Shown here piece after piece: positions 1 through 64,000 of a stretch of 64,000 nt of DNA. The position numbers and the translations under genes are program-made. Source of the stretch: Rhodothermales bacterium (GTDB taxonomy: Bacteria; Bacteroidota; Rhodothermia; Rhodothermales; UBA10348). Location: assembly GCA_017643395.1 (NCBI GenBank), contig JAEPNP010000002.1, positions 412,290 to 476,289 of the forward strand. The letters are read 5' to 3'. Each line of letters starts with the position of its first letter. The stretch's first letter is position 1. The notes below the pieces were generated by a model, which saw only the letters and a list, made by a program, of their open reading frames with translations, had not been told where the DNA came from and did not search any database.

Positions 1-1
1 G

Positions 2-385
2 GGCGGCAGCTCCTACCGCGCCCTCGGCCCGCCTCCTGGCGCGCGTGGCTGGCTCATCCACGTCGATGACCCGACAGAGGGCGGCACCCACGCCACCTCC
101 GTCATGCTGAGCCAGGCGGGGCTCTCGACCTCGGGCAACCTGGAGCGTACACACATCATGGACCCGCGCACCGGGCAACCGGCGACGGGCTGCGAACAGA
201 CCACCGTGATCGCGCCGGACGCCATGGATGCCGATATCCTGTCCACGGCGCTCTGTGTGTTGGGGCCGGACGCGGGCGAGCAGATGCTGGGTGGGCTGTC
301 CACAATTCGGGCCTGGCTGATCTACGCGGGCACCGAGCACTCGGAGGTCCGTACCATTCGCTGGACTTCACCATCAGGATCATGA
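2..385 (+). CDS. apbE: FAD:protein FMN transferase (ApbE family), 3' part only
   Basis: About 127 C-terminal residues of an ApbE-type flavin transferase, open at the left window edge in frame 2. ApbE attaches FMN from FAD to Thr/Ser of target proteins such as Rnf/Nqr subunits. The diagnostic HxxDPxTG motif is seen as HIMDPRTGQPA, and a metal-binding stretch DAMDADILSTAL follows at the usual distance. The N-terminal half and any lipoprotein signal lie outside the window. The stop overlaps the ATG of the next gene (ATGA at 382-385), so the two are translationally coupled. The family call is good; the target protein cannot be told from this fragment. Confidence 0.85.
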   Translation, partial: GGSSYRALGPPPGARGWLIHVDDPTEGGTHATSVMLSQAGLSTSGNLERTHIMDPRTGQPATGCEQTTVIAPDAMDADILSTALCVLGPDAGEQMLGGLSTIRAWLIYAGTEHSEVRTIRWTSPSGS

Positions 386-1641
386 ACAGACGCACCTTCA
401 TAAAGACGGGCACGCTTGCGGCCGCCGCCGGCCCAGTGTCCTGGGCTGAGAGCGCTGCGAGTCCGGCCATCTGGACCCGGCGTGCCTCAGCACTTGCCCC
501 ATCGGACACCGTGCGTCTGGGCATTTTGGGTGCCGGCTCACGCGGCAAGGACCTGATGCGACATTTCTTGCGCAGCCCCGGCGTCGAATTCGGGGGCATC
601 TGTGACGTGTACGAGCCGCGCTTTGCAGAAGCGCGGCAGATCACCGAGCAGAACACTCCGGTCTTCGAAGATTTCCGGGGCCTGGTGGAGTCGGACGTGG
701 ATGCGATTGTCGTGGCCACTCCACTGGGGCTGCACGCCGAGCATATGGTGGCAGCGGTTCGAGGCGGAAAGCACGTCTTCGGGGAGAAGTCTCTGGCCCT
801 GACCCAGCCCGGCTGTGATCAGATTCGCAATGCCGTGCAGGACAGCGACCGCCTCTTTCAGGTCGGGCACCAGTACCGGTACGCGGGTTGGTATCAGGAA
901 GCGGTGCGGCGCATTCGAGAAGGCGAAATCGGACGTGTCACACATATCCACGCGTTCTGGCATCGCAACTACAACTGGCGGCGTCACGTGCCGGAGCCGG
1001 GGCTGGAGCGCCTCATCAACTGGCGCCTGTACCGCGAGTGGTCAGGCGGGCTGCTCGCCGAACTCGGCTCCCACCACATCGAAACCGCCAACTGGATCTT
1101 TGACGCACTCCCGGTTCGGGCGATGGGCTCCGGCGCGATCACGTTCTATCAGGACGGGCGGGAGACCTACGACAATGTGCAGGTCATCTACGATTATCCC
1201 GAAGGCCGCAAGCTGTTCTTCAGCTCGGTGATCGGGAATCGACTCAACGGCTTCCAGATTCGGGTATTTGGCACGACCGGGACCATTCTTCTGACGCTAC
1301 AGGACGGCGAGATCTACCACGAGCAGGCCACGGAAAACTCGGCGATTCCCGAGGAGCTGTTGAACGATCCGCGCTACACCTCCCCCACTCTCGCGACCGA
1401 CGGCGACATGCCCTACCGGGGCACAGGGCACCCGATCGAGGTGCCTGAATCGATGCAGGGGGATCCGACCACGCTCGCGACAGCCGCGTTCGTGGAGGCC
1501 ATTCGCAGCGGGAAGCGTCCGGAGGCCGACATCCATGTGGGCTGGGGCTCCGGGAATGCGGTGGCAGCTGGCAATCGCGCCATGCAGACCGGGATGCCGG
1601 TCGTGATGGAATCCGCGGAGGTGATGGGCGGCGGCCGGTAA
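382..1641 (+). CDS. Gfo/Idh/MocA-family oxidoreductase with Tat signal
   Basis: 419 aa NAD(P)-dependent oxidoreductase of the Gfo/Idh/MocA superfamily, which oxidises or reduces sugars and sugar derivatives. The N-terminus NRRTFIKTGTLAAAAGP is a twin-arginine signal, so the protein is probably exported folded with its cofactor. The Rossmann fold starts near residue 50 with the GxGxxG-type motif GILGAGSRG. The sequence GEKSLAL contains the family's EK(P/S) lysine, and a C-terminal GFO_IDH_MocA_C-like region carries GSHHIETANWIFDALP. It overlaps apbE by 4 bp. The substrate is unknown; secreted family members in Bacteroidota often act on sugars, but nothing here fixes the reaction. Confidence 0.87.
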   Translation: MNRRTFIKTGTLAAAAGPVSWAESAASPAIWTRRASALAPSDTVRLGILGAGSRGKDLMRHFLRSPGVEFGGICDVYEPRFAEARQITEQNTPVFEDFRGLVESDVDAIVVATPLGLHAEHMVAAVRGGKHVFGEKSLALTQPGCDQIRNAVQDSDRLFQVGHQYRYAGWYQEAVRRIREGEIGRVTHIHAFWHRNYNWRRHVPEPGLERLINWRLYREWSGGLLAELGSHHIETANWIFDALPVRAMGSGAITFYQDGRETYDNVQVIYDYPEGRKLFFSSVIGNRLNGFQIRVFGTTGTILLTLQDGEIYHEQATENSAIPEELLNDPRYTSPTLATDGDMPYRGTGHPIEVPESMQGDPTTLATAAFVEAIRSGKRPEADIHVGWGSGNAVAAGNRAMQTGMPVVMESAEVMGGGR

Positions 1642-1664
1642 TTCCGGGGGCCTGTGGCCGCTCG

Positions 1665-3079
1665 CTACACCAGGACCCGCTCCACCAGCGCATAGGTCAG
1701 CGCCGTGATGAGCACGATGAACCCAAGGTTCAGCCAGATGCCCGCGCGGGCCATCTGAGGCACGCTCACCTTGCCGCTGCCGAACACGATCGCGTTCGGC
1801 GGCGTCGCAACAGGCAGCATGAATGCGCAGCTGGCGGCGAGCACGGCGGGCACGGCCAGCAGCAGCGGGCTTTGCCCGATGCCGATGGCCATGGCCGCCA
1901 GGACCGGCAGCATGGTGGCCGTCGTCGCGGCGTTGCTGGTCAATTCCGTCAGGAATATGACCAGCGCGACGAGCAGGGCAAGAATCAGGATCTGCGGCAA
2001 CGCCCCGACGGCCGCCAGCGTCTGGCCGATTCCCTCACTCAGTCCGGTTCGGGTAAACGCGCCGGCCAGACTCAAACCGCCGCCAAACAGAATCAGGGCA
2101 CCCCACGGAAGGCCTTTCGCCGTATTCCAGTCCAACAACGCACCTCCTTCGCCGCGAGGAATCAGGAACAGCGCAAGGCCGCCCGTCATCGCGATCCCGG
2201 CATCGGACAATCCCGGAATCACGCTGCTGAGCAGGGGCCGTGTGATCCAGAGCAGCGCCGTGCCTGCAAACACCATCGCCACGCGTCGCTCCCCCCTGGT
2301 CATGGCCTCCATGCCGGCCAGCTCGTCGGCCACGGTGCGTGCCGCCTCCTCCTGCCCGCCCCTGGGGACCCGGACGGCAACGCGGGTGAGCACGAAGTAG
2401 GTCAGAGGGAGCCCCAGGAGCACCACCGGCAGTCCGACACCCAGCCAGTTCACAAACGAGATGGCGATGCCGTACTCCTGCTCCAGGAAACCCACCATGA
2501 GCGCGTTCGGCGGCGTTCCGACCAGCGTGCCCATACCGCCGATGTTGCAGCCATAGGCAAGCCCCAGGAGCAGCGCAAGGCCCAGTTTGCCCGAGTCGTC
2601 ATCGGCCACCTGGGCCACTGACAGCGCCACAGGCAGCATCATCAGACTGGTGGCCGTGTTGCTGACCCACATGCTCAGTGCGGCCGCCGCCACCATAAAC
2701 CCGCCGACCAGGGCACGGCCGCCCGTACCTGATCGCTGGATGATGTTGAGCGCAATCCGCCGATGCAGCCCCGAGCGCTCCATGGCGAGCGCGATCAGGA
2801 ATCCTCCCAGGAACAGGAAAATGATCGGATCCGCATAGGGTGCGGCCGTTTCCCGAATGGTGCCCGCGCCAATCAGCGGAAAGACCACCAGGGGCACCAG
2901 CGAGGTCGCCGGGATCGGAATGCTCTCCCCGATCCACCACGTGGCCATGAGCAGCGCAGCGCCGGCCGTCCACCACGCTGCGGCAGGAAGACCCTCCGGA
3001 GCCGGCCATAGCAGGAAGCCCAGGAAAAACAGCGGCCCCAACCAGAGGGCTACACGGCCACGTTGTCCGAGCACCTCCA

Positions 3080-3080
<1 letters not shown>
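1665..3080 (-). CDS. SLC13/DASS-family Na+-coupled anion (dicarboxylate) symporter
   Basis: 471 aa polytopic membrane protein of the divalent anion:Na+ symporter family, which imports dicarboxylates, citrate or similar anions. Two inverted-repeat sodium/substrate motifs are visible: WVSNTATSLMMLP around residue 160 and LTSNAATTATMLP near residue 390, as in VcINDY. Around 11-12 hydrophobic segments span the protein, and the length is typical. Its ATG shares one base with the stop of the SSS symporter upstream, so the two transporters form a unit with the DUF4212 protein. Substrate assignment beyond anion is inference. Confidence 0.85.
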
Positions 3081-4896
<1,816 letters not shown>

Positions 4897-4900
<4 letters not shown>

Positions 4901-5163
4901 GCCGCGGCCTCCTCACGATGCCGCTTGTCGAGGCGGTTCATGGCGAGGGCGTAGACCAGAATGAGCACCACGAACGTCATGATGCTGCCCTGCTGCGCGA
5001 ACCAGAAGCCCAGCGGGTAGCCCCCCAGACTCCACTGATTCAGGTAGTCGGCAAAGAGCACGCCGGCTCCCAGGCCAACTGCGGCCCAGATGAGGAGCAG
5101 CACGCTCATGATGCGCAGGTTCTGCTTCCAGTAACGGTCGGTTCTTTCTGTTGACGCAGGCAT
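4897..5163 (-). CDS. DUF4212 small subunit of sodium:solute symporter
   Basis: 88 aa two-TM protein with the DUF4212 pattern: YWKQNLRIM, then a first TM, then LGFWFAQQGSI, then a second TM ending in a basic tail. This family is found as the small partner of VC_2705-type SSS symporters, and the large subunit starts within its stop codon. The ATG at 5163 was chosen because the reading frame upstream loses the family pattern and would run into the divergent CDSH-type gene. The 58-bp gap to that gene's start at 5222 must hold both promoters. Confidence 0.88.
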
Positions 5164-5221
5164 GGGGCGACTATCTTGGCGCCCCGAAGAAACCTGCCAC
5201 CACCCGGACCACGCAACCTTC

Positions 5222-5875
5222 ATGGCTGACAAACCGCACGCCTTTCGCGGAGACGACATCGACATCTTCTGGGACGGCCGACTCTGCATCCACGTGGAGG
5301 AATGCGTGCGCGCCCGCGGGGACCTGTTTGAAGCGGGGCGAAAGCCATGGGCCAAACCGGAATCGGCCGAGTCCCTGGAAGAGGTGACTTCAGTCTGCCA
5401 GCGCTGTCCGACCGGCGCGTTGACCTACCAGCGCAAGGACGGCGGCCCGGCCGAAACGGCTCCGGCCGTCAATACGGTCGTGGTATCGCACGACGGTCCG
5501 CTGTATCTGTCGGGCGATCTGAAGATTGATGGCGCGGCGGACAACATGGAGGGGGTCGCGTTTCGAGCTGCGCTGTGTCGCTGCGGCGCCTCGTCTCGCA
5601 AACCTTTTTGCGACGGCAGCCACGAGAAGGCCGGGTTTCGCGATTCGGGTGCGGTGGGCAATCCAGACCCCGGCAACTCCGAGCAGGGCGGCGCGCTGGC
5701 CATCGACCGGGCCGAGAACGGTCCACTGCTCGTCAACGGCAATTTCCGCATCGTAACCGGCCACGGCCGTGTGGCATGGTCCGGCACCAAAGCTGCACTG
5801 TGTCGCTGCGGGCAGTCCTCCAACAAGCCGTTCTGCGACGGCACCCACCGGAGGGCCGGGTTCGAGGCGGAGTAG
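5222..5875 (+). CDS. Fer4_19 plus double CDGSH iron-sulfur protein
   Basis: 217 aa small cytoplasmic Fe-S protein. The N-terminal part has the divergent 4Fe-4S mono-cluster pattern (HVEECVRARGDLF, then VCQRCPTGALTY). Two CDGSH-type domains follow, CRCGASSRKPFCDGSH and CRCGQSSNKPFCDGTH, each with the Cys3-His set that binds a redox-active 2Fe-2S cluster. The ATG at 5222 (MADKPHAF) is preferred over an upstream in-frame ATG at 5162 because the added residues match nothing in the family and overlap the divergent gene's start. The physiological role of bacterial members is poorly known; electron transfer or redox sensing is inferred. Confidence 0.85.
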   Translation: MADKPHAFRGDDIDIFWDGRLCIHVEECVRARGDLFEAGRKPWAKPESAESLEEVTSVCQRCPTGALTYQRKDGGPAETAPAVNTVVVSHDGPLYLSGDLKIDGAADNMEGVAFRAALCRCGASSRKPFCDGSHEKAGFRDSGAVGNPDPGNSEQGGALAIDRAENGPLLVNGNFRIVTGHGRVAWSGTKAALCRCGQSSNKPFCDGTHRRAGFEAE

Positions 5876-5889
5876 CTGCGCCGGACGCG

Positions 5890-7476
5890 CTAACGCACCA
5901 CCGTGAACGGCCGGGCCCGCGCCGTGCTTCCTTCCAGCCGGGCGTAATACGTACCTGCTGCCAGCCTCGAGACGGATATGGTGGCGCTATTTGACCCCGG
6001 CCGCAGGGTGACCGGGTGCAGACCGACACGGGCGCCCCGCACATCGTAGATCGCCAGGCGCCCGGCCAACAGTCGATCCGATTGCGTCTCGATCGTTACG
6101 TGACTGGTAGCGGGCGATGGGAAAAGCGCCTCGATCCGCACTGCGCCTGGCAATTCCGGGCCGCGAGCCGCGCTCACGCTGGAACCCAGAAAGCCCAGGC
6201 GGTCGAACACGCCTCCCAACACCTCCGGCCACGCGGGCAGTTCAAACCAGCCGGCCAGCACGGTCGCATAGACTTCCCGGAAGTCGACCGAGTAGCGGAG
6301 GTCGCCATTGTCGTCCAGGTTCGTGAAGTCAGGCGCCGTCCCGTGAAAGCCGCCTTCCAGGTTCGATCCAAAAATGAACTGGGGCGCAACCGTGGCATGG
6401 TCTGTTCCACGAGATCCGTTCTCGCGCATGGTCCGGCCAAACTCCGAGAACGTCATCACAAGGACGTCCTCGTCCAGGCCACCCGCCTCCAGATCCGTCA
6501 GGAAAGCCTCGACGCCGCCGGCCAGCTGAGCCAGCAGGACGTGATGGTCGTTTTCCTGCTCGCTGTGCGTGTCGAAACCGTCCAGGCTGACATGGTAGAT
6601 GCGGGTACCCAGGCCGCCCCGGATCATGCGGGCCACCGCAGCCAACTGTTCCGAGAACTCACCGTCCGGATAGTTCGCCCGGTTTGGCGTGCCGTCCAGC
6701 GCTGCGGCGACAGCCTCCGAATACCGGAATGACGAGTTGGCTACCTCCCGCATAAATGCCATTTCCAGGCCGTAGGGCGTGGCGGGCACAGCCAGCGGGT
6801 CGAAAGTCGGCCCACCGTCACCCAGATCCTGTACGGCCCCGCTCACGGTCATGCCCAGGTTGGCATCACGCCCCCTGAACATCATCGAGGCACCGCCCAG
6901 TTGCACTCCCACCGGAGAGCTCGGGAGATTGCCGATGTACTCCGGGTGCAGGGATTCCAGCGCGCGCCCTCCCCATCCGGTACGGTCGTACACGTCGGAG
7001 TTCGACGCCGATACCCAGATGTCGGTCGACCTGAAATGGCTCAAATCCGGCTGTGGATAGCCCACACCCTGGATAACCGCCATGTTGCCGTCGGCGAACC
7101 GCGTACTGAGCGGAGCCAGTGCCGGGTGGAAACCAAGGTCTGCGCTCACCGGAATCACATCGGCTTCCCGCAGCCCGAGCCGGGGCCGTTGCCGGTGGTA
7201 CTCGTCCTCCCGGAACGGCACGATCGTATTCAGCCCATCATTGCCGCCGGCAAGCTGGATCAGCACCAGCGTGCGCCCGGCGGCCTGGCCGGCAAGTGCG
7301 TTGAGCAGGGAGTTCTGCCCCATCGCCCGCATGGGCAAGCCGCCATGCAGCATGACACCGGCTGAGGCGAGCCCGAGCCCGGAAAGAAACTGCCTGCGGG
7401 TCCACGATTCGTGGTCCGCAGTGTGCGCCGCACCATCCTCAAGCCGCGCACCATGTCGATTGTCGTTGCGACACAT
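5890..7476 (-). CDS. DUF1501 secreted protein with T9SS sorting domain
   Basis: 528 aa exported protein of the DUF1501 family (sulfatase/alkaline-phosphatase-like fold). A Tat-type signal SWTRRQFLSGLGLASAG lies near residues 23-40. The conserved core includes LVLIQLAGGNDGLNTIVP, SLDGFDTHSEQ and MTFSEFGRTMREN. The last 80 or so residues form a T9SS type A sorting domain (LFPSPATSHVTIET to the end), so the mature protein is probably surface-attached or released. The ATG at 7476 is 2 bp from the DUF1800 stop. DUF1501 and DUF1800 genes are paired in many Bacteroidota and Planctomycetota; their biochemical role is not established. Confidence 0.86.
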   Translation of the reverse strand: MCRNDNRHGARLEDGAAHTADHESWTRRQFLSGLGLASAGVMLHGGLPMRAMGQNSLLNALAGQAAGRTLVLIQLAGGNDGLNTIVPFREDEYHRQRPRLGLREADVIPVSADLGFHPALAPLSTRFADGNMAVIQGVGYPQPDLSHFRSTDIWVSASNSDVYDRTGWGGRALESLHPEYIGNLPSSPVGVQLGGASMMFRGRDANLGMTVSGAVQDLGDGGPTFDPLAVPATPYGLEMAFMREVANSSFRYSEAVAAALDGTPNRANYPDGEFSEQLAAVARMIRGGLGTRIYHVSLDGFDTHSEQENDHHVLLAQLAGGVEAFLTDLEAGGLDEDVLVMTFSEFGRTMRENGSRGTDHATVAPQFIFGSNLEGGFHGTAPDFTNLDDNGDLRYSVDFREVYATVLAGWFELPAWPEVLGGVFDRLGFLGSSVSAARGPELPGAVRIEALFPSPATSHVTIETQSDRLLAGRLAIYDVRGARVGLHPVTLRPGSNSATISVSRLAAGTYYARLEGSTARARPFTVVR

Positions 7477-7478
7477 GA

Positions 7479-9143
7479 TCAGGTGAGCTGGTATTCGGGC
7501 TGACGCACGAGATTGTAGAGGAAGTACCGGATGAGCTGCGGCGCCTCCTGACGCTGCAATACCCACTCGTACCAGGGGAATCCGGTCAGAAAACGTCGCG
7601 CCACGACCTGCCGATATTCCGGCCAGTCCAGCACCTCCTGAGGGATCGGGTTGTTCACCAGATCACCCGCGAACTGCGGATTGCCGCCGTCCGTGATGTG
7701 CGCCTGCTCCAGTGGAACCGGCATCACATGTTCGGCGATGGCGACGGCTAGCTTGAAAGGCGCTGCAGCGTCATTCGGGTCGTGTAGCGCCGTCGCGAAA
7801 GCGCGGACCGCATCGTCCGTCATCTCCTGGTTGTGGTAGATAAACCACCCCCCGAAATCCCAGCGAAGCGGCAGGGTGTTCGTATTGATCCAGTCCCGGT
7901 ATCCCGGCCAGCCGGCCACGTTGGGGGGAAACAGGATCCACTGATTCAGCTCGGCGGGCCCCCAGTAGAGTCCCAGGCGCAGGTCCTCATCCAGCGGAAT
8001 GCCCAACTCCGTCACCATGCCGACCATCAGCTGCACCGGCATCTTGATCTGCGCCCCGCGCAAGGCCTCATCCTGCAACTGTGACGAGGTCAGCAGCTGA
8101 CGGATGACCGGCTCCAGCTCGAAATCGGACTGCACCATGGTGTCCGCGAGCTCCGCAATCACGCCCGGGTCCGGCACCTCGTGTACAAACTCCCGATACA
8201 GCTTTGCGCAGATGAATTCGGCAATCTGCGGGCCGCGGGTCTCGAACACGATGTCGACCACCTGGTCGTAGTCAAACTCCCCCGTTCGCCCCAGGAATGT
8301 CTTTTCGCCTGTGTCGTGGAGGAAGCGGTTGAAATAGACATCCAAACGGTGCCAGTCTACCGTCCAGCCCGTTAGGGCGCGGGCTATCTGGGCGATGTCC
8401 TCTTCGGTGTAGTTGACGTTTCCGGCACTGTCCCGGGGGCCCATCGTGAAGAGCTCCAGCAGCTCGCGGGCGTAGTTCTCGTTCGGCGCGGCTTTCTCGT
8501 TGAGGTAGCCGTCCAGGTAGTAGAGCATCGCCGGCTGCAGCCCCATCGTGCGGACAAAATCACGGAAGTTGCCGAGTGCGTGGGTCTCGAGGGTCTTCCA
8601 ATAGCGCCAGGCGAACGCGGAAATGAAGTAGCTGTCGAAGCTGGTCACGAAATGGTCGTGCCAGAACACGGTGAGGCGCTCCAGCAGGCCGCCCTGAACC
8701 TGCGATTCGGTGATGTTGCCGGCCAATTCCAGCCACCAGGCTTCATTCAGGGAGAAAAACTCCTCGAACGCCGCCTCGGAGGCGTACTGATGGGGCGGCT
8801 GGGTGTTGGCCCAATCGGGCTCCTCCATCCCGGTCGATGCGACTGCCTCATCTACGAGCCTCGATGCCGCTTCCACCCCCGTGAGCCCCACAAGAGGGGC
8901 GATGGCGTCCGGCGCTGCGCCGAAGCCCGCTCGTCGCAGCAAGTGACGGGCACCGGCCTTATCGAGTACTTGCGTGGCCTGCGAGAGCGAGGCGCCCTTG
9001 CGCGCAGCCGGTGCCACCGGAGTCGCGGAGGGTGGAGCAGCCGGCCGAGCCGGTCTGGGCACTTTCCGTTCGAGCGCGGCAACCTGATCCCGCCAATGTC
9101 CCAGCGACTTTGCGGTCGGTGATCTGGTTTGCGCAGCCCTCAC
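7479..9143 (-). CDS. DUF1800 domain protein
   Basis: 554 aa member of DUF1800, a large family always seen next to DUF1501. Typical blocks are HLLRRAGFGAAPDAI near residue 70, ERLTVFWHDHFVTS, NENYARELLELFTMGP, IARALTGWTVD and FPPNVAGWPGYRDWIN. No clear signal peptide is seen; the first 60 residues are Pro/Ala-rich and of low complexity. Its ATG overlaps the stop of the cysteate-synthase-like gene (9140-9143), which places three unrelated-looking proteins in one operon. Function unknown. Confidence 0.86.
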   Translation of the reverse strand: MRAAQTRSPTAKSLGHWRDQVAALERKVPRPARPAAPPSATPVAPAARKGASLSQATQVLDKAGARHLLRRAGFGAAPDAIAPLVGLTGVEAASRLVDEAVASTGMEEPDWANTQPPHQYASEAAFEEFFSLNEAWWLELAGNITESQVQGGLLERLTVFWHDHFVTSFDSYFISAFAWRYWKTLETHALGNFRDFVRTMGLQPAMLYYLDGYLNEKAAPNENYARELLELFTMGPRDSAGNVNYTEEDIAQIARALTGWTVDWHRLDVYFNRFLHDTGEKTFLGRTGEFDYDQVVDIVFETRGPQIAEFICAKLYREFVHEVPDPGVIAELADTMVQSDFELEPVIRQLLTSSQLQDEALRGAQIKMPVQLMVGMVTELGIPLDEDLRLGLYWGPAELNQWILFPPNVAGWPGYRDWINTNTLPLRWDFGGWFIYHNQEMTDDAVRAFATALHDPNDAAAPFKLAVAIAEHVMPVPLEQAHITDGGNPQFAGDLVNNPIPQEVLDWPEYRQVVARRFLTGFPWYEWVLQRQEAPQLIRYFLYNLVRQPEYQLT

Positions 9144-10390
9144 GCCTCGCCCCGCACCACAGCGAATCCGGCCTCGACGGCTTTCGCCTTCGTCGTGATG
9201 GTCATCGGCTGCACCTGGCGCAGGGCTACCTCCCGCTTCAGCCGCTCCTGACCACCGCCGGAGACGTTGAGCAGAATCACTTCGTCCGAGGCGACGCGCT
9301 TGTCCGCAATGGCTTGTCGGAGGGCCGCCAACGCTACCGCGGCGGGAGACAGCACGTCGATGCCCTCAAGGCGCTCGAACATATCGGAGGCCTCCTGGGC
9401 TTCCATGGTGGACACCGAGTACGTATTGCCGTCACTGACCGTCAACACGTCGTGCAATCCTCCGATCACGTCGTACGCCGGCGTGCGGTTGACCAGGTAG
9501 TCCGAAAACACCTGCACGTCGCCATCGGGCATGTCCTCCGGAATGAACGAGCGGCGTCCGGCCTGCCAGGCATGGTGGATCGGCGCAAACGCCGAATTCT
9601 GGGCGATGTGGATGGCGGGCAGGTCTCCGGGCACGAGCCCTGCGTTCTTGATGCGCAGATTCATCTCGTGCACTCCGATCGGCCCCGGGCCACCGCCTAC
9701 GCCCTGGAAGTAGTGATGCGGCAGCCTGCCGGCCTTTTCAATCATCTCAAGCATCAGGGTGGCAATGCCGTCGCGGCGGGCCACGTTGTGCACGCCGCCC
9801 TCGCGACGCCAGCCGCCCTCCTCCATGATGGCGCCGGTAACGTCGATGGCATCGTTGTAGTGCCCATCGGCCACACCAATCAGACGAATGCTGTCCGTGG
9901 GGTGGTCCTCCGGAACCCAGATGCGCTTCAGATGCTGCTCGGCAACGACCAGCAGGATCGGATAGTCAGCGAGCCCCCCGAAATGGGCGAAGGCCCGGGC
10001 GGTGTTGCCGGCAGACGCGCAGATCAGGCCTGGAATATTGTGGTCCTTCAGGCGCTGCAGGGTTGGAACGGCCTCCAGGTCCTTGAATGTGGTCGTGGGG
10101 CAGGCACCTCCCCGCTCCGGCCAGTAACCGTGAAAGGTGATCCAGAGGTTGGTAAGGCCCAGCGCTTCTGCCAATCCCTCACTCTGATACGCGACCGTTC
10201 CGGCGGACAGTTCGGACGCCCGGGACGCCGGGAGCCACTTGCCCCATTTCCAGATGCCGGACTCGACGTCGGTCCGAGGAGTGCTCGAGGCATACTCGGC
10301 ACGCAGAAGAGCCCGGTGATGGTAACGGTTTGTATACCGGTCGGTCAGCCGGGCGTCGGTGGCCAGGCAGCGAAGGGCGTATTCAGCCAT
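9140..10390 (-). CDS. Cysteate synthase-like PLP enzyme (threonine synthase fold)
   Basis: 416 aa fold-type II PLP enzyme. The PLP lysine is K103 in TTTFKDLEAVPT, and the substrate loop ASAGNTARAFAH follows at about residues 125-136. The C-terminal glycine-rich phosphate site is LNVSGGGQERL. Several blocks match cysteate synthase of methanogens (O-phosphoserine + sulfite to cysteate) rather than ordinary threonine synthase: FHGYWPERGG, EGGVHNVARRDG, LPHHYFQGVGGG and IAQNSAFAPIHHAW. This comparison is from memory of the family. In bacteria of this group cysteate is the precursor of sulfonolipids (capnine-type), as known from Salinibacter and Bacteroidota. No acyltransferase partner is nearby. 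A threonine synthase with altered specificity is the alternative. Confidence 0.72.
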   Translation of the reverse strand: MAEYALRCLATDARLTDRYTNRYHHRALLRAEYASSTPRTDVESGIWKWGKWLPASRASELSAGTVAYQSEGLAEALGLTNLWITFHGYWPERGGACPTTTFKDLEAVPTLQRLKDHNIPGLICASAGNTARAFAHFGGLADYPILLVVAEQHLKRIWVPEDHPTDSIRLIGVADGHYNDAIDVTGAIMEEGGWRREGGVHNVARRDGIATLMLEMIEKAGRLPHHYFQGVGGGPGPIGVHEMNLRIKNAGLVPGDLPAIHIAQNSAFAPIHHAWQAGRRSFIPEDMPDGDVQVFSDYLVNRTPAYDVIGGLHDVLTVSDGNTYSVSTMEAQEASDMFERLEGIDVLSPAAVALAALRQAIADKRVASDEVILLNVSGGGQERLKREVALRQVQPMTITTKAKAVEAGFAVVRGEA

Positions 10391-10508
10391 AGGGAGGGTT
10401 TGCTGGAAGAGCGCGCTATACGCGCCAGGGACCCGGGTGTGCCGTTCTTGTCCGCGGCCTCCCTGTCGGATACTTTGCGGACTCCCTCAATCTCTCGGAG
10501 GTGCCGAC
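10391..10508. promoter_or_regulatory. Divergent intergenic promoter region
   Basis: 118 bp separating the start of the cysteate-synthase-like operon (minus strand) from the 4-TM gene (plus strand). Both transcripts must start here. I see no clear operator; the right end carries the plus-strand ribosome binding site CGGAGGT at about 10496-10502. Confidence 0.4.
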
Positions 10509-11069
10509 ATGGTATCCCTTACCGCCCTCTGGCTGCCGATCCTGGTGGCTACCGTGCTGGTCTTTCTGGCTTCCTGGATCATGCACACCGTGCTGCCGCT
10601 GCACCACAACGATTTCGACAAGCTCCCCAACGAGGAGTCCTTCCTTGCCGACTCCCGCGCCGCGGGCTGGAGGCCCGGACAGTATGCGTTCCCCCGTCCC
10701 GACGACCCGAAGGACTGGATGAACGAGGAATTCCAGGCCAAAGCCAACCAAGGGCCCATGGGCATCGTATTCGTAGGCCCCGGCATGGACGGCATGGGCA
10801 AGCAGCTGGGCCAGCACTTCGCCTACTGCCTCTTCATTTCGGTGTTTGCGGCCTACATCGGTGCCGAGACGCTGGCTGCCGGCACGGAATACATGCAGGT
10901 GTTTCAGGTCACCGGGGCCGTGGCCTTCGCGGCATACGGACTGGCCCACGTCTCGCACGCCATCTGGTGGATGCACTCATGGAGCTCCACCGGCAAATAC
11001 CTGCTGGACGCTCTGGTGTACGGACTGCTGACGGCCGGGGCATTCGGCTGGCTCTGGCCGGGCGCCTGA
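10509..11069 (+). CDS. Four-TM membrane protein of unknown function
   Basis: 186 aa integral membrane protein. The first hydrophobic segment covers residues 3-28 (LTALWLPILVATVLVFLASW). A soluble stretch of about 65 residues follows, rich in Pro and Asp and with FDKLPNEESFLAD, and then three more hydrophobic segments. A GxG-rich turn (FVGPGMDGMGKQLGQHF) lies between them. The ATG at 10509 has a good ribosome binding site (CGGAGGT) 6-7 bp upstream, and an in-frame extension further upstream is not hydrophobic or otherwise protein-like. I do not recognise a named family. It is 4 bp from the AlkD-like gene and probably cotranscribed with it. Confidence 0.75.
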   Translation: MVSLTALWLPILVATVLVFLASWIMHTVLPLHHNDFDKLPNEESFLADSRAAGWRPGQYAFPRPDDPKDWMNEEFQAKANQGPMGIVFVGPGMDGMGKQLGQHFAYCLFISVFAAYIGAETLAAGTEYMQVFQVTGAVAFAAYGLAHVSHAIWWMHSWSSTGKYLLDALVYGLLTAGAFGWLWPGA

Positions 11070-11073
11070 ACGC

Positions 11074-11847
11074 GTGACTGAACTCGTCGCCGACCTGCAG
11101 GCTCGACTCGCGAGTCGGGCACAGCCGGAAAAGCGGCGATGGTGGGAGCAGTATCTGAAGGGGCAGGCCCAATTTCGTGGCGTGCCCATGGGCGACGTGC
11201 GCGCTGCCGTACAGGGATGGTTTGCGGACTATCACCTGGAGCGACTGTCTGACGCAGACCTGCTGCGACTCAGTGACCGCCTCATGGCCCAGGCGCATAC
11301 GGAGGACAAGCTGGCCGTGGCGCTGCTCCTACAGGAGGTGCTTCTGCCAGCCGGCAGACTGCCCTGGCCGGACGTGCTGGCGCGGACCGGAACATGGTTT
11401 GAGAAGGGCTACCTGGCGGACTGGAATGCCGTGGACTGGTACAGCGTCAAGGCACTCTGGGCACTGGTTGGCCGGGACGGACCGGACTGCGCGCGCGCGA
11501 TCGTGGACTGGCACCGAGCCGAAGGACTGTGGCAAGCCCGGGCTTCGATGGTCACCTTTGCCAACGTGGCATCCCGCGGCGACGCACTCTTTCCCGGATT
11601 TGTGGCCGGCATGCTGCAGGCGGGCGATGTGCTCATCGCCCGTCCGGAACGCTTTTCGAAGACGGCTGTGGGCTGGGTGCTGCGCGGCGTGCGAGAGGCC
11701 GCGCCGGAGGCCGTGGACGCGTTTGTCGAGGCGCACCTGGCTCAATTCTCGACGGAGGCGCTGCGCAGCGTCTTCAAGAACCTCGACAAAGGGCGGCTGC
11801 GGTCATGGGTGGACCGCCATCGCGCCGTCCTGGTCAGTTCGGATTGA
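11074..11847 (+). CDS. DNA alkylation repair protein, AlkD-like HEAT-repeat
   Basis: 257 aa protein resembling the AlkD/AlkC DNA glycosylase family, which excises N3- and N7-alkylated purines using a HEAT-repeat solenoid. Family-like blocks are YLKGQAQFRGVPMGDVR at about 29-45, the W..VK.LW pattern (DWYSVKALWALVG), LWQARASMVTFANVA and FSKTAVGWVLRGV. It starts with GTG at 11074, 4 bp after the membrane-protein gene. Its last 14 bp overlap the end of the convergent lipoprotein gene. The active-site Asp and Trp pair was not confirmed by alignment, so catalytic activity is inferred. Confidence 0.75.
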   Translation: MTELVADLQARLASRAQPEKRRWWEQYLKGQAQFRGVPMGDVRAAVQGWFADYHLERLSDADLLRLSDRLMAQAHTEDKLAVALLLQEVLLPAGRLPWPDVLARTGTWFEKGYLADWNAVDWYSVKALWALVGRDGPDCARAIVDWHRAEGLWQARASMVTFANVASRGDALFPGFVAGMLQAGDVLIARPERFSKTAVGWVLRGVREAAPEAVDAFVEAHLAQFSTEALRSVFKNLDKGRLRSWVDRHRAVLVSSD

Positions 11848-12673
11848 GCTCGCCGTCAGCCTCCGCGGTGGCGCCGCCGAGAATCTGGGTGAGTGTGATC
11901 GCCTGAATCAGTTCCTCGCTCGTCAGGTCCGATGTGCTGTGGCCGACCAGCGTGAGCGCGCCGGACATCGTGAAGTCGAGTTGGGCGTCTATGGTGCTGG
12001 CTGACAGGAAGTCGGACGCGGTGATCGGAATGGGCGTAGTCAGGTTCGCTATCAGCGGGTAAAACACCAGGTTCGGCCGTATCGGGTCACTGAAATCCCG
12101 GATTTCCGGGATCACGACCGGGTTGGCCGGGCGTGTACTCGTGAACGACTGGGTATCGAGGTCGAACCACTGGAATCCGCTGCCGATGGCAAGGAGCTTG
12201 TCTCCGCGAGTCATGCCGTTGACGTCTGCAAGGGCGATGCGCACGGTGCGCTCGGTGCCGTCCAGCTGGATGTAGTCGAAGTCGGTGTAGCCAAGGAGAA
12301 CCACCGCGCGATTGGACGTGCCGTCCGCCAGCGTCGGCTTGATCTGGATCGAGGCGTTGATCGGCACCTCCTGGGCGAAGTCGAAGGGAAAGAGTTGGGC
12401 GCTGGATGGAGCGATGTCCGGGCGACCGTCTCCGAAGACCACAATGCCATCGTCCGGTGCGGGATCGATGGTGAACAGCACCGAGAGCGCATCGCCCGTC
12501 ACGTTGCTGGGTGTGATTTCGAAGTCGATACCGGCTGTTTTGGGCGCGGCGACTTGCGGGGCCAGCGTGGAACTGGTCAGGATGGTCTGCGCAGAGATGG
12601 AGTCGGGCTCATCGGAGCCGCTGTCGCAGGCCACAAGCAAGAGCAGGGCGAGCGCGGGGAGGAGGCGGGTCAT
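11834..12673 (-). CDS. Lipoprotein of unknown family, paralogue A
   Basis: 279 aa protein with a lipoprotein signal (LLPALALLLLVACDSGS, lipobox Cys at about 16). The rest is a beta-rich extracytoplasmic domain with no named family I recognise. It is clearly paralogous to the product of 13009-13902. They share the blocks DPAPDDGIVVFGD.RPDIA, IKPTL.DGT, RTVR.A.ADV.GM.RGDKLL, RDFSDPIRPNL and LxASTI in the same order. A small membrane protein gene on the opposite strand lies between the two. Probably surface or periplasmic; function unknown. Confidence 0.78.
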   Translation of the reverse strand: MTRLLPALALLLLVACDSGSDEPDSISAQTILTSSTLAPQVAAPKTAGIDFEITPSNVTGDALSVLFTIDPAPDDGIVVFGDGRPDIAPSSAQLFPFDFAQEVPINASIQIKPTLADGTSNRAVVLLGYTDFDYIQLDGTERTVRIALADVNGMTRGDKLLAIGSGFQWFDLDTQSFTSTRPANPVVIPEIRDFSDPIRPNLVFYPLIANLTTPIPITASDFLSASTIDAQLDFTMSGALTLVGHSTSDLTSEELIQAITLTQILGGATAEADGELNPN

Positions 12674-12742
12674 CGGTGGCGGAGTGTCGTGTAACCGGGT
12701 GCCTTGTGCGCCGTAGCTTACGGTGAACCCGCCTTAAAGACG

Positions 12743-13012
12743 ATGCCTTGTTTTGTCGCCGTCATCGCCCTGCTCTTCCCGCGCCTGTTCATCGCCTACC
12801 TGTGGTTTTTTACGGGGTGGCTGCACGCGGCGTTCGACAGCTTCCTCTGGCCCCTGGTTGGTTTTCTGTTTGCCCCCTTCACCCTGCTCTGGTACTCGGT
12901 CGTGGTGAACCACTATGGCGGTGAGTGGGGCGCGCTTCAGATCATTGTGCTGGTCGTGGCCATCATAACCGATATCTCGCCCGGTGGGGCCAAGAAGCGC
13001 AAGAAGTCCTAG
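12743..13012 (+). CDS. Small membrane protein between two paralogous lipoproteins
   Basis: 89 aa hydrophobic protein with about three TM segments (residues 2-20, 25-50 and 58-76) and a basic tail ending KKRKKS. The ATG at 12743 starts directly on the first hydrophobic segment; an upstream in-frame ATG at 12704 would add an unlikely polar extension. The pattern of a GWLHAAFDSFLWPLVG core and a lysine tail recalls small YqaE-like or inner-membrane hypothetical proteins, but I do not assign a family. The stop shares a CTAG palindrome with the stop of the convergent lipoprotein gene. Confidence 0.65.
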   Translation: MPCFVAVIALLFPRLFIAYLWFFTGWLHAAFDSFLWPLVGFLFAPFTLLWYSVVVNHYGGEWGALQIIVLVVAIITDISPGGAKKRKKS

Positions 13013-13902
13013 GGATGCGCCTGCAGGGTGGCGTCGGCATTGAAGCCGGTTGAGCCACCGAATCCGACGATCATCTGCGTCAACGTGAACGACTGGATGA
13101 GCACATCGTCCGCGAGGTTCGACGAGGTCTGACCCAGGAGGGTGATCCCGTTGCCCATGTTGAAATTGATCGTTGACTCGATCGTGGATGCAGCGAGATA
13201 GTCGGCCGCAACGACCGTCAGCATCGCGTTCAGGTTGACCGTCATCGGATAGTATTCCAGATTCGGCCGGATCGGGTCTGAGAAGTCGCGGATGACTTCG
13301 ATGACGGCCGGGTTCGCGGGACGCGTGGCGCTGAAGCTGCCCGTATCGAGGTCGTACCAATCGAACTGGCCGCCGCCCATGTCCAGCAGCTTGTCGCCGC
13401 GAACCATCCCGTCGACATCGGCAAATGCCACGCGCACGGTGCGCATGGTGCCGTCATCCTGCTCGTACTCGAAGTCCGCGTATCCAAAGATGGGATGCAC
13501 GCGCTCCACGGTGCCGTCAGAGAGCGTCGGCTTGATGCCGATGGCCTGGTTGATGGCAAAAGGATCTTTCAGATCGAACGACTGAAGGGTTGCCGTGGTC
13601 AGGGCGATGTCCGGGCGATTGTCTCCAAAGACGACGATACCGTCGTCGGGAGCGGGGTCGAGAGGAAATACGACCGACAGGATTTCTCCGGTGACGTTGG
13701 TCGGCGTTTCGAGGTAGTCGGAGGAGCTGCCCTTGTGGGCCACTTTTCCTGCGTGTGATCCCGGCGTGGCGAGCGACGTGGATTTGAGGATTGTCACCGC
13801 CTGCTTGTCGCCGTGGTGGTCGTGATCGCCGCCGCCGAGCTCGTGCATGGCATCGCAGGCGGTCAACAGAAAGGCGAGGGCGAGAATCGTGAGGCGTTTC
13901 AT
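13009..13902 (-). CDS. Lipoprotein of unknown family, paralogue B
   Basis: 297 aa lipoprotein (signal MKRLTILALAFLLTACDAM, lipobox Cys about 16) followed by a His/Asp-rich patch GGGDHDHHGDK that could bind metal. The remainder is paralogous to the protein at 11834-12673 over almost the full length. The ATG at 13902 was chosen because it begins the signal peptide; the longer frame upstream is basic and Pro-rich and not protein-like. The family is not recognised. The His-rich patch is absent from paralogue A. Confidence 0.78.
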   Translation of the reverse strand: MKRLTILALAFLLTACDAMHELGGGDHDHHGDKQAVTILKSTSLATPGSHAGKVAHKGSSSDYLETPTNVTGEILSVVFPLDPAPDDGIVVFGDNRPDIALTTATLQSFDLKDPFAINQAIGIKPTLSDGTVERVHPIFGYADFEYEQDDGTMRTVRVAFADVDGMVRGDKLLDMGGGQFDWYDLDTGSFSATRPANPAVIEVIRDFSDPIRPNLEYYPMTVNLNAMLTVVAADYLAASTIESTINFNMGNGITLLGQTSSNLADDVLIQSFTLTQMIVGFGGSTGFNADATLQAHP

Positions 13903-14089
13903 GGCGGTGCTCCTTGGGCTCGTTGGTGTAATACGCGGCCTGGAGCGCCTGCGGGGGCCACGGGGGTGGCGATTTTTGGAGTTCGGGGTTGATGGGGATG
14001 TGTGAGCCGCAGGTCCTGGGTTTGTTGTCCAAGCTTGTATGAACCGTTGGAACCTTAGGGGCACTGAGGTATTTTCCCGCGCTCCTAAT

Positions 14090-14161
14090 TCCTCGGTAGC
14101 TCAACGGTAGAGCATGCGGCTGTTAACCGCAGGGTTGTAGGTTCGAATCCTACCCGGGGAG
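14090..14161 (+). tRNA. tRNA-Asn (GTT)
   Basis: All four arms can be folded by eye. The acceptor stem is 14090-14096 with 14154-14160, the D stem 14099-14102 with 14110-14113, and the anticodon stem 14115-14119 with 14127-14131. The loop is CTGTTAA (anticodon GTT at 14122-14124). The T stem 14137-14141 with 14149-14153 encloses TTCGAAT. The discriminator is G and the CCA end is not encoded. A terminator follows 10 bp later. Confidence 0.96.
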
Positions 14162-14170
14162 CATGTAAAA

Positions 14171-14201
14171 GCCTCGGATCCGTCAGGGTCCGGGGCTTTT
14201 T
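14171..14201 (+). terminator. Rho-independent terminator of tRNA-Asn
   Basis: 10-bp stem (14171-14180 with 14187-14196, including two G-T type pairs), 6-nt loop CGTCAG, then five T residues. Nearly the same hairpin recurs at 17040-17069. Confidence 0.85.
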
Positions 14202-14212
14202 GCGTTCAGGGC
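14171..14212 (+). repeat. 42-bp direct repeat, left copy
   Basis: Terminator plus the adjoining GTTCAGGGC-type sequence. It matches 17040-17081 at 38 of 42 positions without gaps. The two copies bracket the blaI/mecR1-like pair. It could be a boundary of an inserted module or a duplicated terminator. Confidence 0.8.
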
Positions 14213-14236
14213 AGGCTCAGGCAATTCAGCCATGGC

Positions 14237-14256
14237 TCTACTATTGCAATAGTAGA
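14237..14256. promoter_or_regulatory. BlaI-type operator 1 (perfect 20-bp palindrome)
   Basis: Perfect inverted repeat with arms TCTACTATTG and CAATAGTAGA. The TACTA/TAGTA core resembles the dyads bound by BlaI/MecI repressors. It lies 40 bp before the blaI-like ATG, where it would cover the promoter. Confidence 0.75.
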
Positions 14257-14264
14257 CAACCTTG

Positions 14265-14284
14265 TCTACTATGCGCCTAGTAGA
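14265..14284. promoter_or_regulatory. BlaI-type operator 2
   Basis: Second dyad, TCTACTA (14265-14271), 6-bp spacer, TAGTAGA (14278-14284). It has the same 20-bp footprint as operator 1 and is centred 28 bp from it, suggesting cooperative binding of two repressor dimers upstream of the ATG at 14296. Confidence 0.72.
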
Positions 14285-14295
14285 ACAGGTCCGGC

Positions 14296-14694
14296 ATGAA
14301 CAACAAGCGCCTTCCGCCTAACCTCGGCGACACCGAAATGGAGGTCCTCAATCTCGTCTGGCACCTCAAGCGCGCCAGCGTGGCGGAGATCCATGACCGG
14401 ATCGCCGGCCAGAGACCCGTCGCCTACACCACGGTGATGACCGTCATGCGCAAGCTTGCAGACAAGGGGTACCTCGGCTTCACCAAGAAAGGCAATGCCT
14501 ACATCTACCACCCTTTGGTTGAGGAGCAGTCCGTGCGGAGTAACCTCCTCCAACGCCTCCTCCACAGGGCATTCAGTGGATCACCGATGGAGTTGGTGCA
14601 GACTCTCGTGGCCGAGGAATCGTTCTCGCAAGAGGAAATAGAGGAGTTGGATCGCCTTATCGGTGAGCTCAGAAAAAGGGAGGAATCGGAATGA
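14296..14694 (+). CDS. BlaI/MecI-family transcriptional repressor
   Basis: 132 aa winged-helix repressor of the BlaI/MecI/CopY family. The typical N-terminus LGDTEMEVLNLVWHLKRASVAEI is followed by the recognition region VAYTTVMTVMRKLADKGYL, and the acidic dimerisation tail resembles family members (SQEEIEELDRLIGELRK). In the family the repressor is cleaved, or loses DNA binding, when the cognate MecR1/BlaR1 sensor is activated. The gene overlaps its sensor (ATGA at 14691-14694). Two palindromes just upstream (14237-14256 and 14265-14284) are the likely autoregulatory operators. No beta-lactamase or PBP2a gene is in the window, so the inducer need not be a beta-lactam. Confidence 0.93.
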   Translation: MNNKRLPPNLGDTEMEVLNLVWHLKRASVAEIHDRIAGQRPVAYTTVMTVMRKLADKGYLGFTKKGNAYIYHPLVEEQSVRSNLLQRLLHRAFSGSPMELVQTLVAEESFSQEEIEELDRLIGELRKREESE

Positions 14695-17006
14695 CAGCGA
14701 TTTTTCAGGCGGTTTCAGAGTGGGCGGTACAAACTGCGCTCCCCGCCATCGTTCTCTGGTCTGTCTTCGGAACTGTCGTCACAGTGGCCGCCGCCATTGT
14801 TGGCGATCGTAGGGCGCGGCTCAAGAGCGATGTGCTCGTTGCGACCATCCTCCTTTTACCTCTGATGATATTCACGCCAAAGGGTGTCCTAAACGTACCC
14901 GTGACTGCGCCGGCGGCGGTCGTCACTGAGTTCACTTCCCAGGCCACGCCGGGCACGCGGACACACTCTGTCGATCGACCCGCGCTCTCTCCGCGAGAGA
15001 CGATGGCTCCTGCAGCCACGGCTCACCCTTTCGGCCTTACGAACCTGCTCCTGCTGATCTGGGCTGGTGGCGCCCTGGTCGGCCTTGTGAGACTATCCGT
15101 CGCATCACGAGCATTGGCAGGTCTCGTCAAGCGATCCGAAGTGACAGGGAGAACGCACAATGGCATTCCCATTCTACGATCCAGGGAGACCACTGTCCCT
15201 TTCGCGACGGGCTTTCTGCGGCCCGCAATCGTCCTCCCCGCGGTGGTCCCCTGCGAAGACCTCGTACTTCGCCACGAGTCGGCCCACGTCGAGGCACTGG
15301 ATACCTGGGCCCTCCGTATCACTCTCCTTACACGTGCCGTGTTTTGGCCGCATCCGCTCCTCTGGATAATGGCACGAATGGCCGCCACAAGTCGAGAGAT
15401 TGCTTGCGACAGCGCCTCCGTGCGGAGCGGCGATGCGGTCGCGTATGCACGCATGCTTCGCGCTTTCGCCGCTGCAGGGCACACACCGTCTCCTTCCATG
15501 GCCGGGACACCGGATCTCCGTCGTCGAATCCGAGCCCTCGGGAGTGATCAGACGACCGCGATGCGCAGGAATGTCCGGGTCCCGTTGGCGCTAACGCTAC
15601 TTGGAATCGCCATCGCAGGGTGCGACGTCGAGCGACAGGCCGGTATCCCGGTGGCGCAGGCTTCCCTTTCCTCCGAGCCAATCTCCGTCCTTTTTCGCGG
15701 CGATGCTGACCGGAGACATGTTGAAGAAGCGTTATGGTTTGCAGGAATCCGGCCATACGATGCCGACTGGGGCGGTCTGAGACCAGTCAGGGTCGAGGTC
15801 ACCCGGGACCTCCCACTGACGGCGCAGGAGACCAGGGCCCTCCATGACAATCCACGCGTCACTGAGGTGAGCCTGGCTAGAGGATCGGATACCGTCTGCC
15901 TCAATCGCAGACGCTCCGCCGACGAACTCATGGTCGTAGTGATGTTTGACTTTGGCACATCAGCCGAAGACGCACGCCGCGCGGTGGAAACCGCAGTTCG
16001 CGGGGACATATGCGACTTGCGCAAGGTCGCAAACTGGGTTCGTATTCCTGATGTGGCGCCGGAGAAGCGCCAGGAGGTCGTCGACAAGCTCTTGGCCGAT
16101 CCCTCCGTGGTTTCCGTGGACGGCACGTCATCCAGACCTGAGTCCGATCTCACGCCGACCGACTGGAAGACCATCGAAACCAGCACCGTCAGGCTGGAAG
16201 TACCTGGGACTTGGGACGTCTTCCAGCATGCCGTGGGTGAACGCGGCTTCTCGCTGCTTCGGGTTCAGGCCCCTTCCAGCAATCTGTCCATCCAGATCGA
16301 CACACACATCGCAGGGACCTTCTCGGCCGGACAGGAGAAGCGGTGGGGCGAACAGGAATTCCTGGACCGCATTGCCTACGCCCGTGAGATCACCAGTATT
16401 ACAGACATCCTCAAAGACCCGGAGGCGAAATCGGAGGGTAGTGTCGTGGTTCAAGCAGCCGGCGGGACCTACTACGCCTCATACGCGACCCAGGGCGATC
16501 TGAGATATCTCGTTCTGGCCGGGGGCGAAATGGAGCATCATTTCCGTGATCTTCTCCGCATGATCGAGAGCATTCGATTCACCGACGGAGAGATCACCCG
16601 GTATCTGGAAGACGATGACCGGGCTGAGTTTACCCGGCTGATGAAACCGATTGAGGATTCTCTTACTGGGTTCTACGCCCTCGTCGGGGACTCCGATGAG
16701 AACGCCCCAGACGCGGTGTCTCTCTCCGCTGCTCGGAGATTGGCAGCGGCCGGGTGTCGTTCTCTGGAAGAGGCCTTGGATCACCCCCTGTCAGAATTCA
16801 TGCCTCGAGCTCAGGGCCGCAATGAGGGACCCGCACTGGGAGAGATGGCGCTCATGGGGCACCTTGCATGCCGGTTCTCCACGGACTACGCCGACGCGTT
16901 CGCCAACCGAGTGAGCGATCGAGAGCGGTACCTCGACGTCAAGTATCAATTGGCCGTCTGGGATCAGACGGTAAAAGGCTTCCGGAAGACCTGGTTGGAC
17001 GGGTGA
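14691..17006 (+). CDS. MecR1/BlaR1-like M56 metalloprotease with long novel C-terminal region
   Basis: 771 aa membrane sensor protease. Three hydrophobic segments precede the M56 zinc-peptidase motif HESAH (H195-E196, H199), with the downstream block REIACDSASV resembling the family's third zinc ligand region. A fourth TM carries a lipobox-like GIAIAGC near residue 310. Instead of a penicillin-binding sensor domain, the following 450 or so residues look soluble and extracytoplasmic. One part (about 415-480, VVVMFDFGTSAEDARRAVE and VRIPDVAPEKRQEVVDKLL) resembles a propeptide/inhibitor-like alpha-beta fold. A later part (about 487-640) looks like a secreted beta domain. The signal sensed is unknown. 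Confidence 0.82.
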   Translation: MTAIFQAVSEWAVQTALPAIVLWSVFGTVVTVAAAIVGDRRARLKSDVLVATILLLPLMIFTPKGVLNVPVTAPAAVVTEFTSQATPGTRTHSVDRPALSPRETMAPAATAHPFGLTNLLLLIWAGGALVGLVRLSVASRALAGLVKRSEVTGRTHNGIPILRSRETTVPFATGFLRPAIVLPAVVPCEDLVLRHESAHVEALDTWALRITLLTRAVFWPHPLLWIMARMAATSREIACDSASVRSGDAVAYARMLRAFAAAGHTPSPSMAGTPDLRRRIRALGSDQTTAMRRNVRVPLALTLLGIAIAGCDVERQAGIPVAQASLSSEPISVLFRGDADRRHVEEALWFAGIRPYDADWGGLRPVRVEVTRDLPLTAQETRALHDNPRVTEVSLARGSDTVCLNRRRSADELMVVVMFDFGTSAEDARRAVETAVRGDICDLRKVANWVRIPDVAPEKRQEVVDKLLADPSVVSVDGTSSRPESDLTPTDWKTIETSTVRLEVPGTWDVFQHAVGERGFSLLRVQAPSSNLSIQIDTHIAGTFSAGQEKRWGEQEFLDRIAYAREITSITDILKDPEAKSEGSVVVQAAGGTYYASYATQGDLRYLVLAGGEMEHHFRDLLRMIESIRFTDGEITRYLEDDDRAEFTRLMKPIEDSLTGFYALVGDSDENAPDAVSLSAARRLAAAGCRSLEEALDHPLSEFMPRAQGRNEGPALGEMALMGHLACRFSTDYADAFANRVSDRERYLDVKYQLAVWDQTVKGFRKTWLDG

Positions 17007-17039
17007 ACCGCGTGGTTTGCGCCTGACTGGCAAACAGGA

Positions 17040-17069
17040 GCCTCGGGTCCGTCAGGGTCCGGGGCTTTT
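17040..17069 (+). terminator. Rho-independent terminator after mecR1-like gene
   Basis: 10-bp stem (17040-17049 with 17056-17065), loop CGTCAG and four T residues, 33 bp after the mecR1-like stop. The one stem difference from the tRNA-Asn terminator (A-T versus G-T) keeps pairing. Confidence 0.82.
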
Positions 17070-17081
17070 GGTGTTCAAGGC
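17040..17081 (+). repeat. 42-bp direct repeat, right copy
   Basis: Matches 14171-14212 at 38 of 42 positions. The two copies flank 2.83 kb holding only the BlaI/MecR1-like pair and its operators. Confidence 0.8.
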
Positions 17082-17253
17082 GAAGACTCGTCGCTCTTCC
17101 GGTGCCGCGCCGCCGCTGCGGTCACGACGGGCGCCTCGACCGTGGCCCACAGCCACTGCTTCGGATCGGTCCCGTCCAGGATCAGCCTCCGAAGGCGCTC
17201 CGCGCGTGCGCTTACCGACCGGAGTCCCCACAAAACCGCCAGACATGGGATAA

Positions 17254-17409
17254 GGGGGTGCTTTTCCATGTTTGCCCTGCCGCCGGCGCCGTCGGAGTCG
17301 ACAATGGGGGTGCTTTTCCATATCGGGCCTGCCGCGGCTGCCGTCCGCGTGGAAAACGGGGGTGCTATTCCATGTCCTGGCTTGCGCGGCCGGGCGGGCA
17401 GCGCATGGC
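17254..17409. repeat. Three tandem 52-bp units with conserved 16-bp core
   Basis: Cores GGGGGTGCTTTTCCAT begin at 17254, 17306 and 17358 (the third has GCTATTCC). The spacing is exactly 52 bp each time, and the 36-bp remainder is only partly conserved. 52 bp is about five helical turns, so the cores would face the same side of the DNA. The array ends about 125 bp before the gene at 17535. Confidence 0.8.
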
Positions 17410-17534
17410 CGATCCGGCCGGCATGCCAGCCGGGCTGAGCCCAGCGTGCACTGTTTTAGGGAGTCGCCGTCCATCGTGCAGTGCCTATACTTGGCCACCC
17501 CAGGCCGGCTCGATCCCTCACTACCCCTAGCTTC

Positions 17535-18833
17535 ATGCACAAGCCCGCCCCGACCTGGCTTCTGGCGCTCGCCACTGCCCTCGCGGTCCTGGCCACGACA
17601 ACCCAACCCGTCGCAGCCCAACAGACAGACGCCGAGCCGCCGGCGCGCCTGGCCATGTTTCTCGATTGCCAGCGCTGCCCGGAGACGTTCATTCGTCAGG
17701 AGGTCGGCTACGTGGATCACGTTCGGGACCGTGAGGTAGCGGACGTGCACGTGCTCGTCACGCGCGTGGAGACCGGAGCAGGCGGCGCGGCTCACACGTT
17801 TGACCTGATCGGACTGCGGGCCTTCGCAGGCCTCGACTTCACCACGGTCTACACCACCAATGTGAACTCGACGGAAGCCGAGCAGCGCGATGGATTCCTG
17901 CGCACGCTGGAGGCTGCGCTTGTCCCCTATCTGCTCCAGACGTCGATGCGGGATCGGGTGCAGGTTAGCGTGGCCGAGACCGAACAAGTAACGGAGGTCG
18001 AGACCGAACCGGTGGAAGACCCCTGGGACTACTGGACCGTAGAGATGTATGCGGACGGCAGCGCAGACTTCGAGTCTCAGCAGCGCTCGTTCGACACGCG
18101 CTACGGCGTTTACGTCAGCCGCGTGACTGAAGACTGGAAGCTGCAGCTCCGGCCTTTTTTCAACTACAACTACGATCGGTTCGAACGCGGAGACCGCGTC
18201 ATCACCAGCACAGCGCGGCGGGACGGTTTCACCAGCTACGCCATCCGCAGCATCTCGCCGCACTGGTCGGTCGGCGGCTTCGCCGACATTTTCACCTCGA
18301 CCTTTGCCAACGTGCAGTGGCGCTACCGCGTCATGCCGGCCGTCGAGTGGAGCCTGTACCCATATCGCGAGGCCACGCGCCGGCAGTTGACGGTGGCCTA
18401 TCGCGTAGGCGCTTCACATATCACGTACCGGGACACGACCATATACAACGAGATCGAGCAGCTGCTGCCACAGCACCTGCTCAACGCGGGATACGAGGTC
18501 ATCCAGCCCTGGGGCGAGGTTGAGATCGGCGTTACGTCCGCCCAGTATCTGCATGAACTGGAGCGTTTCAGTCTGCAATTCGACGCCGAAATCGAGGTGC
18601 GCATCACCCGGGGTCTTTCGGTCGAGGTGGGAGGCTCGCTGGAATTCATCCACGACCAGATCAACCTTCCCAAGGGTGATGCAGACCTCGAAGAAGTGCT
18701 CCTGCGCCGACGCGAGCTCGAAACCAACTACGAGGCGGGTCTGAGCTTCGGCTTCCGCTACCGGTTCGGCTCGATCTACAACAACGTGGTCAATACGCGC
18801 TTCGGCGGCATCGGCAACCGGGACCGCTTCTGA
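17535..18833 (+). CDS. Outer-membrane beta-barrel protein of unknown function
   Basis: 432 aa secreted protein. A signal peptide covers about residues 1-32 (LLALATALAVLATTTQPVAA). Next comes a soluble domain with a two-Cys motif, MFLDCQRCPETFIRQEV, followed by DHVRDREVADVHVLVTR and GGAAHTFDLIGLRAFAG. From about residue 155 the protein alternates aromatic and polar residues as a beta-barrel (YGVYVSRVTEDWKLQLRPFF, FRYRFGSIYNN). The first domain resembles a conserved but uncharacterised family in Bacteroidota and relatives (family memory, not searched). The ATG at 17535 directly starts the signal peptide. The 52-bp repeats lie just upstream and could be its control region. Confidence 0.72.
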   Translation: MHKPAPTWLLALATALAVLATTTQPVAAQQTDAEPPARLAMFLDCQRCPETFIRQEVGYVDHVRDREVADVHVLVTRVETGAGGAAHTFDLIGLRAFAGLDFTTVYTTNVNSTEAEQRDGFLRTLEAALVPYLLQTSMRDRVQVSVAETEQVTEVETEPVEDPWDYWTVEMYADGSADFESQQRSFDTRYGVYVSRVTEDWKLQLRPFFNYNYDRFERGDRVITSTARRDGFTSYAIRSISPHWSVGGFADIFTSTFANVQWRYRVMPAVEWSLYPYREATRRQLTVAYRVGASHITYRDTTIYNEIEQLLPQHLLNAGYEVIQPWGEVEIGVTSAQYLHELERFSLQFDAEIEVRITRGLSVEVGGSLEFIHDQINLPKGDADLEEVLLRRRELETNYEAGLSFGFRYRFGSIYNNVVNTRFGGIGNRDRF

Positions 18834-18863
18834 CCGCCACGGTCAGGCGTGGAATTCGGCCGA

Positions 18864-19493
18864 CTAGCCGTGCAACTGCTCATCGGCTGCCGAATCCGCC
18901 CCGTCGGGCGGCGTGATGGCCGACACTGGGACGACCAGTCCCGGTACGGAGACACTCTCCACCACCTGCCCGCGCTCCAGCCGCCGGCCAGACCGAAAGC
19001 TGCCGCCACGGGGATCAGCGTACACCTCCACGGCACGTCCCGCGAGGTCAACTATCCAATACTCGGGTATGTCTTCGGCGGCATAGATGGCCTTTTTGCG
19101 GGTCCGGTCCGTGCTCAACGAGGAATGAGACACTTCCACCACCAACAGGCACTCCGCCCCCGAGAGTCCTACTTCCCAGTCATCAGAGTCCCTGGCGATC
19201 ACGAAATCAGGGACAAGTTGCGTGTGCCGGCCGACGTTCAGCCCCCCGGCCGGGCTGCACAATAGGCCCGGGCCAAGCTGCTCTGGCAGCAGTCGCGTGA
19301 GCACGGCGACGGCGCGGAAATGCCAGTTCCCGACCGGGCTCATGCGCTCCACCTGCCCGTCGATGAGTTCCACCCGCTCGTCGGGTGAAATGATGCCAAC
19401 CTCACCCATCTTGAGGTAATCCTCGATCGTGAAACGATGTATGGAAACGGTGCTGGCGGCCACGATGTCTTGCAACGATCTGGCTGGTCTCAC
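18864..19493 (-). CDS. Uma2-family (DUF820) putative endonuclease
   Basis: 209 aa PD-(D/E)xK-fold protein of the Uma2 family. Visible family marks: DYLKMGEVGIISPDERVELI with the leading Glu, VPDFVIAR with the catalytic Asp, LLVVEVSHSSLSTDRTRKK with E-x-(S) and Lys, and IYAAEDIPEYWIVDL. Such genes are often solitary and multicopy; nuclease activity is predicted from fold and not well tested. No toxin or transposon partner is adjacent. The exact start among the first 20 codons is uncertain. Confidence 0.87.
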   Translation of the reverse strand: MRPARSLQDIVAASTVSIHRFTIEDYLKMGEVGIISPDERVELIDGQVERMSPVGNWHFRAVAVLTRLLPEQLGPGLLCSPAGGLNVGRHTQLVPDFVIARDSDDWEVGLSGAECLLVVEVSHSSLSTDRTRKKAIYAAEDIPEYWIVDLAGRAVEVYADPRGGSFRSGRRLERGQVVESVSVPGLVVPVSAITPPDGADSAADEQLHG

Positions 19494-19596
19494 GCGGGCT
19501 TGACCCTCGGGTTTCTAACCCCTAGAGCAGCCCGCCGGCTGACTTGTCACGCAGCGACCACGAAGGAGCGAGGATGCCGCGCCTGCCAGACCCCGC

Positions 19597-20133
19597 TCAA
19601 GCCCCCGCCGGCAGCACTGACGCATCCGGCTCAAGCGGGCCGCCTTCGACACCCAGGAAGCTGGTACAATGCGAGCAGCGGCTGGCCTTGAAGGGCACCA
19701 CCTCCCTGCAATACGCGCACTTCTTGGTCGTCGGCTCTGCAGCCTCCTGCTTCTCATCTCCGCCGAACTCGTCCTTCAGCGCCTCCGAGGCCTTGTGGAT
19801 CATCCGGATGACAACAAACATGGCCATCGCTATGATCAGCAGCGCCAGAACGTTCGTCAGAAACGAGCCGTAGTTCAGCGTCGTGGCTCCAGCCGCCTGC
19901 GCCAGCTGAAGCGAGGCGTACGGCGGCTCGGTCTCGGGACCGGCGCGGAGCACCACAAACGCATCCGAGAAGTCGGTCTCCCCCAGAAGGAGACCGACGG
20001 GCGGCATGATGATGTCGTCCACCAGGCTCTTCACGACGGTCGAAAACGTCGCCCCCACGGTGAAGCCGATGGCCATATCGATGAGGTTGCCCCTCATCAC
20101 GAAGTTCTTGAACTGCTTCAGGAGCGCTGCCAT
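19597..20133 (-). CDS. mscL: Large-conductance mechanosensitive channel MscL with zinc ribbon
   Basis: 178 aa inner-membrane channel that releases solutes on hypo-osmotic shock. The N-terminus FKNFVMRGNLIDMAIGFTVGATFSTVVKSL is canonical for TM1. DIIMPPVGLLLGETDFSD follows, then the periplasmic loop, and NYGSFLTNVLALLIIAMAMF forms TM2. The C-terminus goes beyond the usual bundle into a zinc-ribbon-like CAYC-x8-CSHC tail (about residues 138-158), seen in several MscL homologues. It is divergent from the SDR gene with only 41 bp between starts. Confidence 0.95.
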   Translation of the reverse strand: MAALLKQFKNFVMRGNLIDMAIGFTVGATFSTVVKSLVDDIIMPPVGLLLGETDFSDAFVVLRAGPETEPPYASLQLAQAAGATTLNYGSFLTNVLALLIIAMAMFVVIRMIHKASEALKDEFGGDEKQEAAEPTTKKCAYCREVVPFKASRCSHCTSFLGVEGGPLEPDASVLPAGA

Positions 20134-20174
20134 GTCTCGCGGGCTAGATTGATGGCCCCGAATCTCCCGTTCGC

Positions 20175-20963
20175 ATGAGCCGAATCCAAGACGCGACCCT
20201 ACTCATTACCGGCGGTGCCTCCGGCATCGGCCGCCTCATGGCCGCCTCCGCTCTACAGAAAGGCGCCGCCCGCGTCGTTCTGTGGGACATTAACAAGGCC
20301 GGTCTGGATGAGACCGTGTCGGAACTCGGGGACCGGGTCTCGGGCGATGTGGTCGACATGTCTTCCGCCGAACAGATTCGCGAGGCAGCCACGCACCTCC
20401 CGTCTCTGGACATCCTTATCAACAACGCGGGAATCATTGTCGGTAAGGACTTCGCAGATCACACTGCGGAGGACATCGACCGGACCCTGGGCGTCAACAT
20501 CCGCGGCCCCATGCATCTGGCCTCTGCAGTGCTGCCCGCCATGCTCGACCGCGGCACGGGTCACATCGTAAACATTGCATCTGCCGCCGGCATTGTCGCC
20601 GCGCCCAAGCTTTCGGCCTACTCGGCGTCCAAGTTCGCCATGGTCGGTTTCTCCGACTCCCTGCGCCTGGAGATGCAGCGTGACGACACCGGCATCCGGG
20701 TTACCTGCGTGCAGCCGTTCTACATCCACACCGGCATGTTTTCGGGGGTCACCTCCCCCATCATTCCCATCATGAAACCGGACGATGCGGTCCGTCGCAT
20801 CATGAAGGCCATCGAGCGGGACGCCGCCTACTTGCGCATGCCCGCGCTGGTGAAACTCGGTCCGTTCCTGAAGGGTGTGCTGCCCCGGCCGGTGTTTGAA
20901 TTCACAGCCGGCAAGGTGTTCGGCATCTACGACGCCATGAACGGCTTCCGCGGCCGGGACTGA
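20175..20963 (+). CDS. Short-chain dehydrogenase/reductase
   Basis: 262 aa classical SDR. The NAD(P)-binding motif TGGASGIG is at residues 12-19 and NNAG lies near 85. The catalytic Ser is in NIASAAG, and the YSASK motif sits near 153. The C-terminal part (VQPFYIHTGMFSGVTS and the RPVFEF tail) is like retinol-dehydrogenase/DHRS-type members that act on lipophilic alcohols. Asp in VVLWDINKAG suggests NAD rather than NADP. The substrate is unknown. Confidence 0.9.
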   Translation: MSRIQDATLLITGGASGIGRLMAASALQKGAARVVLWDINKAGLDETVSELGDRVSGDVVDMSSAEQIREAATHLPSLDILINNAGIIVGKDFADHTAEDIDRTLGVNIRGPMHLASAVLPAMLDRGTGHIVNIASAAGIVAAPKLSAYSASKFAMVGFSDSLRLEMQRDDTGIRVTCVQPFYIHTGMFSGVTSPIIPIMKPDDAVRRIMKAIERDAAYLRMPALVKLGPFLKGVLPRPVFEFTAGKVFGIYDAMNGFRGRD

Positions 20964-21026
20964 GCCGACGTCCGGCCGATTGGTCCCACGCCAAGGAGAA
21001 TTATTCGTCGCAACAATTAACCATTT

Positions 21027-21048
21027 GGTCACACTATTTGGTGTAACC
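21027..21048. promoter_or_regulatory. Candidate TetR operator
   Basis: Imperfect dyad GGTCACAC (21027-21034), 6-bp spacer, GTGTAACC (21041-21048) with one arm mismatch. ATTTGGT and AACCAT are also repeated in the AT-rich stretch 21019-21050. It lies 19 bp upstream of the tetR start. Confidence 0.6.
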
Positions 21049-21066
21049 ATCAGGTAGATTCCCCGT

Positions 21067-21681
21067 GTGAGCGCCATGGAGAATCCCCAACCCGACACCG
21101 AGCAGGCCATTTTTGAGGCCGCTCTGGAGGTGTTTGGCCGAAAAGGACGGGACGGAGCGCGCATGCAGGAGATTGCCGACCGTGCCGGAATCAACAAGGC
21201 CATGCTGCACTACTACTACCGCAGCAAGGACCGCCTGTATGAAGCCGTATTCGACTATGCCTTCGCGCGCTACTGTGCTGCGGTCAGCGACAGTGTACCG
21301 GCGGACGAACCGATACCGGTGACCATTGAGCGCTTTGTATCGCGCTACACCGCATTCCTGAGCGTCGAGCCGGAGGTGATGCGTCTCTTCGTGCAGGAAA
21401 ACCTGTCTGGCGGGCGGTCACTCGCCGCTCATATCCAGAAATCCCGGGACGGGGACGGGCCTCCCCTGCTTCCTCTGGCCCTGAAAGAGCGGCTTGCCTC
21501 TGACGAAGGGCCCGGACATGTCTTTCTCTCGCTGCTCTCGGCCTGTGTCTTTCCGTTCGTCATCGAACCCACCGTATTTGCCATGTTTCCAGCCGCCGCG
21601 GAGGACCCGGAACGTTTCCACTCGGATCGGGCCCGCACGCTGACCCAACTCGTGCTGTCGGGCATGGAGGGGACCTCATGA
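21067..21681 (+). CDS. TetR-family regulator of efflux operon
   Basis: 204 aa TetR/AcrR repressor. The helix-turn-helix lies in the first 55 residues (GARMQEIADRAGINKAMLHYYYRSKDRL, split by the recognition helix). The C-terminal ligand/dimer domain shows the TetR_C pattern seen in efflux regulators. It starts with GTG at 21067, with an ATG three codons later. It is followed directly by the outer-membrane factor gene (ATGA overlap at 21678), so it is the first gene of the efflux operon and probably represses it through the dyad at 21027-21048. Confidence 0.92.
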   Translation: MSAMENPQPDTEQAIFEAALEVFGRKGRDGARMQEIADRAGINKAMLHYYYRSKDRLYEAVFDYAFARYCAAVSDSVPADEPIPVTIERFVSRYTAFLSVEPEVMRLFVQENLSGGRSLAAHIQKSRDGDGPPLLPLALKERLASDEGPGHVFLSLLSACVFPFVIEPTVFAMFPAAAEDPERFHSDRARTLTQLVLSGMEGTS

Positions 21682-23108
21682 AACGACTTCTCCTCCCGCT
21701 GCTTGTCCTGGCCGGATGCAGCATGACCCCCGAACTCACTCGTCCGGCAGCCGAGGTAACGTTGCCCGAGTCATACACCGATGCTCCGGCAGTCGATCGA
21801 GAGACCCACCACGGAGACTGGTGGACCGCCTACAACGATCCGGTGCTCAACACCGTCGTCGATTCTGCGCTCGCCGGCAATCGCAACCTCGCAGCAGCGG
21901 CTGCTCGCGTGTCGGAGATGCAGGCGCAGTTCCGAATCGCCCGCGGACAACAACTCCCCGCCGTCATCGGCGGCGCCGACTACGCCCGGACCGAAACCCC
22001 GTCCAACACCGGATTTGCGCGCAACATCGGCGGCGGCATTCCCGACTTCCCGGACCGGTTCACCAACGAGACCTATACCATCACCGGTACGCTCGCATGG
22101 GAAGTGGACTTCTGGGGCCGCGTTCGCAGTGAAAAAGACGCCGCGCTGGCCTCCTTCATGGCCACTGAGGAAGACCTGCGCGCCGCGCGGATGGGCGTGA
22201 TTTCCGAGGCCGTAGCCACCTACCTGGAAGTGCGTACGACGGCCCGCACGCTGGAACTCGCCCGGCGCAACGTAGGGCTGCTTGAAGAGCGGGTCGAACT
22301 CACCCAGGACCGTTTCGAGCGTGGCATCGCGCCAAGCTTCGAGCTTTACGCGATTCGGCAGGAGTTTGAAAACACCCGCTCCTCCATCCCGCTTCTGGAA
22401 ACCTCCCTCGCGGACGCTGAGGGCCGGCTGGGCGTCGTAATCGGCGGATTCTCCGGTGAGGCCCGGTCCATTCTGGCGATGGGCTCTGCGACGCCGGCCG
22501 ACGCCGGAGACATTGCCGCAGGGATCCCCGCCGAGATCCTGGGCCAGCGGCCCGACGTTGCTGCGGCAATTCTTCGGGTGGAAGCCGCACGACAAGGGGT
22601 AGGTGCCGCGCGGGCACGCCTGCTGCCGTCCCTTTCCCTGACGGCCACCGGCGGTCTTCAGGCCGCAGAGCTCTCCGAGTTGCTGGACGTCAGCCAGAAT
22701 TTCAGCAATCTGGTCGCTTCGCTGACGGCCCCACTCTTTCAGGGCGGCGCCCTCAGGGCCGGCGTGCACGCCTCCCGCGCTCGCCTGGAGCAGGCTGTGG
22801 CTGCCTACGAGCAGACCCTGCTGACGGCCTTCAAGGAGGTGGAGGTGACACTGATCGCCCATGCCAATCAGCGGGAGAGGCTGGCCTTCTTTGGGGATGA
22901 AGCGCGCGTCGCCGCGGCCAGCCTGCAGACGGCTGAATCCCGCTTCCGACGCGGTGTCGGCACCTACATCTCGCTGCTCGACGCGCAGCGCAACATGATC
23001 CGCGTGGAGACCTCCCTTGCCGGAGCCCACCGCGACGTAGCCCTCGCCCGCCTCGCCGTGCACCGCGCACTGGGCGGCTCGTGGGCCGAACCACAGACTG
23101 AACTGTGA
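21678..23108 (+). CDS. RND efflux outer-membrane factor (OprM/NodT family)
   Basis: 476 aa outer-membrane channel of the tripartite pump. The lipoprotein signal LLLPLLVLAGCSM gives a lipobox Cys at about 14. Two TolC-type repeats follow, with family motifs such as WWTAYNDPVLN, ALAGNRNLAAAAARV, EVDFWGRVRSEKDAA, GQRPDVAAAILRVEAARQ and ARLLPSLSLTA. Length is typical for NodT-family proteins. Overlapping starts with tetR before it and the membrane-fusion gene after it show one operon. Confidence 0.94.
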   Translation: MKRLLLPLLVLAGCSMTPELTRPAAEVTLPESYTDAPAVDRETHHGDWWTAYNDPVLNTVVDSALAGNRNLAAAAARVSEMQAQFRIARGQQLPAVIGGADYARTETPSNTGFARNIGGGIPDFPDRFTNETYTITGTLAWEVDFWGRVRSEKDAALASFMATEEDLRAARMGVISEAVATYLEVRTTARTLELARRNVGLLEERVELTQDRFERGIAPSFELYAIRQEFENTRSSIPLLETSLADAEGRLGVVIGGFSGEARSILAMGSATPADAGDIAAGIPAEILGQRPDVAAAILRVEAARQGVGAARARLLPSLSLTATGGLQAAELSELLDVSQNFSNLVASLTAPLFQGGALRAGVHASRARLEQAVAAYEQTLLTAFKEVEVTLIAHANQRERLAFFGDEARVAAASLQTAESRFRRGVGTYISLLDAQRNMIRVETSLAGAHRDVALARLAVHRALGGSWAEPQTEL

Positions 23109-24301
23109 CCATGAAAGAGAAACTGAAGTCCGCCGCATTGGTCGTCGGCATTCTTGTAGCTGGATTCGCCGTTTCCGGCCTCCTGGCGGCCCTCAGGGCC
23201 GATCCGCCAAGGGAGGTACCCCCCTCCAGGGCCCCGCTGGTCGAGTCCCGGACCATCCAGGCGGCCCAGGGTTACCTGGAAGTGACCGGTACCGGCACCA
23301 CCCGCCCTCGCCGGGAGATTCAGCTTGCCGCGCAGGTCGGGGGTCGCATCACCTGGGTATCTCCGTCGCTGGAAAGTGGCGGCACCTTCAGCGCCGGCCA
23401 AACGCTGGCTCGCATCGAATCTGCCGACTATGAGAACGCGGTCGCCGTAGCCGAGGCGCAGGTCACCCAACGCCAGTTTGAGGTGCTGCAGGCGCGGGAA
23501 GAGGTCGCCGTGGCCCGAGACGAGTGGCAGCGCGCTTCCCGCCGCTCTGATCTGGGTGCCGAGCCCGATTCCACTGAACTCGGTCGACTCGCGTTTCGGG
23601 AGCCCCAGCTGGCACTGGCCGAGGCAGGGTTGAGAGCAGCCCGAGCTCAGCTTGCCGATGCACGCCTCCGCCTGGAACGCACCAACATCACAACGCCCTT
23701 CCCCGGTCGTGTGCGCGCCAAGACCGTTGACCTCGGCCAGTTCGTGGCGCCCGGCACTCCGGTTGCCAGTATCTACGGCACCGATCAGGTGGAAGTGGTC
23801 GTGCAGCTCACGCGCGAGCAAATGAACCTCATCGACCCGGACTGGACGGTGCGGGGCTCGATACCCGCCGAAGTGACCGCCTCGGTCGGCGGCCGCGAGG
23901 TACAATGGCCGGGCTTTCTGGACCGCATCGAGGGCGCACTGGACCCGGCCACACGGCAGGTGAACGCGGTCGTGCGCGTCCCGAATCCCTTCCAGACCGC
24001 CGGTCGTCCTCCGCTGTTCGTGGGAACGTTCGTTCAGGTCGGAATCCGCGGCATCGAGCTGCCCCGCTTCTTTGACCTGCCGCGCGGTGCCGTTCACGAA
24101 GGTGGTGGAACCGCCGAAATCTGGCTGCTGGAAGACAACACACTTCGCATGGTGCCTGTGACCGTCGTACAGCGCAGGGAGGACCGGGCCGTGATTCAGG
24201 CGCAGGGCCTGCCGGACACGTTCGACCTGATCACCACCGAACTGCTGGTCGTGACGGACGGGATGACAGTTCGCACAACCGACACCGGAGCACAGTCATG
24301 A
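23105..24301 (+). CDS. RND efflux membrane-fusion protein (periplasmic adaptor)
   Basis: 398 aa adaptor linking the RND pump to the outer-membrane factor. An N-terminal signal anchor (SAALVVGILVAGFAVSGLLAAL) is followed by the biotinyl-lipoyl-like half motif VGGRITWVSPSLESGGTFSAGQTLARI, an alpha-hairpin rich in Ala/Glu (about residues 110-195) and the second lipoyl half FPGRVRAKTVDLGQFVAPGTPVA, then a beta-barrel. The start may be GTG 23105, overlapping the previous stop, or ATG 23111. Both keep translational coupling. Confidence 0.93.
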   Translation: MTMKEKLKSAALVVGILVAGFAVSGLLAALRADPPREVPPSRAPLVESRTIQAAQGYLEVTGTGTTRPRREIQLAAQVGGRITWVSPSLESGGTFSAGQTLARIESADYENAVAVAEAQVTQRQFEVLQAREEVAVARDEWQRASRRSDLGAEPDSTELGRLAFREPQLALAEAGLRAARAQLADARLRLERTNITTPFPGRVRAKTVDLGQFVAPGTPVASIYGTDQVEVVVQLTREQMNLIDPDWTVRGSIPAEVTASVGGREVQWPGFLDRIEGALDPATRQVNAVVRVPNPFQTAGRPPLFVGTFVQVGIRGIELPRFFDLPRGAVHEGGGTAEIWLLEDNTLRMVPVTVVQRREDRAVIQAQGLPDTFDLITTELLVVTDGMTVRTTDTGAQS

Positions 24302-27300
24302 AGGGCGCGGTAGCATGGATGGCGCGCAACAAGGTTGCGGCCAATCTCCTGATGCTGATCATCCTGTTTGCCGGCTTCATATCGCTGGTGAACATCAAGC
24401 AGCAGACCTTTCCGGAGGCCTCGCTGGACGCGATTCAGGTGCGCGTAACCTACCTCGGCGCTGCACCGGAAGAGATCGCACAATCCATCAACCAGCGCGT
24501 CGAGGAGCAGATAGAGGCTGTAGAAGGGGTCAAACGCGTCACCTCGGTCGCCGCAGAGAACGTCGGCATCGTCACCGCCGAGCTCAAGCTGGGCACCGAT
24601 GCCTCCCGGGCGCTCGACGACATCAAAGCAGAGGTGGACCGCATTACCACCTTGCCGGATGGCGCCGAGAAACCGGAAGTACAGGAGCTGACGAGTCTCA
24701 GCAGCGTGCTCCAGGTGGCCATTTACGGCGATGCCCCGGAACGTTCGCTCAAAGAGCTCGCCGAGCGCATCAAGGATGACCTTACCGCGACGGACGAGAT
24801 CTCATTCGTTCAGATCTCGGGGCTGCGTCCGTATGAGATCTCCATCGAGATCGACCGCGCGACCCTCGAGAGCTACGGGCTCAGCCTTCCGCAGGTGGCG
24901 GCAGTCGTGCGCCGAGCCAGTCTCGATTTGCCCGGCGGCAGGCTGGAGACCGATTCCGAGGAAATCCTGCTTCGCACGAAGGGCCAGAACTACACGGGTC
25001 GCGACTTCGAGGAGATCGTACTGCTCTCGCGCCCGGACGGCAGCAAGATCCTTCTCGGCGAAGTCGCAACCGTGCGGGACGGGTTTCAGGACGTCGATCT
25101 GGTCACCCGCTTCAACGGTGAACGGGCCGCGTTCATCAAGATCTTTCGCACGGCCGATGAGCGCGCCCTCGACATCGTCGACGCAGCCAAGGCCTACATC
25201 GACACGGAACTCACCACCACCCTTCCCGCAGGAATCGAGGTGGGTATCTGGCAGGACGAATCACGCATTCTCGCCAGTCGCCTGGAATTGCTGGTACGCA
25301 ACGGCCTGATCGGCCTCTTGCTGGTGATCATCGCGCTCACGCTGTTTCTGAATACCCGCCTGGCATTCTGGACGTCCGCAGGCATTCTGATGTCGTTCGT
25401 GGGTGTCTTCGGACTCATGATCCTGCTGGACGTGAGCGTCAACGTCATCTCTCTCTTCGGCTTCATTCTCGCCATCGGCATTGTGGTGGACGATGCGATT
25501 GTGGTCGGTGAGAACGTCGCCGCCGAGCAGGAGAAGGATCCCGCCAATCCCATGGATGCCGCCGTGCGCGGCGCCAAGCGCGTCTCACGGCCGGTGATCT
25601 TCGCCGTTTTCACCACAGTAGCGGCCTTTACGCCGCTCCTTCTGGTACCGGGACCGCTCGGCAAGCTGCTGGGCGATATCCCCAAAATCGTGATTCTGGT
25701 CCTGCTGCTCTCCCTGGTGGAGGTGTTGTTCATCCTGCCCAACCACCTCGGACACCGCCCGCGCGCGCACCGGAGCCGACTTGCGCAAGCCATCGACCGG
25801 GTTCAGGCCCGCGTCAATCGCGGCCTGCGGCGATTCGTGGAGGGTCCACTTGAGAAGAGCGTGCGCTTTGCCACGCGCCGCTATGGTGTGGTGGCCGCGA
25901 GCGCCGTCGCATTGCTCGTGATCAGCATCGGATTCGTTCGCGGCGGATACATCGGCTTCAGCTTCTTCCCGCAGATTGAGGGCGATGTGGTGACGGCGCG
26001 CCTGGAGCTGCAGCCGGGCACACCGGCTGCGCGCACCCTGGCGGTTACCGACTATCTGGAGCAGGCCGCTCAGGACGTCGCCGAGGAATTGCAGGGCGAG
26101 CTGGACGATGATCATCCCGCCCTGCTCAAGAATGTGTTCGTCTCCGTGGGTGAGCAGCCCTCCCTCCAGGGCGGCCCCGGCTCGGCAGGTTCACAGGGTA
26201 TCTTCAACTCCCACGTGGCCGAGGTCTCCATCGAGCTGCCTGAAGCCGAAACCCGTGATCTGGCGTCTGCGGTCTTTGAAACCGCCTGGCGCGAGCGCGT
26301 CGGTGAAATCACAGGCGCCAAGACGCTCACGTTTTCCTCGCAGGTGATCCAGTTGGGCAACCCGATCCAGGCGGAGATGTCCGCCACGGATCCCGCAGTT
26401 CTGGAGGCCGCCAAGGAAGACTTCAAGCAGGAGCTACGCACATTTACCGGCGTGTTCGACGTAGCCGACGATCAGGATGCCGGCAAGCAGGAGCTGCAAC
26501 TGGACATCAAGCCCGAGGCCACCACGCTCGGACTCTCCCTTGCCGATCTGGCGCAGCAGGTTCAGGCCGCGTACTTCGGCGCAGAAGCGCTGCGGGTGCA
26601 GCGCGGGCGCGACGAAGTGCGCGTGTATGTTCGCCTGCCCGAGGAGGAACGGGACGCACTCGGCGATGTGGCGGACTACCGCATTCGAACGCCGGCCGGC
26701 GGATACGTACCGCTTTACGAGGTGGCTTCCGTCGAGACCGGTGCCGCCCCCACGGCGATCAATCGCAAGAACGGTCGCCGCATCGTTACGGTGACCGCCG
26801 ACGTGAACACCGGGCAGGTTTCGGCCGATGCGGTCATCGCCCAACTCGAGGCCGAGATCGTGCCCGGCCTGCAACGGGTCCACCCGGGACTGCGTGTGAG
26901 CTTCGAGGGCGAGCAGGCCGAACAGGCAGATACCATGGCTGCCCTGGCCATCTTCTTCCCGCTGGCCATGTTCGTCATCTATTGCCTGCTGGCCATTCCG
27001 TTCGGCTCGTACATCCAGCCCATCATCATCATGGCTGCGATTCCTTTCGGGCTGATCGGCGCCCTCGTCGGTCATCTGCTGTTCGGCCTGGATCTGGGGC
27101 TGCTCTCGATGTTTGGCATTGTCGGCCTGAGCGGGGTGGTCGTGAACGACAGTCTTGTCCTGGTGGACTTCATCAACGAAGAGCGGGACAAGGGCAAACC
27201 CATGTCGGAGGCGATTCTGATCGGCGCGAAGGCTCGATTCAGGCCCATCCTGCTGACCACAATCACCACATTCCTCGGCGTGCTGCCGCTCATTCTGGAG

Positions 27301-27489
27301 CGCAGCGTGCAGGCCCAGTTCCTGGTGCCGATGGCCGTGGCACTCGGCTTCGGCATCGTGTTCGCTACGGGCATCATTCTCATCCTTGTACCCGCCCTGA
27401 CCATGTGGCAGTTCGAGGCAAGCGAATGGGTCAAGGCGCGGTTCAGCCGCTCCGCAAACCGGACCTCCTTCGTGACCCAGGACGGCTAG
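24298..27489 (+). CDS. RND-family efflux pump permease (HAE1-like)
   Basis: 1063 aa inner-membrane proton-driven pump. The first TM (NKVAANLLMLIILFAGF) is followed by the large porter domain and the TM2-6 block. TM4 carries the proton-relay Asp pair in GIVVDDAIVVGENV. The second half repeats the plan, with VGLSGVVVNDSLVLVDFINE. The protein is full-length for the family. ATGA overlap with the adaptor gene. Substrates cannot be read from the sequence. Confidence 0.94.
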   Translation: MKGAVAWMARNKVAANLLMLIILFAGFISLVNIKQQTFPEASLDAIQVRVTYLGAAPEEIAQSINQRVEEQIEAVEGVKRVTSVAAENVGIVTAELKLGTDASRALDDIKAEVDRITTLPDGAEKPEVQELTSLSSVLQVAIYGDAPERSLKELAERIKDDLTATDEISFVQISGLRPYEISIEIDRATLESYGLSLPQVAAVVRRASLDLPGGRLETDSEEILLRTKGQNYTGRDFEEIVLLSRPDGSKILLGEVATVRDGFQDVDLVTRFNGERAAFIKIFRTADERALDIVDAAKAYIDTELTTTLPAGIEVGIWQDESRILASRLELLVRNGLIGLLLVIIALTLFLNTRLAFWTSAGILMSFVGVFGLMILLDVSVNVISLFGFILAIGIVVDDAIVVGENVAAEQEKDPANPMDAAVRGAKRVSRPVIFAVFTTVAAFTPLLLVPGPLGKLLGDIPKIVILVLLLSLVEVLFILPNHLGHRPRAHRSRLAQAIDRVQARVNRGLRRFVEGPLEKSVRFATRRYGVVAASAVALLVISIGFVRGGYIGFSFFPQIEGDVVTARLELQPGTPAARTLAVTDYLEQAAQDVAEELQGELDDDHPALLKNVFVSVGEQPSLQGGPGSAGSQGIFNSHVAEVSIELPEAETRDLASAVFETAWRERVGEITGAKTLTFSSQVIQLGNPIQAEMSATDPAVLEAAKEDFKQELRTFTGVFDVADDQDAGKQELQLDIKPEATTLGLSLADLAQQVQAAYFGAEALRVQRGRDEVRVYVRLPEEERDALGDVADYRIRTPAGGYVPLYEVASVETGAAPTAINRKNGRRIVTVTADVNTGQVSADAVIAQLEAEIVPGLQRVHPGLRVSFEGEQAEQADTMAALAIFFPLAMFVIYCLLAIPFGSYIQPIIIMAAIPFGLIGALVGHLLFGLDLGLLSMFGIVGLSGVVVNDSLVLVDFINEERDKGKPMSEAILIGAKARFRPILLTTITTFLGVLPLILERSVQAQFLVPMAVALGFGIVFATGIILILVPALTMWQFEASEWVKARFSRSANRTSFVTQDG

Positions 27490-27499
27490 CAGTTGAGGC

Positions 27500-27531
27500 G
27501 GTCCGCGGCGACTGCTAGCTTGCCGCGGTCC
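27500..27531. terminator. Hairpin after RND operon
   Basis: Arms 27500-27509 and 27522-27531 (GGTCCGCGGC type) pair at 9 of 10 positions around a 12-nt loop, just after the RND stop. There is no T-run, so termination here is only possible. Confidence 0.4.
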
Positions 27532-27547
27532 CCATCGCCCGAATGCC

Positions 27548-28003
27548 ATGCAAATCCCGGCTGCAGACGTCAACGAGTACTTTCAGAACCTGCCTCCGGA
27601 CAGGCAGGATGCGATGATGCGGCTGCGCGCCGTGATTGTCGAGAACCTGCCGGAGGGATTTCAGGAGCAGCTGCAGTACAAGATGCCCGGGTGGGTGGTG
27701 CCCCACAGCCTTTACCCGGACGGGTATCACTGCAATCCGGACGAGCCCCTGCCTTTTGCCAGCATTGCAAGCCAGAAGAACTTCGTAGCGCTGTATCACA
27801 TGGGGATCTATGCCGATCCCGAGCTGCTTGAGTGGTTCAGGGGGGAGTACGCCAAACGGGTGCCCACCAAACTCGACATGGGCAAGAGTTGCATCCGCTT
27901 CAAGAAGCTGGATCAGATCCCCTATGACCTGATCGGCGAGCTGATGGCCAGGATCACGCCGCGGGACTGGGTTGCCCGCTACGAGGCCAACGTCAAACGT
28001 TAG
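27548..28003 (+). CDS. DUF1801-domain protein
   Basis: 151 aa small cytoplasmic protein of the DUF1801/YdhG family. Family-like blocks are VNEYFQNLPPDRQDAMMRLRAVI, EQLQYKMPGWVVPHS, FASIASQKNFVALYHMGIY and MGKSCIRFKKLDQIPYDLI. Molecular function of the family is unknown. Its stop overlaps the end of the convergent kinase gene by 4 bp. Confidence 0.87.
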   Translation: MQIPAADVNEYFQNLPPDRQDAMMRLRAVIVENLPEGFQEQLQYKMPGWVVPHSLYPDGYHCNPDEPLPFASIASQKNFVALYHMGIYADPELLEWFRGEYAKRVPTKLDMGKSCIRFKKLDQIPYDLIGELMARITPRDWVARYEANVKR

Positions 28004-28896
28004 GCGACCAGTTCGCCGGGCTCGTAGTCGGGGGTCGCGCCGTCGCGTGAAGCCACGAGGGCACCCAGTCGGTTGGCATAGTCCAGCGCCTCTGGACCCT
28101 CCTTCCCTGTCAGTAGCGCGTGCGTGAGGCCGGCGAGGAAGGCATCGCCGGCGCCTACGGTGTCGGCCACCCTGATCGGGATGCCGTGGGCACGGTGCAG
28201 CCCCTCCGGGTCCAGCAACCATGCGCCGTCTCCGCCTGCGGTCACGCAGACACGACGGATACCGAAACGCTCGGCCAACCAGGCCACGCGCGCGCTGAAG
28301 TCCTCCGGGCCGTGCCACCAGGCGGCAAACTGATTGAGCTCCTCAAAGGCCATCTTGGCGAGATCGGCAGCCTCCAGCGCGTGCCCGACCACGTCAGGAT
28401 CGGCGTCAGGCGGACGCAGGTTCACGTCGAGCACCTTGATGCCGGGGGAGGCCAGTACTCTCCGGATGGTCTTTCGACTGTCCACACTTCGCTGCGCCAG
28501 GGTACCAAACACCACGGCCGGAGCCACCTGCGCAACATCGAGCAAGTCCCGGCTCGCCTCCATGAAATCCCAGGCGACCGGTCCCAGAATTTCGTATCCC
28601 GGCACGCCCTCGCGATCAAGAAACACGCGGACGAATCCCGTTTCGTGCCGCGTGTCCCACTGCACCAGTCTGTCAGATTGTCCGAGCGCCGCCATGCGGG
28701 CCCGAATCTCGGTTCCAAGTCGGTCGGTCCCGACTCGGGAGGCCATGACCGCGGGCGTGCCCAGCCGGTTCAGGTGATAGGACACATTGAAGACGGCCCC
28801 TCCAAGAAAGAGACCATCCGGCAGGGCGTCCCAAAGGACCTCGCCTATGCAGACGACCGGAGCCGCACCGTTCGCAGTGTTTCGTTGTCGGTTCAC
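28000..28896 (-). CDS. PfkB-family carbohydrate kinase (fructokinase-like)
   Basis: About 298 aa ribokinase-family sugar kinase. The N-terminal substrate block is VVCIGEVLWDALPDGLFLGGAVFNVSYHLNRLG (shown in part, near residues 12-45). The C-terminal PfkB signature VADTVGAGDAFLAGLTHALL carries the catalytic Asp, and the ATP-site VTAGGDGAW precedes it. The pattern resembles fructokinases. The start is taken as GTG 28896, because a further 38-codon extension is Pro-rich and overlaps the divergent gene. Confidence 0.88.
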   Translation of the reverse strand: MNRQRNTANGAAPVVCIGEVLWDALPDGLFLGGAVFNVSYHLNRLGTPAVMASRVGTDRLGTEIRARMAALGQSDRLVQWDTRHETGFVRVFLDREGVPGYEILGPVAWDFMEASRDLLDVAQVAPAVVFGTLAQRSVDSRKTIRRVLASPGIKVLDVNLRPPDADPDVVGHALEAADLAKMAFEELNQFAAWWHGPEDFSARVAWLAERFGIRRVCVTAGGDGAWLLDPEGLHRAHGIPIRVADTVGAGDAFLAGLTHALLTGKEGPEALDYANRLGALVASRDGATPDYEPGELVA

Positions 28897-28958
28897 AGGC
28901 TCGGTTGGATCCGGGTGCAGTGGCGGAGGTTGGGGATGGAAACCAATCCCCGATTGCG

Positions 28959-29465
28959 ATGCGTTTCGTGCTCCTTCTCCTGATGGTGCTTGCCGCCACG
29001 CTCCCCGCAACAGCGCAGGACGTGCGCTCCGTCGACAACCTGTTCGTGGCGGACGGCCTGGTCTACTTCAACCTGCGCACCGGGGAGGCCGTACCGGCTG
29101 CCGAAAAGACGGAAACCAACTGGGACATCCTCATCAACGGTGTCGAGATCCACGCCAACCGGGGCGGACAGCTGCTGGTAGCTGCGTTCGACGACGTGGC
29201 CGAGTCTCCCGTCGAGGGCATGAAGCGCGGGCTCGTCAAGACCGCTGACGGCGAGCAGTGGTACAGCTACGACATGAGTACCCACGTCGTGACGCCCAAG
29301 GAGGGCCACACCTTCGTGCTCATGTTGGCCGACGACTCCTACGCCAAGCTGGTGGTCGACAGCTACTACCACCGGGTTACGGAAGACCCCCGGTACCTGA
29401 CGTTCCGGTATACGATTGCCGATGACGGCTCGCCGGTATTCGGTGCGGACGGCCCCGGTCACTGA
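28959..29465 (+). CDS. HmuY-like secreted (heme-binding?) protein
   Basis: 168 aa exported protein. The signal peptide is MRFVLLLLMVLAATLPATA. The mature part follows the HmuY plan: VYFNLRTGEAV, WDILINGVEIHANRGG, WYSYDMSTHVVTP, TFVLMLADDSYAKLVVDSYYHR and YLTFRYTIADDG. HmuY proteins are heme-binding lipoproteins or secreted proteins of Bacteroidota, best known in Porphyromonas gingivalis; the P. gingivalis heme-ligating His pair has not been checked here. No heme TonB receptor is nearby. The stop overlaps the convergent GH3 gene by 7 bp. Confidence 0.68.
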   Translation: MRFVLLLLMVLAATLPATAQDVRSVDNLFVADGLVYFNLRTGEAVPAAEKTETNWDILINGVEIHANRGGQLLVAAFDDVAESPVEGMKRGLVKTADGEQWYSYDMSTHVVTPKEGHTFVLMLADDSYAKLVVDSYYHRVTEDPRYLTFRYTIADDGSPVFGADGPGH

Positions 29466-31765
29466 ACAGTCAGCGTCACGCGCTGCAGGTTTTCTGAGTC
29501 CGGACCAATCAGGATGCTGAACGTGCCGGGCTCCACGACGCGCTGCATGGCACGGTCGTAGAAGCGCCAGTCCTCGGGGCCTAGCTCGAAGGAGACGGTC
29601 CGGGTTTCGCCGGCCTCGAGCGTGATGCGCTCAAATCCGCGCAATTCCAGCACCGGACGGGTGACGCTGGACACGTCGTCCCGCAGGTACAACTGCACAA
29701 CCTCGTCGCCGGCGCGTTCTCCGGTGTTCGTCACGGCTACGCTGGCAATCACGGAACCGTCCGGGGCGATCGTGTCGGCGCTCAGAGACGGCTCCGAATA
29801 GGAGAACGTGGTGTACGAGAGGCCGAAGCCGAACGGCCAGAGTGGCTCGGCACTATCGAACAGATACCCTCTGCGCGCGGTCGGCTTGTGGTTGTAGAAC
29901 ATGGGAAGCTGCCCGACCTCCCGAGGGACCGTCACCGGCAGTCTGGCACCGGGATTGACGATACCGAACAGCGCCTCCGCCACCGCGGTGCCAGTTTCCT
30001 GCCCCAGATACCACGTGTCCAGGATGGCCGGCACATGCTCCGCAATCCAGGTAACGGCAAGCGGACGCCCGTGGTTGAGAACCACCACGGTGGGCGTGCC
30101 GGTGGCCACAATGCGTTCGACCATCTCTTGCTGATTCCCGATCAACTGCAACGACGCCCGGTCGCCCAGATGGCTTTCAACCCACGCCTCCCGGCTGACT
30201 TGCTCGTTCTCGCCGATGACCAGAACAGCAACGTCGGACTCTGCCGCGACGGCCACGGCCTCGTCCACACGGCGAGCATCCTCGGCCGGGTCGGGCAGTC
30301 GTACTTCGTCAGCAAACCAGCCTCTGGTGTCGGTGATGCGCGCACCCTCTGTGTAGACCACATCGTCAGCCAGGGCCCGAATACCCTCAAGGATGCTGAC
30401 CGTCTGCCTCGGCTCGTGGGAGTAACCGCCCAGCACCACGTCATCTGCATGGGGCCCGATGACTGCAATCCGGCCGGGATTGCGACTCAGGGGCAGCACT
30501 CCGTCATTCTTCAGAAGCACGATGGCCTTCCGGGCGGCCTCCAGGGCCAGCTCGCGCGCGGCCGCATCGCCCGTTATGCGCTCCGCCTGTTCCGGGTCGG
30601 CCATCGGGTGTTCGAACAGGCCGGCCTGGAACTTGAACGCCAGTACGCGGCGCGCGGCCACGTCCAACACGGCTTCGGACAGATCTCCACGCCGCACCTG
30701 CCCCACAAGCGTTAGGTACGCCTCGCCGTCGGGCAGCTCGATGTCGACACCAGCCGCAAGCGCCTGCCGCGCCGCATCCTCGACTTCCGCCGCCACCGAG
30801 TGCCGACGCACCAACTCGCCGATGCCACCGTAGTCGGCAACCACCAGGCCGTCAAATCCCCACTCGTGCCGCAGTACATCAGTCAGCAGCCAGCGATTTG
30901 CGTGTGACGGCACCCCATCGATCTCGTTGTAGGAGGCCATGACAGCCTGGGCGCCCGCCTCCCGAATAGCAGTCTCAAACGGCGGGAAAAAGACCTCACG
31001 CAGCGTGCGCTCGGCAATCTGGGCCGGACCCACGTTCATTCCGGACTCTGGCTGCCCGTGTCCGGTCATGTGTTTGAGCGTCGCCATGACATGCTCGGGA
31101 CCGATGGGCAGTTGGGTGCCCTGGAAGCCCCGAACGGCGGCCACGCCCATGCGGGACACTAGAAACGGGTCCTCGCCGTAGGTCTCTTCGATGCGTCCCC
31201 ATCGCGCGTCGCGAGCCACGTCCACCACCGGAGACAGGACATGATGCACCCCACGGGCTCTGATTTCGCGACCCACGCGTCGGTACACCCGCTCCACCAG
31301 TTCGGTGTCGAATGTGCCCGCCAGGGCGATGGCCTGCGGAAAATGAGTGCCGTCACGCGCCTGCAGCCCATGCAGACCCTCCTCGTGAAAAAGGACCGGA
31401 ATGCCGAGCCGTGTATCCTCCATGGCCCAGCGCTGCAGCGCGTTGGTGAGCACCGTGGTGTCGTAGGCACCCTTGTAGTCCGACGGCCCGCCGGCAAGGC
31501 CACTATAGTCTGACGGCCGCGCAATGCAGCCTACCCCGTGCGGAAAGGCTTTCTGAGCGGCCCCCGCATCGAACGCGCCTTCCGCATCAAAGAGCACGCT
31601 CTTCCCCTGCCACACGCAAACCACCTGCGCGGCCTTCTCCTCCAGGGTCATGCGTGCGAGCAGGTCTTCAACCCGCTCGGCGATGGGCAATGAAGCGTCC
31701 TGGTAGGGTTGTGCGCCGGCTTCCACAGCTACGCCCAGAAGCAGCAACAGACCAATACTCCGCAT
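29459..31765 (-). CDS. Secreted glycoside hydrolase family 3 (BglX-like)
   Basis: 768 aa exo-acting beta-glycosidase with signal peptide (MRSIGLLLLLGVAVEAGAQ). GH3 N-terminal domain: LARMTLEEKAAQVV, HEEGLHGLQARDGTHFPQ, HVLSPVVDVARDARWGRIEETYGEDP and HMTGHGQPESGMN. The nucleophile Asp is in GFDGLVVADYGGIGELVRRH. The C-terminal domain (VLLKNDGVLPLSR onward) ends in a fibronectin-type GH3 tail. The start at 31765 begins the signal peptide; a long upstream continuation of the frame runs antisense to the transporter gene and was discarded. It shares one base with the upstream transporter stop, so it is the second gene of that unit. Beta-glucosidase or beta-xylosidase is likely. Confidence 0.93.
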   Translation of the reverse strand: MRSIGLLLLLGVAVEAGAQPYQDASLPIAERVEDLLARMTLEEKAAQVVCVWQGKSVLFDAEGAFDAGAAQKAFPHGVGCIARPSDYSGLAGGPSDYKGAYDTTVLTNALQRWAMEDTRLGIPVLFHEEGLHGLQARDGTHFPQAIALAGTFDTELVERVYRRVGREIRARGVHHVLSPVVDVARDARWGRIEETYGEDPFLVSRMGVAAVRGFQGTQLPIGPEHVMATLKHMTGHGQPESGMNVGPAQIAERTLREVFFPPFETAIREAGAQAVMASYNEIDGVPSHANRWLLTDVLRHEWGFDGLVVADYGGIGELVRRHSVAAEVEDAARQALAAGVDIELPDGEAYLTLVGQVRRGDLSEAVLDVAARRVLAFKFQAGLFEHPMADPEQAERITGDAAARELALEAARKAIVLLKNDGVLPLSRNPGRIAVIGPHADDVVLGGYSHEPRQTVSILEGIRALADDVVYTEGARITDTRGWFADEVRLPDPAEDARRVDEAVAVAAESDVAVLVIGENEQVSREAWVESHLGDRASLQLIGNQQEMVERIVATGTPTVVVLNHGRPLAVTWIAEHVPAILDTWYLGQETGTAVAEALFGIVNPGARLPVTVPREVGQLPMFYNHKPTARRGYLFDSAEPLWPFGFGLSYTTFSYSEPSLSADTIAPDGSVIASVAVTNTGERAGDEVVQLYLRDDVSSVTRPVLELRGFERITLEAGETRTVSFELGPEDWRFYDRAMQRVVEPGTFSILIGPDSENLQRVTLTVQ

Positions 31766-33174
31766 CAACCCTGCATGTCCTCCAGTTCGACCCCTTTGGT
31801 CTCGTGCACAAAGCGAAGCACGAACCACACGGACACGACGGCAAAGAAGGCGTAGATGCTGTAGGCTGCAGCCAGACCAATTCCCGCCAGCAGAATCGGG
31901 AAGGTCATGGTGATGGCGAAGTTTGACCCCCACTGGAACAGGCCGGCAACGGCAAGCCCGGATCCGCGAATCTGGTTTGGGAACATCTCGCCCAGCATCA
32001 CCCACATCACCGGGCCCCAGGAGGCATTGAAGAAGACCACGTAGGCGTTGGCCGCGATGAGCGCCAGCACGCCCATGCCGTCCGACAATTGCAAGGTGCC
32101 CGACGCGTCGAGGGTGCCCGTCGAAAACGCGACTGCGACCAGGCCAAGTGTCACGGCCATGCCGGCCGAGCCGACCCACAGGAACGGCTTGCGGCCCCAC
32201 TTGTCGATGAGCAGCAGGGTAAACGTGCAGGCGGCAATGGAAATGGCACCCGACAGCACGTTGATCATGAGCGCATCGCTCTCGGTAAACCCGACGGCCT
32301 GCCAGAGCACGGCGCCGTAGTAGAAAATGACGTTGATCCCTACGAGTTGCTGGAAGGTCGCGAGTCCGATGCCGACCCAGACGATCTTGCGGATGCGTCC
32401 CGACTGCTTGTCGATGATGTCCGAAAGGCGTGGACGATGATGGTCGGCTGCCAGGGATGCATCGATTTCGGCGACTTTGGCATCCGCGGACGTGGCACCA
32501 AACAACCTGGTCAGCACGGCGCGGGCCTGCTCCTTCTTTCCGCTCATGACCAGGAAGCGGGGACTTTCGGGGATCGCGAGCAGCGTGCCGAAGAAGATGA
32601 TGGCCGGAGCCACCTCGATCCAGAACATCCAGCGCCACGCCTGATACCCGCCCCAGAACTCAGCCGTCGATGCACCTGCCGCGTTCGCCAGCAGGTAGTT
32701 GCTCACGAACGCTGCGAAGAGGCCCGTGATGATGGCGATCTGCTGGATCGTGGCCAATCGCCCGCGAATCTCCGCCGGTGCAATTTCACTGATATAGGCG
32801 GGCGCCATGACCGACGCTGCACCGACCGCCAGCCCGCCCAGAACGCGGTAGATCACGAACTCCAGCGATCCGTCCGAAACGCCGGAGCCCCACGCGCTGA
32901 TCGTAAAGAACACGGCCGCAACAATCAGAAGGGAGCGTCTACCGAACCGGTCGGCGAGTCTGCCTGCGAAGAAGGCGCCGACTGCGCAGCCCAGCAGCAT
33001 CGAGGCCACGTTGAACCCGGTGCCCACGGAGTCGGAGTCGAATGCCGCCTGCAGTCCATCAACGGTGCCGTTGATGACTCCGCTGTCGAATCCAAACAGA
33101 AAACCGCCAATGGTGGCGACTATACTGATCAAGGTGATCAGCAGCGTATTCTGCTCCTGGTTGGGCTGGCTCAT
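31765..33174 (-). CDS. Sugar porter family MFS transporter
   Basis: 469 aa MFS sugar:proton symporter (XylE/GalP-type). Visible sugar-porter signatures are GGFLFGFDSGVINGTVDG, DRFGRRSLLI, VYR-type GGLAVGAASVMAPAYISEIAPAEIRGR, PESPRFLV and the second-half DKWGRKPFLW, plus MLGEMFPNQIRGSG. About 12 TMs. It is cotranscribed with the secreted GH3 and divergent from xylulokinase across a LacI-type operator, which suggests import of the sugar released by the GH3 (xylose or glucose). Confidence 0.93.
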   Translation of the reverse strand: MSQPNQEQNTLLITLISIVATIGGFLFGFDSGVINGTVDGLQAAFDSDSVGTGFNVASMLLGCAVGAFFAGRLADRFGRRSLLIVAAVFFTISAWGSGVSDGSLEFVIYRVLGGLAVGAASVMAPAYISEIAPAEIRGRLATIQQIAIITGLFAAFVSNYLLANAAGASTAEFWGGYQAWRWMFWIEVAPAIIFFGTLLAIPESPRFLVMSGKKEQARAVLTRLFGATSADAKVAEIDASLAADHHRPRLSDIIDKQSGRIRKIVWVGIGLATFQQLVGINVIFYYGAVLWQAVGFTESDALMINVLSGAISIAACTFTLLLIDKWGRKPFLWVGSAGMAVTLGLVAVAFSTGTLDASGTLQLSDGMGVLALIAANAYVVFFNASWGPVMWVMLGEMFPNQIRGSGLAVAGLFQWGSNFAITMTFPILLAGIGLAAAYSIYAFFAVVSVWFVLRFVHETKGVELEDMQG

Positions 33175-33219
33175 GGCTCGGGTCTGGGAGGACGTAGGAG
33201 GGTCGGGTTGCCTTCGGTA

Positions 33220-33233
33220 TGAAAACGTTTACA
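33220..33233. promoter_or_regulatory. LacI/cre-type operator between transporter and xylB
   Basis: TGAAAACGTTTACA matches the catabolite/LacI-family operator pattern TGWAARCGYTWNCW at all positions. It lies in the 72-bp divergent gap, so it could control both directions. It differs by its CG centre from the operators at 56242 and 60168. Confidence 0.72.
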
Positions 33234-33246
33234 AGATAAGAAAAAC

Positions 33247-34713
33247 ATGGGCTTCGTTCTCGGACTGGACGTGTCCACGACGGCATGCAAGGCGCTCCTG
33301 TTGCACGAAAGCGAACGCGTCCTGGCAGTGAGCGCCTCGCCGCACCCACTGCACACCCCGCAGCCGCTCTGGAGCGAGCAAGACCCGGAGGACTGGTGGG
33401 CCGCATCCTGCCTGGCCATCCGCGGTGTGCTGGACCAGTCCGGAGTTGACCCGGGCGATGTGAAGGCAGTCGGATTGACCGGCCAGATGCACGGGCTCGT
33501 TCTGCTGGACGAGCGGGGAGACGTGCTCCGGCCCGCCATGCTCTGGAACGATCAGCGGGCGTCGGCGGAGTGCGCGGAAATCAGAGAAGCCGTGGGACTG
33601 GAACGTCTTGTCGCCATTACCGGCAACGATGCGTTCGCGGGATTCTCGGCTCCCAAGCTCCTGTGGGTGCGACGGCATGAACCAGAGGTCCTGGCACGCG
33701 TGCGCCGGGTCCTGCTTCCGAAGGACTACCTCCGCTTCCGCCTCACAGGCCGCATCGCCACCGACCTCGCCGGCGCGGGCGGCACGCTGTTTCTGGATCT
33801 GACCGCCCGAAACTGGAGCGCCGAGCTGCTCCGCCTGCTGGATGTACCTGGGGACTGGTTGCCCCCCGTGCACGAGGGCCCGGAGGTGACCGGCGTTGTG
33901 AAGGCAGACGCATCTCGGGAGTCCGGGCTTCCTGCAGGAATCCCGGTCGTGGCCGGCGCCGGGGATCAGGCCGCTCAAGCCGTGGGTGTGGGGGCCGTGG
34001 ACCCGCAGACCTTTGCCCTGACCATTGGCACCTCCGGCGTTGTGTTTGCCCCTTCGGCGACTCCACGCACGGATCCGACCGGTAGCGTACACGCGTTTCC
34101 CCACGCCCTTCCCGGAATGTGGCACCTCATGGGCGTGATGCTGTCCGCCGGTGGCAGCCTTGCGTGGTATCGGGACACCCTGGCAGCGGATGTACCCTTC
34201 GCTCAGTTGCTTGAGGAGGCTGCGGGTATTCCGGCCGGATGTGAGGGCCTCTCGTTTCTTCCTTACCTGAGCGGAGAGCGCACCCCCCATGCCAATCCGG
34301 ACGCGACGGGTGCCTTCGTGGGCCTTACCCGCCGCCACCGGAGGGGCCACCTCACCCGCGCCGTGCTGGAGGGCGTCGCGTTCGGACTACGAGACAACCT
34401 TGACTTGCTGGCCAAAGTCGGCCTCGACCGTCCGAGTCAGTTGCGCGCCAGCGGGGGCGCCATGAAGAGCCCGCTCTGGAGCCAGATCCTGGCCGATGTG
34501 CTGGAAACGGACCTCGTCCGCATGACGGATCTCGAGGGCGGCGCCCTGGGGGCGGCGCTTCTGGCCGGCCCGGCCGGCGGACTCTGGCCGGATGTAAAAA
34601 GCGGCGTCGAACAGTCCGTTTCGACCGACTCAACCGTCTCACCAGACTCACCGGGAGACTATGCGGAGCCGTTGGCGAGATTCCGGGCCCTGTATCCGGC
34701 TCTCCATGCCTAG
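33247..34713 (+). CDS. xylB: Xylulokinase
   Basis: 488 aa FGGY-family kinase. The N-terminal P-loop-like motif is FVLGLDVSTTACKALLL, and the D-xylulose site block GLTGQMHGLVLLDE is typical of XylB. Other marks are AMLWNDQR, SAPKLLWVRRHEPEV, LPKDYLRFRLTG, VAGAGDQAAQAVGVG, LTIGTSGVV, FLPYLSGERTPHANPDATG and RASGGAMKSPLWSQILADVL. It converts D-xylulose to D-xylulose-5-phosphate. It is divergent from a sugar porter and a GH3. A xylose isomerase is not in the window. The stop shares a CTAG with the stop of the opposite gene. Confidence 0.95.
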   Translation: MGFVLGLDVSTTACKALLLHESERVLAVSASPHPLHTPQPLWSEQDPEDWWAASCLAIRGVLDQSGVDPGDVKAVGLTGQMHGLVLLDERGDVLRPAMLWNDQRASAECAEIREAVGLERLVAITGNDAFAGFSAPKLLWVRRHEPEVLARVRRVLLPKDYLRFRLTGRIATDLAGAGGTLFLDLTARNWSAELLRLLDVPGDWLPPVHEGPEVTGVVKADASRESGLPAGIPVVAGAGDQAAQAVGVGAVDPQTFALTIGTSGVVFAPSATPRTDPTGSVHAFPHALPGMWHLMGVMLSAGGSLAWYRDTLAADVPFAQLLEEAAGIPAGCEGLSFLPYLSGERTPHANPDATGAFVGLTRRHRRGHLTRAVLEGVAFGLRDNLDLLAKVGLDRPSQLRASGGAMKSPLWSQILADVLETDLVRMTDLEGGALGAALLAGPAGGLWPDVKSGVEQSVSTDSTVSPDSPGDYAEPLARFRALYPALHA

Positions 34714-37700
34714 CGCACTTTCAGCACTGCCTGTGAGCGCCAAAAGGCACCCTGTCGAATGACCACCTGATAAACGCCGGCTGCCAGCCCCCGAAGGTCG
34801 AGCTCGGACCGCCACGCGCCGGGGCGCACTGTCTCGTAGCGATGACGCTGAACCTCGCGGCCCAGAAGGTCATGCACTACGATGTCCACCGGCTCCGGTG
34901 ATGGGATCAGGAGTTCGAGCTTCGCGCGGTCGGACGTTGGGTTCGGGTACGCTGCCGAAACCTCCAGGCTCGCGGGCAACTCGGGTCCGGCAGCAGACGA
35001 GACCGAACTGCCTGGCGTGGTAAGGCCGCCGCCCAGCGTCTGGCGGGGCACGCCAGGACCCTCCATTTCCACCCACAGCGCCGATCGTCCGGTGCCGCTC
35101 GCATAGGTAACAACCACGTCCACCGGCTGGCTCGGGTTCAGCCTGGTGCCGCGACTCCGGGTGACCCGCTCCGAGCCCGGACTGTCGAGGTCGGCCACCA
35201 CGATGCCACCCAACGAGACATCTGCGGTACCCTGCGTGCGGAGGTGAACCGTGTATACCCCATCAGAAGGTGGATCGAATGTGCCGATCCACGTGGACGT
35301 GAACGGCGGGGCGCCGAATACCGGACCTCCGTCCCGCCAGTCGAAGGCCACGCCGGGCTCCTGGCGCTCAAGGCGCGACTGACCGGAGCGCGCCAGGTAA
35401 ACCGCCTCCAGGCCTTCTGGCACGTCCGGGGCATCACCCAGACCAGCCCCATGGAATTTCAGGTAGTTGATGTTGAAGAGGCCCGAGTCTCCCACGGAGT
35501 TCGAGAACTCCAGGTACAGGGGGCCCTCCTGCGACACGTCATTGAGCGGCACAATGAGGTCGCGCCATTCCTGCCAGCCTCCGGTCGGCACTACGTAGAC
35601 CTCCGCGACAATCGGACCGTCGAGCTCCCCGCGCCGCATGCGCAGCCAGCCGCCCGTGCCCGCCGACGCCACACGAAATGTCACAAAGTCCAGCGCGGTC
35701 AGGTCCATCTCATCAAACCGGATCCAGTCCCCGTGATCGATCCAGCCGATGTTTATCCCGCCTCCGAGCACATCGCTAGTGGTCTCCGTCTGAATGCCGT
35801 TTTCCGCATCGTAGTGCTCGGCTTCAACCAGTGTGGGCAGCAGCACCCGTTCTTCGGTCACGGTGATCGGGCCCGCCGAGCCCGCGCCCCCATCCGTGTA
35901 TCGGAATTCGATGACGTGGAACAGCTTGTCGCCGGAATCGCCGTGACCAGGCGCCAGTCGCAACTCACCCTCGCAGCCGGACGTGGTGCCGAGCGGGTGC
36001 GTATGGGCATCGTGTCCCAGAAAAAGCAGGACCTCCACGTTGGAGCAGTCGATGCTTCCGTCTTCGCTGGAGCCGTCCTCCGCGTCACTGACCGTGACAC
36101 GGAACGGCACCGTGGCGCCCCAGGCGACAAGACCGCGATCGACGGGGTTGTCAACTTCGAGGACCGGACGCGTATTTCCGGCCGTGATGGTGATGGTGGC
36201 CTCGGTCAGATTGCCGTTGGAATCGGTAACCGTGAGACGGGCCAGATAGTCGCCGGGCGTCGTGTACGTGAACGTGCCTTCAGCCGTGTTGGCATCCGCC
36301 GATCCGTCGCCGTCGAAGTCCCATGCGTAGGTCAGCGGATCGCCGTCCGGATCAAACGACCCCGCGGCGCTGAAGCTGACTTCCAAAGGCACGGGCCCGG
36401 ACTGCGGATCTGCCGCGAGCCGGGCTACGGGTTTGCGCTCGCCGCCGGTGAAGCTGATGCGAGAGAGTCGCGCGTCATCGTTCCCGGTACCGAACCCCGT
36501 GCCCCACTCCAGCAGGTACAGCGCGCCGTCCGGCCCCTGCTCCATGGAAATCGGCTGTCGCAGGTCCCGCTCTCCCGGCAACCGGTCCAGGGCCAGCAGG
36601 TCTCCATCGGCATCCAGAGAGGCGACCAGGATATAGCTGCGCGACCACTCATAGAGCAGCACGCGATCCTGGAAATACGCGGGCAAACCGCCTTCCCCGA
36701 CACGACTCTCGTCGTACTGAAACACAGGGCCGGCCATGGCGGTGCGTCCGCCACCGTCCGGGATACCGGGAAACTCGCTGGACGTGTCGTAGGGATACCA
36801 GATCCAAGCGGGTTGCGCCGGCGGCAGCAGCTCCGCTCCGGTGTTGTTCACGGACGTGTTGCGCGGAGCGGAGCAGTCGAATGTGCCCGAAACGATCCCC
36901 GTGGCGAAGTCACGATCTCCGTACGGCAGGTTGGGGCCCGAGCAGAATGGCCAACCGTAGTTGCCCGCGGCACGCACTTGATTCCACTCGTCGAAGCCCC
37001 GCGGACCCAGCGACGCATTGTCCGCCCGGGCGTCGGGACCGACCTCGCCGAAGTACAGCCATCCGGTGGCCGGATCCACGGAAATGCGAAAGGGATTGCG
37101 CGCACCCATCACGTAGATCTCGGGGAGCCCGTCCGCGGGGTCCTCGAACAGATTGCCCTCGGGTATGGTGTACGTGCCGTCGGTCTGCGGCACGATGCGC
37201 AAGACCTTGCCGCGCAGGTCCTGCGTATTGCCGGAGGAGCGCTGTGCATCCCACGGCTCCCGGCCCGGCTGCTCGTCGATGGGCGCGTAGCCGTCACTCG
37301 CGAAGGGATTGGTATTGTCGCCGGTCGCAATGAACAGGCTGCCGTCCGGTCCAAACTCCAGGCTGCCGCCTGAGTGGCAGCACTCCTGCCGCTGTGTCGG
37401 GATCTCCAGCAGGACCACCTCCGAACTCATGTCCAGGGCTGCGCCCGTCCAGGTGAATCGGGAGACGTGCTGCTTGGCCTCCGAACCTGATGGGGAATAG
37501 AACAGGTACACCCAGCTGTTGGTCTCGAAGTCCGGGTCCAGTTCGATGCCGAGCAATCCGTCTTCGGACTGGCGGAAGACAGAAAACGTGTTGACCGTCT
37601 GCGTGGTGCGCGTCGACGCGTCATACAGTCGCAGGGCCCCCTCAAGCTCGGTGAATAGCACCGATCCGTCCGGAAGCACGGCCAGATCCATGGGACTGTC

Positions 37701-38546
37701 CACCGTGCGCTCGAGAATTTCGTAGTCGAAAGAGGCACCGATGGTCGCTGAGCAGTCGCCCTCAATGACGCCGGCTGCCCATTCGATGCCGTTCACCAGG
37801 TGCTCCCGGAAGTCGGGCTCGGCATACGTTTCGCGCGTATGTCCCATGCCCGTGTACCAGCTGCGGCCTCCCTGATAGGGGCGACACCAGGCGATGGGGT
37901 GATCGTGCCCCATCGTATGTCCGCTGTACGTGTCGGTATCCATGGTCGCCAGCACGTGCACACTGTCGCGCGGGTTGGACCGGAAGTCGTACCACTCATC
38001 GGTACGCACCCAGCGCTCGCTCAGTCCTGCAGAACTGGGGTGCACCCGGTCCATGACCTGCACGGTGGCCTGCTGAATGGCCGGGTGGCTGGCAAACCAG
38101 GCGCCGACCAGTCCCCCGTACCACGGCCAGTTGTATTCGGTATCTGCGGCCGAATGCACGCCTACAAACCCGTTGCCGGCGGCTATGAACCGCTCCAGGG
38201 CGGACTGCTGCGCGCCGTTCAGCACGTCACCTGTGGTGTTCAGAAAAATCACCACATCAAAGGGTGCCAGCCCCGAGTCCGTGAAGACAGCCGGATCCTC
38301 GGTGGCTGTGACGTCAAAATCGTGTTCGGTCGCCAGCGCCTGGATCGCCTGGATTCCGGTTTCGATGGAGTCGTGGCGGAAACCGGTGGTCCGGGAAAAC
38401 ACGAGGGCGGCGAATCCGTGTGCAAACTCGGGCGAGACCGCCTTTGCCGGGCCCTGCGCCGGCTTGGTCCGCTCATCTTCGGGGCTCGCAAACACCGGCG
38501 CGGCTCCTGTGCAGAGCGCAAGGAGGAGAAGCGTTACTCGGACCAC
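34710..38546 (-). CDS. ThuA / PQQ-sugar-dehydrogenase-like / PKD / CBM fusion with T9SS sorting domain
   Basis: 1278 aa secreted multidomain protein. Signal peptide at residues 1-20. A ThuA-like domain (about 40-265) carries FAALVFSRTTGFRHDSI and FVGVHSAADTEYNWPWYG. A six-bladed propeller like PQQ/glucose-sorbosone dehydrogenase follows (about 275-690; GEVGPDARADNASLGPRG, NYGWPFCSG). Next is a PKD domain (about 705-780; DPDGDPLTYAWDFDGDG), a further beta domain, a CBM6-like domain (about 905-1050; VEAEHYDAENG, WIDHGDWIRF), a PA14-like stretch (about 1060-1180) and a T9SS type A sorting domain (AYPNPTSDRA onward). It is the last gene of the PUL operon. Binding or oxidation of the sugars released is possible; no activity is shown by motifs alone. 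Confidence 0.82.
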   Translation of the reverse strand: MVRVTLLLLALCTGAAPVFASPEDERTKPAQGPAKAVSPEFAHGFAALVFSRTTGFRHDSIETGIQAIQALATEHDFDVTATEDPAVFTDSGLAPFDVVIFLNTTGDVLNGAQQSALERFIAAGNGFVGVHSAADTEYNWPWYGGLVGAWFASHPAIQQATVQVMDRVHPSSAGLSERWVRTDEWYDFRSNPRDSVHVLATMDTDTYSGHTMGHDHPIAWCRPYQGGRSWYTGMGHTRETYAEPDFREHLVNGIEWAAGVIEGDCSATIGASFDYEILERTVDSPMDLAVLPDGSVLFTELEGALRLYDASTRTTQTVNTFSVFRQSEDGLLGIELDPDFETNSWVYLFYSPSGSEAKQHVSRFTWTGAALDMSSEVVLLEIPTQRQECCHSGGSLEFGPDGSLFIATGDNTNPFASDGYAPIDEQPGREPWDAQRSSGNTQDLRGKVLRIVPQTDGTYTIPEGNLFEDPADGLPEIYVMGARNPFRISVDPATGWLYFGEVGPDARADNASLGPRGFDEWNQVRAAGNYGWPFCSGPNLPYGDRDFATGIVSGTFDCSAPRNTSVNNTGAELLPPAQPAWIWYPYDTSSEFPGIPDGGGRTAMAGPVFQYDESRVGEGGLPAYFQDRVLLYEWSRSYILVASLDADGDLLALDRLPGERDLRQPISMEQGPDGALYLLEWGTGFGTGNDDARLSRISFTGGERKPVARLAADPQSGPVPLEVSFSAAGSFDPDGDPLTYAWDFDGDGSADANTAEGTFTYTTPGDYLARLTVTDSNGNLTEATITITAGNTRPVLEVDNPVDRGLVAWGATVPFRVTVSDAEDGSSEDGSIDCSNVEVLLFLGHDAHTHPLGTTSGCEGELRLAPGHGDSGDKLFHVIEFRYTDGGAGSAGPITVTEERVLLPTLVEAEHYDAENGIQTETTSDVLGGGINIGWIDHGDWIRFDEMDLTALDFVTFRVASAGTGGWLRMRRGELDGPIVAEVYVVPTGGWQEWRDLIVPLNDVSQEGPLYLEFSNSVGDSGLFNINYLKFHGAGLGDAPDVPEGLEAVYLARSGQSRLERQEPGVAFDWRDGGPVFGAPPFTSTWIGTFDPPSDGVYTVHLRTQGTADVSLGGIVVADLDSPGSERVTRSRGTRLNPSQPVDVVVTYASGTGRSALWVEMEGPGVPRQTLGGGLTTPGSSVSSAAGPELPASLEVSAAYPNPTSDRAKLELLIPSPEPVDIVVHDLLGREVQRHRYETVRPGAWRSELDLRGLAAGVYQVVIRQGAFWRSQAVLKVR

Positions 38547-39379
38547 GCGTACACCCTCACGTAGTCCACCTCCATGCGCACCGGAAACATGGTGTCATCG
38601 ATGTCGGGACCGCCCCAGTTGCCACCGATGGCAATGTTCATGAGCAGGTGAAATCGTTTGTCAAAGGGCCAATAGCCCGATCCCCGTTCCGGATTCTGGT
38701 ACCGGCCTACACCTGGGACTGCCGACGTCTGCAGGGGCACCTGCGTGCCGTCTATGTAGAAGCGGATTTCGTCCGGCTCCCACTCAACCGCGTACACATG
38801 AAAGGCGGTCGTCGCATCGGGAACGGAGATCGAGCCCGACACGGGGTTGCCCCGGAGGTGATTCAATTCTCCCATGTGAAGGGACGCATGCACGCGCCCC
38901 TCGTCCTTGCCCACATGCTCCATGATGTCGATCTCGCCGCTGTCCGGCCATCCTCCGTACTCCCAGTCCTCGGGCAGCATCCAGATGGCTGGCCATGTAC
39001 CGACGCCGGCGGGAATCCGCGCTCGGGCCTCGACCCGGCCGTACAGGAACGCCGCCTTGCCGCGACTCACCAGGCGCGCGGAGGTGTAGGATGAGCCGCC
39101 CAGATCCTCCTTGTGGGCCTCGATAATCAGGTGCTCCCCGTCTACCCGAGCGTTGTCCAGATTGTTGGTATAGAATTGGGCCTCGTTGTTGCCCCATCCC
39201 CCGGCCCCGGTGTCATAGTCCCATTTGCTGGGGTCCGGCGCACCTTCATAGTTGAATTCGTCGGACCAGACCAGGCCGTCGTCGGCCGGATCGTCGACCA
39301 CCGATTCGTCCCCGGAGTCGCACCCTGCCGCCAGAAGCAGCAGCATGGCCGGCAGCAGCCGGCTCGTAAAACCTTTCAT
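38534..39379 (-). CDS. GH16 glucanase (laminarinase-type), lipoprotein
   Basis: 281 aa endo-beta-glucanase of family 16. The lipoprotein signal is MKGFTSRLLPAMLLLLAAGC. The GH16 core has WSDEFNYEGAPDPSKWDYD, the catalytic EIDIMEHVG block (nucleophile and acid/base Glu at about residues 160-165), HASLHMGELNHL, FHVYAVEWEPDEIRFYIDG and the final VDYVRVY. This layout is typical of GH16_3 laminarinases, acting on beta-1,3- or beta-1,3/1,4-glucan. Overlaps the ThuA-fusion gene by 13 bp. A larger GH16 paralogue is at 56457-59018. Confidence 0.93.
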   Translation of the reverse strand: MKGFTSRLLPAMLLLLAAGCDSGDESVVDDPADDGLVWSDEFNYEGAPDPSKWDYDTGAGGWGNNEAQFYTNNLDNARVDGEHLIIEAHKEDLGGSSYTSARLVSRGKAAFLYGRVEARARIPAGVGTWPAIWMLPEDWEYGGWPDSGEIDIMEHVGKDEGRVHASLHMGELNHLRGNPVSGSISVPDATTAFHVYAVEWEPDEIRFYIDGTQVPLQTSAVPGVGRYQNPERGSGYWPFDKRFHLLMNIAIGGNWGGPDIDDTMFPVRMEVDYVRVYAWSE

Positions 39380-39384
39380 CCCTC

Positions 39385-41478
39385 TCAAGCGAGTGTAAGT
39401 GTGCTGATACAATCACCGACCTGAATCCGGAAGTCCCCCGGTTCCACCACGAAGCCGTCCCGCGTGTGATACCCAAACGCGCGTTGAGGCAGTGTCATGT
39501 CGATGGTTTTCTCTTCTCCGGGCCGCAATTCCAGAGACAGAAAGCCGGCCAGCTTGCGCACGGCCGGCGCGTAGCGCGCGTATTCGTCGGTGACATAGGC
39601 CTGAACGACGTACCGGCCCGCCCGCTCGCCGGCATTCTTCACGAGACACGTCAACGCCGCCCCGCCGCCGGGGTGCCAGGCTACCTGGAGCCCGGATACC
39701 GCAAACTGCGTGTACGAGAGGCCGTGCCCGAACGACCACCGGGGGTTCAGCCCGGTCATGCCGTATTCCCGGGTCAGCCCGTAGTCAGGCGATACGAGAT
39801 CGGTCGACGGGTGGTCGTAGGCCACGAGCTCCGCGTGATGCCGCGGGTACGTGAACGGGAGCCGGCCCTGAGCCTCGGTCTCCCCCGAAAGCAATCGCCG
39901 AACAGCCCCGGCCCCGTGCGGGCCAGGCCTGCCCGCCCACACCACGGCGGAACACGCATCGATGGAAGCCGGAAGCAGACGCGGTCTGTCGAACAGCAGC
40001 ACCGCGACAACCGGCCTTCCCGTCGCCACCGCTACATCCAGCACCTCCGCTTCGGCGGCAGACAGGTGCAGGTCATCGATGTCTCCAGGCTTCTCCACCG
40101 ATGGGGTCTCTGTCAGAACCACCACCTCGACATCCGGCCGCTCCTCCGAAATCAGGTCTGCCAGCGCCCCCTTGAGCGTGATGATGTCATCGGGAAAGGT
40201 CCCTTCATCGGCACCCTGCCACGTGTAGCTCCATGATCCGCACAGCGCTGCCCGCGAGTCACCTCCCTGGCCGGTCACCCGGACGCGCGCGTCTTCGGCC
40301 AGGGGGAGCACGCCGTCATTTTCGAGGAGCACCAGCCCGGCGGCGGCAGCGTCTCCTGAGACCATGATGGATTCTTGCGATGCGCTCTCCAGGGGTTGCG
40401 GAGGCAGCGGATTCGCGAACAGGCCCAGATCTTCCTTCAGGGTCAGGATCCTGCGCACAGACCGGTCCACCAGATCCTCCCCGACGTCGCCCGCCTTTAC
40501 CAGGTCCACCAGAAGCGGCGCGAAGTCCGTGTCATAGGGCGTCATGCTCATGTCGACGCCTGCCTCCACGGCCACGCGCACGGCGTCTCGCAGGGAAGGC
40601 GCCGCTCGATGCACGGTATGCAGCTTGACCACGTCTTCCCAGTCAGACACGACCACGCCCCGGAATCCGAGTTCGTCCCGCAGCACCTCGGTAAGCAGGA
40701 ATCGACTCGCGTGCACGGGCTCACGATTCACATCGCCCGAATTGACCATCACGGTAGCGAGCCCGGCCCGGATGGCTGCCTGGAAGGGGGGCAGGTACAC
40801 GTCCCTGAGCAGCGTATCGGGGATCCAGGCCGTGGTGCGATCCCGACCGCTGGCGGGGGCCGAGTAGCCTACGAAGTGTTTCCCGCAGGCTGCGATACCA
40901 GGCACATCATGATGGCCGCGCACCGCGGCTTCTCCGAACGTGGAAGCCAACACTACGTCCTCGCCGAACGTCTCGAAGAATCGGGACCAGATAGGCTGTC
41001 GCCCCACGTCGAGCACCGGCGCGAAATTCCAGGATACCCCGCACGCAGCGAGTTCGGCTGCGGTTATTCGACCCGCTTCGCGGGCCAGTTCAGGCTGCCA
41101 GGAGGCTGCCAGTGTCAGATTGTGCGGGAATAGCGTGCCGCCGGCGGTGTAGCCGGAACCGTGCACGGCATCCAGACCGAATACGATGGGGATACCGAGA
41201 CGGGTCTCGCTCGTGGCTATGTCCTGGATGCCCGCAATCAGGTCGCGCCAGGCTCCAGGCAACAGCGGCCCCTTGGCCACGTTGAACAGCGAGCCCACTC
41301 CCACCTCCACCAGAACCTGCCGAAGCAGCATCTGATCGAGCTGGGGCCCATCGTCCGTAGTCTGATCCGGGTCACAGAGTACGTGCAGGGACATCTGCGT
41401 CATCTGCCCCACCTTCTCCTCCAGCGTCATACGCTGGAGGAGATCCTCAACCCGTGTGCTGTGCTCCGTTGCGATCAC
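39385..41478 (-). CDS. Glycoside hydrolase family 3, no signal peptide
   Basis: 697 aa GH3 beta-glucosidase-like enzyme. The N-terminal domain has LLQRMTLEEKVGQMTQM, IPIVFGLDAVHGSGYTAGGTLFPHN, CGVSWNFAPVLDVGRQPIWSR and the nucleophile block FRGVVVSDWEDVVKLHTVH. The C-terminal domain shows VLLENDGVLPLAEDARV and a fibronectin tail. No signal peptide or lipobox is visible, so it is probably cytoplasmic and cleaves imported oligosaccharides, downstream of the SSS transporter in the same operon (gaps of 3 and 5 bp). Confidence 0.92.
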   Translation of the reverse strand: MIATEHSTRVEDLLQRMTLEEKVGQMTQMSLHVLCDPDQTTDDGPQLDQMLLRQVLVEVGVGSLFNVAKGPLLPGAWRDLIAGIQDIATSETRLGIPIVFGLDAVHGSGYTAGGTLFPHNLTLAASWQPELAREAGRITAAELAACGVSWNFAPVLDVGRQPIWSRFFETFGEDVVLASTFGEAAVRGHHDVPGIAACGKHFVGYSAPASGRDRTTAWIPDTLLRDVYLPPFQAAIRAGLATVMVNSGDVNREPVHASRFLLTEVLRDELGFRGVVVSDWEDVVKLHTVHRAAPSLRDAVRVAVEAGVDMSMTPYDTDFAPLLVDLVKAGDVGEDLVDRSVRRILTLKEDLGLFANPLPPQPLESASQESIMVSGDAAAAGLVLLENDGVLPLAEDARVRVTGQGGDSRAALCGSWSYTWQGADEGTFPDDIITLKGALADLISEERPDVEVVVLTETPSVEKPGDIDDLHLSAAEAEVLDVAVATGRPVVAVLLFDRPRLLPASIDACSAVVWAGRPGPHGAGAVRRLLSGETEAQGRLPFTYPRHHAELVAYDHPSTDLVSPDYGLTREYGMTGLNPRWSFGHGLSYTQFAVSGLQVAWHPGGGAALTCLVKNAGERAGRYVVQAYVTDEYARYAPAVRKLAGFLSLELRPGEEKTIDMTLPQRAFGYHTRDGFVVEPGDFRIQVGDCISTLTLA

Positions 41479-41481
41479 CCT

Positions 41482-43083
41482 CTACCGGAACCAGAACACG
41501 ACAGCCAGGGTGAGCACAAGCAGCATGACGGACAGGATCCGGTAGTTCTTGTACCAGGCCACGCCCTTCAGCGCCTCGGTGTCCTGACGGTACACGTCGG
41601 TGGTCCAGACCAGCTCCTGAGCCTCAGCCGATGGTGGAGCAGTCATCAGCGAGACCACGATGATGACGGCCGAGCACGCGAGGAACAGCAGCGGTGCCAC
41701 GTACAGGAACGGCATGGTCACCTCGATAATCGGGTTCATGTCCAGGCGGGTCATGACCCGGAAGGCGAACGCCGGCATGCCTACGAAGAAGCCGAACAGC
41801 AAACCCGCAAACGCCCCGGTGCCGTTGGCACGTTTCCAGAAGATACCGATGAGGAAACAGGCTACAATGGGCGGCGAGATATAGGCCAGCACCTCCTGGA
41901 GGTAGTCCCAGAGGTTCTCGAATCGAGCGATCTGGGGTGCCCAGAGCACACCGAGCACCATCACGACGATCGTGGCAATCTGGCCGACTCGTACCAGGCG
42001 CGCGTCCGGAGTCTCGGGCCGAAGCTTCTTGACGAAGTCGATGGTGACCATGGTGGACACTGCGTTGAGCGTCGAGTCGATACTCGACATGATGGCCGCC
42101 ACCAGGGCGACCAGCATCAGTCCGCGGATCCCGGTGGGTAGCAGGTCAAAGAGCAGCGTCGGGAAGACCAGATCCGGATTGTCGAGCGTCGGGTACAGCA
42201 GGATGGCAAACGTGCCGGGCAGCACCATGATGAACAGCACCGGCACCTTGAGCAGGCCTGCAAAGAGACCACCCCATCGCCCGTGATCCAGGGACTTTGA
42301 GCCCAGCGTTCGCTGCACCATAAACTGGTTGTTGCACCAGAAATAGATGCCGAGGAGCGGCACGCCCGTGATGAGGCCGAGCCAGGGCAGGTTCGGATCG
42401 TCAAGCGGACGCACGAGGCTCAGCTTCTCCGCAGGCACCGCGGCTGTGACTTCGGCCCATGATCCGATTTGGTTGAACGCGATGACGGAAATCACCACCG
42501 AGCCGATCAGCAGCAGCACCGCCTGAATGGTATCCGTGTACACAACCGCCTTGAGTCCGCCGACCGCCGTGTAGGCACCGGCAAGAACCGCCAGCACCAC
42601 GATGGATTGCCAGAGTTCGATGCCCGGGTACGCGAGCTGGACTACCAGCGCGGCTGCATACAATCCGCCTGCAGTCTCCAGGAGCACGTTGCCGACGATG
42701 ACGATCGAGGCCATGTAGTACCGGGAGCGCTGGTCGAAGCGACGCTCCAGGAATTCCGGCATCGTGTACACCTTACTGCGCAGGTAGAACGGCAGGAAGA
42801 CGAAGATGAACAGGATCAGTACGATCACCGCCATCCACTCGTAGTTGTAGACTGCGATGCCGGTGGAGTAGGCTGCACCGGACAGACCGATGAGCGTGCT
42901 CGACGAGATATTGGACGCGAACAGAGAGAATCCGACAATCGGCCAGATCAGTGATCGGCCAGCGAGAAAGTAGTCCTCGGATGTCTCCGTCTTGCGCCCA
43001 ACCCAGACCCCGATCACAATGATCAGGACCGTATAGGCCGCGACCATGAAGAGGTCGAGGCCGGATAGTTGGAAGCCAGACAT
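41482..43083 (-). CDS. Sodium:solute symporter (SGLT-like)
   Basis: 533 aa SSS-family symporter with about 13-14 TMs, likely importing a sugar with Na+. The block KTETSEDYFLAGRSLIWPIVGFSLFASNISSSTLIGLSG is typical of SGLT/vSGLT relatives (given in part, about residues 30-70). Further on are GGLYAAALVVQL, GGLKAVVYTDTIQAVLL and YFWCNNQFMVQRTLGSKS. The ATG at 43083 begins the mature-type N-terminus SGFQLSGLDLFMVAAY; an upstream in-frame ATG would overlap the PPIase gene. In the PUL it provides the inner-membrane uptake step. Confidence 0.9.
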   Translation of the reverse strand: MSGFQLSGLDLFMVAAYTVLIIVIGVWVGRKTETSEDYFLAGRSLIWPIVGFSLFASNISSSTLIGLSGAAYSTGIAVYNYEWMAVIVLILFIFVFLPFYLRSKVYTMPEFLERRFDQRSRYYMASIVIVGNVLLETAGGLYAAALVVQLAYPGIELWQSIVVLAVLAGAYTAVGGLKAVVYTDTIQAVLLLIGSVVISVIAFNQIGSWAEVTAAVPAEKLSLVRPLDDPNLPWLGLITGVPLLGIYFWCNNQFMVQRTLGSKSLDHGRWGGLFAGLLKVPVLFIMVLPGTFAILLYPTLDNPDLVFPTLLFDLLPTGIRGLMLVALVAAIMSSIDSTLNAVSTMVTIDFVKKLRPETPDARLVRVGQIATIVVMVLGVLWAPQIARFENLWDYLQEVLAYISPPIVACFLIGIFWKRANGTGAFAGLLFGFFVGMPAFAFRVMTRLDMNPIIEVTMPFLYVAPLLFLACSAVIIVVSLMTAPPSAEAQELVWTTDVYRQDTEALKGVAWYKNYRILSVMLLVLTLAVVFWFR

Positions 43084-43124
43084 GAAAGTGGGCTCAGATG
43101 AAGGGTGGGCGGAGGATATGGGTC

Positions 43125-44552
43125 TCAGCAGTCCCCATGCCAGCACGCCAGGGAATCAAACAGGGCCTCATCCACCCGAATCGACGCGTCCTGCCGCAAA
43201 CGGGTCAGCAAGTCCACCTCGGCCACCGCCGGGGCGACCAACAGACGGAGCGAATCCTCTGGCAAGACGCTGTAGTCGGCACGCGGAGCAAGTCGCTCGA
43301 GGGCCATGCGCAGCTGCTCCGCAGTCGGGTCGATGGGATTTGCGCGCAGGGAGTCTCGCATGCGGGAGGCAAGCCACTTGGTCAGCGCGTCGTCGACTAT
43401 GATTGACGCTTCCTGATCGTTGAGCCCGCGGCGCAGGCCCTCCAGGTAGAACACTTCGTTGCGCAGCGCGCGGCCTACGGACGCGGCCGTCCGGTTGCGC
43501 GCCTCCTGAAACGGCAGGAAAGGCAGCCAAGCCAGATAGTCGGCGGCCGTGAATGCGCGTTCTGCCCCGCGGTATCGGTAGGTGGCCAGTGGAGTCGAAG
43601 GCTCAATCATGGCGCGCAGCTCCGAGGCTGGAATGCGATCTCCGACCTCGGGCGCAAGCACAGGGCCGGCAACCGGGCCGGGGTCCGGAGACAGGTCGCG
43701 CAGCATGGATCCGAGGGCTGTAATGGCCGGGCCTTCCGCCTGCACTTCCAGGGATTCCATGAAGCCGCGCACAAAGCGGTCGCCCTCCAGACGCCGGCGG
43801 CGCAATCGGAACTGGCTCGACAGGCCGCCCTGCCGCACCTGGAACTCGGACTCGGTCAAGAGCGGACTCTGCCAGATGTCCTCGGCGCGGATGATGTGCC
43901 AGCCGAACCGGGAGCGCACCGGCGTCGAGTAGGCTCCCGGCTCCAGTTCGAACGCCGCTTCGGCAAAGGCGTCATCCATCTGGAAGTATCGAATCGGGCC
44001 CAGGAATCCGGCGGCCGAGTCGACGTCCGCCAGTCCGTAGACACGGGCGGCCTCCACGAGAAAGTCCTCCCCCTCTTCCAGCCGTTCCCAGGAGGCCCGG
44101 GCTTCGTCCGGGTCGGTGAAGTACAGATGTCGAACGACGACCTGAGCCTTGTAACGCGCGAACGTCTGCCGGATTTCCTCCTCGGTAGGCGGAGGGAGTG
44201 TTTCGACAAACGCCTCCTCGAAAAAGCGCGCGCCCACCGCCCGTCTGCGCTCCAGGTCTGCTCGCAGCAGGCCAAGGGAATCTCCGGCCAGACCACGGCG
44301 CCGCGCCTCCTGGGCAAGCAGTTCGGCGTCGATCATGTTTTCCAGGTGGATGCGACGCGTCTGCAGGTCGTCGTTCAGCCCGGTGCCGATCAGGAACGTG
44401 ACGAAGCTGCTCGTGAACTCCGCGGCGGTCACCGAATCCTCGTTGGCGACCGCAACCGGACGCTGATCAAAGCGGGTTTGCTCGGGCTCGGGGCCACAAG
44501 CGGCGGTCAGCACCCCCAGGGAGATCAGGGCCGGGAGCAGAAGTACCCTCAT
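43125..44552 (-). CDS. Parvulin-type peptidyl-prolyl isomerase, lipoprotein
   Basis: 475 aa periplasmic lipoprotein (signal LPALISLGVLTAACGPE). A SurA-like N-terminal helical part is followed by a PpiC/parvulin domain at about residues 135-225 (VVRHLYFTDPDEARASWERLEEGEDF, FELEPGAYSTPVRSRFGWHIIRAEDI) and a long helical C-terminus. A general foldase gene inside a polysaccharide operon, between GH5 and the symporter, is unusual. It may assist folding of the large secreted proteins of the locus. ATGA overlap with the GH5 gene. Confidence 0.82.
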   Translation of the reverse strand: MRVLLLPALISLGVLTAACGPEPEQTRFDQRPVAVANEDSVTAAEFTSSFVTFLIGTGLNDDLQTRRIHLENMIDAELLAQEARRRGLAGDSLGLLRADLERRRAVGARFFEEAFVETLPPPTEEEIRQTFARYKAQVVVRHLYFTDPDEARASWERLEEGEDFLVEAARVYGLADVDSAAGFLGPIRYFQMDDAFAEAAFELEPGAYSTPVRSRFGWHIIRAEDIWQSPLLTESEFQVRQGGLSSQFRLRRRRLEGDRFVRGFMESLEVQAEGPAITALGSMLRDLSPDPGPVAGPVLAPEVGDRIPASELRAMIEPSTPLATYRYRGAERAFTAADYLAWLPFLPFQEARNRTAASVGRALRNEVFYLEGLRRGLNDQEASIIVDDALTKWLASRMRDSLRANPIDPTAEQLRMALERLAPRADYSVLPEDSLRLLVAPAVAEVDLLTRLRQDASIRVDEALFDSLACWHGDC

Positions 44553-46525
44553 TGGGTGACAACCAGGGCCAAACTCTCCGACCTCTGCGCCTCCCGAACG
44601 AAATACACGCCGGGCGCCAGGTGGGAAAGGTCAAGGGTTGTGGGAGCCGAAGACTCGCTGCGAGCCACCTCTCGGCCCAACAGATCCCAGACGGTGTATG
44701 CGCCCGCACCCATGTGCACCCGCCCACTGGTCGGGTTGGGATAGAGCTGCCATGGTTGTTCGCGCGGCCCGTCTTCCACACTGGTAGCACCGGCCGGGGT
44801 AAAGGTCAGCCGATCCACATTGAAAGGCTGCGCAAGCAGCATTTCCAGCCGCATCACCTGCTCTCCAGGCACCAGGTTGATGGTAGCCTGAACGTCTTCG
44901 AATACCTGCCAGTCATTCGTGCGAGGAGCTCGGATGAGGGTACTGACACTGTCGCCGACCTGAACCCGAAACCGGCCTCGACCACTCAGGGAAGCAGACC
45001 TGGCAGTGATATCGTACGGACCGCCCTGCTGCACATCGACCGTGTACTCCAGCCACTCCCCGCTCTCGACGTAGGCCACATGCCACCCGCCACCGGTGGC
45101 CGGCTCAATGTCCACGCCGCCTTCCCGGTAACCGCCGGGGATGTTGTCCGGGGTCGTGTCGAAGTACGTGAGCCCCTGACCACCCTCATCATAGTCTTCG
45201 GCCTCAATCACGCCGGGGATGACGTGCGGAGTCCCAAAGAACGGAGCGCGGGCCGTTGGCGCGATGTCTACCCGAATCGGATACGTGACGTACTCTTCGC
45301 CACCCAGGGCATGGCGAACCCACAGTCGGTAGTCGTAGGCGTAGCCGCCCACGGCGGTCGAGTCGGTCACCGTGTCGGCGCTGCCGTCGAGGGTGGCGAT
45401 GGTCGAAAACGAACCGTCCCGCCGGCGCCTCTCGACACGCACCTCGGACAGCATGGTGCTTCGGTGGGTCCAGGAGAGGTGGATCAGGCTGTCCTGCTGC
45501 GTGGCCGCCAGGTTGGTCGGCGCCTCAGGGTGTCCATGAAGCAGGATGTCGCTCACCTCAGGCCAGATGCGATCCTGGCGCTCGTAGATGCGGAAGTCGC
45601 CCCCGTCGTCCCACGCCTGGAACGGCATGCCATGACGGATGGCCTGCTCCACATACGCTGAGTAAAAAGCCATGCGACTGTTGTAGTCGGCAATGCGCAG
45701 CGCACCGAACTCCGAGATCAAGACCGGAATGCCATGAGTGGCCGACCAGTCAGCTACCATCTGGAAGCGGGCGCCGAGCTCTGCCTTGTCGGACTCGGTG
45801 CCCCAGGTCCCGGTCGCCTGACCCGCGAATGCCCAGGGATCGTACGAGTGGAAGTAGCCCATCAGCCAGGGATCACTTGGCACGGCGGCCGCCACCAGCT
45901 CTGCGGCGTTTGACCACTCGTTTCCGGAGAAAATGACGATGCGCGTGGGGTTCGTGCGCCGAATGATACGCAGCACCCTGTCATTGAGGTCGTCCACCTC
46001 TTCGCGCGTCAGTCCCTTCGGCTCGTTGATGATCTCGAAGAAGAGGCTATCCGACTTCAACCGGAAACGTTCGCTGATCTGCGTCCAGATGGCGTCGAAC
46101 CGGGCTCGCTGCGAAGCATCCGCGTAATTCTGCTTGATCCAGTCGTCGTGATGGGCATTGATGATCACGAACAGGCCACGAGACAGTCCCCAGTCGACCA
46201 CCTGCTCCACCCGGTCCATCCAGGCCGCATCGACATCATACGGGGCGGAGGTGGCGGTATGCTGATCCCAGCGCACAGGCACCCTCACCGTGGCATAGCC
46301 TTCTGCGAGGTAGTCGTCGAAGTAGTACTCCTCCGCCGGTGGGTTATTCCACCCGCCTTCCAGCGGCGGCTCCAGCGTGTTGCCCATGTTGATGCCACGC
46401 AACATGGCCGACGCCGCTTCCTGCGGCGTCAACTGGCCGCTGGCCCCGGGGACAGCCCCGAGGCTCAGCAAGAGGCCGATGGCAAGCGCCCTAGAAATGG
46501 ATGCGGAAATCGAACATCCGCACAT
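44549..46525 (-). CDS. GH5 endoglucanase with FN3, CBM6-like and T9SS sorting domain
   Basis: About 658 aa secreted enzyme. Signal peptide ends near GAVPGASG. GH5 domain: MLRGINMGNTLEPPLEGGW, FVIINAHHDDWIK, acid/base Glu in FFEIINEPKGLT and nucleophile Glu in VLISEFGALR. Then FN3 (about 345-425), a CBM6-like domain (GVIEAEDYDEGGQGLTYFD through NVDRLTF) and the sorting domain (LYPNPTSGRV to the end). The ATG at 46525 is inferred; an alternative ATG at 46561 would overlap the PorV gene by 71 bp instead of 35. Endo-acting on beta-glucan is the likely role. Confidence 0.88.
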   Translation of the reverse strand: MCGCSISASISRALAIGLLLSLGAVPGASGQLTPQEAASAMLRGINMGNTLEPPLEGGWNNPPAEEYYFDDYLAEGYATVRVPVRWDQHTATSAPYDVDAAWMDRVEQVVDWGLSRGLFVIINAHHDDWIKQNYADASQRARFDAIWTQISERFRLKSDSLFFEIINEPKGLTREEVDDLNDRVLRIIRRTNPTRIVIFSGNEWSNAAELVAAAVPSDPWLMGYFHSYDPWAFAGQATGTWGTESDKAELGARFQMVADWSATHGIPVLISEFGALRIADYNSRMAFYSAYVEQAIRHGMPFQAWDDGGDFRIYERQDRIWPEVSDILLHGHPEAPTNLAATQQDSLIHLSWTHRSTMLSEVRVERRRRDGSFSTIATLDGSADTVTDSTAVGGYAYDYRLWVRHALGGEEYVTYPIRVDIAPTARAPFFGTPHVIPGVIEAEDYDEGGQGLTYFDTTPDNIPGGYREGGVDIEPATGGGWHVAYVESGEWLEYTVDVQQGGPYDITARSASLSGRGRFRVQVGDSVSTLIRAPRTNDWQVFEDVQATINLVPGEQVMRLEMLLAQPFNVDRLTFTPAGATSVEDGPREQPWQLYPNPTSGRVHMGAGAYTVWDLLGREVARSESSAPTTLDLSHLAPGVYFVREAQRSESLALVVTQ

Positions 46526-47543
46526 CGTCAAGCAGGTCGTGCGGGACATAGGCGAAGTCAAAGCCGAACCTTACCTGGGCCACCTGCACCTCAATGCCCG
46601 TTCCCAGCGACAGGTGGCTGTCCACGTTGTCCAGGAAGCCGTCGCGATAGCCCGCGCGGGCGTCAAACGTGACGGTGCGAGTCTGATAGCGCAGTTCGGC
46701 GCCCACGTCCGAGTTCAGGTTGTTGTCGTTGGTCTGGTGTGCGTCTGCGACTGCCATCACGGAGACAGGCCCGGTTTGCACGACGGGCATGGCGACTCCA
46801 AATCGGAACGAGAGCGGCAGATCCCACCGATCCATGCGGAGGCGGGCCGGGATGCTCTCGGAGGAGCCCGTATTGTTCTCGTCGATGTCGATGTTGCGCT
46901 CCGAATTGATGCCGTCCATCTGCATCTTGCCGCCGAAGTTGCTGATGGAAGCCGCCACCTGCAAGCCGCGGAAGTACTCCGTCACGAGCAGGAAGCCGAA
47001 GTCGAAAGCGATGGTGCTGGCGCGCATGTCACGGATGCGCTGGTGCACATACTTCACCGTGCTCCCGAAGTGGAAGGCGTCGGTAAGCGGTGCGGAATAC
47101 GTCAGTCCCAGGCTGAGGTCGGCCGCGGAGAACGTGGCGCCCGTGCCCTCGGGGCTTGCGACCGTGCGCACCTCCATGTCGCCGTAGTTCACGACGGCCA
47201 TCGAGAGCCCCAGAACGGATGATCCGAACGCCGGAACGACCACACCGGCACCGTCATAGCTGATGCCTGCGATCCAGTCATGGTGGGTGAAGTAGGCACC
47301 GCCCAGCTGACCTGAGGAAAGGCGACGGGAGGCCGCGCCGGGGTTCCAGAACAGGGCGTCCGGTCCGCGGGCCAGCGCGGTGTACGCGTGACCAAGGGCC
47401 TGTCCGCGAGCCCCGGTTCCGAGCGTCAGGAAAGGAGCCGCCGTCGTACCGACACGACTCTGTGCCGTCGCGTCGTGAGCGGCCATCAGCAGGAGCGCAG
47501 CAATGAGAAGCGCCGGCCGGAAGTTGAATCGAGCGTTCGTCAT
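46491..47543 (-). CDS. PorV/PorQ-family outer-membrane protein
   Basis: 350 aa outer-membrane beta-barrel related to PorV/PorQ (UPF0164-like), the T9SS shuttle proteins that deliver cargo to the cell surface. The signal peptide ends at ATAQ. The N-terminal mark is RVGTTAAPFLTLGTGARGQALGHAYTALARGPDALFWNPGA (seen in part at about 30-70), a family signature. The chain ends in the aromatic FDFRIHF. It overlaps both neighbours (ATGA with the giant protein and 35 bp with GH5). An extra PorV-like protein inside a PUL suggests a dedicated surface-assembly role. Confidence 0.85.
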   Translation of the reverse strand: MTNARFNFRPALLIAALLLMAAHDATAQSRVGTTAAPFLTLGTGARGQALGHAYTALARGPDALFWNPGAASRRLSSGQLGGAYFTHHDWIAGISYDGAGVVVPAFGSSVLGLSMAVVNYGDMEVRTVASPEGTGATFSAADLSLGLTYSAPLTDAFHFGSTVKYVHQRIRDMRASTIAFDFGFLLVTEYFRGLQVAASISNFGGKMQMDGINSERNIDIDENNTGSSESIPARLRMDRWDLPLSFRFGVAMPVVQTGPVSVMAVADAHQTNDNNLNSDVGAELRYQTRTVTFDARAGYRDGFLDNVDSHLSLGTGIEVQVAQVRFGFDFAYVPHDLLDDVRMFDFRIHF

Positions 47544-50500
47544 TTGATCACCGCAAACTTGCCCACATGCTCGCCGATGCCCTCAGCTTTCACGTGGTAG
47601 ATGTACACGCCGTAGGCGATGTCCTGCAGACCCTCGGTCTTCATGTCCCAGAACAGCGCACCGTCGGAGCCGACACCGTCATGGCGCAGGGTCTTCACCA
47701 GTTCACCGCGGATGTTGAAGATGCTGATGGTGCAGGTCCGGGGCAGGTTCGTGAACCTGATCAGACGATCACCCCTTCCGGAGATTTGCGAGCGCTGCTC
47801 GTAGCCGGATGCACCCACGTAGGGATTCGGCACCACGGCGATGTCGTCCAGCTCGGACTTGGCGATCTCCGGATCAATGAACGAGTCCCGGATCGTGAAC
47901 TGGAACATGTCCCCGTCAAAGAACTCTTTGAGCGTGGTGATGCGCAGACTCTGCCCGGGCTCGGGTGGGTTGGAGTTCTCCCCCTCGGGAATGTTCACCT
48001 TGACGCGATAGCGGAATTTCCGCGTGCGGCCTTCGCTCTCCACGATGATGATCTCATCGCCTGAATCGAAATCCTGGCTCCGGTTCTTGTCCTCGACAAA
48101 GAGATCGATGGTCTCCCCCGTCGTCGCGTTGCGGGCAAAGAAGGGATAGTCGTCCCGCAGGAACGTGAATCCGAAGCGCGGCGGCGTGTAGACCGAGTCG
48201 GCAGGATTCACCCAGACTAGCTCGTAGTCGAACGGCGAGTGGGTGAACAGCGTGGTCGAGTCCCGTTTGACATCCACCACCCAGTTCGAGTCGTAGCCGT
48301 CCAGGCTGCGCGGATCCAGCCCATAGATCTCGTTTGCGGTACCGGGGTTGGCCAGGAAGCCGGTACGGTCCAGGTCATACGTGATCTGGTTCGGGATGAC
48401 CTCGAAGTTGTTGATCTCGACCACAAAGCCATCGATCATCGGCGTCACCCCTACCAGCGGGCTGCGCGAGATCACCGTTTGACCGGTGCCCGCGTCATAC
48501 AACTCGTAGGCCACCGTGTCGTAGAGGTCGTTGCCGGGCACGTCAGACGGGCCTGAGAAGAACCGCATCTGGTACGGATTCTCCGGCTTGACGAGGTCCG
48601 GCACCACGATGCGTACATCAATGCTCCCCGAGCCAATGCCCTCTGTGGGCTTGGACAGGTCTTCGTTGGTCGCTGCATCCACCAGTCCGGCCGGCCGCGA
48701 TCTCGGAATCACAATGGCCGCGTTCTGGGACACGCCGACCACGTTTCCTGCCAGGTCCACCGAGATGTTGAACACGTTCTCCTGCGGATCGAATTCGGTG
48801 GTGCCGTCATCCGCATACACGCCGCGGTCGTAGGCGACCAGCGCGTAGTAATACGTCAGACCGTTGGTGACGTCTTCGTCGATGTAGAAGTAGCTGAGTC
48901 CCGAGTCGGAGCCCAGGTTGTACACCGATTCCCCGCCCAGCACCGTGACCGGGCCGCGCAGGCCGTTGTCCAGGTCCCACTGGGCGATGGGCTTGTAGAA
49001 GGTCGGCGTACCGTTCAGGTCGGAAATCAGGCGCGAGTCCGAAAGCAGCGGGTCTGTGCCCTTGTACAAACGATAGCCCTCGAAGTCGAATTCCTGCGTG
49101 AACCGGTCAAAGGACGCCACCGCCAGGGTATCCCAGGTCAGGGTCACACGTCCGTCTCCAGGCACAGCCGTCAGCGTGGGCGTGAAGGGCGGCTGGGCAA
49201 AGTTGTAGTCGTTGTCGTAGATGCTCTGCACCGTGCGACGGTTCTTGAAGAAGTCGTTCTCGTCCTCGCCAAACAGCCACGCCGTTGAGAAGAAGTCGGT
49301 CTGGTTCGGAGCGAGGGATACGGGCCCCGAGACATACATCAGGAACGGTTCGACATCAGCGGTCTCGGCTGCCGGAGCGGTACCCAGCGGGAACTGCGCA
49401 AAGTTCAAGACGCGGTCGAAGAGCCAGGTGTCGTCCCGCAGGTTGTCTCCCGACTCATAGAACGGCCTCGCATTCAGGTCGTAGCCGGTCAGGCCGATCT
49501 GGTCCGATTCGTCCACGTCGAGTTCGTCAAAGGCCGGTTCGCCCGGGGTCGGCATGCCGTCCGCCTCCCCGTCATCCGGACCCGGATAGTTGAGGTCGAA
49601 CGGGCCCTTGCCGTCGCGCCCCACATCGGAGAAAACCTGTTCGCCGGAGTCGTAGACACCGTTCTCATTGGCATCCTCGAATCCGACCCAGTCCAGGTTC
49701 TCATCCCCCGTCCACCAGACGCCCCGTCTGTAGGCCGGCCGGTCCTCCAGAGCGCCATATACGCGCTCGAAGTTGATCATGTCGTAGCGGGAATTGACAG
49801 CCGCGGCAATGGCGTCCTGCCCTTCTATGCGATCTCCCGCTCCACCAAAACGCTGCTCGTCGGCAATGCCGTCCTCATCATTGTCCAGACCATCGTTCGG
49901 CCGGGCCGGACTTTCGAGAAATGCGAAGCCCGTATAGCCCAGATCATAGAGGGTGCCGTCCGTGCGCTGTCCGATGCCATCCTGGTCCCACCCGTAGGTG
50001 ATGTCGACCTGGGGGTCGAATGCCGCGTTCTCGTCACCCTCCTCGTTGCCAAGACCGTAGTCCATGATCTGCGCGAAGAAGATGCCTTCGTCGCCGGCCA
50101 GATTGAAGCGGTAATCAAAGGAGCCCGTGTTCGTAATCCTGTAGAGGATGAACATGGTGTCCTCCGCCAGCAGGTTTGCCCACTGGAAGAGCCGGACGGT
50201 CGACTGCAGGGCGAGCCCTCCTTTTGTCGAGTCGGCAGCATCCGGATAGAACACGCCAAACTGGGAAAGCGGCAACCCCGTGTCCGGGTCCAGGTGGTAC
50301 TCCTTGTCCGAGTAGTCATCGACTACGTAGAAGGATTCCAGGTCGGCGTTGAACACGCCGCGACCGAAGAATCCATTCCACTGACCGCCCCAACCCGGGT
50401 CGTCGGGATTCTCCAGCCGATCCGGCCAGAACTGCGGCCAGGAACTCGGGTCGTCCGACAGTGCCGGAGTGGGCTCGCGCTCTCCCAGACGGTTGATGCG

Positions 50501-50974
50501 GTCGGGATTGTGGAAGCCGCTCAGCGGCAGCCATCCCCAGAGCGTGCCGTCGGGACCAAGGCGCTTGCCGGCATCCCGGTAGGTGAGCAGCACCGGGTTC
50601 ACAAGCGTATCGGCAAGGCCGCCATAGCTGGGCCACTTCGCCCGCTCACCGGGCACGCGCCCCGCCACGAGCAGGCCGATGCCGTCGATGTGCCTGCCGC
50701 CGATCCCACGAGGCCAGACGCCCCAGGGCAGGTCGGACCAGCGAGACAGCTCGCCGTGGTTTCGGAAGTTGGTTTCGATCAGGTTGCCGTCCAGGATGCC
50801 GCGGGCAATCCAGTCCTCATCGCCCCGGTACTCATCTGGGATACTTGAACCTTCCTGAGCGGCAACCGGAAGCACGGCCAGGGCCAGAAAGCCGGTTACC
50901 AGAAGTCGGGCGAAGGAAGCGCCGAAGGAAGCGCGACGCACGGAGTCAGGGAGTCTGTACATATGCGCTGGCAT
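47540..50974 (-). CDS. Giant T9SS cargo protein with Ca-binding-like repeats and FN3
   Basis: 1144 aa secreted protein of no named family. The signal peptide ends at VLPVAAQ. The first half carries Asp-rich loops (DNDEDGIADEQRFGG, DANENGVYDSGEQ, DDGEADGMPTPGE) like calcium-binding thrombospondin-3/dockerin loops. A FN3 domain is near residues 625-720 (AVPGDGRVTLTWDT, FEGYRLYKGTDP). The C-terminus (about 1065-1144, ISGRGDRLIRFTNLP, FNIRGELVKTL) is a FlgD/T9SS type sorting region. It sits between the TonB receptor and the PorV-like gene. A surface glycan-binding partner replacing SusD is inferred, not shown. Confidence 0.8.
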   Translation of the reverse strand: MPAHMYRLPDSVRRASFGASFARLLVTGFLALAVLPVAAQEGSSIPDEYRGDEDWIARGILDGNLIETNFRNHGELSRWSDLPWGVWPRGIGGRHIDGIGLLVAGRVPGERAKWPSYGGLADTLVNPVLLTYRDAGKRLGPDGTLWGWLPLSGFHNPDRINRLGEREPTPALSDDPSSWPQFWPDRLENPDDPGWGGQWNGFFGRGVFNADLESFYVVDDYSDKEYHLDPDTGLPLSQFGVFYPDAADSTKGGLALQSTVRLFQWANLLAEDTMFILYRITNTGSFDYRFNLAGDEGIFFAQIMDYGLGNEEGDENAAFDPQVDITYGWDQDGIGQRTDGTLYDLGYTGFAFLESPARPNDGLDNDEDGIADEQRFGGAGDRIEGQDAIAAAVNSRYDMINFERVYGALEDRPAYRRGVWWTGDENLDWVGFEDANENGVYDSGEQVFSDVGRDGKGPFDLNYPGPDDGEADGMPTPGEPAFDELDVDESDQIGLTGYDLNARPFYESGDNLRDDTWLFDRVLNFAQFPLGTAPAAETADVEPFLMYVSGPVSLAPNQTDFFSTAWLFGEDENDFFKNRRTVQSIYDNDYNFAQPPFTPTLTAVPGDGRVTLTWDTLAVASFDRFTQEFDFEGYRLYKGTDPLLSDSRLISDLNGTPTFYKPIAQWDLDNGLRGPVTVLGGESVYNLGSDSGLSYFYIDEDVTNGLTYYYALVAYDRGVYADDGTTEFDPQENVFNISVDLAGNVVGVSQNAAIVIPRSRPAGLVDAATNEDLSKPTEGIGSGSIDVRIVVPDLVKPENPYQMRFFSGPSDVPGNDLYDTVAYELYDAGTGQTVISRSPLVGVTPMIDGFVVEINNFEVIPNQITYDLDRTGFLANPGTANEIYGLDPRSLDGYDSNWVVDVKRDSTTLFTHSPFDYELVWVNPADSVYTPPRFGFTFLRDDYPFFARNATTGETIDLFVEDKNRSQDFDSGDEIIIVESEGRTRKFRYRVKVNIPEGENSNPPEPGQSLRITTLKEFFDGDMFQFTIRDSFIDPEIAKSELDDIAVVPNPYVGASGYEQRSQISGRGDRLIRFTNLPRTCTISIFNIRGELVKTLRHDGVGSDGALFWDMKTEGLQDIAYGVYIYHVKAEGIGEHVGKFAVIK

Positions 50975-53754
50975 CAAAACTTGACGTTCAGGCCGAGGGA
51001 AATACGCCGCGGCGGTGAGTACCAGTCCTGGCGATAGAAGAACTCGTCCAGGGAATTGAGTCCGCCGACGGCACCTCCCGTCTGGCGTACGAGCTCTTTT
51101 TCAAGCGACTCTTCGGCATTCCCGGTCGACGCGTAAACCGCGTACTGGACCGGCACGTCGAACAGGTTTTCGACCTGAAGGAAGGCCTGAACGTCGCGCG
51201 ACGTGAACGGCAGCGAGTAGTACGCCCGCAGGTCCGAGAAGAACTGCAGCGGCCGGTCGTCATTGTTCGTGAGGGTCGACCGCACAAAGTCCCGTACCGT
51301 GGTGTACGGTTCACCGCTGCGCAACCGGTTGATCATCGTGACCTGAAGCCCCTCTACCGGGGTAACCGTCACCGTGCTGTTCAGCACGTGGCGCCGGTCC
51401 CAGTTGAGCCGCACCAGCGAAAGGATCGGATCGAGGCCCGACTGCTGGCGGCCGAACGCCTCCCCGGGATCGGAGGAGGTCCCCTCGGCAAACTGCAGGG
51501 TGTAGTCCAGCGTCCAGGAGAGATTCGCCCCCGGCTGCTGGAAGAGGGAGAATGTCAGTCCGCGGATGGTGCCGTAGTCACGGTTGATCCAGCGAACGGC
51601 GAAGTCTCCATTGGGCAGTCGTGCAATTTCCTGCCCCGTCAGATTGCGTACGTCCTTCGAGAAGATCGTGAGCTCCAGACCCATGTTGTCAGTCAGGCCC
51701 TGTTGCAGACCCACCTCGAACGAAAGTGTACGCTCCGGATCGAGGTTGGCGTTGCCGAACTGGTTTGAACTGGAGGCCGGGTTGACTTCAAACTCCGGGT
51801 TCGTGTACAGCAGGCTCAGACTCGGCGTCTGGAAGAAGAGACCCGCCGAAAAGCGCATGACCCCCGTCGACGAAATCGGGAAGGCGATGCCGAGACGCGG
51901 CGATAGCTGCATCTTGACGTCGGCGTCTTCACGGTTGGACGTCGTCTGCCCGGTGGGCACTTCGAGGCCCGTGTTCGGGTCGATGGTCGTCACAGCGACC
52001 TCCTCCGCGTCCGCCTGCTGCCATTTCACAGGGATGGCGTAGTCCGGATCGAAGTAATCGAAGCGCAGACCTGCATTCACAATGAGGCCCGTGAATTCCA
52101 TTTTGTCCTGGATGTACGCAGAGAACTCCAGGGGGCTGGCCTTCAGCGAGTCCCCGGCAAATCGATCCGGAGAGGGCTGCGGCTGGAAGCGCGTTCGGGA
52201 AGACTTCTCGATGCCGAACGAGGTGTTGTCCAGGCTGTGGAATCGGGCAAGGATGCCCGCCTTGGCCAGGTGCACATTGTTCAGCTGGCTGGAGAAGTCA
52301 GCCAGGAGCGTATGCGTCTGGGTGAGTTCGTCAACCTGAAAGAGGTCGTTGCCGCCCACGGCAAACGCGTTCTGACCGGCCAGCGAGCTCAGCTGACTCG
52401 ACTGGTGGCGATTGTCGAACGGACTCTCGTAGAGATAGCTGTCATACTTGTCCCTCAACAGGCTGTAGCTGACCGTGCCGAACGACTTCGATCCCACGGC
52501 ATAGCGCGCCGACAGAATGTGGGTCTGGGAGGAAAAGTAGCCAGTGTTCAGCCCGGTCGGCACGTACTTCGAGCCGTGGCTGAAACCAGGGAAGTTGCCG
52601 TCCTGCAGGAAGAGATTGTACTCGAACGTGGTCCGGCCCAGCTTGTAGTTGAGGGTCGAGTTCAGCGAGAGGCGCTCCACGCCGCTCATGGAGACGAAAT
52701 CACCGCTGCCGGTGGATTCGATCACCCAGAAGTTGCTGGGCAAACCGGAATTCAGGAACTGGGACGAGTCGCTCGGCGCGAAGAGGTCACGGCCGATGAG
52801 GTGGCCGCGATCCAGACGGTACCTGCCGGTCATCTGCAGACCGAACTTGTCCTTGATGATGGGGCCGCCCACAGAGACCTGCACGTCGCTCTGGTTGATG
52901 GCGTCGGCCGCCTCCGAATAGGGCACCATCACAGACTGGAAATCGTCGGCAGAAAGGAAGCTGCCAGAATTGACGGTGCGCTCGAGGAACTCCACCTCGC
53001 GACCTGAGGCTATCGTGCCGATGTAGCTCAGGAAGGAGCCGCTCCAGCGGTCGGGAACGTCCTTGGTGACGATGTTGACGACACCCGACTGCGCCTGTCC
53101 GTACTCGGCATTGAAGACGCCGGAGATCACCTCCAGCGACTCGACCATGTTCTGTTCGACCTCGAACGCCGCCTGGTTGTTGAAGGCGTTGTTGATGGGC
53201 ACGCCGTTCACCAGATAGGCCACCTCACCGGATCGGCCCCCGCGAAAGCGGCCGTCTACCACGCCGGCCTGGAGGTTGACGGCGTCATTCAGGGACGTCA
53301 CGGGCAGCGCTTCGAGTTGCTCCGAGTTGACCACCGCAGTGGTCGTGGTCCGGTCCACCTGAACCACGCCGCGCTCAGCGGTAATCACCACTTCCTGGCC
53401 TTCAAACACCTCCTCGGCCAGGTTGAAGTCGACGCGGGTGGTCTTGTCGACGATCACCTCCACGTTTTCGACAAGCTGGCTGGCGAAGCCGATGAAGCTG
53501 GCCCGCACTGCGTAGGTACCCGGACGCACGCGAAGAATCTGATACTGACCGTCGAGGTCGGTAACGCTGCCCTGCGTGGTCCCGTCAATGACGACGTTCA
53601 CCCCGGGCAGCGGATCGCCCGTCGTGGCGTCTATGACCGTTCCCGCAATCTTGCCGTAGATGACGGGCGAATTCGTGTCGGCGGAAGCTGAGGGTGCGTA
53701 CCCCATCCAGAGCAGCAGCGCTGCCAGGGGTAGCCACCTGGAGATTCGTCCCAT
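50974..53754 (-). CDS. TonB-dependent receptor (SusC-like)
   Basis: 926 aa outer-membrane receptor. The signal peptide ends at SASA. A carboxypeptidase-regulatory-like domain (about 33-115; GTVIDATTGDPLPGVNVVIDG) is followed by the plug (about 130-240; VVITAERGVVQVDRTTT, VNLQAGVVDGRFRGGRSGEVAYLVNGVP) and a 22-strand-type barrel ending ISLGLNVKF. It would import oligosaccharides across the outer membrane. No SusD gene follows; the giant T9SS protein overlaps its stop by one base. Confidence 0.93.
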   Translation of the reverse strand: MGRISRWLPLAALLLWMGYAPSASADTNSPVIYGKIAGTVIDATTGDPLPGVNVVIDGTTQGSVTDLDGQYQILRVRPGTYAVRASFIGFASQLVENVEVIVDKTTRVDFNLAEEVFEGQEVVITAERGVVQVDRTTTTAVVNSEQLEALPVTSLNDAVNLQAGVVDGRFRGGRSGEVAYLVNGVPINNAFNNQAAFEVEQNMVESLEVISGVFNAEYGQAQSGVVNIVTKDVPDRWSGSFLSYIGTIASGREVEFLERTVNSGSFLSADDFQSVMVPYSEAADAINQSDVQVSVGGPIIKDKFGLQMTGRYRLDRGHLIGRDLFAPSDSSQFLNSGLPSNFWVIESTGSGDFVSMSGVERLSLNSTLNYKLGRTTFEYNLFLQDGNFPGFSHGSKYVPTGLNTGYFSSQTHILSARYAVGSKSFGTVSYSLLRDKYDSYLYESPFDNRHQSSQLSSLAGQNAFAVGGNDLFQVDELTQTHTLLADFSSQLNNVHLAKAGILARFHSLDNTSFGIEKSSRTRFQPQPSPDRFAGDSLKASPLEFSAYIQDKMEFTGLIVNAGLRFDYFDPDYAIPVKWQQADAEEVAVTTIDPNTGLEVPTGQTTSNREDADVKMQLSPRLGIAFPISSTGVMRFSAGLFFQTPSLSLLYTNPEFEVNPASSSNQFGNANLDPERTLSFEVGLQQGLTDNMGLELTIFSKDVRNLTGQEIARLPNGDFAVRWINRDYGTIRGLTFSLFQQPGANLSWTLDYTLQFAEGTSSDPGEAFGRQQSGLDPILSLVRLNWDRRHVLNSTVTVTPVEGLQVTMINRLRSGEPYTTVRDFVRSTLTNNDDRPLQFFSDLRAYYSLPFTSRDVQAFLQVENLFDVPVQYAVYASTGNAEESLEKELVRQTGGAVGGLNSLDEFFYRQDWYSPPRRISLGLNVKF

Positions 53755-53807
53755 GGTCCAGGGGAAAGTTTAAAGGCCCGGCCCTCGGGGCTCAGGCCTG
53801 AAAACGA

Positions 53808-53840
53808 CCAGGGGCAGGGCCAGACCGGCCCTGCCCCTGG
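53808..53840 (-). terminator. Perfect 14-bp hairpin between PUL genes
   Basis: Arms CCAGGGGCAGGGCC (53808-53821) and its exact complement (53827-53840), loop of 5 nt, between the stop at 53854 and the TonB-receptor start. On the transcript it is followed by only four U. A partial terminator or an mRNA-stabilising hairpin is likely, giving more of the first gene than of the rest. Confidence 0.75.
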
Positions 53841-53853
53841 GTCGCTGGGGGGG

Positions 53854-56142
53854 TTACTTGATCAGCATCATGGAGCGGGTGCGGGAGAATTCCGCACCGG
53901 CGTCCAGACGGAACAGGTACATGCCGGAGGAAAGCTGTGAGGCGTCAAACTGCACCTCGTGCTGACCGGCAGACATGATCTCACCGTTGACCAGGGTGGC
54001 CACCTGCTGTCCGAGCACGTTGTACACGGAGAGCTGCACCTTGCCGGTCTGAGCCAGGCTGAAGGAGATGGTGGTCGCCGGGTTGAACGGGTTCGGGTAG
54101 TTCTGATCCAGCGAGAACGTAAACGGCGTTTCCACATCGTCTTCCGTGTTCACTGCCGTTGCGCGTCCTGCGACGGCGACGGTGGTCCACTGGGACGGAT
54201 TCTGCCACCAGTTGCCGTCGGCGTTGGGCTTCAGCGACCACTGGATCTGGGTCTCGCGGGTCGGCCCTGCGGTATCGGCGTCGTTCAGCGCGATGTTGAA
54301 CGGGACGAGTTTGAACTCGTCGTCGGCCGGCAGTGCGAAGGCCACGTGATCGAGGCCGGTGACGGCCAGCGACTCAAACGGGATCGCACCGAGGAATTTC
54401 CATCCGATGGTATTGCCGCTGCCGTCTACGAGCACGTCAGCTGCCGCACCAGACGCCACCGGCACGCCGAAGTCGGCGGAACCCGGCTGGTCGGCGGCGA
54501 AGAAGGTCGTGGCACCGGTGATGTTCGTGCCGTCATCACTCATGGCGACGAGACGAAGCTGGTAGTCCGGCTCGGAGCCGTTGGCGTACTCGGTGTGCGG
54601 CGATCCGCCAAGGATGCTGCCACCCTGGATGTCACGCACATCGTACGAGCCCCAGCCCATTTCGATGGAGTCATACTGCCATCCACCGTTGCCGGCTTCG
54701 ACAGGATCGCTCTGAGTCGGGAAGGAGAAGAATTCGTCGGTGACTTCGGCGTAGATCCAAAGTGTGCCGCCCTGGATGCGGTCAAAGGCCACTTTCAGCG
54801 AAGCCGAGAGGTCGGTGTCGTCGTCGGGCACGCCACCGGCAGTCTTGAAGTGCGCCTGGTTGATCACGAAGGCGTTTCCATCAGGGAAGCCGTCGTCGGA
54901 GACCGTTCCTGCAGCCAGGTTGTCGAACGCCAGATCAGCGTCGGTATCGGTCATCGCGTAGATGACCTGCTGCTGCGGAAGATCGGCGTTGGCAACACTT
55001 CCTGCGCTGGCCGACACGTCCGTGTTCTCTGCACCGAAGAGGCTGGTGCTGGTGACGGCGTAGTGCACGTCCAGCGGCGCCATGCTCGGGTGAGGCACGG
55101 CGATGCTGTGTGTCACTTCGAAGGCGGCCGCGTTGAACGGCACGGTCGCGATGGCGGACAGTTCTCCGGCGTCGATGCGAGCCTGAGTGATCGGGGCGAG
55201 GTCGGCGTAGACCTTGTAACCGCCGAAGTCAGGATTGTGCGTCCAGGAAATGAGGTTCTCGGATCCACTGGCGGTCATCGAGACAGCGCCCATGGCGGCC
55301 GGCGAACCAGCAGCAGCTGAGATGTCCGTGGAGGAGTCGCCGATGTACACGTTGTCGAGCAGCACGGCAGCGCCACCGTGGTTGTAGTCAAAGTGCACCG
55401 TCAGTCCACGCACCTTGTCCCACTCGAAGTCCTGCCAGCGGTCATCGTTCGGGCCGTGCGGCGTACCGGAAGTACCGCCCCAACCTGCCGTCTCACCGGA
55501 CCAGCCACCGGCGTAGTCCCAGTAGGCGGCCAGAGAATCCAGCGGCGTGTCGAGCGCGGAGCCGTCGACTTTCTTGCCAACCAGGGCAGAGTCGTGCACA
55601 GCCACGTTGCTGGCCGGCAGCGGGATGGCGAGCTCATGCCATTCGCCGTTCCGCGCCCAGTTCGGGATGTACCACTTTACGCGGCCCTCGCGGTTGTTTT
55701 CGACGGCACCGCCATCGGACCAGTCGAAGAAGGTCAGAGAGAGGCAGTCGTCAGGGGCCGTGCCGAAGGCGGAGTTGTCAGCGCCCGGGCAGAGTGCCTT
55801 GCCGGCAAACGCGGGATCAACCCACATGCGCAGGTAGAGCGACTTTCCGGAGTCGGCTGTTTCGCCGACCATGGCGGTCATGTCACCGCCCTGGGGAGCA
55901 TCGGTGCTGTTGAGCTGGAAGCCGGGGGCTGCCCAGTCGGCGTAGGTGAACTGAGCAACCTTGTTGGAGCTGTCAGTCGGGTCGTCCACCGTCTGGCCGT
56001 CATAGCCAGGCAGCAGCACGTTGGTGCCGTCCACAAAGAAGACGAACTCTGCGCCGAGGTCCGTGGACTGGGCGGAGAGTTGTGCAGGAACGGCCGCTGC
56101 GAGGAGAAGACCTGCAAGGGTCCACGCGGTAGCGTTTCGCAT
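53854..56142 (-). CDS. Secreted CBM9-like surface protein with T9SS sorting domain
   Basis: 762 aa, first gene of the ten-gene operon. The signal peptide ends at LSAQ. The N-terminal beta domain (about 27-275, ending in VLLDNVYIGDSST) resembles carbohydrate-binding modules. FN3 follows (about 285-375), then a CBM9/DOMON-like domain (about 390-640; TLWIYAEVTDEFFSF, GWQYDSIEMGWGSYD), then the sorting domain with the canonical NYPNPFNPATTISFSL. It lies directly behind the operator-promoter at 56242-56286. A surface glycan-binding role, perhaps in place of SusD, is inferred. Confidence 0.82.
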   Translation of the reverse strand: MRNATAWTLAGLLLAAAVPAQLSAQSTDLGAEFVFFVDGTNVLLPGYDGQTVDDPTDSSNKVAQFTYADWAAPGFQLNSTDAPQGGDMTAMVGETADSGKSLYLRMWVDPAFAGKALCPGADNSAFGTAPDDCLSLTFFDWSDGGAVENNREGRVKWYIPNWARNGEWHELAIPLPASNVAVHDSALVGKKVDGSALDTPLDSLAAYWDYAGGWSGETAGWGGTSGTPHGPNDDRWQDFEWDKVRGLTVHFDYNHGGAAVLLDNVYIGDSSTDISAAAGSPAAMGAVSMTASGSENLISWTHNPDFGGYKVYADLAPITQARIDAGELSAIATVPFNAAAFEVTHSIAVPHPSMAPLDVHYAVTSTSLFGAENTDVSASAGSVANADLPQQQVIYAMTDTDADLAFDNLAAGTVSDDGFPDGNAFVINQAHFKTAGGVPDDDTDLSASLKVAFDRIQGGTLWIYAEVTDEFFSFPTQSDPVEAGNGGWQYDSIEMGWGSYDVRDIQGGSILGGSPHTEYANGSEPDYQLRLVAMSDDGTNITGATTFFAADQPGSADFGVPVASGAAADVLVDGSGNTIGWKFLGAIPFESLAVTGLDHVAFALPADDEFKLVPFNIALNDADTAGPTRETQIQWSLKPNADGNWWQNPSQWTTVAVAGRATAVNTEDDVETPFTFSLDQNYPNPFNPATTISFSLAQTGKVQLSVYNVLGQQVATLVNGEIMSAGQHEVQFDASQLSSGMYLFRLDAGAEFSRTRSMMLIK

Positions 56143-56241
56143 GAGGGTAAATCGTTGAGTTGGCAGGGAGCCGGAATCAGGAAGTCAGGCAGGAAGAACC
56201 TTGGCCGAAGTCGGGCGCGGTGGGTGTTCTTGCAACTTCCC

Positions 56242-56255
56242 TGAAAAGGTTTTCA
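56242..56255. promoter_or_regulatory. LacI-type operator of the PUL operon
   Basis: 14-bp dyad TGAAAAGGTTTTCA (arms TGAAAA/TTTTCA, GG centre), identical to 60168-60181. It lies 2 bp downstream of the -10 box, over the expected transcription start. Confidence 0.82.
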
Positions 56256-56257
56256 AG

Positions 56258-56286
56258 AAAGTAAACTCTTTTCATACTGCCGTCAA
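56258..56286 (-). promoter_or_regulatory. Promoter of the PUL operon
   Basis: TTGACG (56281-56286), 17-bp spacer, TACTTT (56258-56263) on the minus strand. The operator begins immediately after, so bound repressor would block initiation. Confidence 0.7.
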
Positions 56287-56456
56287 GGGCAGCCTCCCGT
56301 CCGCCACTCATCAAGCGATGAGGTCAACCGCCGAAACTGCTCAAAAACCGCTTTCCGGCACCCTGTGCTGCCGCCGCTGGTCGCAAAGATGAAAATCTTG
56401 TCACGACGACCAATCATGGGCTTTGCCCCGTCGTGGCCGCTCCGGTGGCTCCACGC

Positions 56457-59018
56457 TTAGCGCACCAGAGTAATGGTGCGGAACTGCGCCAGCCCATCGA
56501 CCGAAACCTTCATCATGTACAGGCCACTCGCCAACCCGGGAAGATCCAGTCCTGGCTGATGCATCCCTGCCGGGAGCCGCTCCGGTGAACCGGACACTAC
56601 GCGACGGCCCTGCAGATCGAACACCTCCAGGAGCACGAGCGCCGAGGCGCCGAGTTCAAGCGGTACCTGCACCTGCTCTCGCGAAGGATTCGGGAACGGT
56701 GTGCCGAGGCGGACCAGCTCGGGCACGGACGCGTCCACCGACGAGATTCCCTCTGGACTCAGCGATATCCAGGCAATGTCGAATCCGCCAGTTCGGATCC
56801 GCAGTTGCAACTTCCCGGTGCCGGGATCCAGCGGTATCTGGCCGAGGTCCTGCGTTTCCCAGGCCTGACCGGTTGGCGTCAGCACCTGCTCATCGCCCAC
56901 GTCCACGCCGTCGAAACGCAGCTGGAAGGAGCCGGCGTCAGGCACACGGACCCGCGCGGACAGGCGGAAGGACTGGCCGGCCGAGCCCGTCTCGCGGACG
57001 GTTACCGTGTGGCGGATCCACTCCCGGGCTACGGTGGACGTCACGTACACACCCTCATCGGGGTCTTCCGCAAGGTCCACAGTCTCCGGACGGAACAGCG
57101 CATCCGTCCCGTCGATGTCCAGGTGCCCATCCTCAAGGTCAAACCAGGCCGCACGCAGTTCACCAGGGATGATCTCGGGACGCATGCGATAGGGAGCGGA
57201 CACGCAGCTTGCTCCTACCTGCACCGACACAGGATCGCTGGTCGCGCGGTTCCCCCGCGCGTCACGTGCGTGGGCGTTCAGTGAATAGCAGCCATCCGAG
57301 AGATCGCTCAGGGTCGTCTCATAGGGCGGCGCCGAGAAACTCTCCATTCGGGCGATGCCCTGCCGGATTTCAACCTGCGTCAGATCGCCATCGACATCGG
57401 AGACTGTAGCTGAGGCCTGCACCTCTCCCCCGCTGGGCACCTGGGTGCCGTCGAGCGGCAGGTTAAGCGTCGCTTCCGGGACCGCACCCGTGTTCACAAA
57501 GGTAATCCGGTCAATTTCGAACCCGGTCGCCTGCGGCTGAAAACGCATCACCACATCGCCCCCGGGCAGATCCACATTCACCGCCTCCGCTGTGGTCCAA
57601 ACACCCGCGTCCTGGAAAGCCAGCGACGCGACCGCCTGCCCGTCGATCTCGAGGTCAAAGGCCCCATCCCCGTTCACTTCGGCCTCGATGCGGTAGATGC
57701 CGGCCTCCACGCGAACCGAGTACTCGATCCACTCGCGCGAGCCGATCCATCCCACGTAGAAGCCGTCTGTGTCACTGCGCGGCGCGATATCGACACTCTC
57801 GTCAACCCGAAATCCGCGCCCTGAATTGACCTGGTCCAGCTCGCGATAGGCAATGGTGTTGCCACCCTGGTCGTACAGTTCCATTTCCAGTGTGCCGGGA
57901 ACGGCGTGCGGAACCATCGTGATGGGTGCCTGGCCGCAGTTTGCGCCCACCGTCACCTCAACCGGCGCGCTGTCACCCGTCCAGCCTGCTTCATCCACTC
58001 CCCGCGCGGTCAGCGAGTAGCATCCCTCTGCGACCCCGACAGCGGAGATCTCAAGCGGCGACGACGTGGCAGAGGCAATGGGCACCCCTGACTGCAGCAG
58101 CGTGAGCGACTCCAGTTGGCCGTTCGGATCGCTTGAGCTGGCGGACACATTGACGGTATCCCCGGGATTCACCGTCGTGGCGGACGCAGTAAGTGTAGAC
58201 TCCGGGATCTCTCCGACCGGTTCGTACACCCGCACATAGTCGACGAGCATTTGCGTCGGCAGGGCGGAGTCGTCGATGGTCGGCCCTCCCCACTGGCCAC
58301 CCATCGCCACATTCAGAAGGATGTGGAAATCCTGGTCAAAGGGCCAGAACTCGTAGCCCAGGCCATTGTCACTGTAGCTCCCGACTTCCGACGTGCCCGG
58401 CGTCTGCACGTTGACCAGCTCATCGTCCATGTAGAACCGGATCTCCCGCGGACTCCATTCCACCGCGTACACGTGGAATGCGCTGGTAGCGTCAGAGATC
58501 AGTCGGCTGCCGGTCGGATTGTTGCCCATCGGCGCGTTCCGGGCTCCCATGTGCAGGGAAGCATGCACCCGCCCTTCGTCCTTGCCGACATGTTCCATGA
58601 TGTCGATTTCGCCACTTGCCGGCCACACTCCGTAGACCGACTCTTCGGGCATCATCCAGATGGCCGGCCACGTGCCCACGCCGGAAGGCAACTGTGCCCG
58701 TGCCTCTACCCGACCGTACCGAAACGCGGCCTTGCCCCGGGTCTTCAGACGGGCCGACGTGTAGGCAGCTCCGCCAAACGACTCGGCGCGCGCCTCGATG
58801 ATCAGATGGTCGCCGTCGGCCCGGGCGTTGTCCAGACGGTCCGTGTAGTACTGCGCCTCCTGGTTGCCCCAGCCACCAGCTCCCAGATCATGCACCCACT
58901 TGTCAGGATCGGGCGCGCCGACGTAGTCGAATTCCTCCGCCCAAACGAGATTCCAGGACTGCGCGGAGGCCGGCGCGCTCAGAAGGACAAGGGCTACAAA
59001 AAGACCAGCTGCTCTCAT
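56457..59018 (-). CDS. Large GH16 glucanase with CBMs and T9SS sorting domain
   Basis: 853 aa secreted glucanase. Signal peptide ends ASAQ. GH16 domain at about 22-265 (WAEEFDYVGAPDPDKWVHD, catalytic EIDIMEHVG, HASLHMG, FHVYAVEWSPREIRFYMDD). Then two Ig/FN-like linker domains (about 270-365 and 505-605), each followed by a CBM6-like module (near 375-505 and 615-745), and a sorting domain at the end (GTPFPNPSREQVQVPL onward). The start ATG 59018 begins the signal peptide. Downstream of lacI by 111 bp; probably cotranscribed with it. Likely cell-surface laminarinase; paralogous to the GH16 lipoprotein at 38534. Confidence 0.92.
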   Translation of the reverse strand: MRAAGLFVALVLLSAPASAQSWNLVWAEEFDYVGAPDPDKWVHDLGAGGWGNQEAQYYTDRLDNARADGDHLIIEARAESFGGAAYTSARLKTRGKAAFRYGRVEARAQLPSGVGTWPAIWMMPEESVYGVWPASGEIDIMEHVGKDEGRVHASLHMGARNAPMGNNPTGSRLISDATSAFHVYAVEWSPREIRFYMDDELVNVQTPGTSEVGSYSDNGLGYEFWPFDQDFHILLNVAMGGQWGGPTIDDSALPTQMLVDYVRVYEPVGEIPESTLTASATTVNPGDTVNVSASSSDPNGQLESLTLLQSGVPIASATSSPLEISAVGVAEGCYSLTARGVDEAGWTGDSAPVEVTVGANCGQAPITMVPHAVPGTLEMELYDQGGNTIAYRELDQVNSGRGFRVDESVDIAPRSDTDGFYVGWIGSREWIEYSVRVEAGIYRIEAEVNGDGAFDLEIDGQAVASLAFQDAGVWTTAEAVNVDLPGGDVVMRFQPQATGFEIDRITFVNTGAVPEATLNLPLDGTQVPSGGEVQASATVSDVDGDLTQVEIRQGIARMESFSAPPYETTLSDLSDGCYSLNAHARDARGNRATSDPVSVQVGASCVSAPYRMRPEIIPGELRAAWFDLEDGHLDIDGTDALFRPETVDLAEDPDEGVYVTSTVAREWIRHTVTVRETGSAGQSFRLSARVRVPDAGSFQLRFDGVDVGDEQVLTPTGQAWETQDLGQIPLDPGTGKLQLRIRTGGFDIAWISLSPEGISSVDASVPELVRLGTPFPNPSREQVQVPLELGASALVLLEVFDLQGRRVVSGSPERLPAGMHQPGLDLPGLASGLYMMKVSVDGLAQFRTITLVR

Positions 59019-59129
59019 GGGTGCTCGGAATGGGCGATGGGGTCCGTAGCCGGACACCCGGAATTCAAGGCGGTTGGTTACGGATCTCCGTAGCTGCCGG
59101 GTCCGGCGCAATCGACAGGCGGCGGGCTG

Positions 59130-60128
59130 TCAGACCTTGACCGGCGGTGCCGTCGAGGCCCGCACGATCAGGTCAAGTGGGATCACCTCCTGCACCGGAC
59201 GATCGGTCGGCCCGTCCAGTGCTCTGCGGATCACCAGTTCGATGGCACGGATCCCCGTTTCCCGGATTGGAACGTTGACGGTGGTCAGGGCGGGATTGCT
59301 GAAACGCGCAGGAGACAGATCGTCGAACCCGACCAGTGAGATGTCCTCCGGCACAGCGATCCCCTGTTGCTGTAGCCCCGACAACAAGCCGAGCGTGGCG
59401 TAGTCATTGGCGCAGCCTACCGCGGTAGGCCGGTCTCGCATGGTCCCGATGGCTTCTGCCGCACGGAATCCGTCTCGCTGCTCGAAGCCACCCTTGATCA
59501 CCGTCAGCCGGCCGCCCGCTCCCCGCACGGTGTCTGCGAAACCACGCAGCCGCTCGGAGGCATCGAACGCTGCTTCCGGACCCTGTACATAGGCCAGGTG
59601 CCGGTGGCCGAGCCCTACCAGGTGCCTCGCGGCTTTTGCGCTGCCGCCGTGGTCGTCAAAATTCAGGAACTCGGCATTGGTGTCGGGATCGACCGGCGTA
59701 TTGACGAACACGGTGGGCGCCCACGAGTCCAGGTTCAGCTGGCGCGGCGTGCGCTGCGGAGCCATGACAAGGAGTCCGTCCACCCGACGGTTGACCGTTC
59801 GAACGGCTGCCTGCCACTCCTTGGTCTCGTGATGCGAGGTTGAGATGAGCAGGAACTTGCCGTGGTCCTTGGCCACATAGTCCATCCCTGTGAGAAACTC
59901 GGAGAAGTATTCCCCGGCTACATAGGGCAGCAGCACGCCGATCCCACCCGTGTCCTGTCCCAGCAGCGAACGCGCCGCCGGATTCGGCACGTAGTCCAGA
60001 GCACGCACGGCCTCCATCACCCGCTCGCGCTTGCCTTCATTGACCGCGGCCGTATTATTCAGCACCCGGGAGACCGTGGAGATGGATACCCCCGCCCGCT
60101 TGGCCACATCCCTGATGGTGGTCGGCAT
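59130..60128 (-). CDS. LacI-family transcriptional regulator of the PUL
   Basis: 332 aa repressor. LacI helix-turn-helix MPTTIRDVAKRAGVSISTVSRVLNN at the start (quoted in part), then a periplasmic-binding-protein-like sensor domain (GIGVLLPYVAGEYFSEFL, VGFDDLSPARFSNPALTTV). The ATG at 60128 gives the canonical N-terminus. Its own promoter at 60186-60214 and operator at 60168-60181 match those of the operon at 56142, so it is probably autoregulated and represses the locus until an oligosaccharide or sugar binds. This is unusual for Bacteroidota PULs, which more often use SusR, HTCS or ECF sigma control. Confidence 0.92.
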   Translation of the reverse strand: MPTTIRDVAKRAGVSISTVSRVLNNTAAVNEGKRERVMEAVRALDYVPNPAARSLLGQDTGGIGVLLPYVAGEYFSEFLTGMDYVAKDHGKFLLISTSHHETKEWQAAVRTVNRRVDGLLVMAPQRTPRQLNLDSWAPTVFVNTPVDPDTNAEFLNFDDHGGSAKAARHLVGLGHRHLAYVQGPEAAFDASERLRGFADTVRGAGGRLTVIKGGFEQRDGFRAAEAIGTMRDRPTAVGCANDYATLGLLSGLQQQGIAVPEDISLVGFDDLSPARFSNPALTTVNVPIRETGIRAIELVIRRALDGPTDRPVQEVIPLDLIVRASTAPPVKV

Positions 60129-60167
60129 GCTGAATTGAGTGCTGGGGCCCGCACAGGACGAGCCGTC

Positions 60168-60181
60168 TGAAAAGGTTTTCA
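60168..60181. promoter_or_regulatory. LacI-type operator upstream of lacI
   Basis: TGAAAAGGTTTTCA, identical to the site at 56242-56255. It lies 40 bp before the lacI ATG and 10 bp before the divergent SGNH-hydrolase ATG, so it could affect both. Confidence 0.82.
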
Positions 60182-60185
60182 ACGC

Positions 60186-60214
60186 AAGGTATGACCTCCC
60201 GGCCCGCTGAACAA
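60186..60214 (-). promoter_or_regulatory. Promoter of lacI
   Basis: TTGTTC (60209-60214), 17-bp spacer, TACCTT (60186-60191) on the minus strand, then the operator 4 bp later. Same layout as the PUL operon promoter. The -35 lies within the start of the divergent gene. Confidence 0.6.
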
Positions 60215-61969
60215 GGCTCGAACCCGCCACCCCTCAAGCGATGGGTGTTTGGCACCGCCGCCTTCCTGCTGCCGCTGGTCCTTCTGCTTCTCGTAGAGTT
60301 CGCGCTGTCCGCGGCCGGCGTCGCGGAGGACCGTCGCAAGGTCTTCATCCCAGTCAACGAATCGGGATCGCATCTGGCGCTGAATCCGGCCTACGTGGAG
60401 AGGTACTTCAGCGACTTCCGACCGGGGGTGCCGTTCACGCCGTTTGCGCATGAGAAAGCCGACTCGACGTATCGGGTAGTCACACTCGGAGGCTCGACCA
60501 CGGCAGGGTTCCCCTACCGCTTTTACAACGGCTTTCCGGGAAGACTCGGAGTGCTTCTGCAGGCGGCCATGCCGGACAGGCACGTCGAGGTCGTGAATCT
60601 GAGTATGTCTGCGGTGACGTCGTACACCGTGCTGGATCTTGGCCGTGCAGTGCTGAGCCACGACCCCGACGTGTTCGTGGTCTATGCCGGCCACAACGAA
60701 TTCTATGGTGCATTCGGAGTGGCCACCACGGAGTCGGCACTGGCGAACCTCCCCTGGCTGAAGCGACTCATCCTGCGTTTGCGAAAGACGGTCCTGTTCA
60801 CCCTGGCAGAAGGCCTGTTTCAGGACGACCGCCGCCAACCCGGTCCCTCGGATCGCACGCTGATGGCCCGGGTGGTGCGCGAGGCCGACATCCCGGAAGG
60901 TGGCGAGGTCTTCCGAGCCGGCATTGAACAGTACCGGCAAAACATGTCCCGGCTGCTGCATGCCGCTCGAGAGGCCGGAGTGCCTGTTGTCCTGGGCACC
61001 CTGGTGGACAATCTGTCTGGACAGGCGCCCCTCTCCGGAGGGCCGCACGCCGACAGCCTGTTCGCGGTCGGTCAGGCGCTGCTCGGGAATGGTGAGGTGG
61101 ATGCGGCGCGCGACGCCTTCTCCCGGGCCCGCGACGCGGACGGCCTGCGGTTCAGGGCGCCGGGCGCACTCAACCAGTGGATTGTCTCTCAAACGGAGGC
61201 AACAGTAGTCGACCTGCGCCCGGTGTTCGATGCGGCCAGCGCCACCGGAATTCCCGGATACGATCTGTTCACCGACCATCTCCACCCCAGTGCACGGGGT
61301 TATGGGCTGATGGCCGAGGCATTTGCCCGCTCGGTCGCTCCGGAGCCTCGGATCGCGCTCGAGCCGGACTTCGGCCTGGACGACCTGGACCGCTCGCATG
61401 CAGATCTGCTGCTGGCCCGGCTGCTTGGAGACTACCCGTTTGTGCGCAACCCCGACCCGGATTCCGTGCTGGCGAACCAGCGGGCACCCGTCGTTGCCGC
61501 GCTTCGGCGTGGCGGGATCGACTCTCTGGCTGCCATGATCGTTACCGGCCGCACCCAGTTTCAGACCGCGCAGTCCGAGGCCACCGCGCTCCTGCTCGCC
61601 GCCGGCGACTCGCTGAGTGCGCTGCGCTCCGCACGCTCACTGGTGAGCTGGCAGCCGCTTAACCGGGAGTTGGTATTTCGCTGGCTGCGCACCGGACTCG
61701 AAAACCCAGCGCTGGACCACGAGACGCTTCGTCTGGCCGTGCTTGCAGCCAGCCGCTGGCCTGATGCCTTCTCCCTGGGGGGGCTCGGCGTCGTACTTCT
61801 ACGTCAGGGTCGGCTCGACGAGGCGGAATGGGCCCTGGGGCAGGCAGAGGCAATTTCCCCGGAGGACCCGTCCGTCTTGTTCAACACGGCCAGGCTGCTG
61901 GTCCTGAGCGGGGACACGTTGAGCGCGCAGCAATACTTTGCGCGCTATCAGGCGGTGGTGCAAAACTGA
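60191..61969 (+). CDS. Membrane-anchored SGNH/GDSL hydrolase with TPR-like repeats
   Basis: 592 aa. TM anchor at about residues 18-43 (FGTAAFLLPLVLLLLVEFAL). SGNH hydrolase domain at about 90-385: catalytic Ser102 in GGSTTAG, the Asn/Gly region YAGHNEFYG, and the Asp-His pair in DHLHPSARGYGL. The C-terminal third is alpha-helical with TPR-like repeats (GVVLLRQGRLDEAEWALGQ). Substrate unknown; an acetyl-esterase or lipid/saccharide esterase is plausible. The lacI operator is immediately upstream, so it may belong to the regulon. Confidence 0.82.
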   Translation: MTSRPAEQGSNPPPLKRWVFGTAAFLLPLVLLLLVEFALSAAGVAEDRRKVFIPVNESGSHLALNPAYVERYFSDFRPGVPFTPFAHEKADSTYRVVTLGGSTTAGFPYRFYNGFPGRLGVLLQAAMPDRHVEVVNLSMSAVTSYTVLDLGRAVLSHDPDVFVVYAGHNEFYGAFGVATTESALANLPWLKRLILRLRKTVLFTLAEGLFQDDRRQPGPSDRTLMARVVREADIPEGGEVFRAGIEQYRQNMSRLLHAAREAGVPVVLGTLVDNLSGQAPLSGGPHADSLFAVGQALLGNGEVDAARDAFSRARDADGLRFRAPGALNQWIVSQTEATVVDLRPVFDAASATGIPGYDLFTDHLHPSARGYGLMAEAFARSVAPEPRIALEPDFGLDDLDRSHADLLLARLLGDYPFVRNPDPDSVLANQRAPVVAALRRGGIDSLAAMIVTGRTQFQTAQSEATALLLAAGDSLSALRSARSLVSWQPLNRELVFRWLRTGLENPALDHETLRLAVLAASRWPDAFSLGGLGVVLLRQGRLDEAEWALGQAEAISPEDPSVLFNTARLLVLSGDTLSAQQYFARYQAVVQN

Positions 61970-61976
61970 TCCGGGC

Positions 61977-63161
61977 CTATCCCCCGCGCGGAATCAGCGC
62001 CCGCATCTGCACCACGGCCGGGTGGTCGGGAGCCCTGACCTCCGCGCCCGCCAGATACCGGCTGGCCTGTCTCAGATCCCCTGCCCGCCCAAAGTGCAGG
62101 GCCAGGTTGATCCACGGCTCCGGAGCCTGAGGGAATGTGCGAATGATGCCCTGATAGCGGGCCAACGCTTCCTCGGTCTGCCCGGACTGCAGGTACAGGG
62201 TTGCCAGATTGCTTGCCAGACGGAAATCTCCCGGATCCAGCGCTACGGCCTGCTGATACGTTTCCAGGGCATCACTGAGCCGGCCGGCCAGACGCAGCCC
62301 TTCCGCATACCGAACCAGATTCTCGACGCTCGGGAAGTCTCTGGCGTTCATTTCCATGCGTTCGATGGGCTGCGCGGCAGCGCGCACGGAGTCCGCTGCT
62401 TCCAGAACATCGGCAGCCCGCCCATCGCCCAATCTCTGAAGGGCTTGGCCCAGCGCGAACCGGGCGGTGTAATTCCACGGTTCGGCCCGGGTAATCCCTT
62501 CAAGCAGGCGCACGCCTTGCTCGGCATCGCCGTGCCTGGCCTCCAGACGAGCCAGCAGGAGCCTCAATCCGGATGCCGTAGAGTCCATCTGAAACGCCGC
62601 GCGGGCTTCGCGGAGAGCTCCGTCGATATCTCCACCACGCTCCATGAACTCGGCAAGGCTCTTCCGGGCCGGCGCAAAGAGGGGGTCTCTGTCAACCGCG
62701 GTCTGAAAGGCCGCGCTGGCGCTATCCAGCGCGCCGACCTGCTCCAGCGCCGCACCGCGCGCGTGCCAGACGCGGGCCTCATCGCGCACCTCTCGCTGAT
62801 AGTAGTTCGATGCCGTGCGAAAGCGCCGCTGCGTGAATGCCACATTGCCGCGATTCAGCCACGCGCCCGGGTAGGAAGGATCGGCCTCGAGCCCCAGCGC
62901 ATACAGGCTGTCTGCGGCCGCGTATCGGCCCATGGCAAGCTGCACGCCGGCCTGAAAAATGAGCGGGGTCGGGTGCCCCTGGGCCCGGGCCTCGGCCGAA
63001 TCTGCCAGCACCAGCGCCAGGAGAAAATCACCCGCCGACTCAGCCTCCGCCGCGCGGTCCAGCCAGGCCTGGGCCTCCGCAGGCAACGGAGTGCGAGATA
63101 CCTTGGCGCCACCACAGGCGGTGCCGGCCACGATGCAAAGAAGGAGAAGCAATACGCGCAT
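61977..63161 (-). CDS. TPR-repeat lipoprotein
   Basis: 394 aa lipoprotein (MRVLLLLLCIVAGTACGG, lipobox Cys about 16). The rest is a row of TPR repeats such as YAAADSLYALGLEADPSYPGAW, DALETYQQAVALDPGDFRL and EALARYQGIIRTFPQAPEPW. A protein-interaction scaffold in the periplasm or outer membrane is likely. Convergent with the SGNH-hydrolase gene, with 7 bp between stops; an earlier in-frame ATG at 63179 is less likely because the signal begins at 63161. Confidence 0.85.
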   Translation of the reverse strand: MRVLLLLLCIVAGTACGGAKVSRTPLPAEAQAWLDRAAEAESAGDFLLALVLADSAEARAQGHPTPLIFQAGVQLAMGRYAAADSLYALGLEADPSYPGAWLNRGNVAFTQRRFRTASNYYQREVRDEARVWHARGAALEQVGALDSASAAFQTAVDRDPLFAPARKSLAEFMERGGDIDGALREARAAFQMDSTASGLRLLLARLEARHGDAEQGVRLLEGITRAEPWNYTARFALGQALQRLGDGRAADVLEAADSVRAAAQPIERMEMNARDFPSVENLVRYAEGLRLAGRLSDALETYQQAVALDPGDFRLASNLATLYLQSGQTEEALARYQGIIRTFPQAPEPWINLALHFGRAGDLRQASRYLAGAEVRAPDHPAVVQMRALIPRGG

Positions 63162-63224
63162 GCTGGCGCGCGAACCCACCCCGTGCTCTGCCGTTCCGTA
63201 TTCTGGACACTCTACTCTTCATTC

Positions 63225-63653
63225 GTGTTTTCCTCCGCAGCTCAATACGCCGTTCGAGCCACCGCCTACCTCGGCTCCCTGGAACAGGACGGCTTCGTGC
63301 CCGCCCGGTCTATTGCGGGCGAACTGAACATACCGCCGACGTTTCTCTCGAAGGTGCTGCGACAGCTGGTCGATGCGGGCATCCTGTCCGCCTATCGCGG
63401 GCCCACAGGAGGCGTTCGGTTGGCCCGACCCGCGTCACAGGTGTCTGTGCGACAGATCGTGGAGGCGATCGACGGGGACGCCCTGTTCACCGAGTGCATC
63501 CTTGGACTGCCAGGCTGCGGCAATCGTAAGCCGTGCCCCATGCATGAGGCCTGGGCGGTGCATCGTTCGGCGCTGGCGGAGGAGTTTGAGCGGCAAACGG
63601 TCGATACGCTGTCGACTGCGTATACCCTGGGCGATCTGCGTCTGGGCCCCTGA
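63225..63653 (+). CDS. Rrf2-family regulator with three cluster-type cysteines
   Basis: 142 aa winged-helix regulator of the Rrf2 family (IscR/NsrR relatives). N-terminal FSSAAQYAVRATAYL, then the recognition region IPPTFLSKVLRQLVDAGILSAYRGPTGGVRLAR. Three Cys at 91, 98 and 104 (ECILGLPGCGNRKPCPMHEAW, in part) fit Fe-S cluster binding. The start is GTG at 63225. Convergent with a NosY-like permease, so a role in NO/redox-responsive control of nitrous-oxide respiration is suggested by context only. Confidence 0.87.
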   Translation: MFSSAAQYAVRATAYLGSLEQDGFVPARSIAGELNIPPTFLSKVLRQLVDAGILSAYRGPTGGVRLARPASQVSVRQIVEAIDGDALFTECILGLPGCGNRKPCPMHEAWAVHRSALAEEFERQTVDTLSTAYTLGDLRLGP

Positions 63654-63665
63654 CTGGAGACGCTC

Positions 63666-64000
63666 TCAGAAGTCGTGCCGGGCAAACGCCCGCCGAGTCA
63701 GCATGAACGGCACGCTCAGCCACACCAGCAGCGAGAAACCGGCCAGCGCGAGCCCCTGGAACCCGCCGAGGTAGCGACTGAACACCGCTCCGGTATAGCC
63801 CATGAGCGCTTCTGCCTCGAGGGCCAGCATGAGCAGCACCCGGCTCAGATCCACGGGATTGAGCAGCATCAGAGCCAGGAGCGGCTTCTCCAGCGGATAG
63901 CGGGACAGCGCTTCTACGGCCACCAGGATCAGACCGTCATAGGCGACGGACATCAACAGCCAGACGGCAAGCGCTGTGCCCACGCAGCGCACCCGGTCGG
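63666..64000 (-). CDS. NosY-like ABC transporter permease, C-terminal part
   Basis: At least 111 residues open at the right edge. Two to three hydrophobic segments (VWLLMSVAYDGLILVAVEAL, the LMLLNPVDLSRVLLML stretch, and GLALAGFSLLVWLSVPFML) end in a basic/acid tail FARHDF. This layout resembles the C-terminus of NosY, the membrane subunit of the NosDFY exporter needed for nitrous oxide reductase maturation. Other ABC-2 permeases look similar. The rest of the operon lies outside the window. Confidence 0.55.
   Translation of the reverse strand, partial: DRVRCVGTALAVWLLMSVAYDGLILVAVEALSRYPLEKPLLALMLLNPVDLSRVLLMLALEAEALMGYTGAVFSRYLGGFQGLALAGFSLLVWLSVPFMLTRRAFARHDF

Follow-up and report, generated by a model that had tools for sequence, protein, structure and literature searches.

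Within a 64,000-nucleotide stretch of DNA from a Rhodothermales bacterium (hereafter the window), one gene had been predicted from sequence to encode a homologue of archaeal cysteate synthase rather than a threonine synthase, and perhaps to perform the first step of sulfonolipid synthesis. The locus therefore raises two questions: whether the encoded enzyme makes cysteate, and what that cysteate would be for.

Family, fold and presumed active site of the window synthase

In profile searches, the encoded protein passed the TIGR03844 cysteate synthase model (410.1 bits, cut-off 324.9, over residues 4–396 of 416), whereas all threonine synthase models stayed under their cut-offs, the best being PRK08197 (83.1 bits, cut-off 303), with the TIGR00260 ThrC model at 21 bits (cut-off 167). 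Pfam recognized the general PALP domain alone. A phmmer search of the PDB returned cysteate synthase 9k3c, which is the CapA2 enzyme of Alistipes finegoldii according to its deposited title and is 35% identical to the window synthase, at 257 bits; the best threonine synthase reached 34 bits. Structure prediction gave the same ranking. The AlphaFold2 model, for which the input alignment held 41 relatives from other contigs, had a mean pLDDT of 95.3 and a pTM of 0.93. With this model Foldseek placed 9k3c at the top (E = 2e-44) and threonine synthases next (4e-19), and VIA-align matched 9k3c with a Z score of 56.1 over 414 residues at 2.0 Å, compared with 39.0 for the best threonine synthase.

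We then built a tree of 70 rows, comprising 64 cysteate synthases plus threonine-synthase-like paralogues, in which the two groups split with support of 100/100. The original prediction named two observations that would speak against it, a position among ordinary threonine synthases and a genome with no other ThrC, and we found the opposite of each: the window synthase sits in the separate cysteate synthase clade, and its genome contains both a ThrC that passes TIGR00260 (245 bits, cut-off 167) and, at 400 bits against a cut-off of 266, a threonine synthase of the PRK06381 type, as well as a cysteine-synthase-like protein. A further PALP-domain protein of 460 amino acids (L069:1408-2787 on the minus strand, G000:C3) matched none of the NCBIfam models at E 1e-5.

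Lys103, the presumed Schiff-base lysine, was invariant in our alignment of cysteate synthases and the threonine-synthase-like outgroup, and all 45 positions that are invariant across the 64 family members are kept in the window synthase. Three positions distinguish the copies from Rhodothermales and Poseidoniales from the remaining cysteate synthases: Gly230 and Gly233 replace Ala and Ser, respectively, and Ser377 replaces Thr. Judged from the fold family, positions 230, 233 and 377 are presumed to contact the cofactor.

Table 1. Features of the window discussed in the text.
Feature	Position	Strand	Remarks
L-cysteate synthase, CapA2/archaeal type (TIGR03844)	9140..10390	minus	416 aa, PLP fold type II, ATG start
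DUF1800 protein	7479..9143	minus	PF08811 317 bits; GTG start
DUF1501 protein with T9SS C-terminal sorting domain, third in local run	5890..7566	minus	PF07394 104 bits, PF18962, TIGR04183
Lys103 codon, presumed PLP Schiff-base lysine, motif TTFKD	10082..10084	minus	role assigned from fold family
Codons of residues 230-239, GVGGGPGPIG, presumed PLP-phosphate loop	9674..9703	minus	cofactor role presumed
Codons of residues 377-380, SGGG	9251..9262	minus	proximity to PLP ring presumed from fold family

Profile, tree and predicted fold thus agree that this is a cysteate synthase and not a threonine synthase, as had been predicted. Family, invariant residues, fold and the presence of a threonine synthase at another place in the genome are direct observations, and the reaction follows from characterized relatives; we infer that the window gene product very probably makes cysteate. 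In the mechanism that we propose, Lys103 would hold PLP, and O-phospho-L-serine would form the external aldimine; elimination of phosphate would then give the aminoacrylate, to which sulfite would add before L-cysteate is released.

Distribution, phylogeny and gene neighborhood

Among 148 relatives searched, we found 13 full-length homologues of the synthase, 12 of them in the window's own family (f1) and one in a neighboring family, and a phylum-wide sample added nothing to this result. Even within f1 the gene is patchy, with full-length copies in 12 of 27 genomes and two further copies cut by contig ends. One genome carries two copies of equal score near opposite ends of the same contig (G019:C91, 15829-17001 and 216570-217742), possibly an assembly duplication.

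Outside the Rhodothermales, the closest homologues belong to Poseidoniales archaea (47–53% identity), and more distant ones occur in Nitrospirota, Methanosarcinales and ANME archaea, and in Alistipes and Odoribacter, at about 36–43% identity. Nitrospirota members, and the one Poseidoniales member tested, also passed TIGR03844. In the 70-row tree all 13 Rhodothermales copies formed one clade (100/98) whose sister was Poseidoniales (98/95), the two together standing on a long stem. The tree called for by the original prediction therefore places the window synthase with Poseidoniales homologues inside the cysteate synthase clade. Rhodothermales and these planktonic archaea hold the subfamily in common by descent or transfer; because it occurs in Poseidoniales, exchange of the trait between archaea and Rhodothermales in marine habitats is probable.

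The original prediction had also described the synthase as operonic with DUF1800 and DUF1501 genes. In the window this description stands: the stop codon of the synthase and the GTG start of the DUF1800 gene overlap as GTGA, so in this genome the synthase, DUF1800 and DUF1501 genes probably form one operon. The run was not found in the two same-genus loci that we read (G001 and, as a partial locus, G002), in which different genes flank the synthase, and other Rhodothermales genera have different neighbors again. Neighbors in the Rhodothermales loci include an LVIVD/FG-GAP secreted protein, a multiheme cytochrome with TPR, pyruvate kinase and MacB/FtsX permeases. The DUF1800/DUF1501 linkage looks specific to this genome, and we found no link between these two neighbors and cysteate metabolism. 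Scans for promoters and terminators yielded nothing above chance. We set aside the neighborhood as a guide to function, having found in the Rhodothermales loci neither a sulfonate link nor a conserved neighbor pointing to a product.

The surroundings of the Poseidoniales genes are of another kind. In loci L073-L088 the synthase often adjoins a UDP-sugar dehydrogenase, an MBOAT acyltransferase, a flippase, a glycosyltransferase and a TupA-type ATP-grasp protein, an arrangement that may reflect cysteate-decorated glycans or merely a shared genomic hot spot. A search for the TupA-type ATP-grasp family (PF14305), following the idea of glycan decoration suggested by these neighbors, produced no match in 41 relatives, but as there was none in the controls either, this negative carries little weight.

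Candidate fates of cysteate

In the known route to sulfonolipids, CapA makes cysteate, CapB/SulA condenses cysteate with acyl-ACP, and CapC reduces the product, with an archaeal-type synthase taking the place of CapA in Alistipes and Odoribacter (PMC10191378; PMC9304779; PMC11211663). The original prediction put the window gene at the start of such a route and proposed a genome search for the cysteate acyltransferase. As the query for this search we used an Alistipes SulA, whose alignments with the solved 7u7h (837 bits) and with the cysteate-C-fatty acyltransferase 28eh (552 bits) covered the full length. True CapB (44–51% identity) was found in 35 of the 148 relatives (27 of them belong to f18, and f2, f6, f7 and f8 together supply the other eight); it was found neither in the window's own genome nor in any of the 27 f1 genomes, all synthase carriers included, where the best matches (about 34%) were SPT-type and Kbl-type enzymes. 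CapB-positive and synthase-positive sets were disjoint (0/13 versus 35/135; Fisher one-sided p = 0.025, with kinship ignored). As a positive control, the search recovered CapB with Lys281, the key residue of SulA (PMC9304779), in five of six Bacteroidales genomes carrying the synthase. As for the 3-ketocapnine reductase CapC, there are too many short-chain reductases for sequence alone to single it out. Because CapB/SulA is absent, the window synthase does not appear to feed the classic capnine pathway: its participation in sulfonolipid synthesis by the known route is unlikely, and the product that it feeds is probably not the classic lipid. A sulfonolipid could still be made by an acyltransferase that is of an unknown kind or has diverged strongly.

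A capnine-type route could still begin with this synthase if the genome's remaining long-chain acyltransferase-like enzyme, which is of the SPT type (L036, G000:C1:1853759-1855030), served as the cysteate acyltransferase. The closest solved relative of the window synthase is, after all, CapA2 of a sulfonolipid producer, Bacteroidales that carry the synthase usually have CapB, and Salinibacter, a member of the order to which f1 belongs, has a sulfonolipid (PMC5167729). The properties of the SPT-type enzyme nonetheless render this distinctly unlikely. All 148 genomes have it, whether or not they carry the synthase, and it coexists with true CapB in other families; its best match is Sphingobacterium serine palmitoyltransferase (383 bits, versus 250 bits to 28eh); and it has Ala at the position of SulA Lys281, the motif reading HIFSASMP in this enzyme and its orthologues as opposed to [FY]AKSL in CapB (FSAS in 35 of 35 SPT-type copies found, AKSL in 32 CapB-type copies found). 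Nor does the analogy with Salinibacter help. One of the genomes searched, G038, has four rhodopsins and encodes a protein that matches the solved xanthorhodopsin 3ddl, which is from Salinibacter ruber, without a difference over 234 residues; on these grounds we regard the genome as that of S. ruber or a very near relative. It had neither a TIGR03844 match nor CapB, so the parallel that the original prediction drew with Salinibacter does not carry over.

The same absence of TIGR03844 synthase and CapB was noted for other f13 genomes, although S. ruber has the sulfonolipid halocapnine (PMC5167729), whose pathway has been stated to be undefined (PMC6508672). With both the window-type synthase and CapB missing from S. 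ruber, neither would account for the Salinibacter sulfonolipid. In halocapnines the carboxyl group of cysteate is retained, and this would make a decarboxylating CapB unnecessary in Salinibacter. We also observed, in families f8 and f2 (L240, L241, L242) and in G031, G032, G045 and G066, ORFs of 1100–1200 amino acids in which a CapB-type acyltransferase with the AKSL motif is fused behind AMP-binding (fatty acyl ligase-like) and acyl carrier domains. From its domain order this fusion is a candidate self-loading sulfonolipid synthase, and the literature that we searched contained no account of it.

If not to a lipid of the classic kind, cysteate could go to coenzyme M, to taurine or, should the enzyme have changed its specificity, might not be the product at all. 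A coenzyme M role, as in Methanosarcinales, would fit the loci of Nitrospirota and Methanosarcinales, in which the synthase adjoins sulfopyruvate decarboxylase genes, but no Rhodothermales locus has such a neighbor, and the beta subunit of this decarboxylase was not detected above the cut-off of 221.5 in the 31 genomes searched (the window's own, with a best score of 36.6 bits, and 30 relatives). We rejected this role because the decarboxylase is absent, and regard its probability as negligible. Decarboxylation to taurine by a PF00282 enzyme, for use as an osmolyte, has more to recommend it, as the genome encodes three PF00282 proteins and many marine organisms use taurine or sulfonates related to it as osmolytes. 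However, none of the three is a clear cysteate/cysteine sulfinate-type decarboxylase, the best being nearer to tyrosine decarboxylase (190 bits) than to cysteine sulfinate decarboxylase (118 bits), and within the family the strong PF00282 group has its matches among aromatic decarboxylases, occurs with or without the synthase and is missing from the window's genus; we therefore consider this fate rather unlikely. As for specificity, the subfamily of Rhodothermales and Poseidoniales could have turned to a different beta-replacement, with O-phosphoserine or O-phosphohomoserine as substrate: its clade stands apart on a long stem and has Ala230Gly, Ser233Gly and Thr377Ser fixed, and 35% identity to the solved enzyme together with three clade changes leaves room for another nucleophile or substrate. 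That such a shift took place seems very unlikely to us given that the TIGR03844 cut-off is well exceeded, that every family-invariant residue is kept, and that the genome has threonine synthases and a cysteine-synthase-like protein of its own.

The Nitrospirota loci merit a separate remark. In L092, L093, L096, L098, L110, L116, L118 and others, the synthase and a sulfopyruvate decarboxylase fusion adjoin each other, and the same loci encode CCG-domain/Fe-S proteins of the heterodisulfide-reductase type and a RACo-type corrinoid activator. By gene content, these loci resemble bacterial gene clusters for coenzyme M that are tied to corrinoid methyl transfer.

Implications and comparison with known systems

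Weighing these fates together, we think it likely that the window gene encodes a cysteate synthase of the CapA2 type, newly added to a known enzyme family, that is an orphan in its Rhodothermales family and feeds a CapB-independent sulfonate. Supplying cysteate for such a sulfonate is its most likely role; the end product would be a small sulfonate of the osmolyte type, or else a lipid or glycan that bears a sulfonate and is produced through enzymes not yet known. More tentatively, and with some doubt on our part, the subfamily of marine Rhodothermales and Poseidoniales might as a whole feed an undescribed sulfonate, be it an osmolyte, a lipid or a surface glycan, without CapB or coenzyme M, its gene having crossed domains and its carriers being direct makers of cysteate. 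If the enzyme works as predicted, a cysteate synthase gene without CapB is no marker for sulfonolipids in Bacteroidota-related genomes, and its distribution suggests that marine group II archaea and marine Rhodothermales produce cysteate. Sulfonates of the sea, among them cysteate, taurine and cysteinolate, pass from one group of plankton to another, and little is known of the prokaryotes that make them. One study reports cysteinolic acid in marine microalgae (PMC8703288).

Set against characterized systems, the window synthase most resembles CapA2 of Alistipes finegoldii (9k3c), with which it has in common the full-length fold, the TIGR03844 equivalog family and the family-invariant residues, but Alistipes-type genomes have CapB/SulA for sulfonolipids and the window's Rhodothermales family does not. 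CapA of Capnocytophaga, the first enzyme of the capnine pathway, catalyzes the same reaction, producing cysteate from phosphoserine, and is described as no more than a distant relative of the archaeal-type enzyme (PMC10191378). Threonine synthase has PLP fold type II and the presumed lysine in common with the window synthase, yet the two are 12–22% identical in structural alignments, lie in separate clades and are kept apart by model scores far under the cut-offs. With the cysteate synthase of Methanosarcinales, which belongs to the coenzyme M pathway, the window synthase has TIGR03844 in common and about 41% identity; there, however, the gene lies beside what look like two separate genes for sulfopyruvate decarboxylase subunits, an enzyme that is absent from the window's genome. 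The homologues of Poseidoniales (marine group II) form its sister clade and have the clade-specific residues of the cofactor loop in common with it, but they often stand beside surface-polysaccharide genes, and such neighbors are absent beside the Rhodothermales gene.
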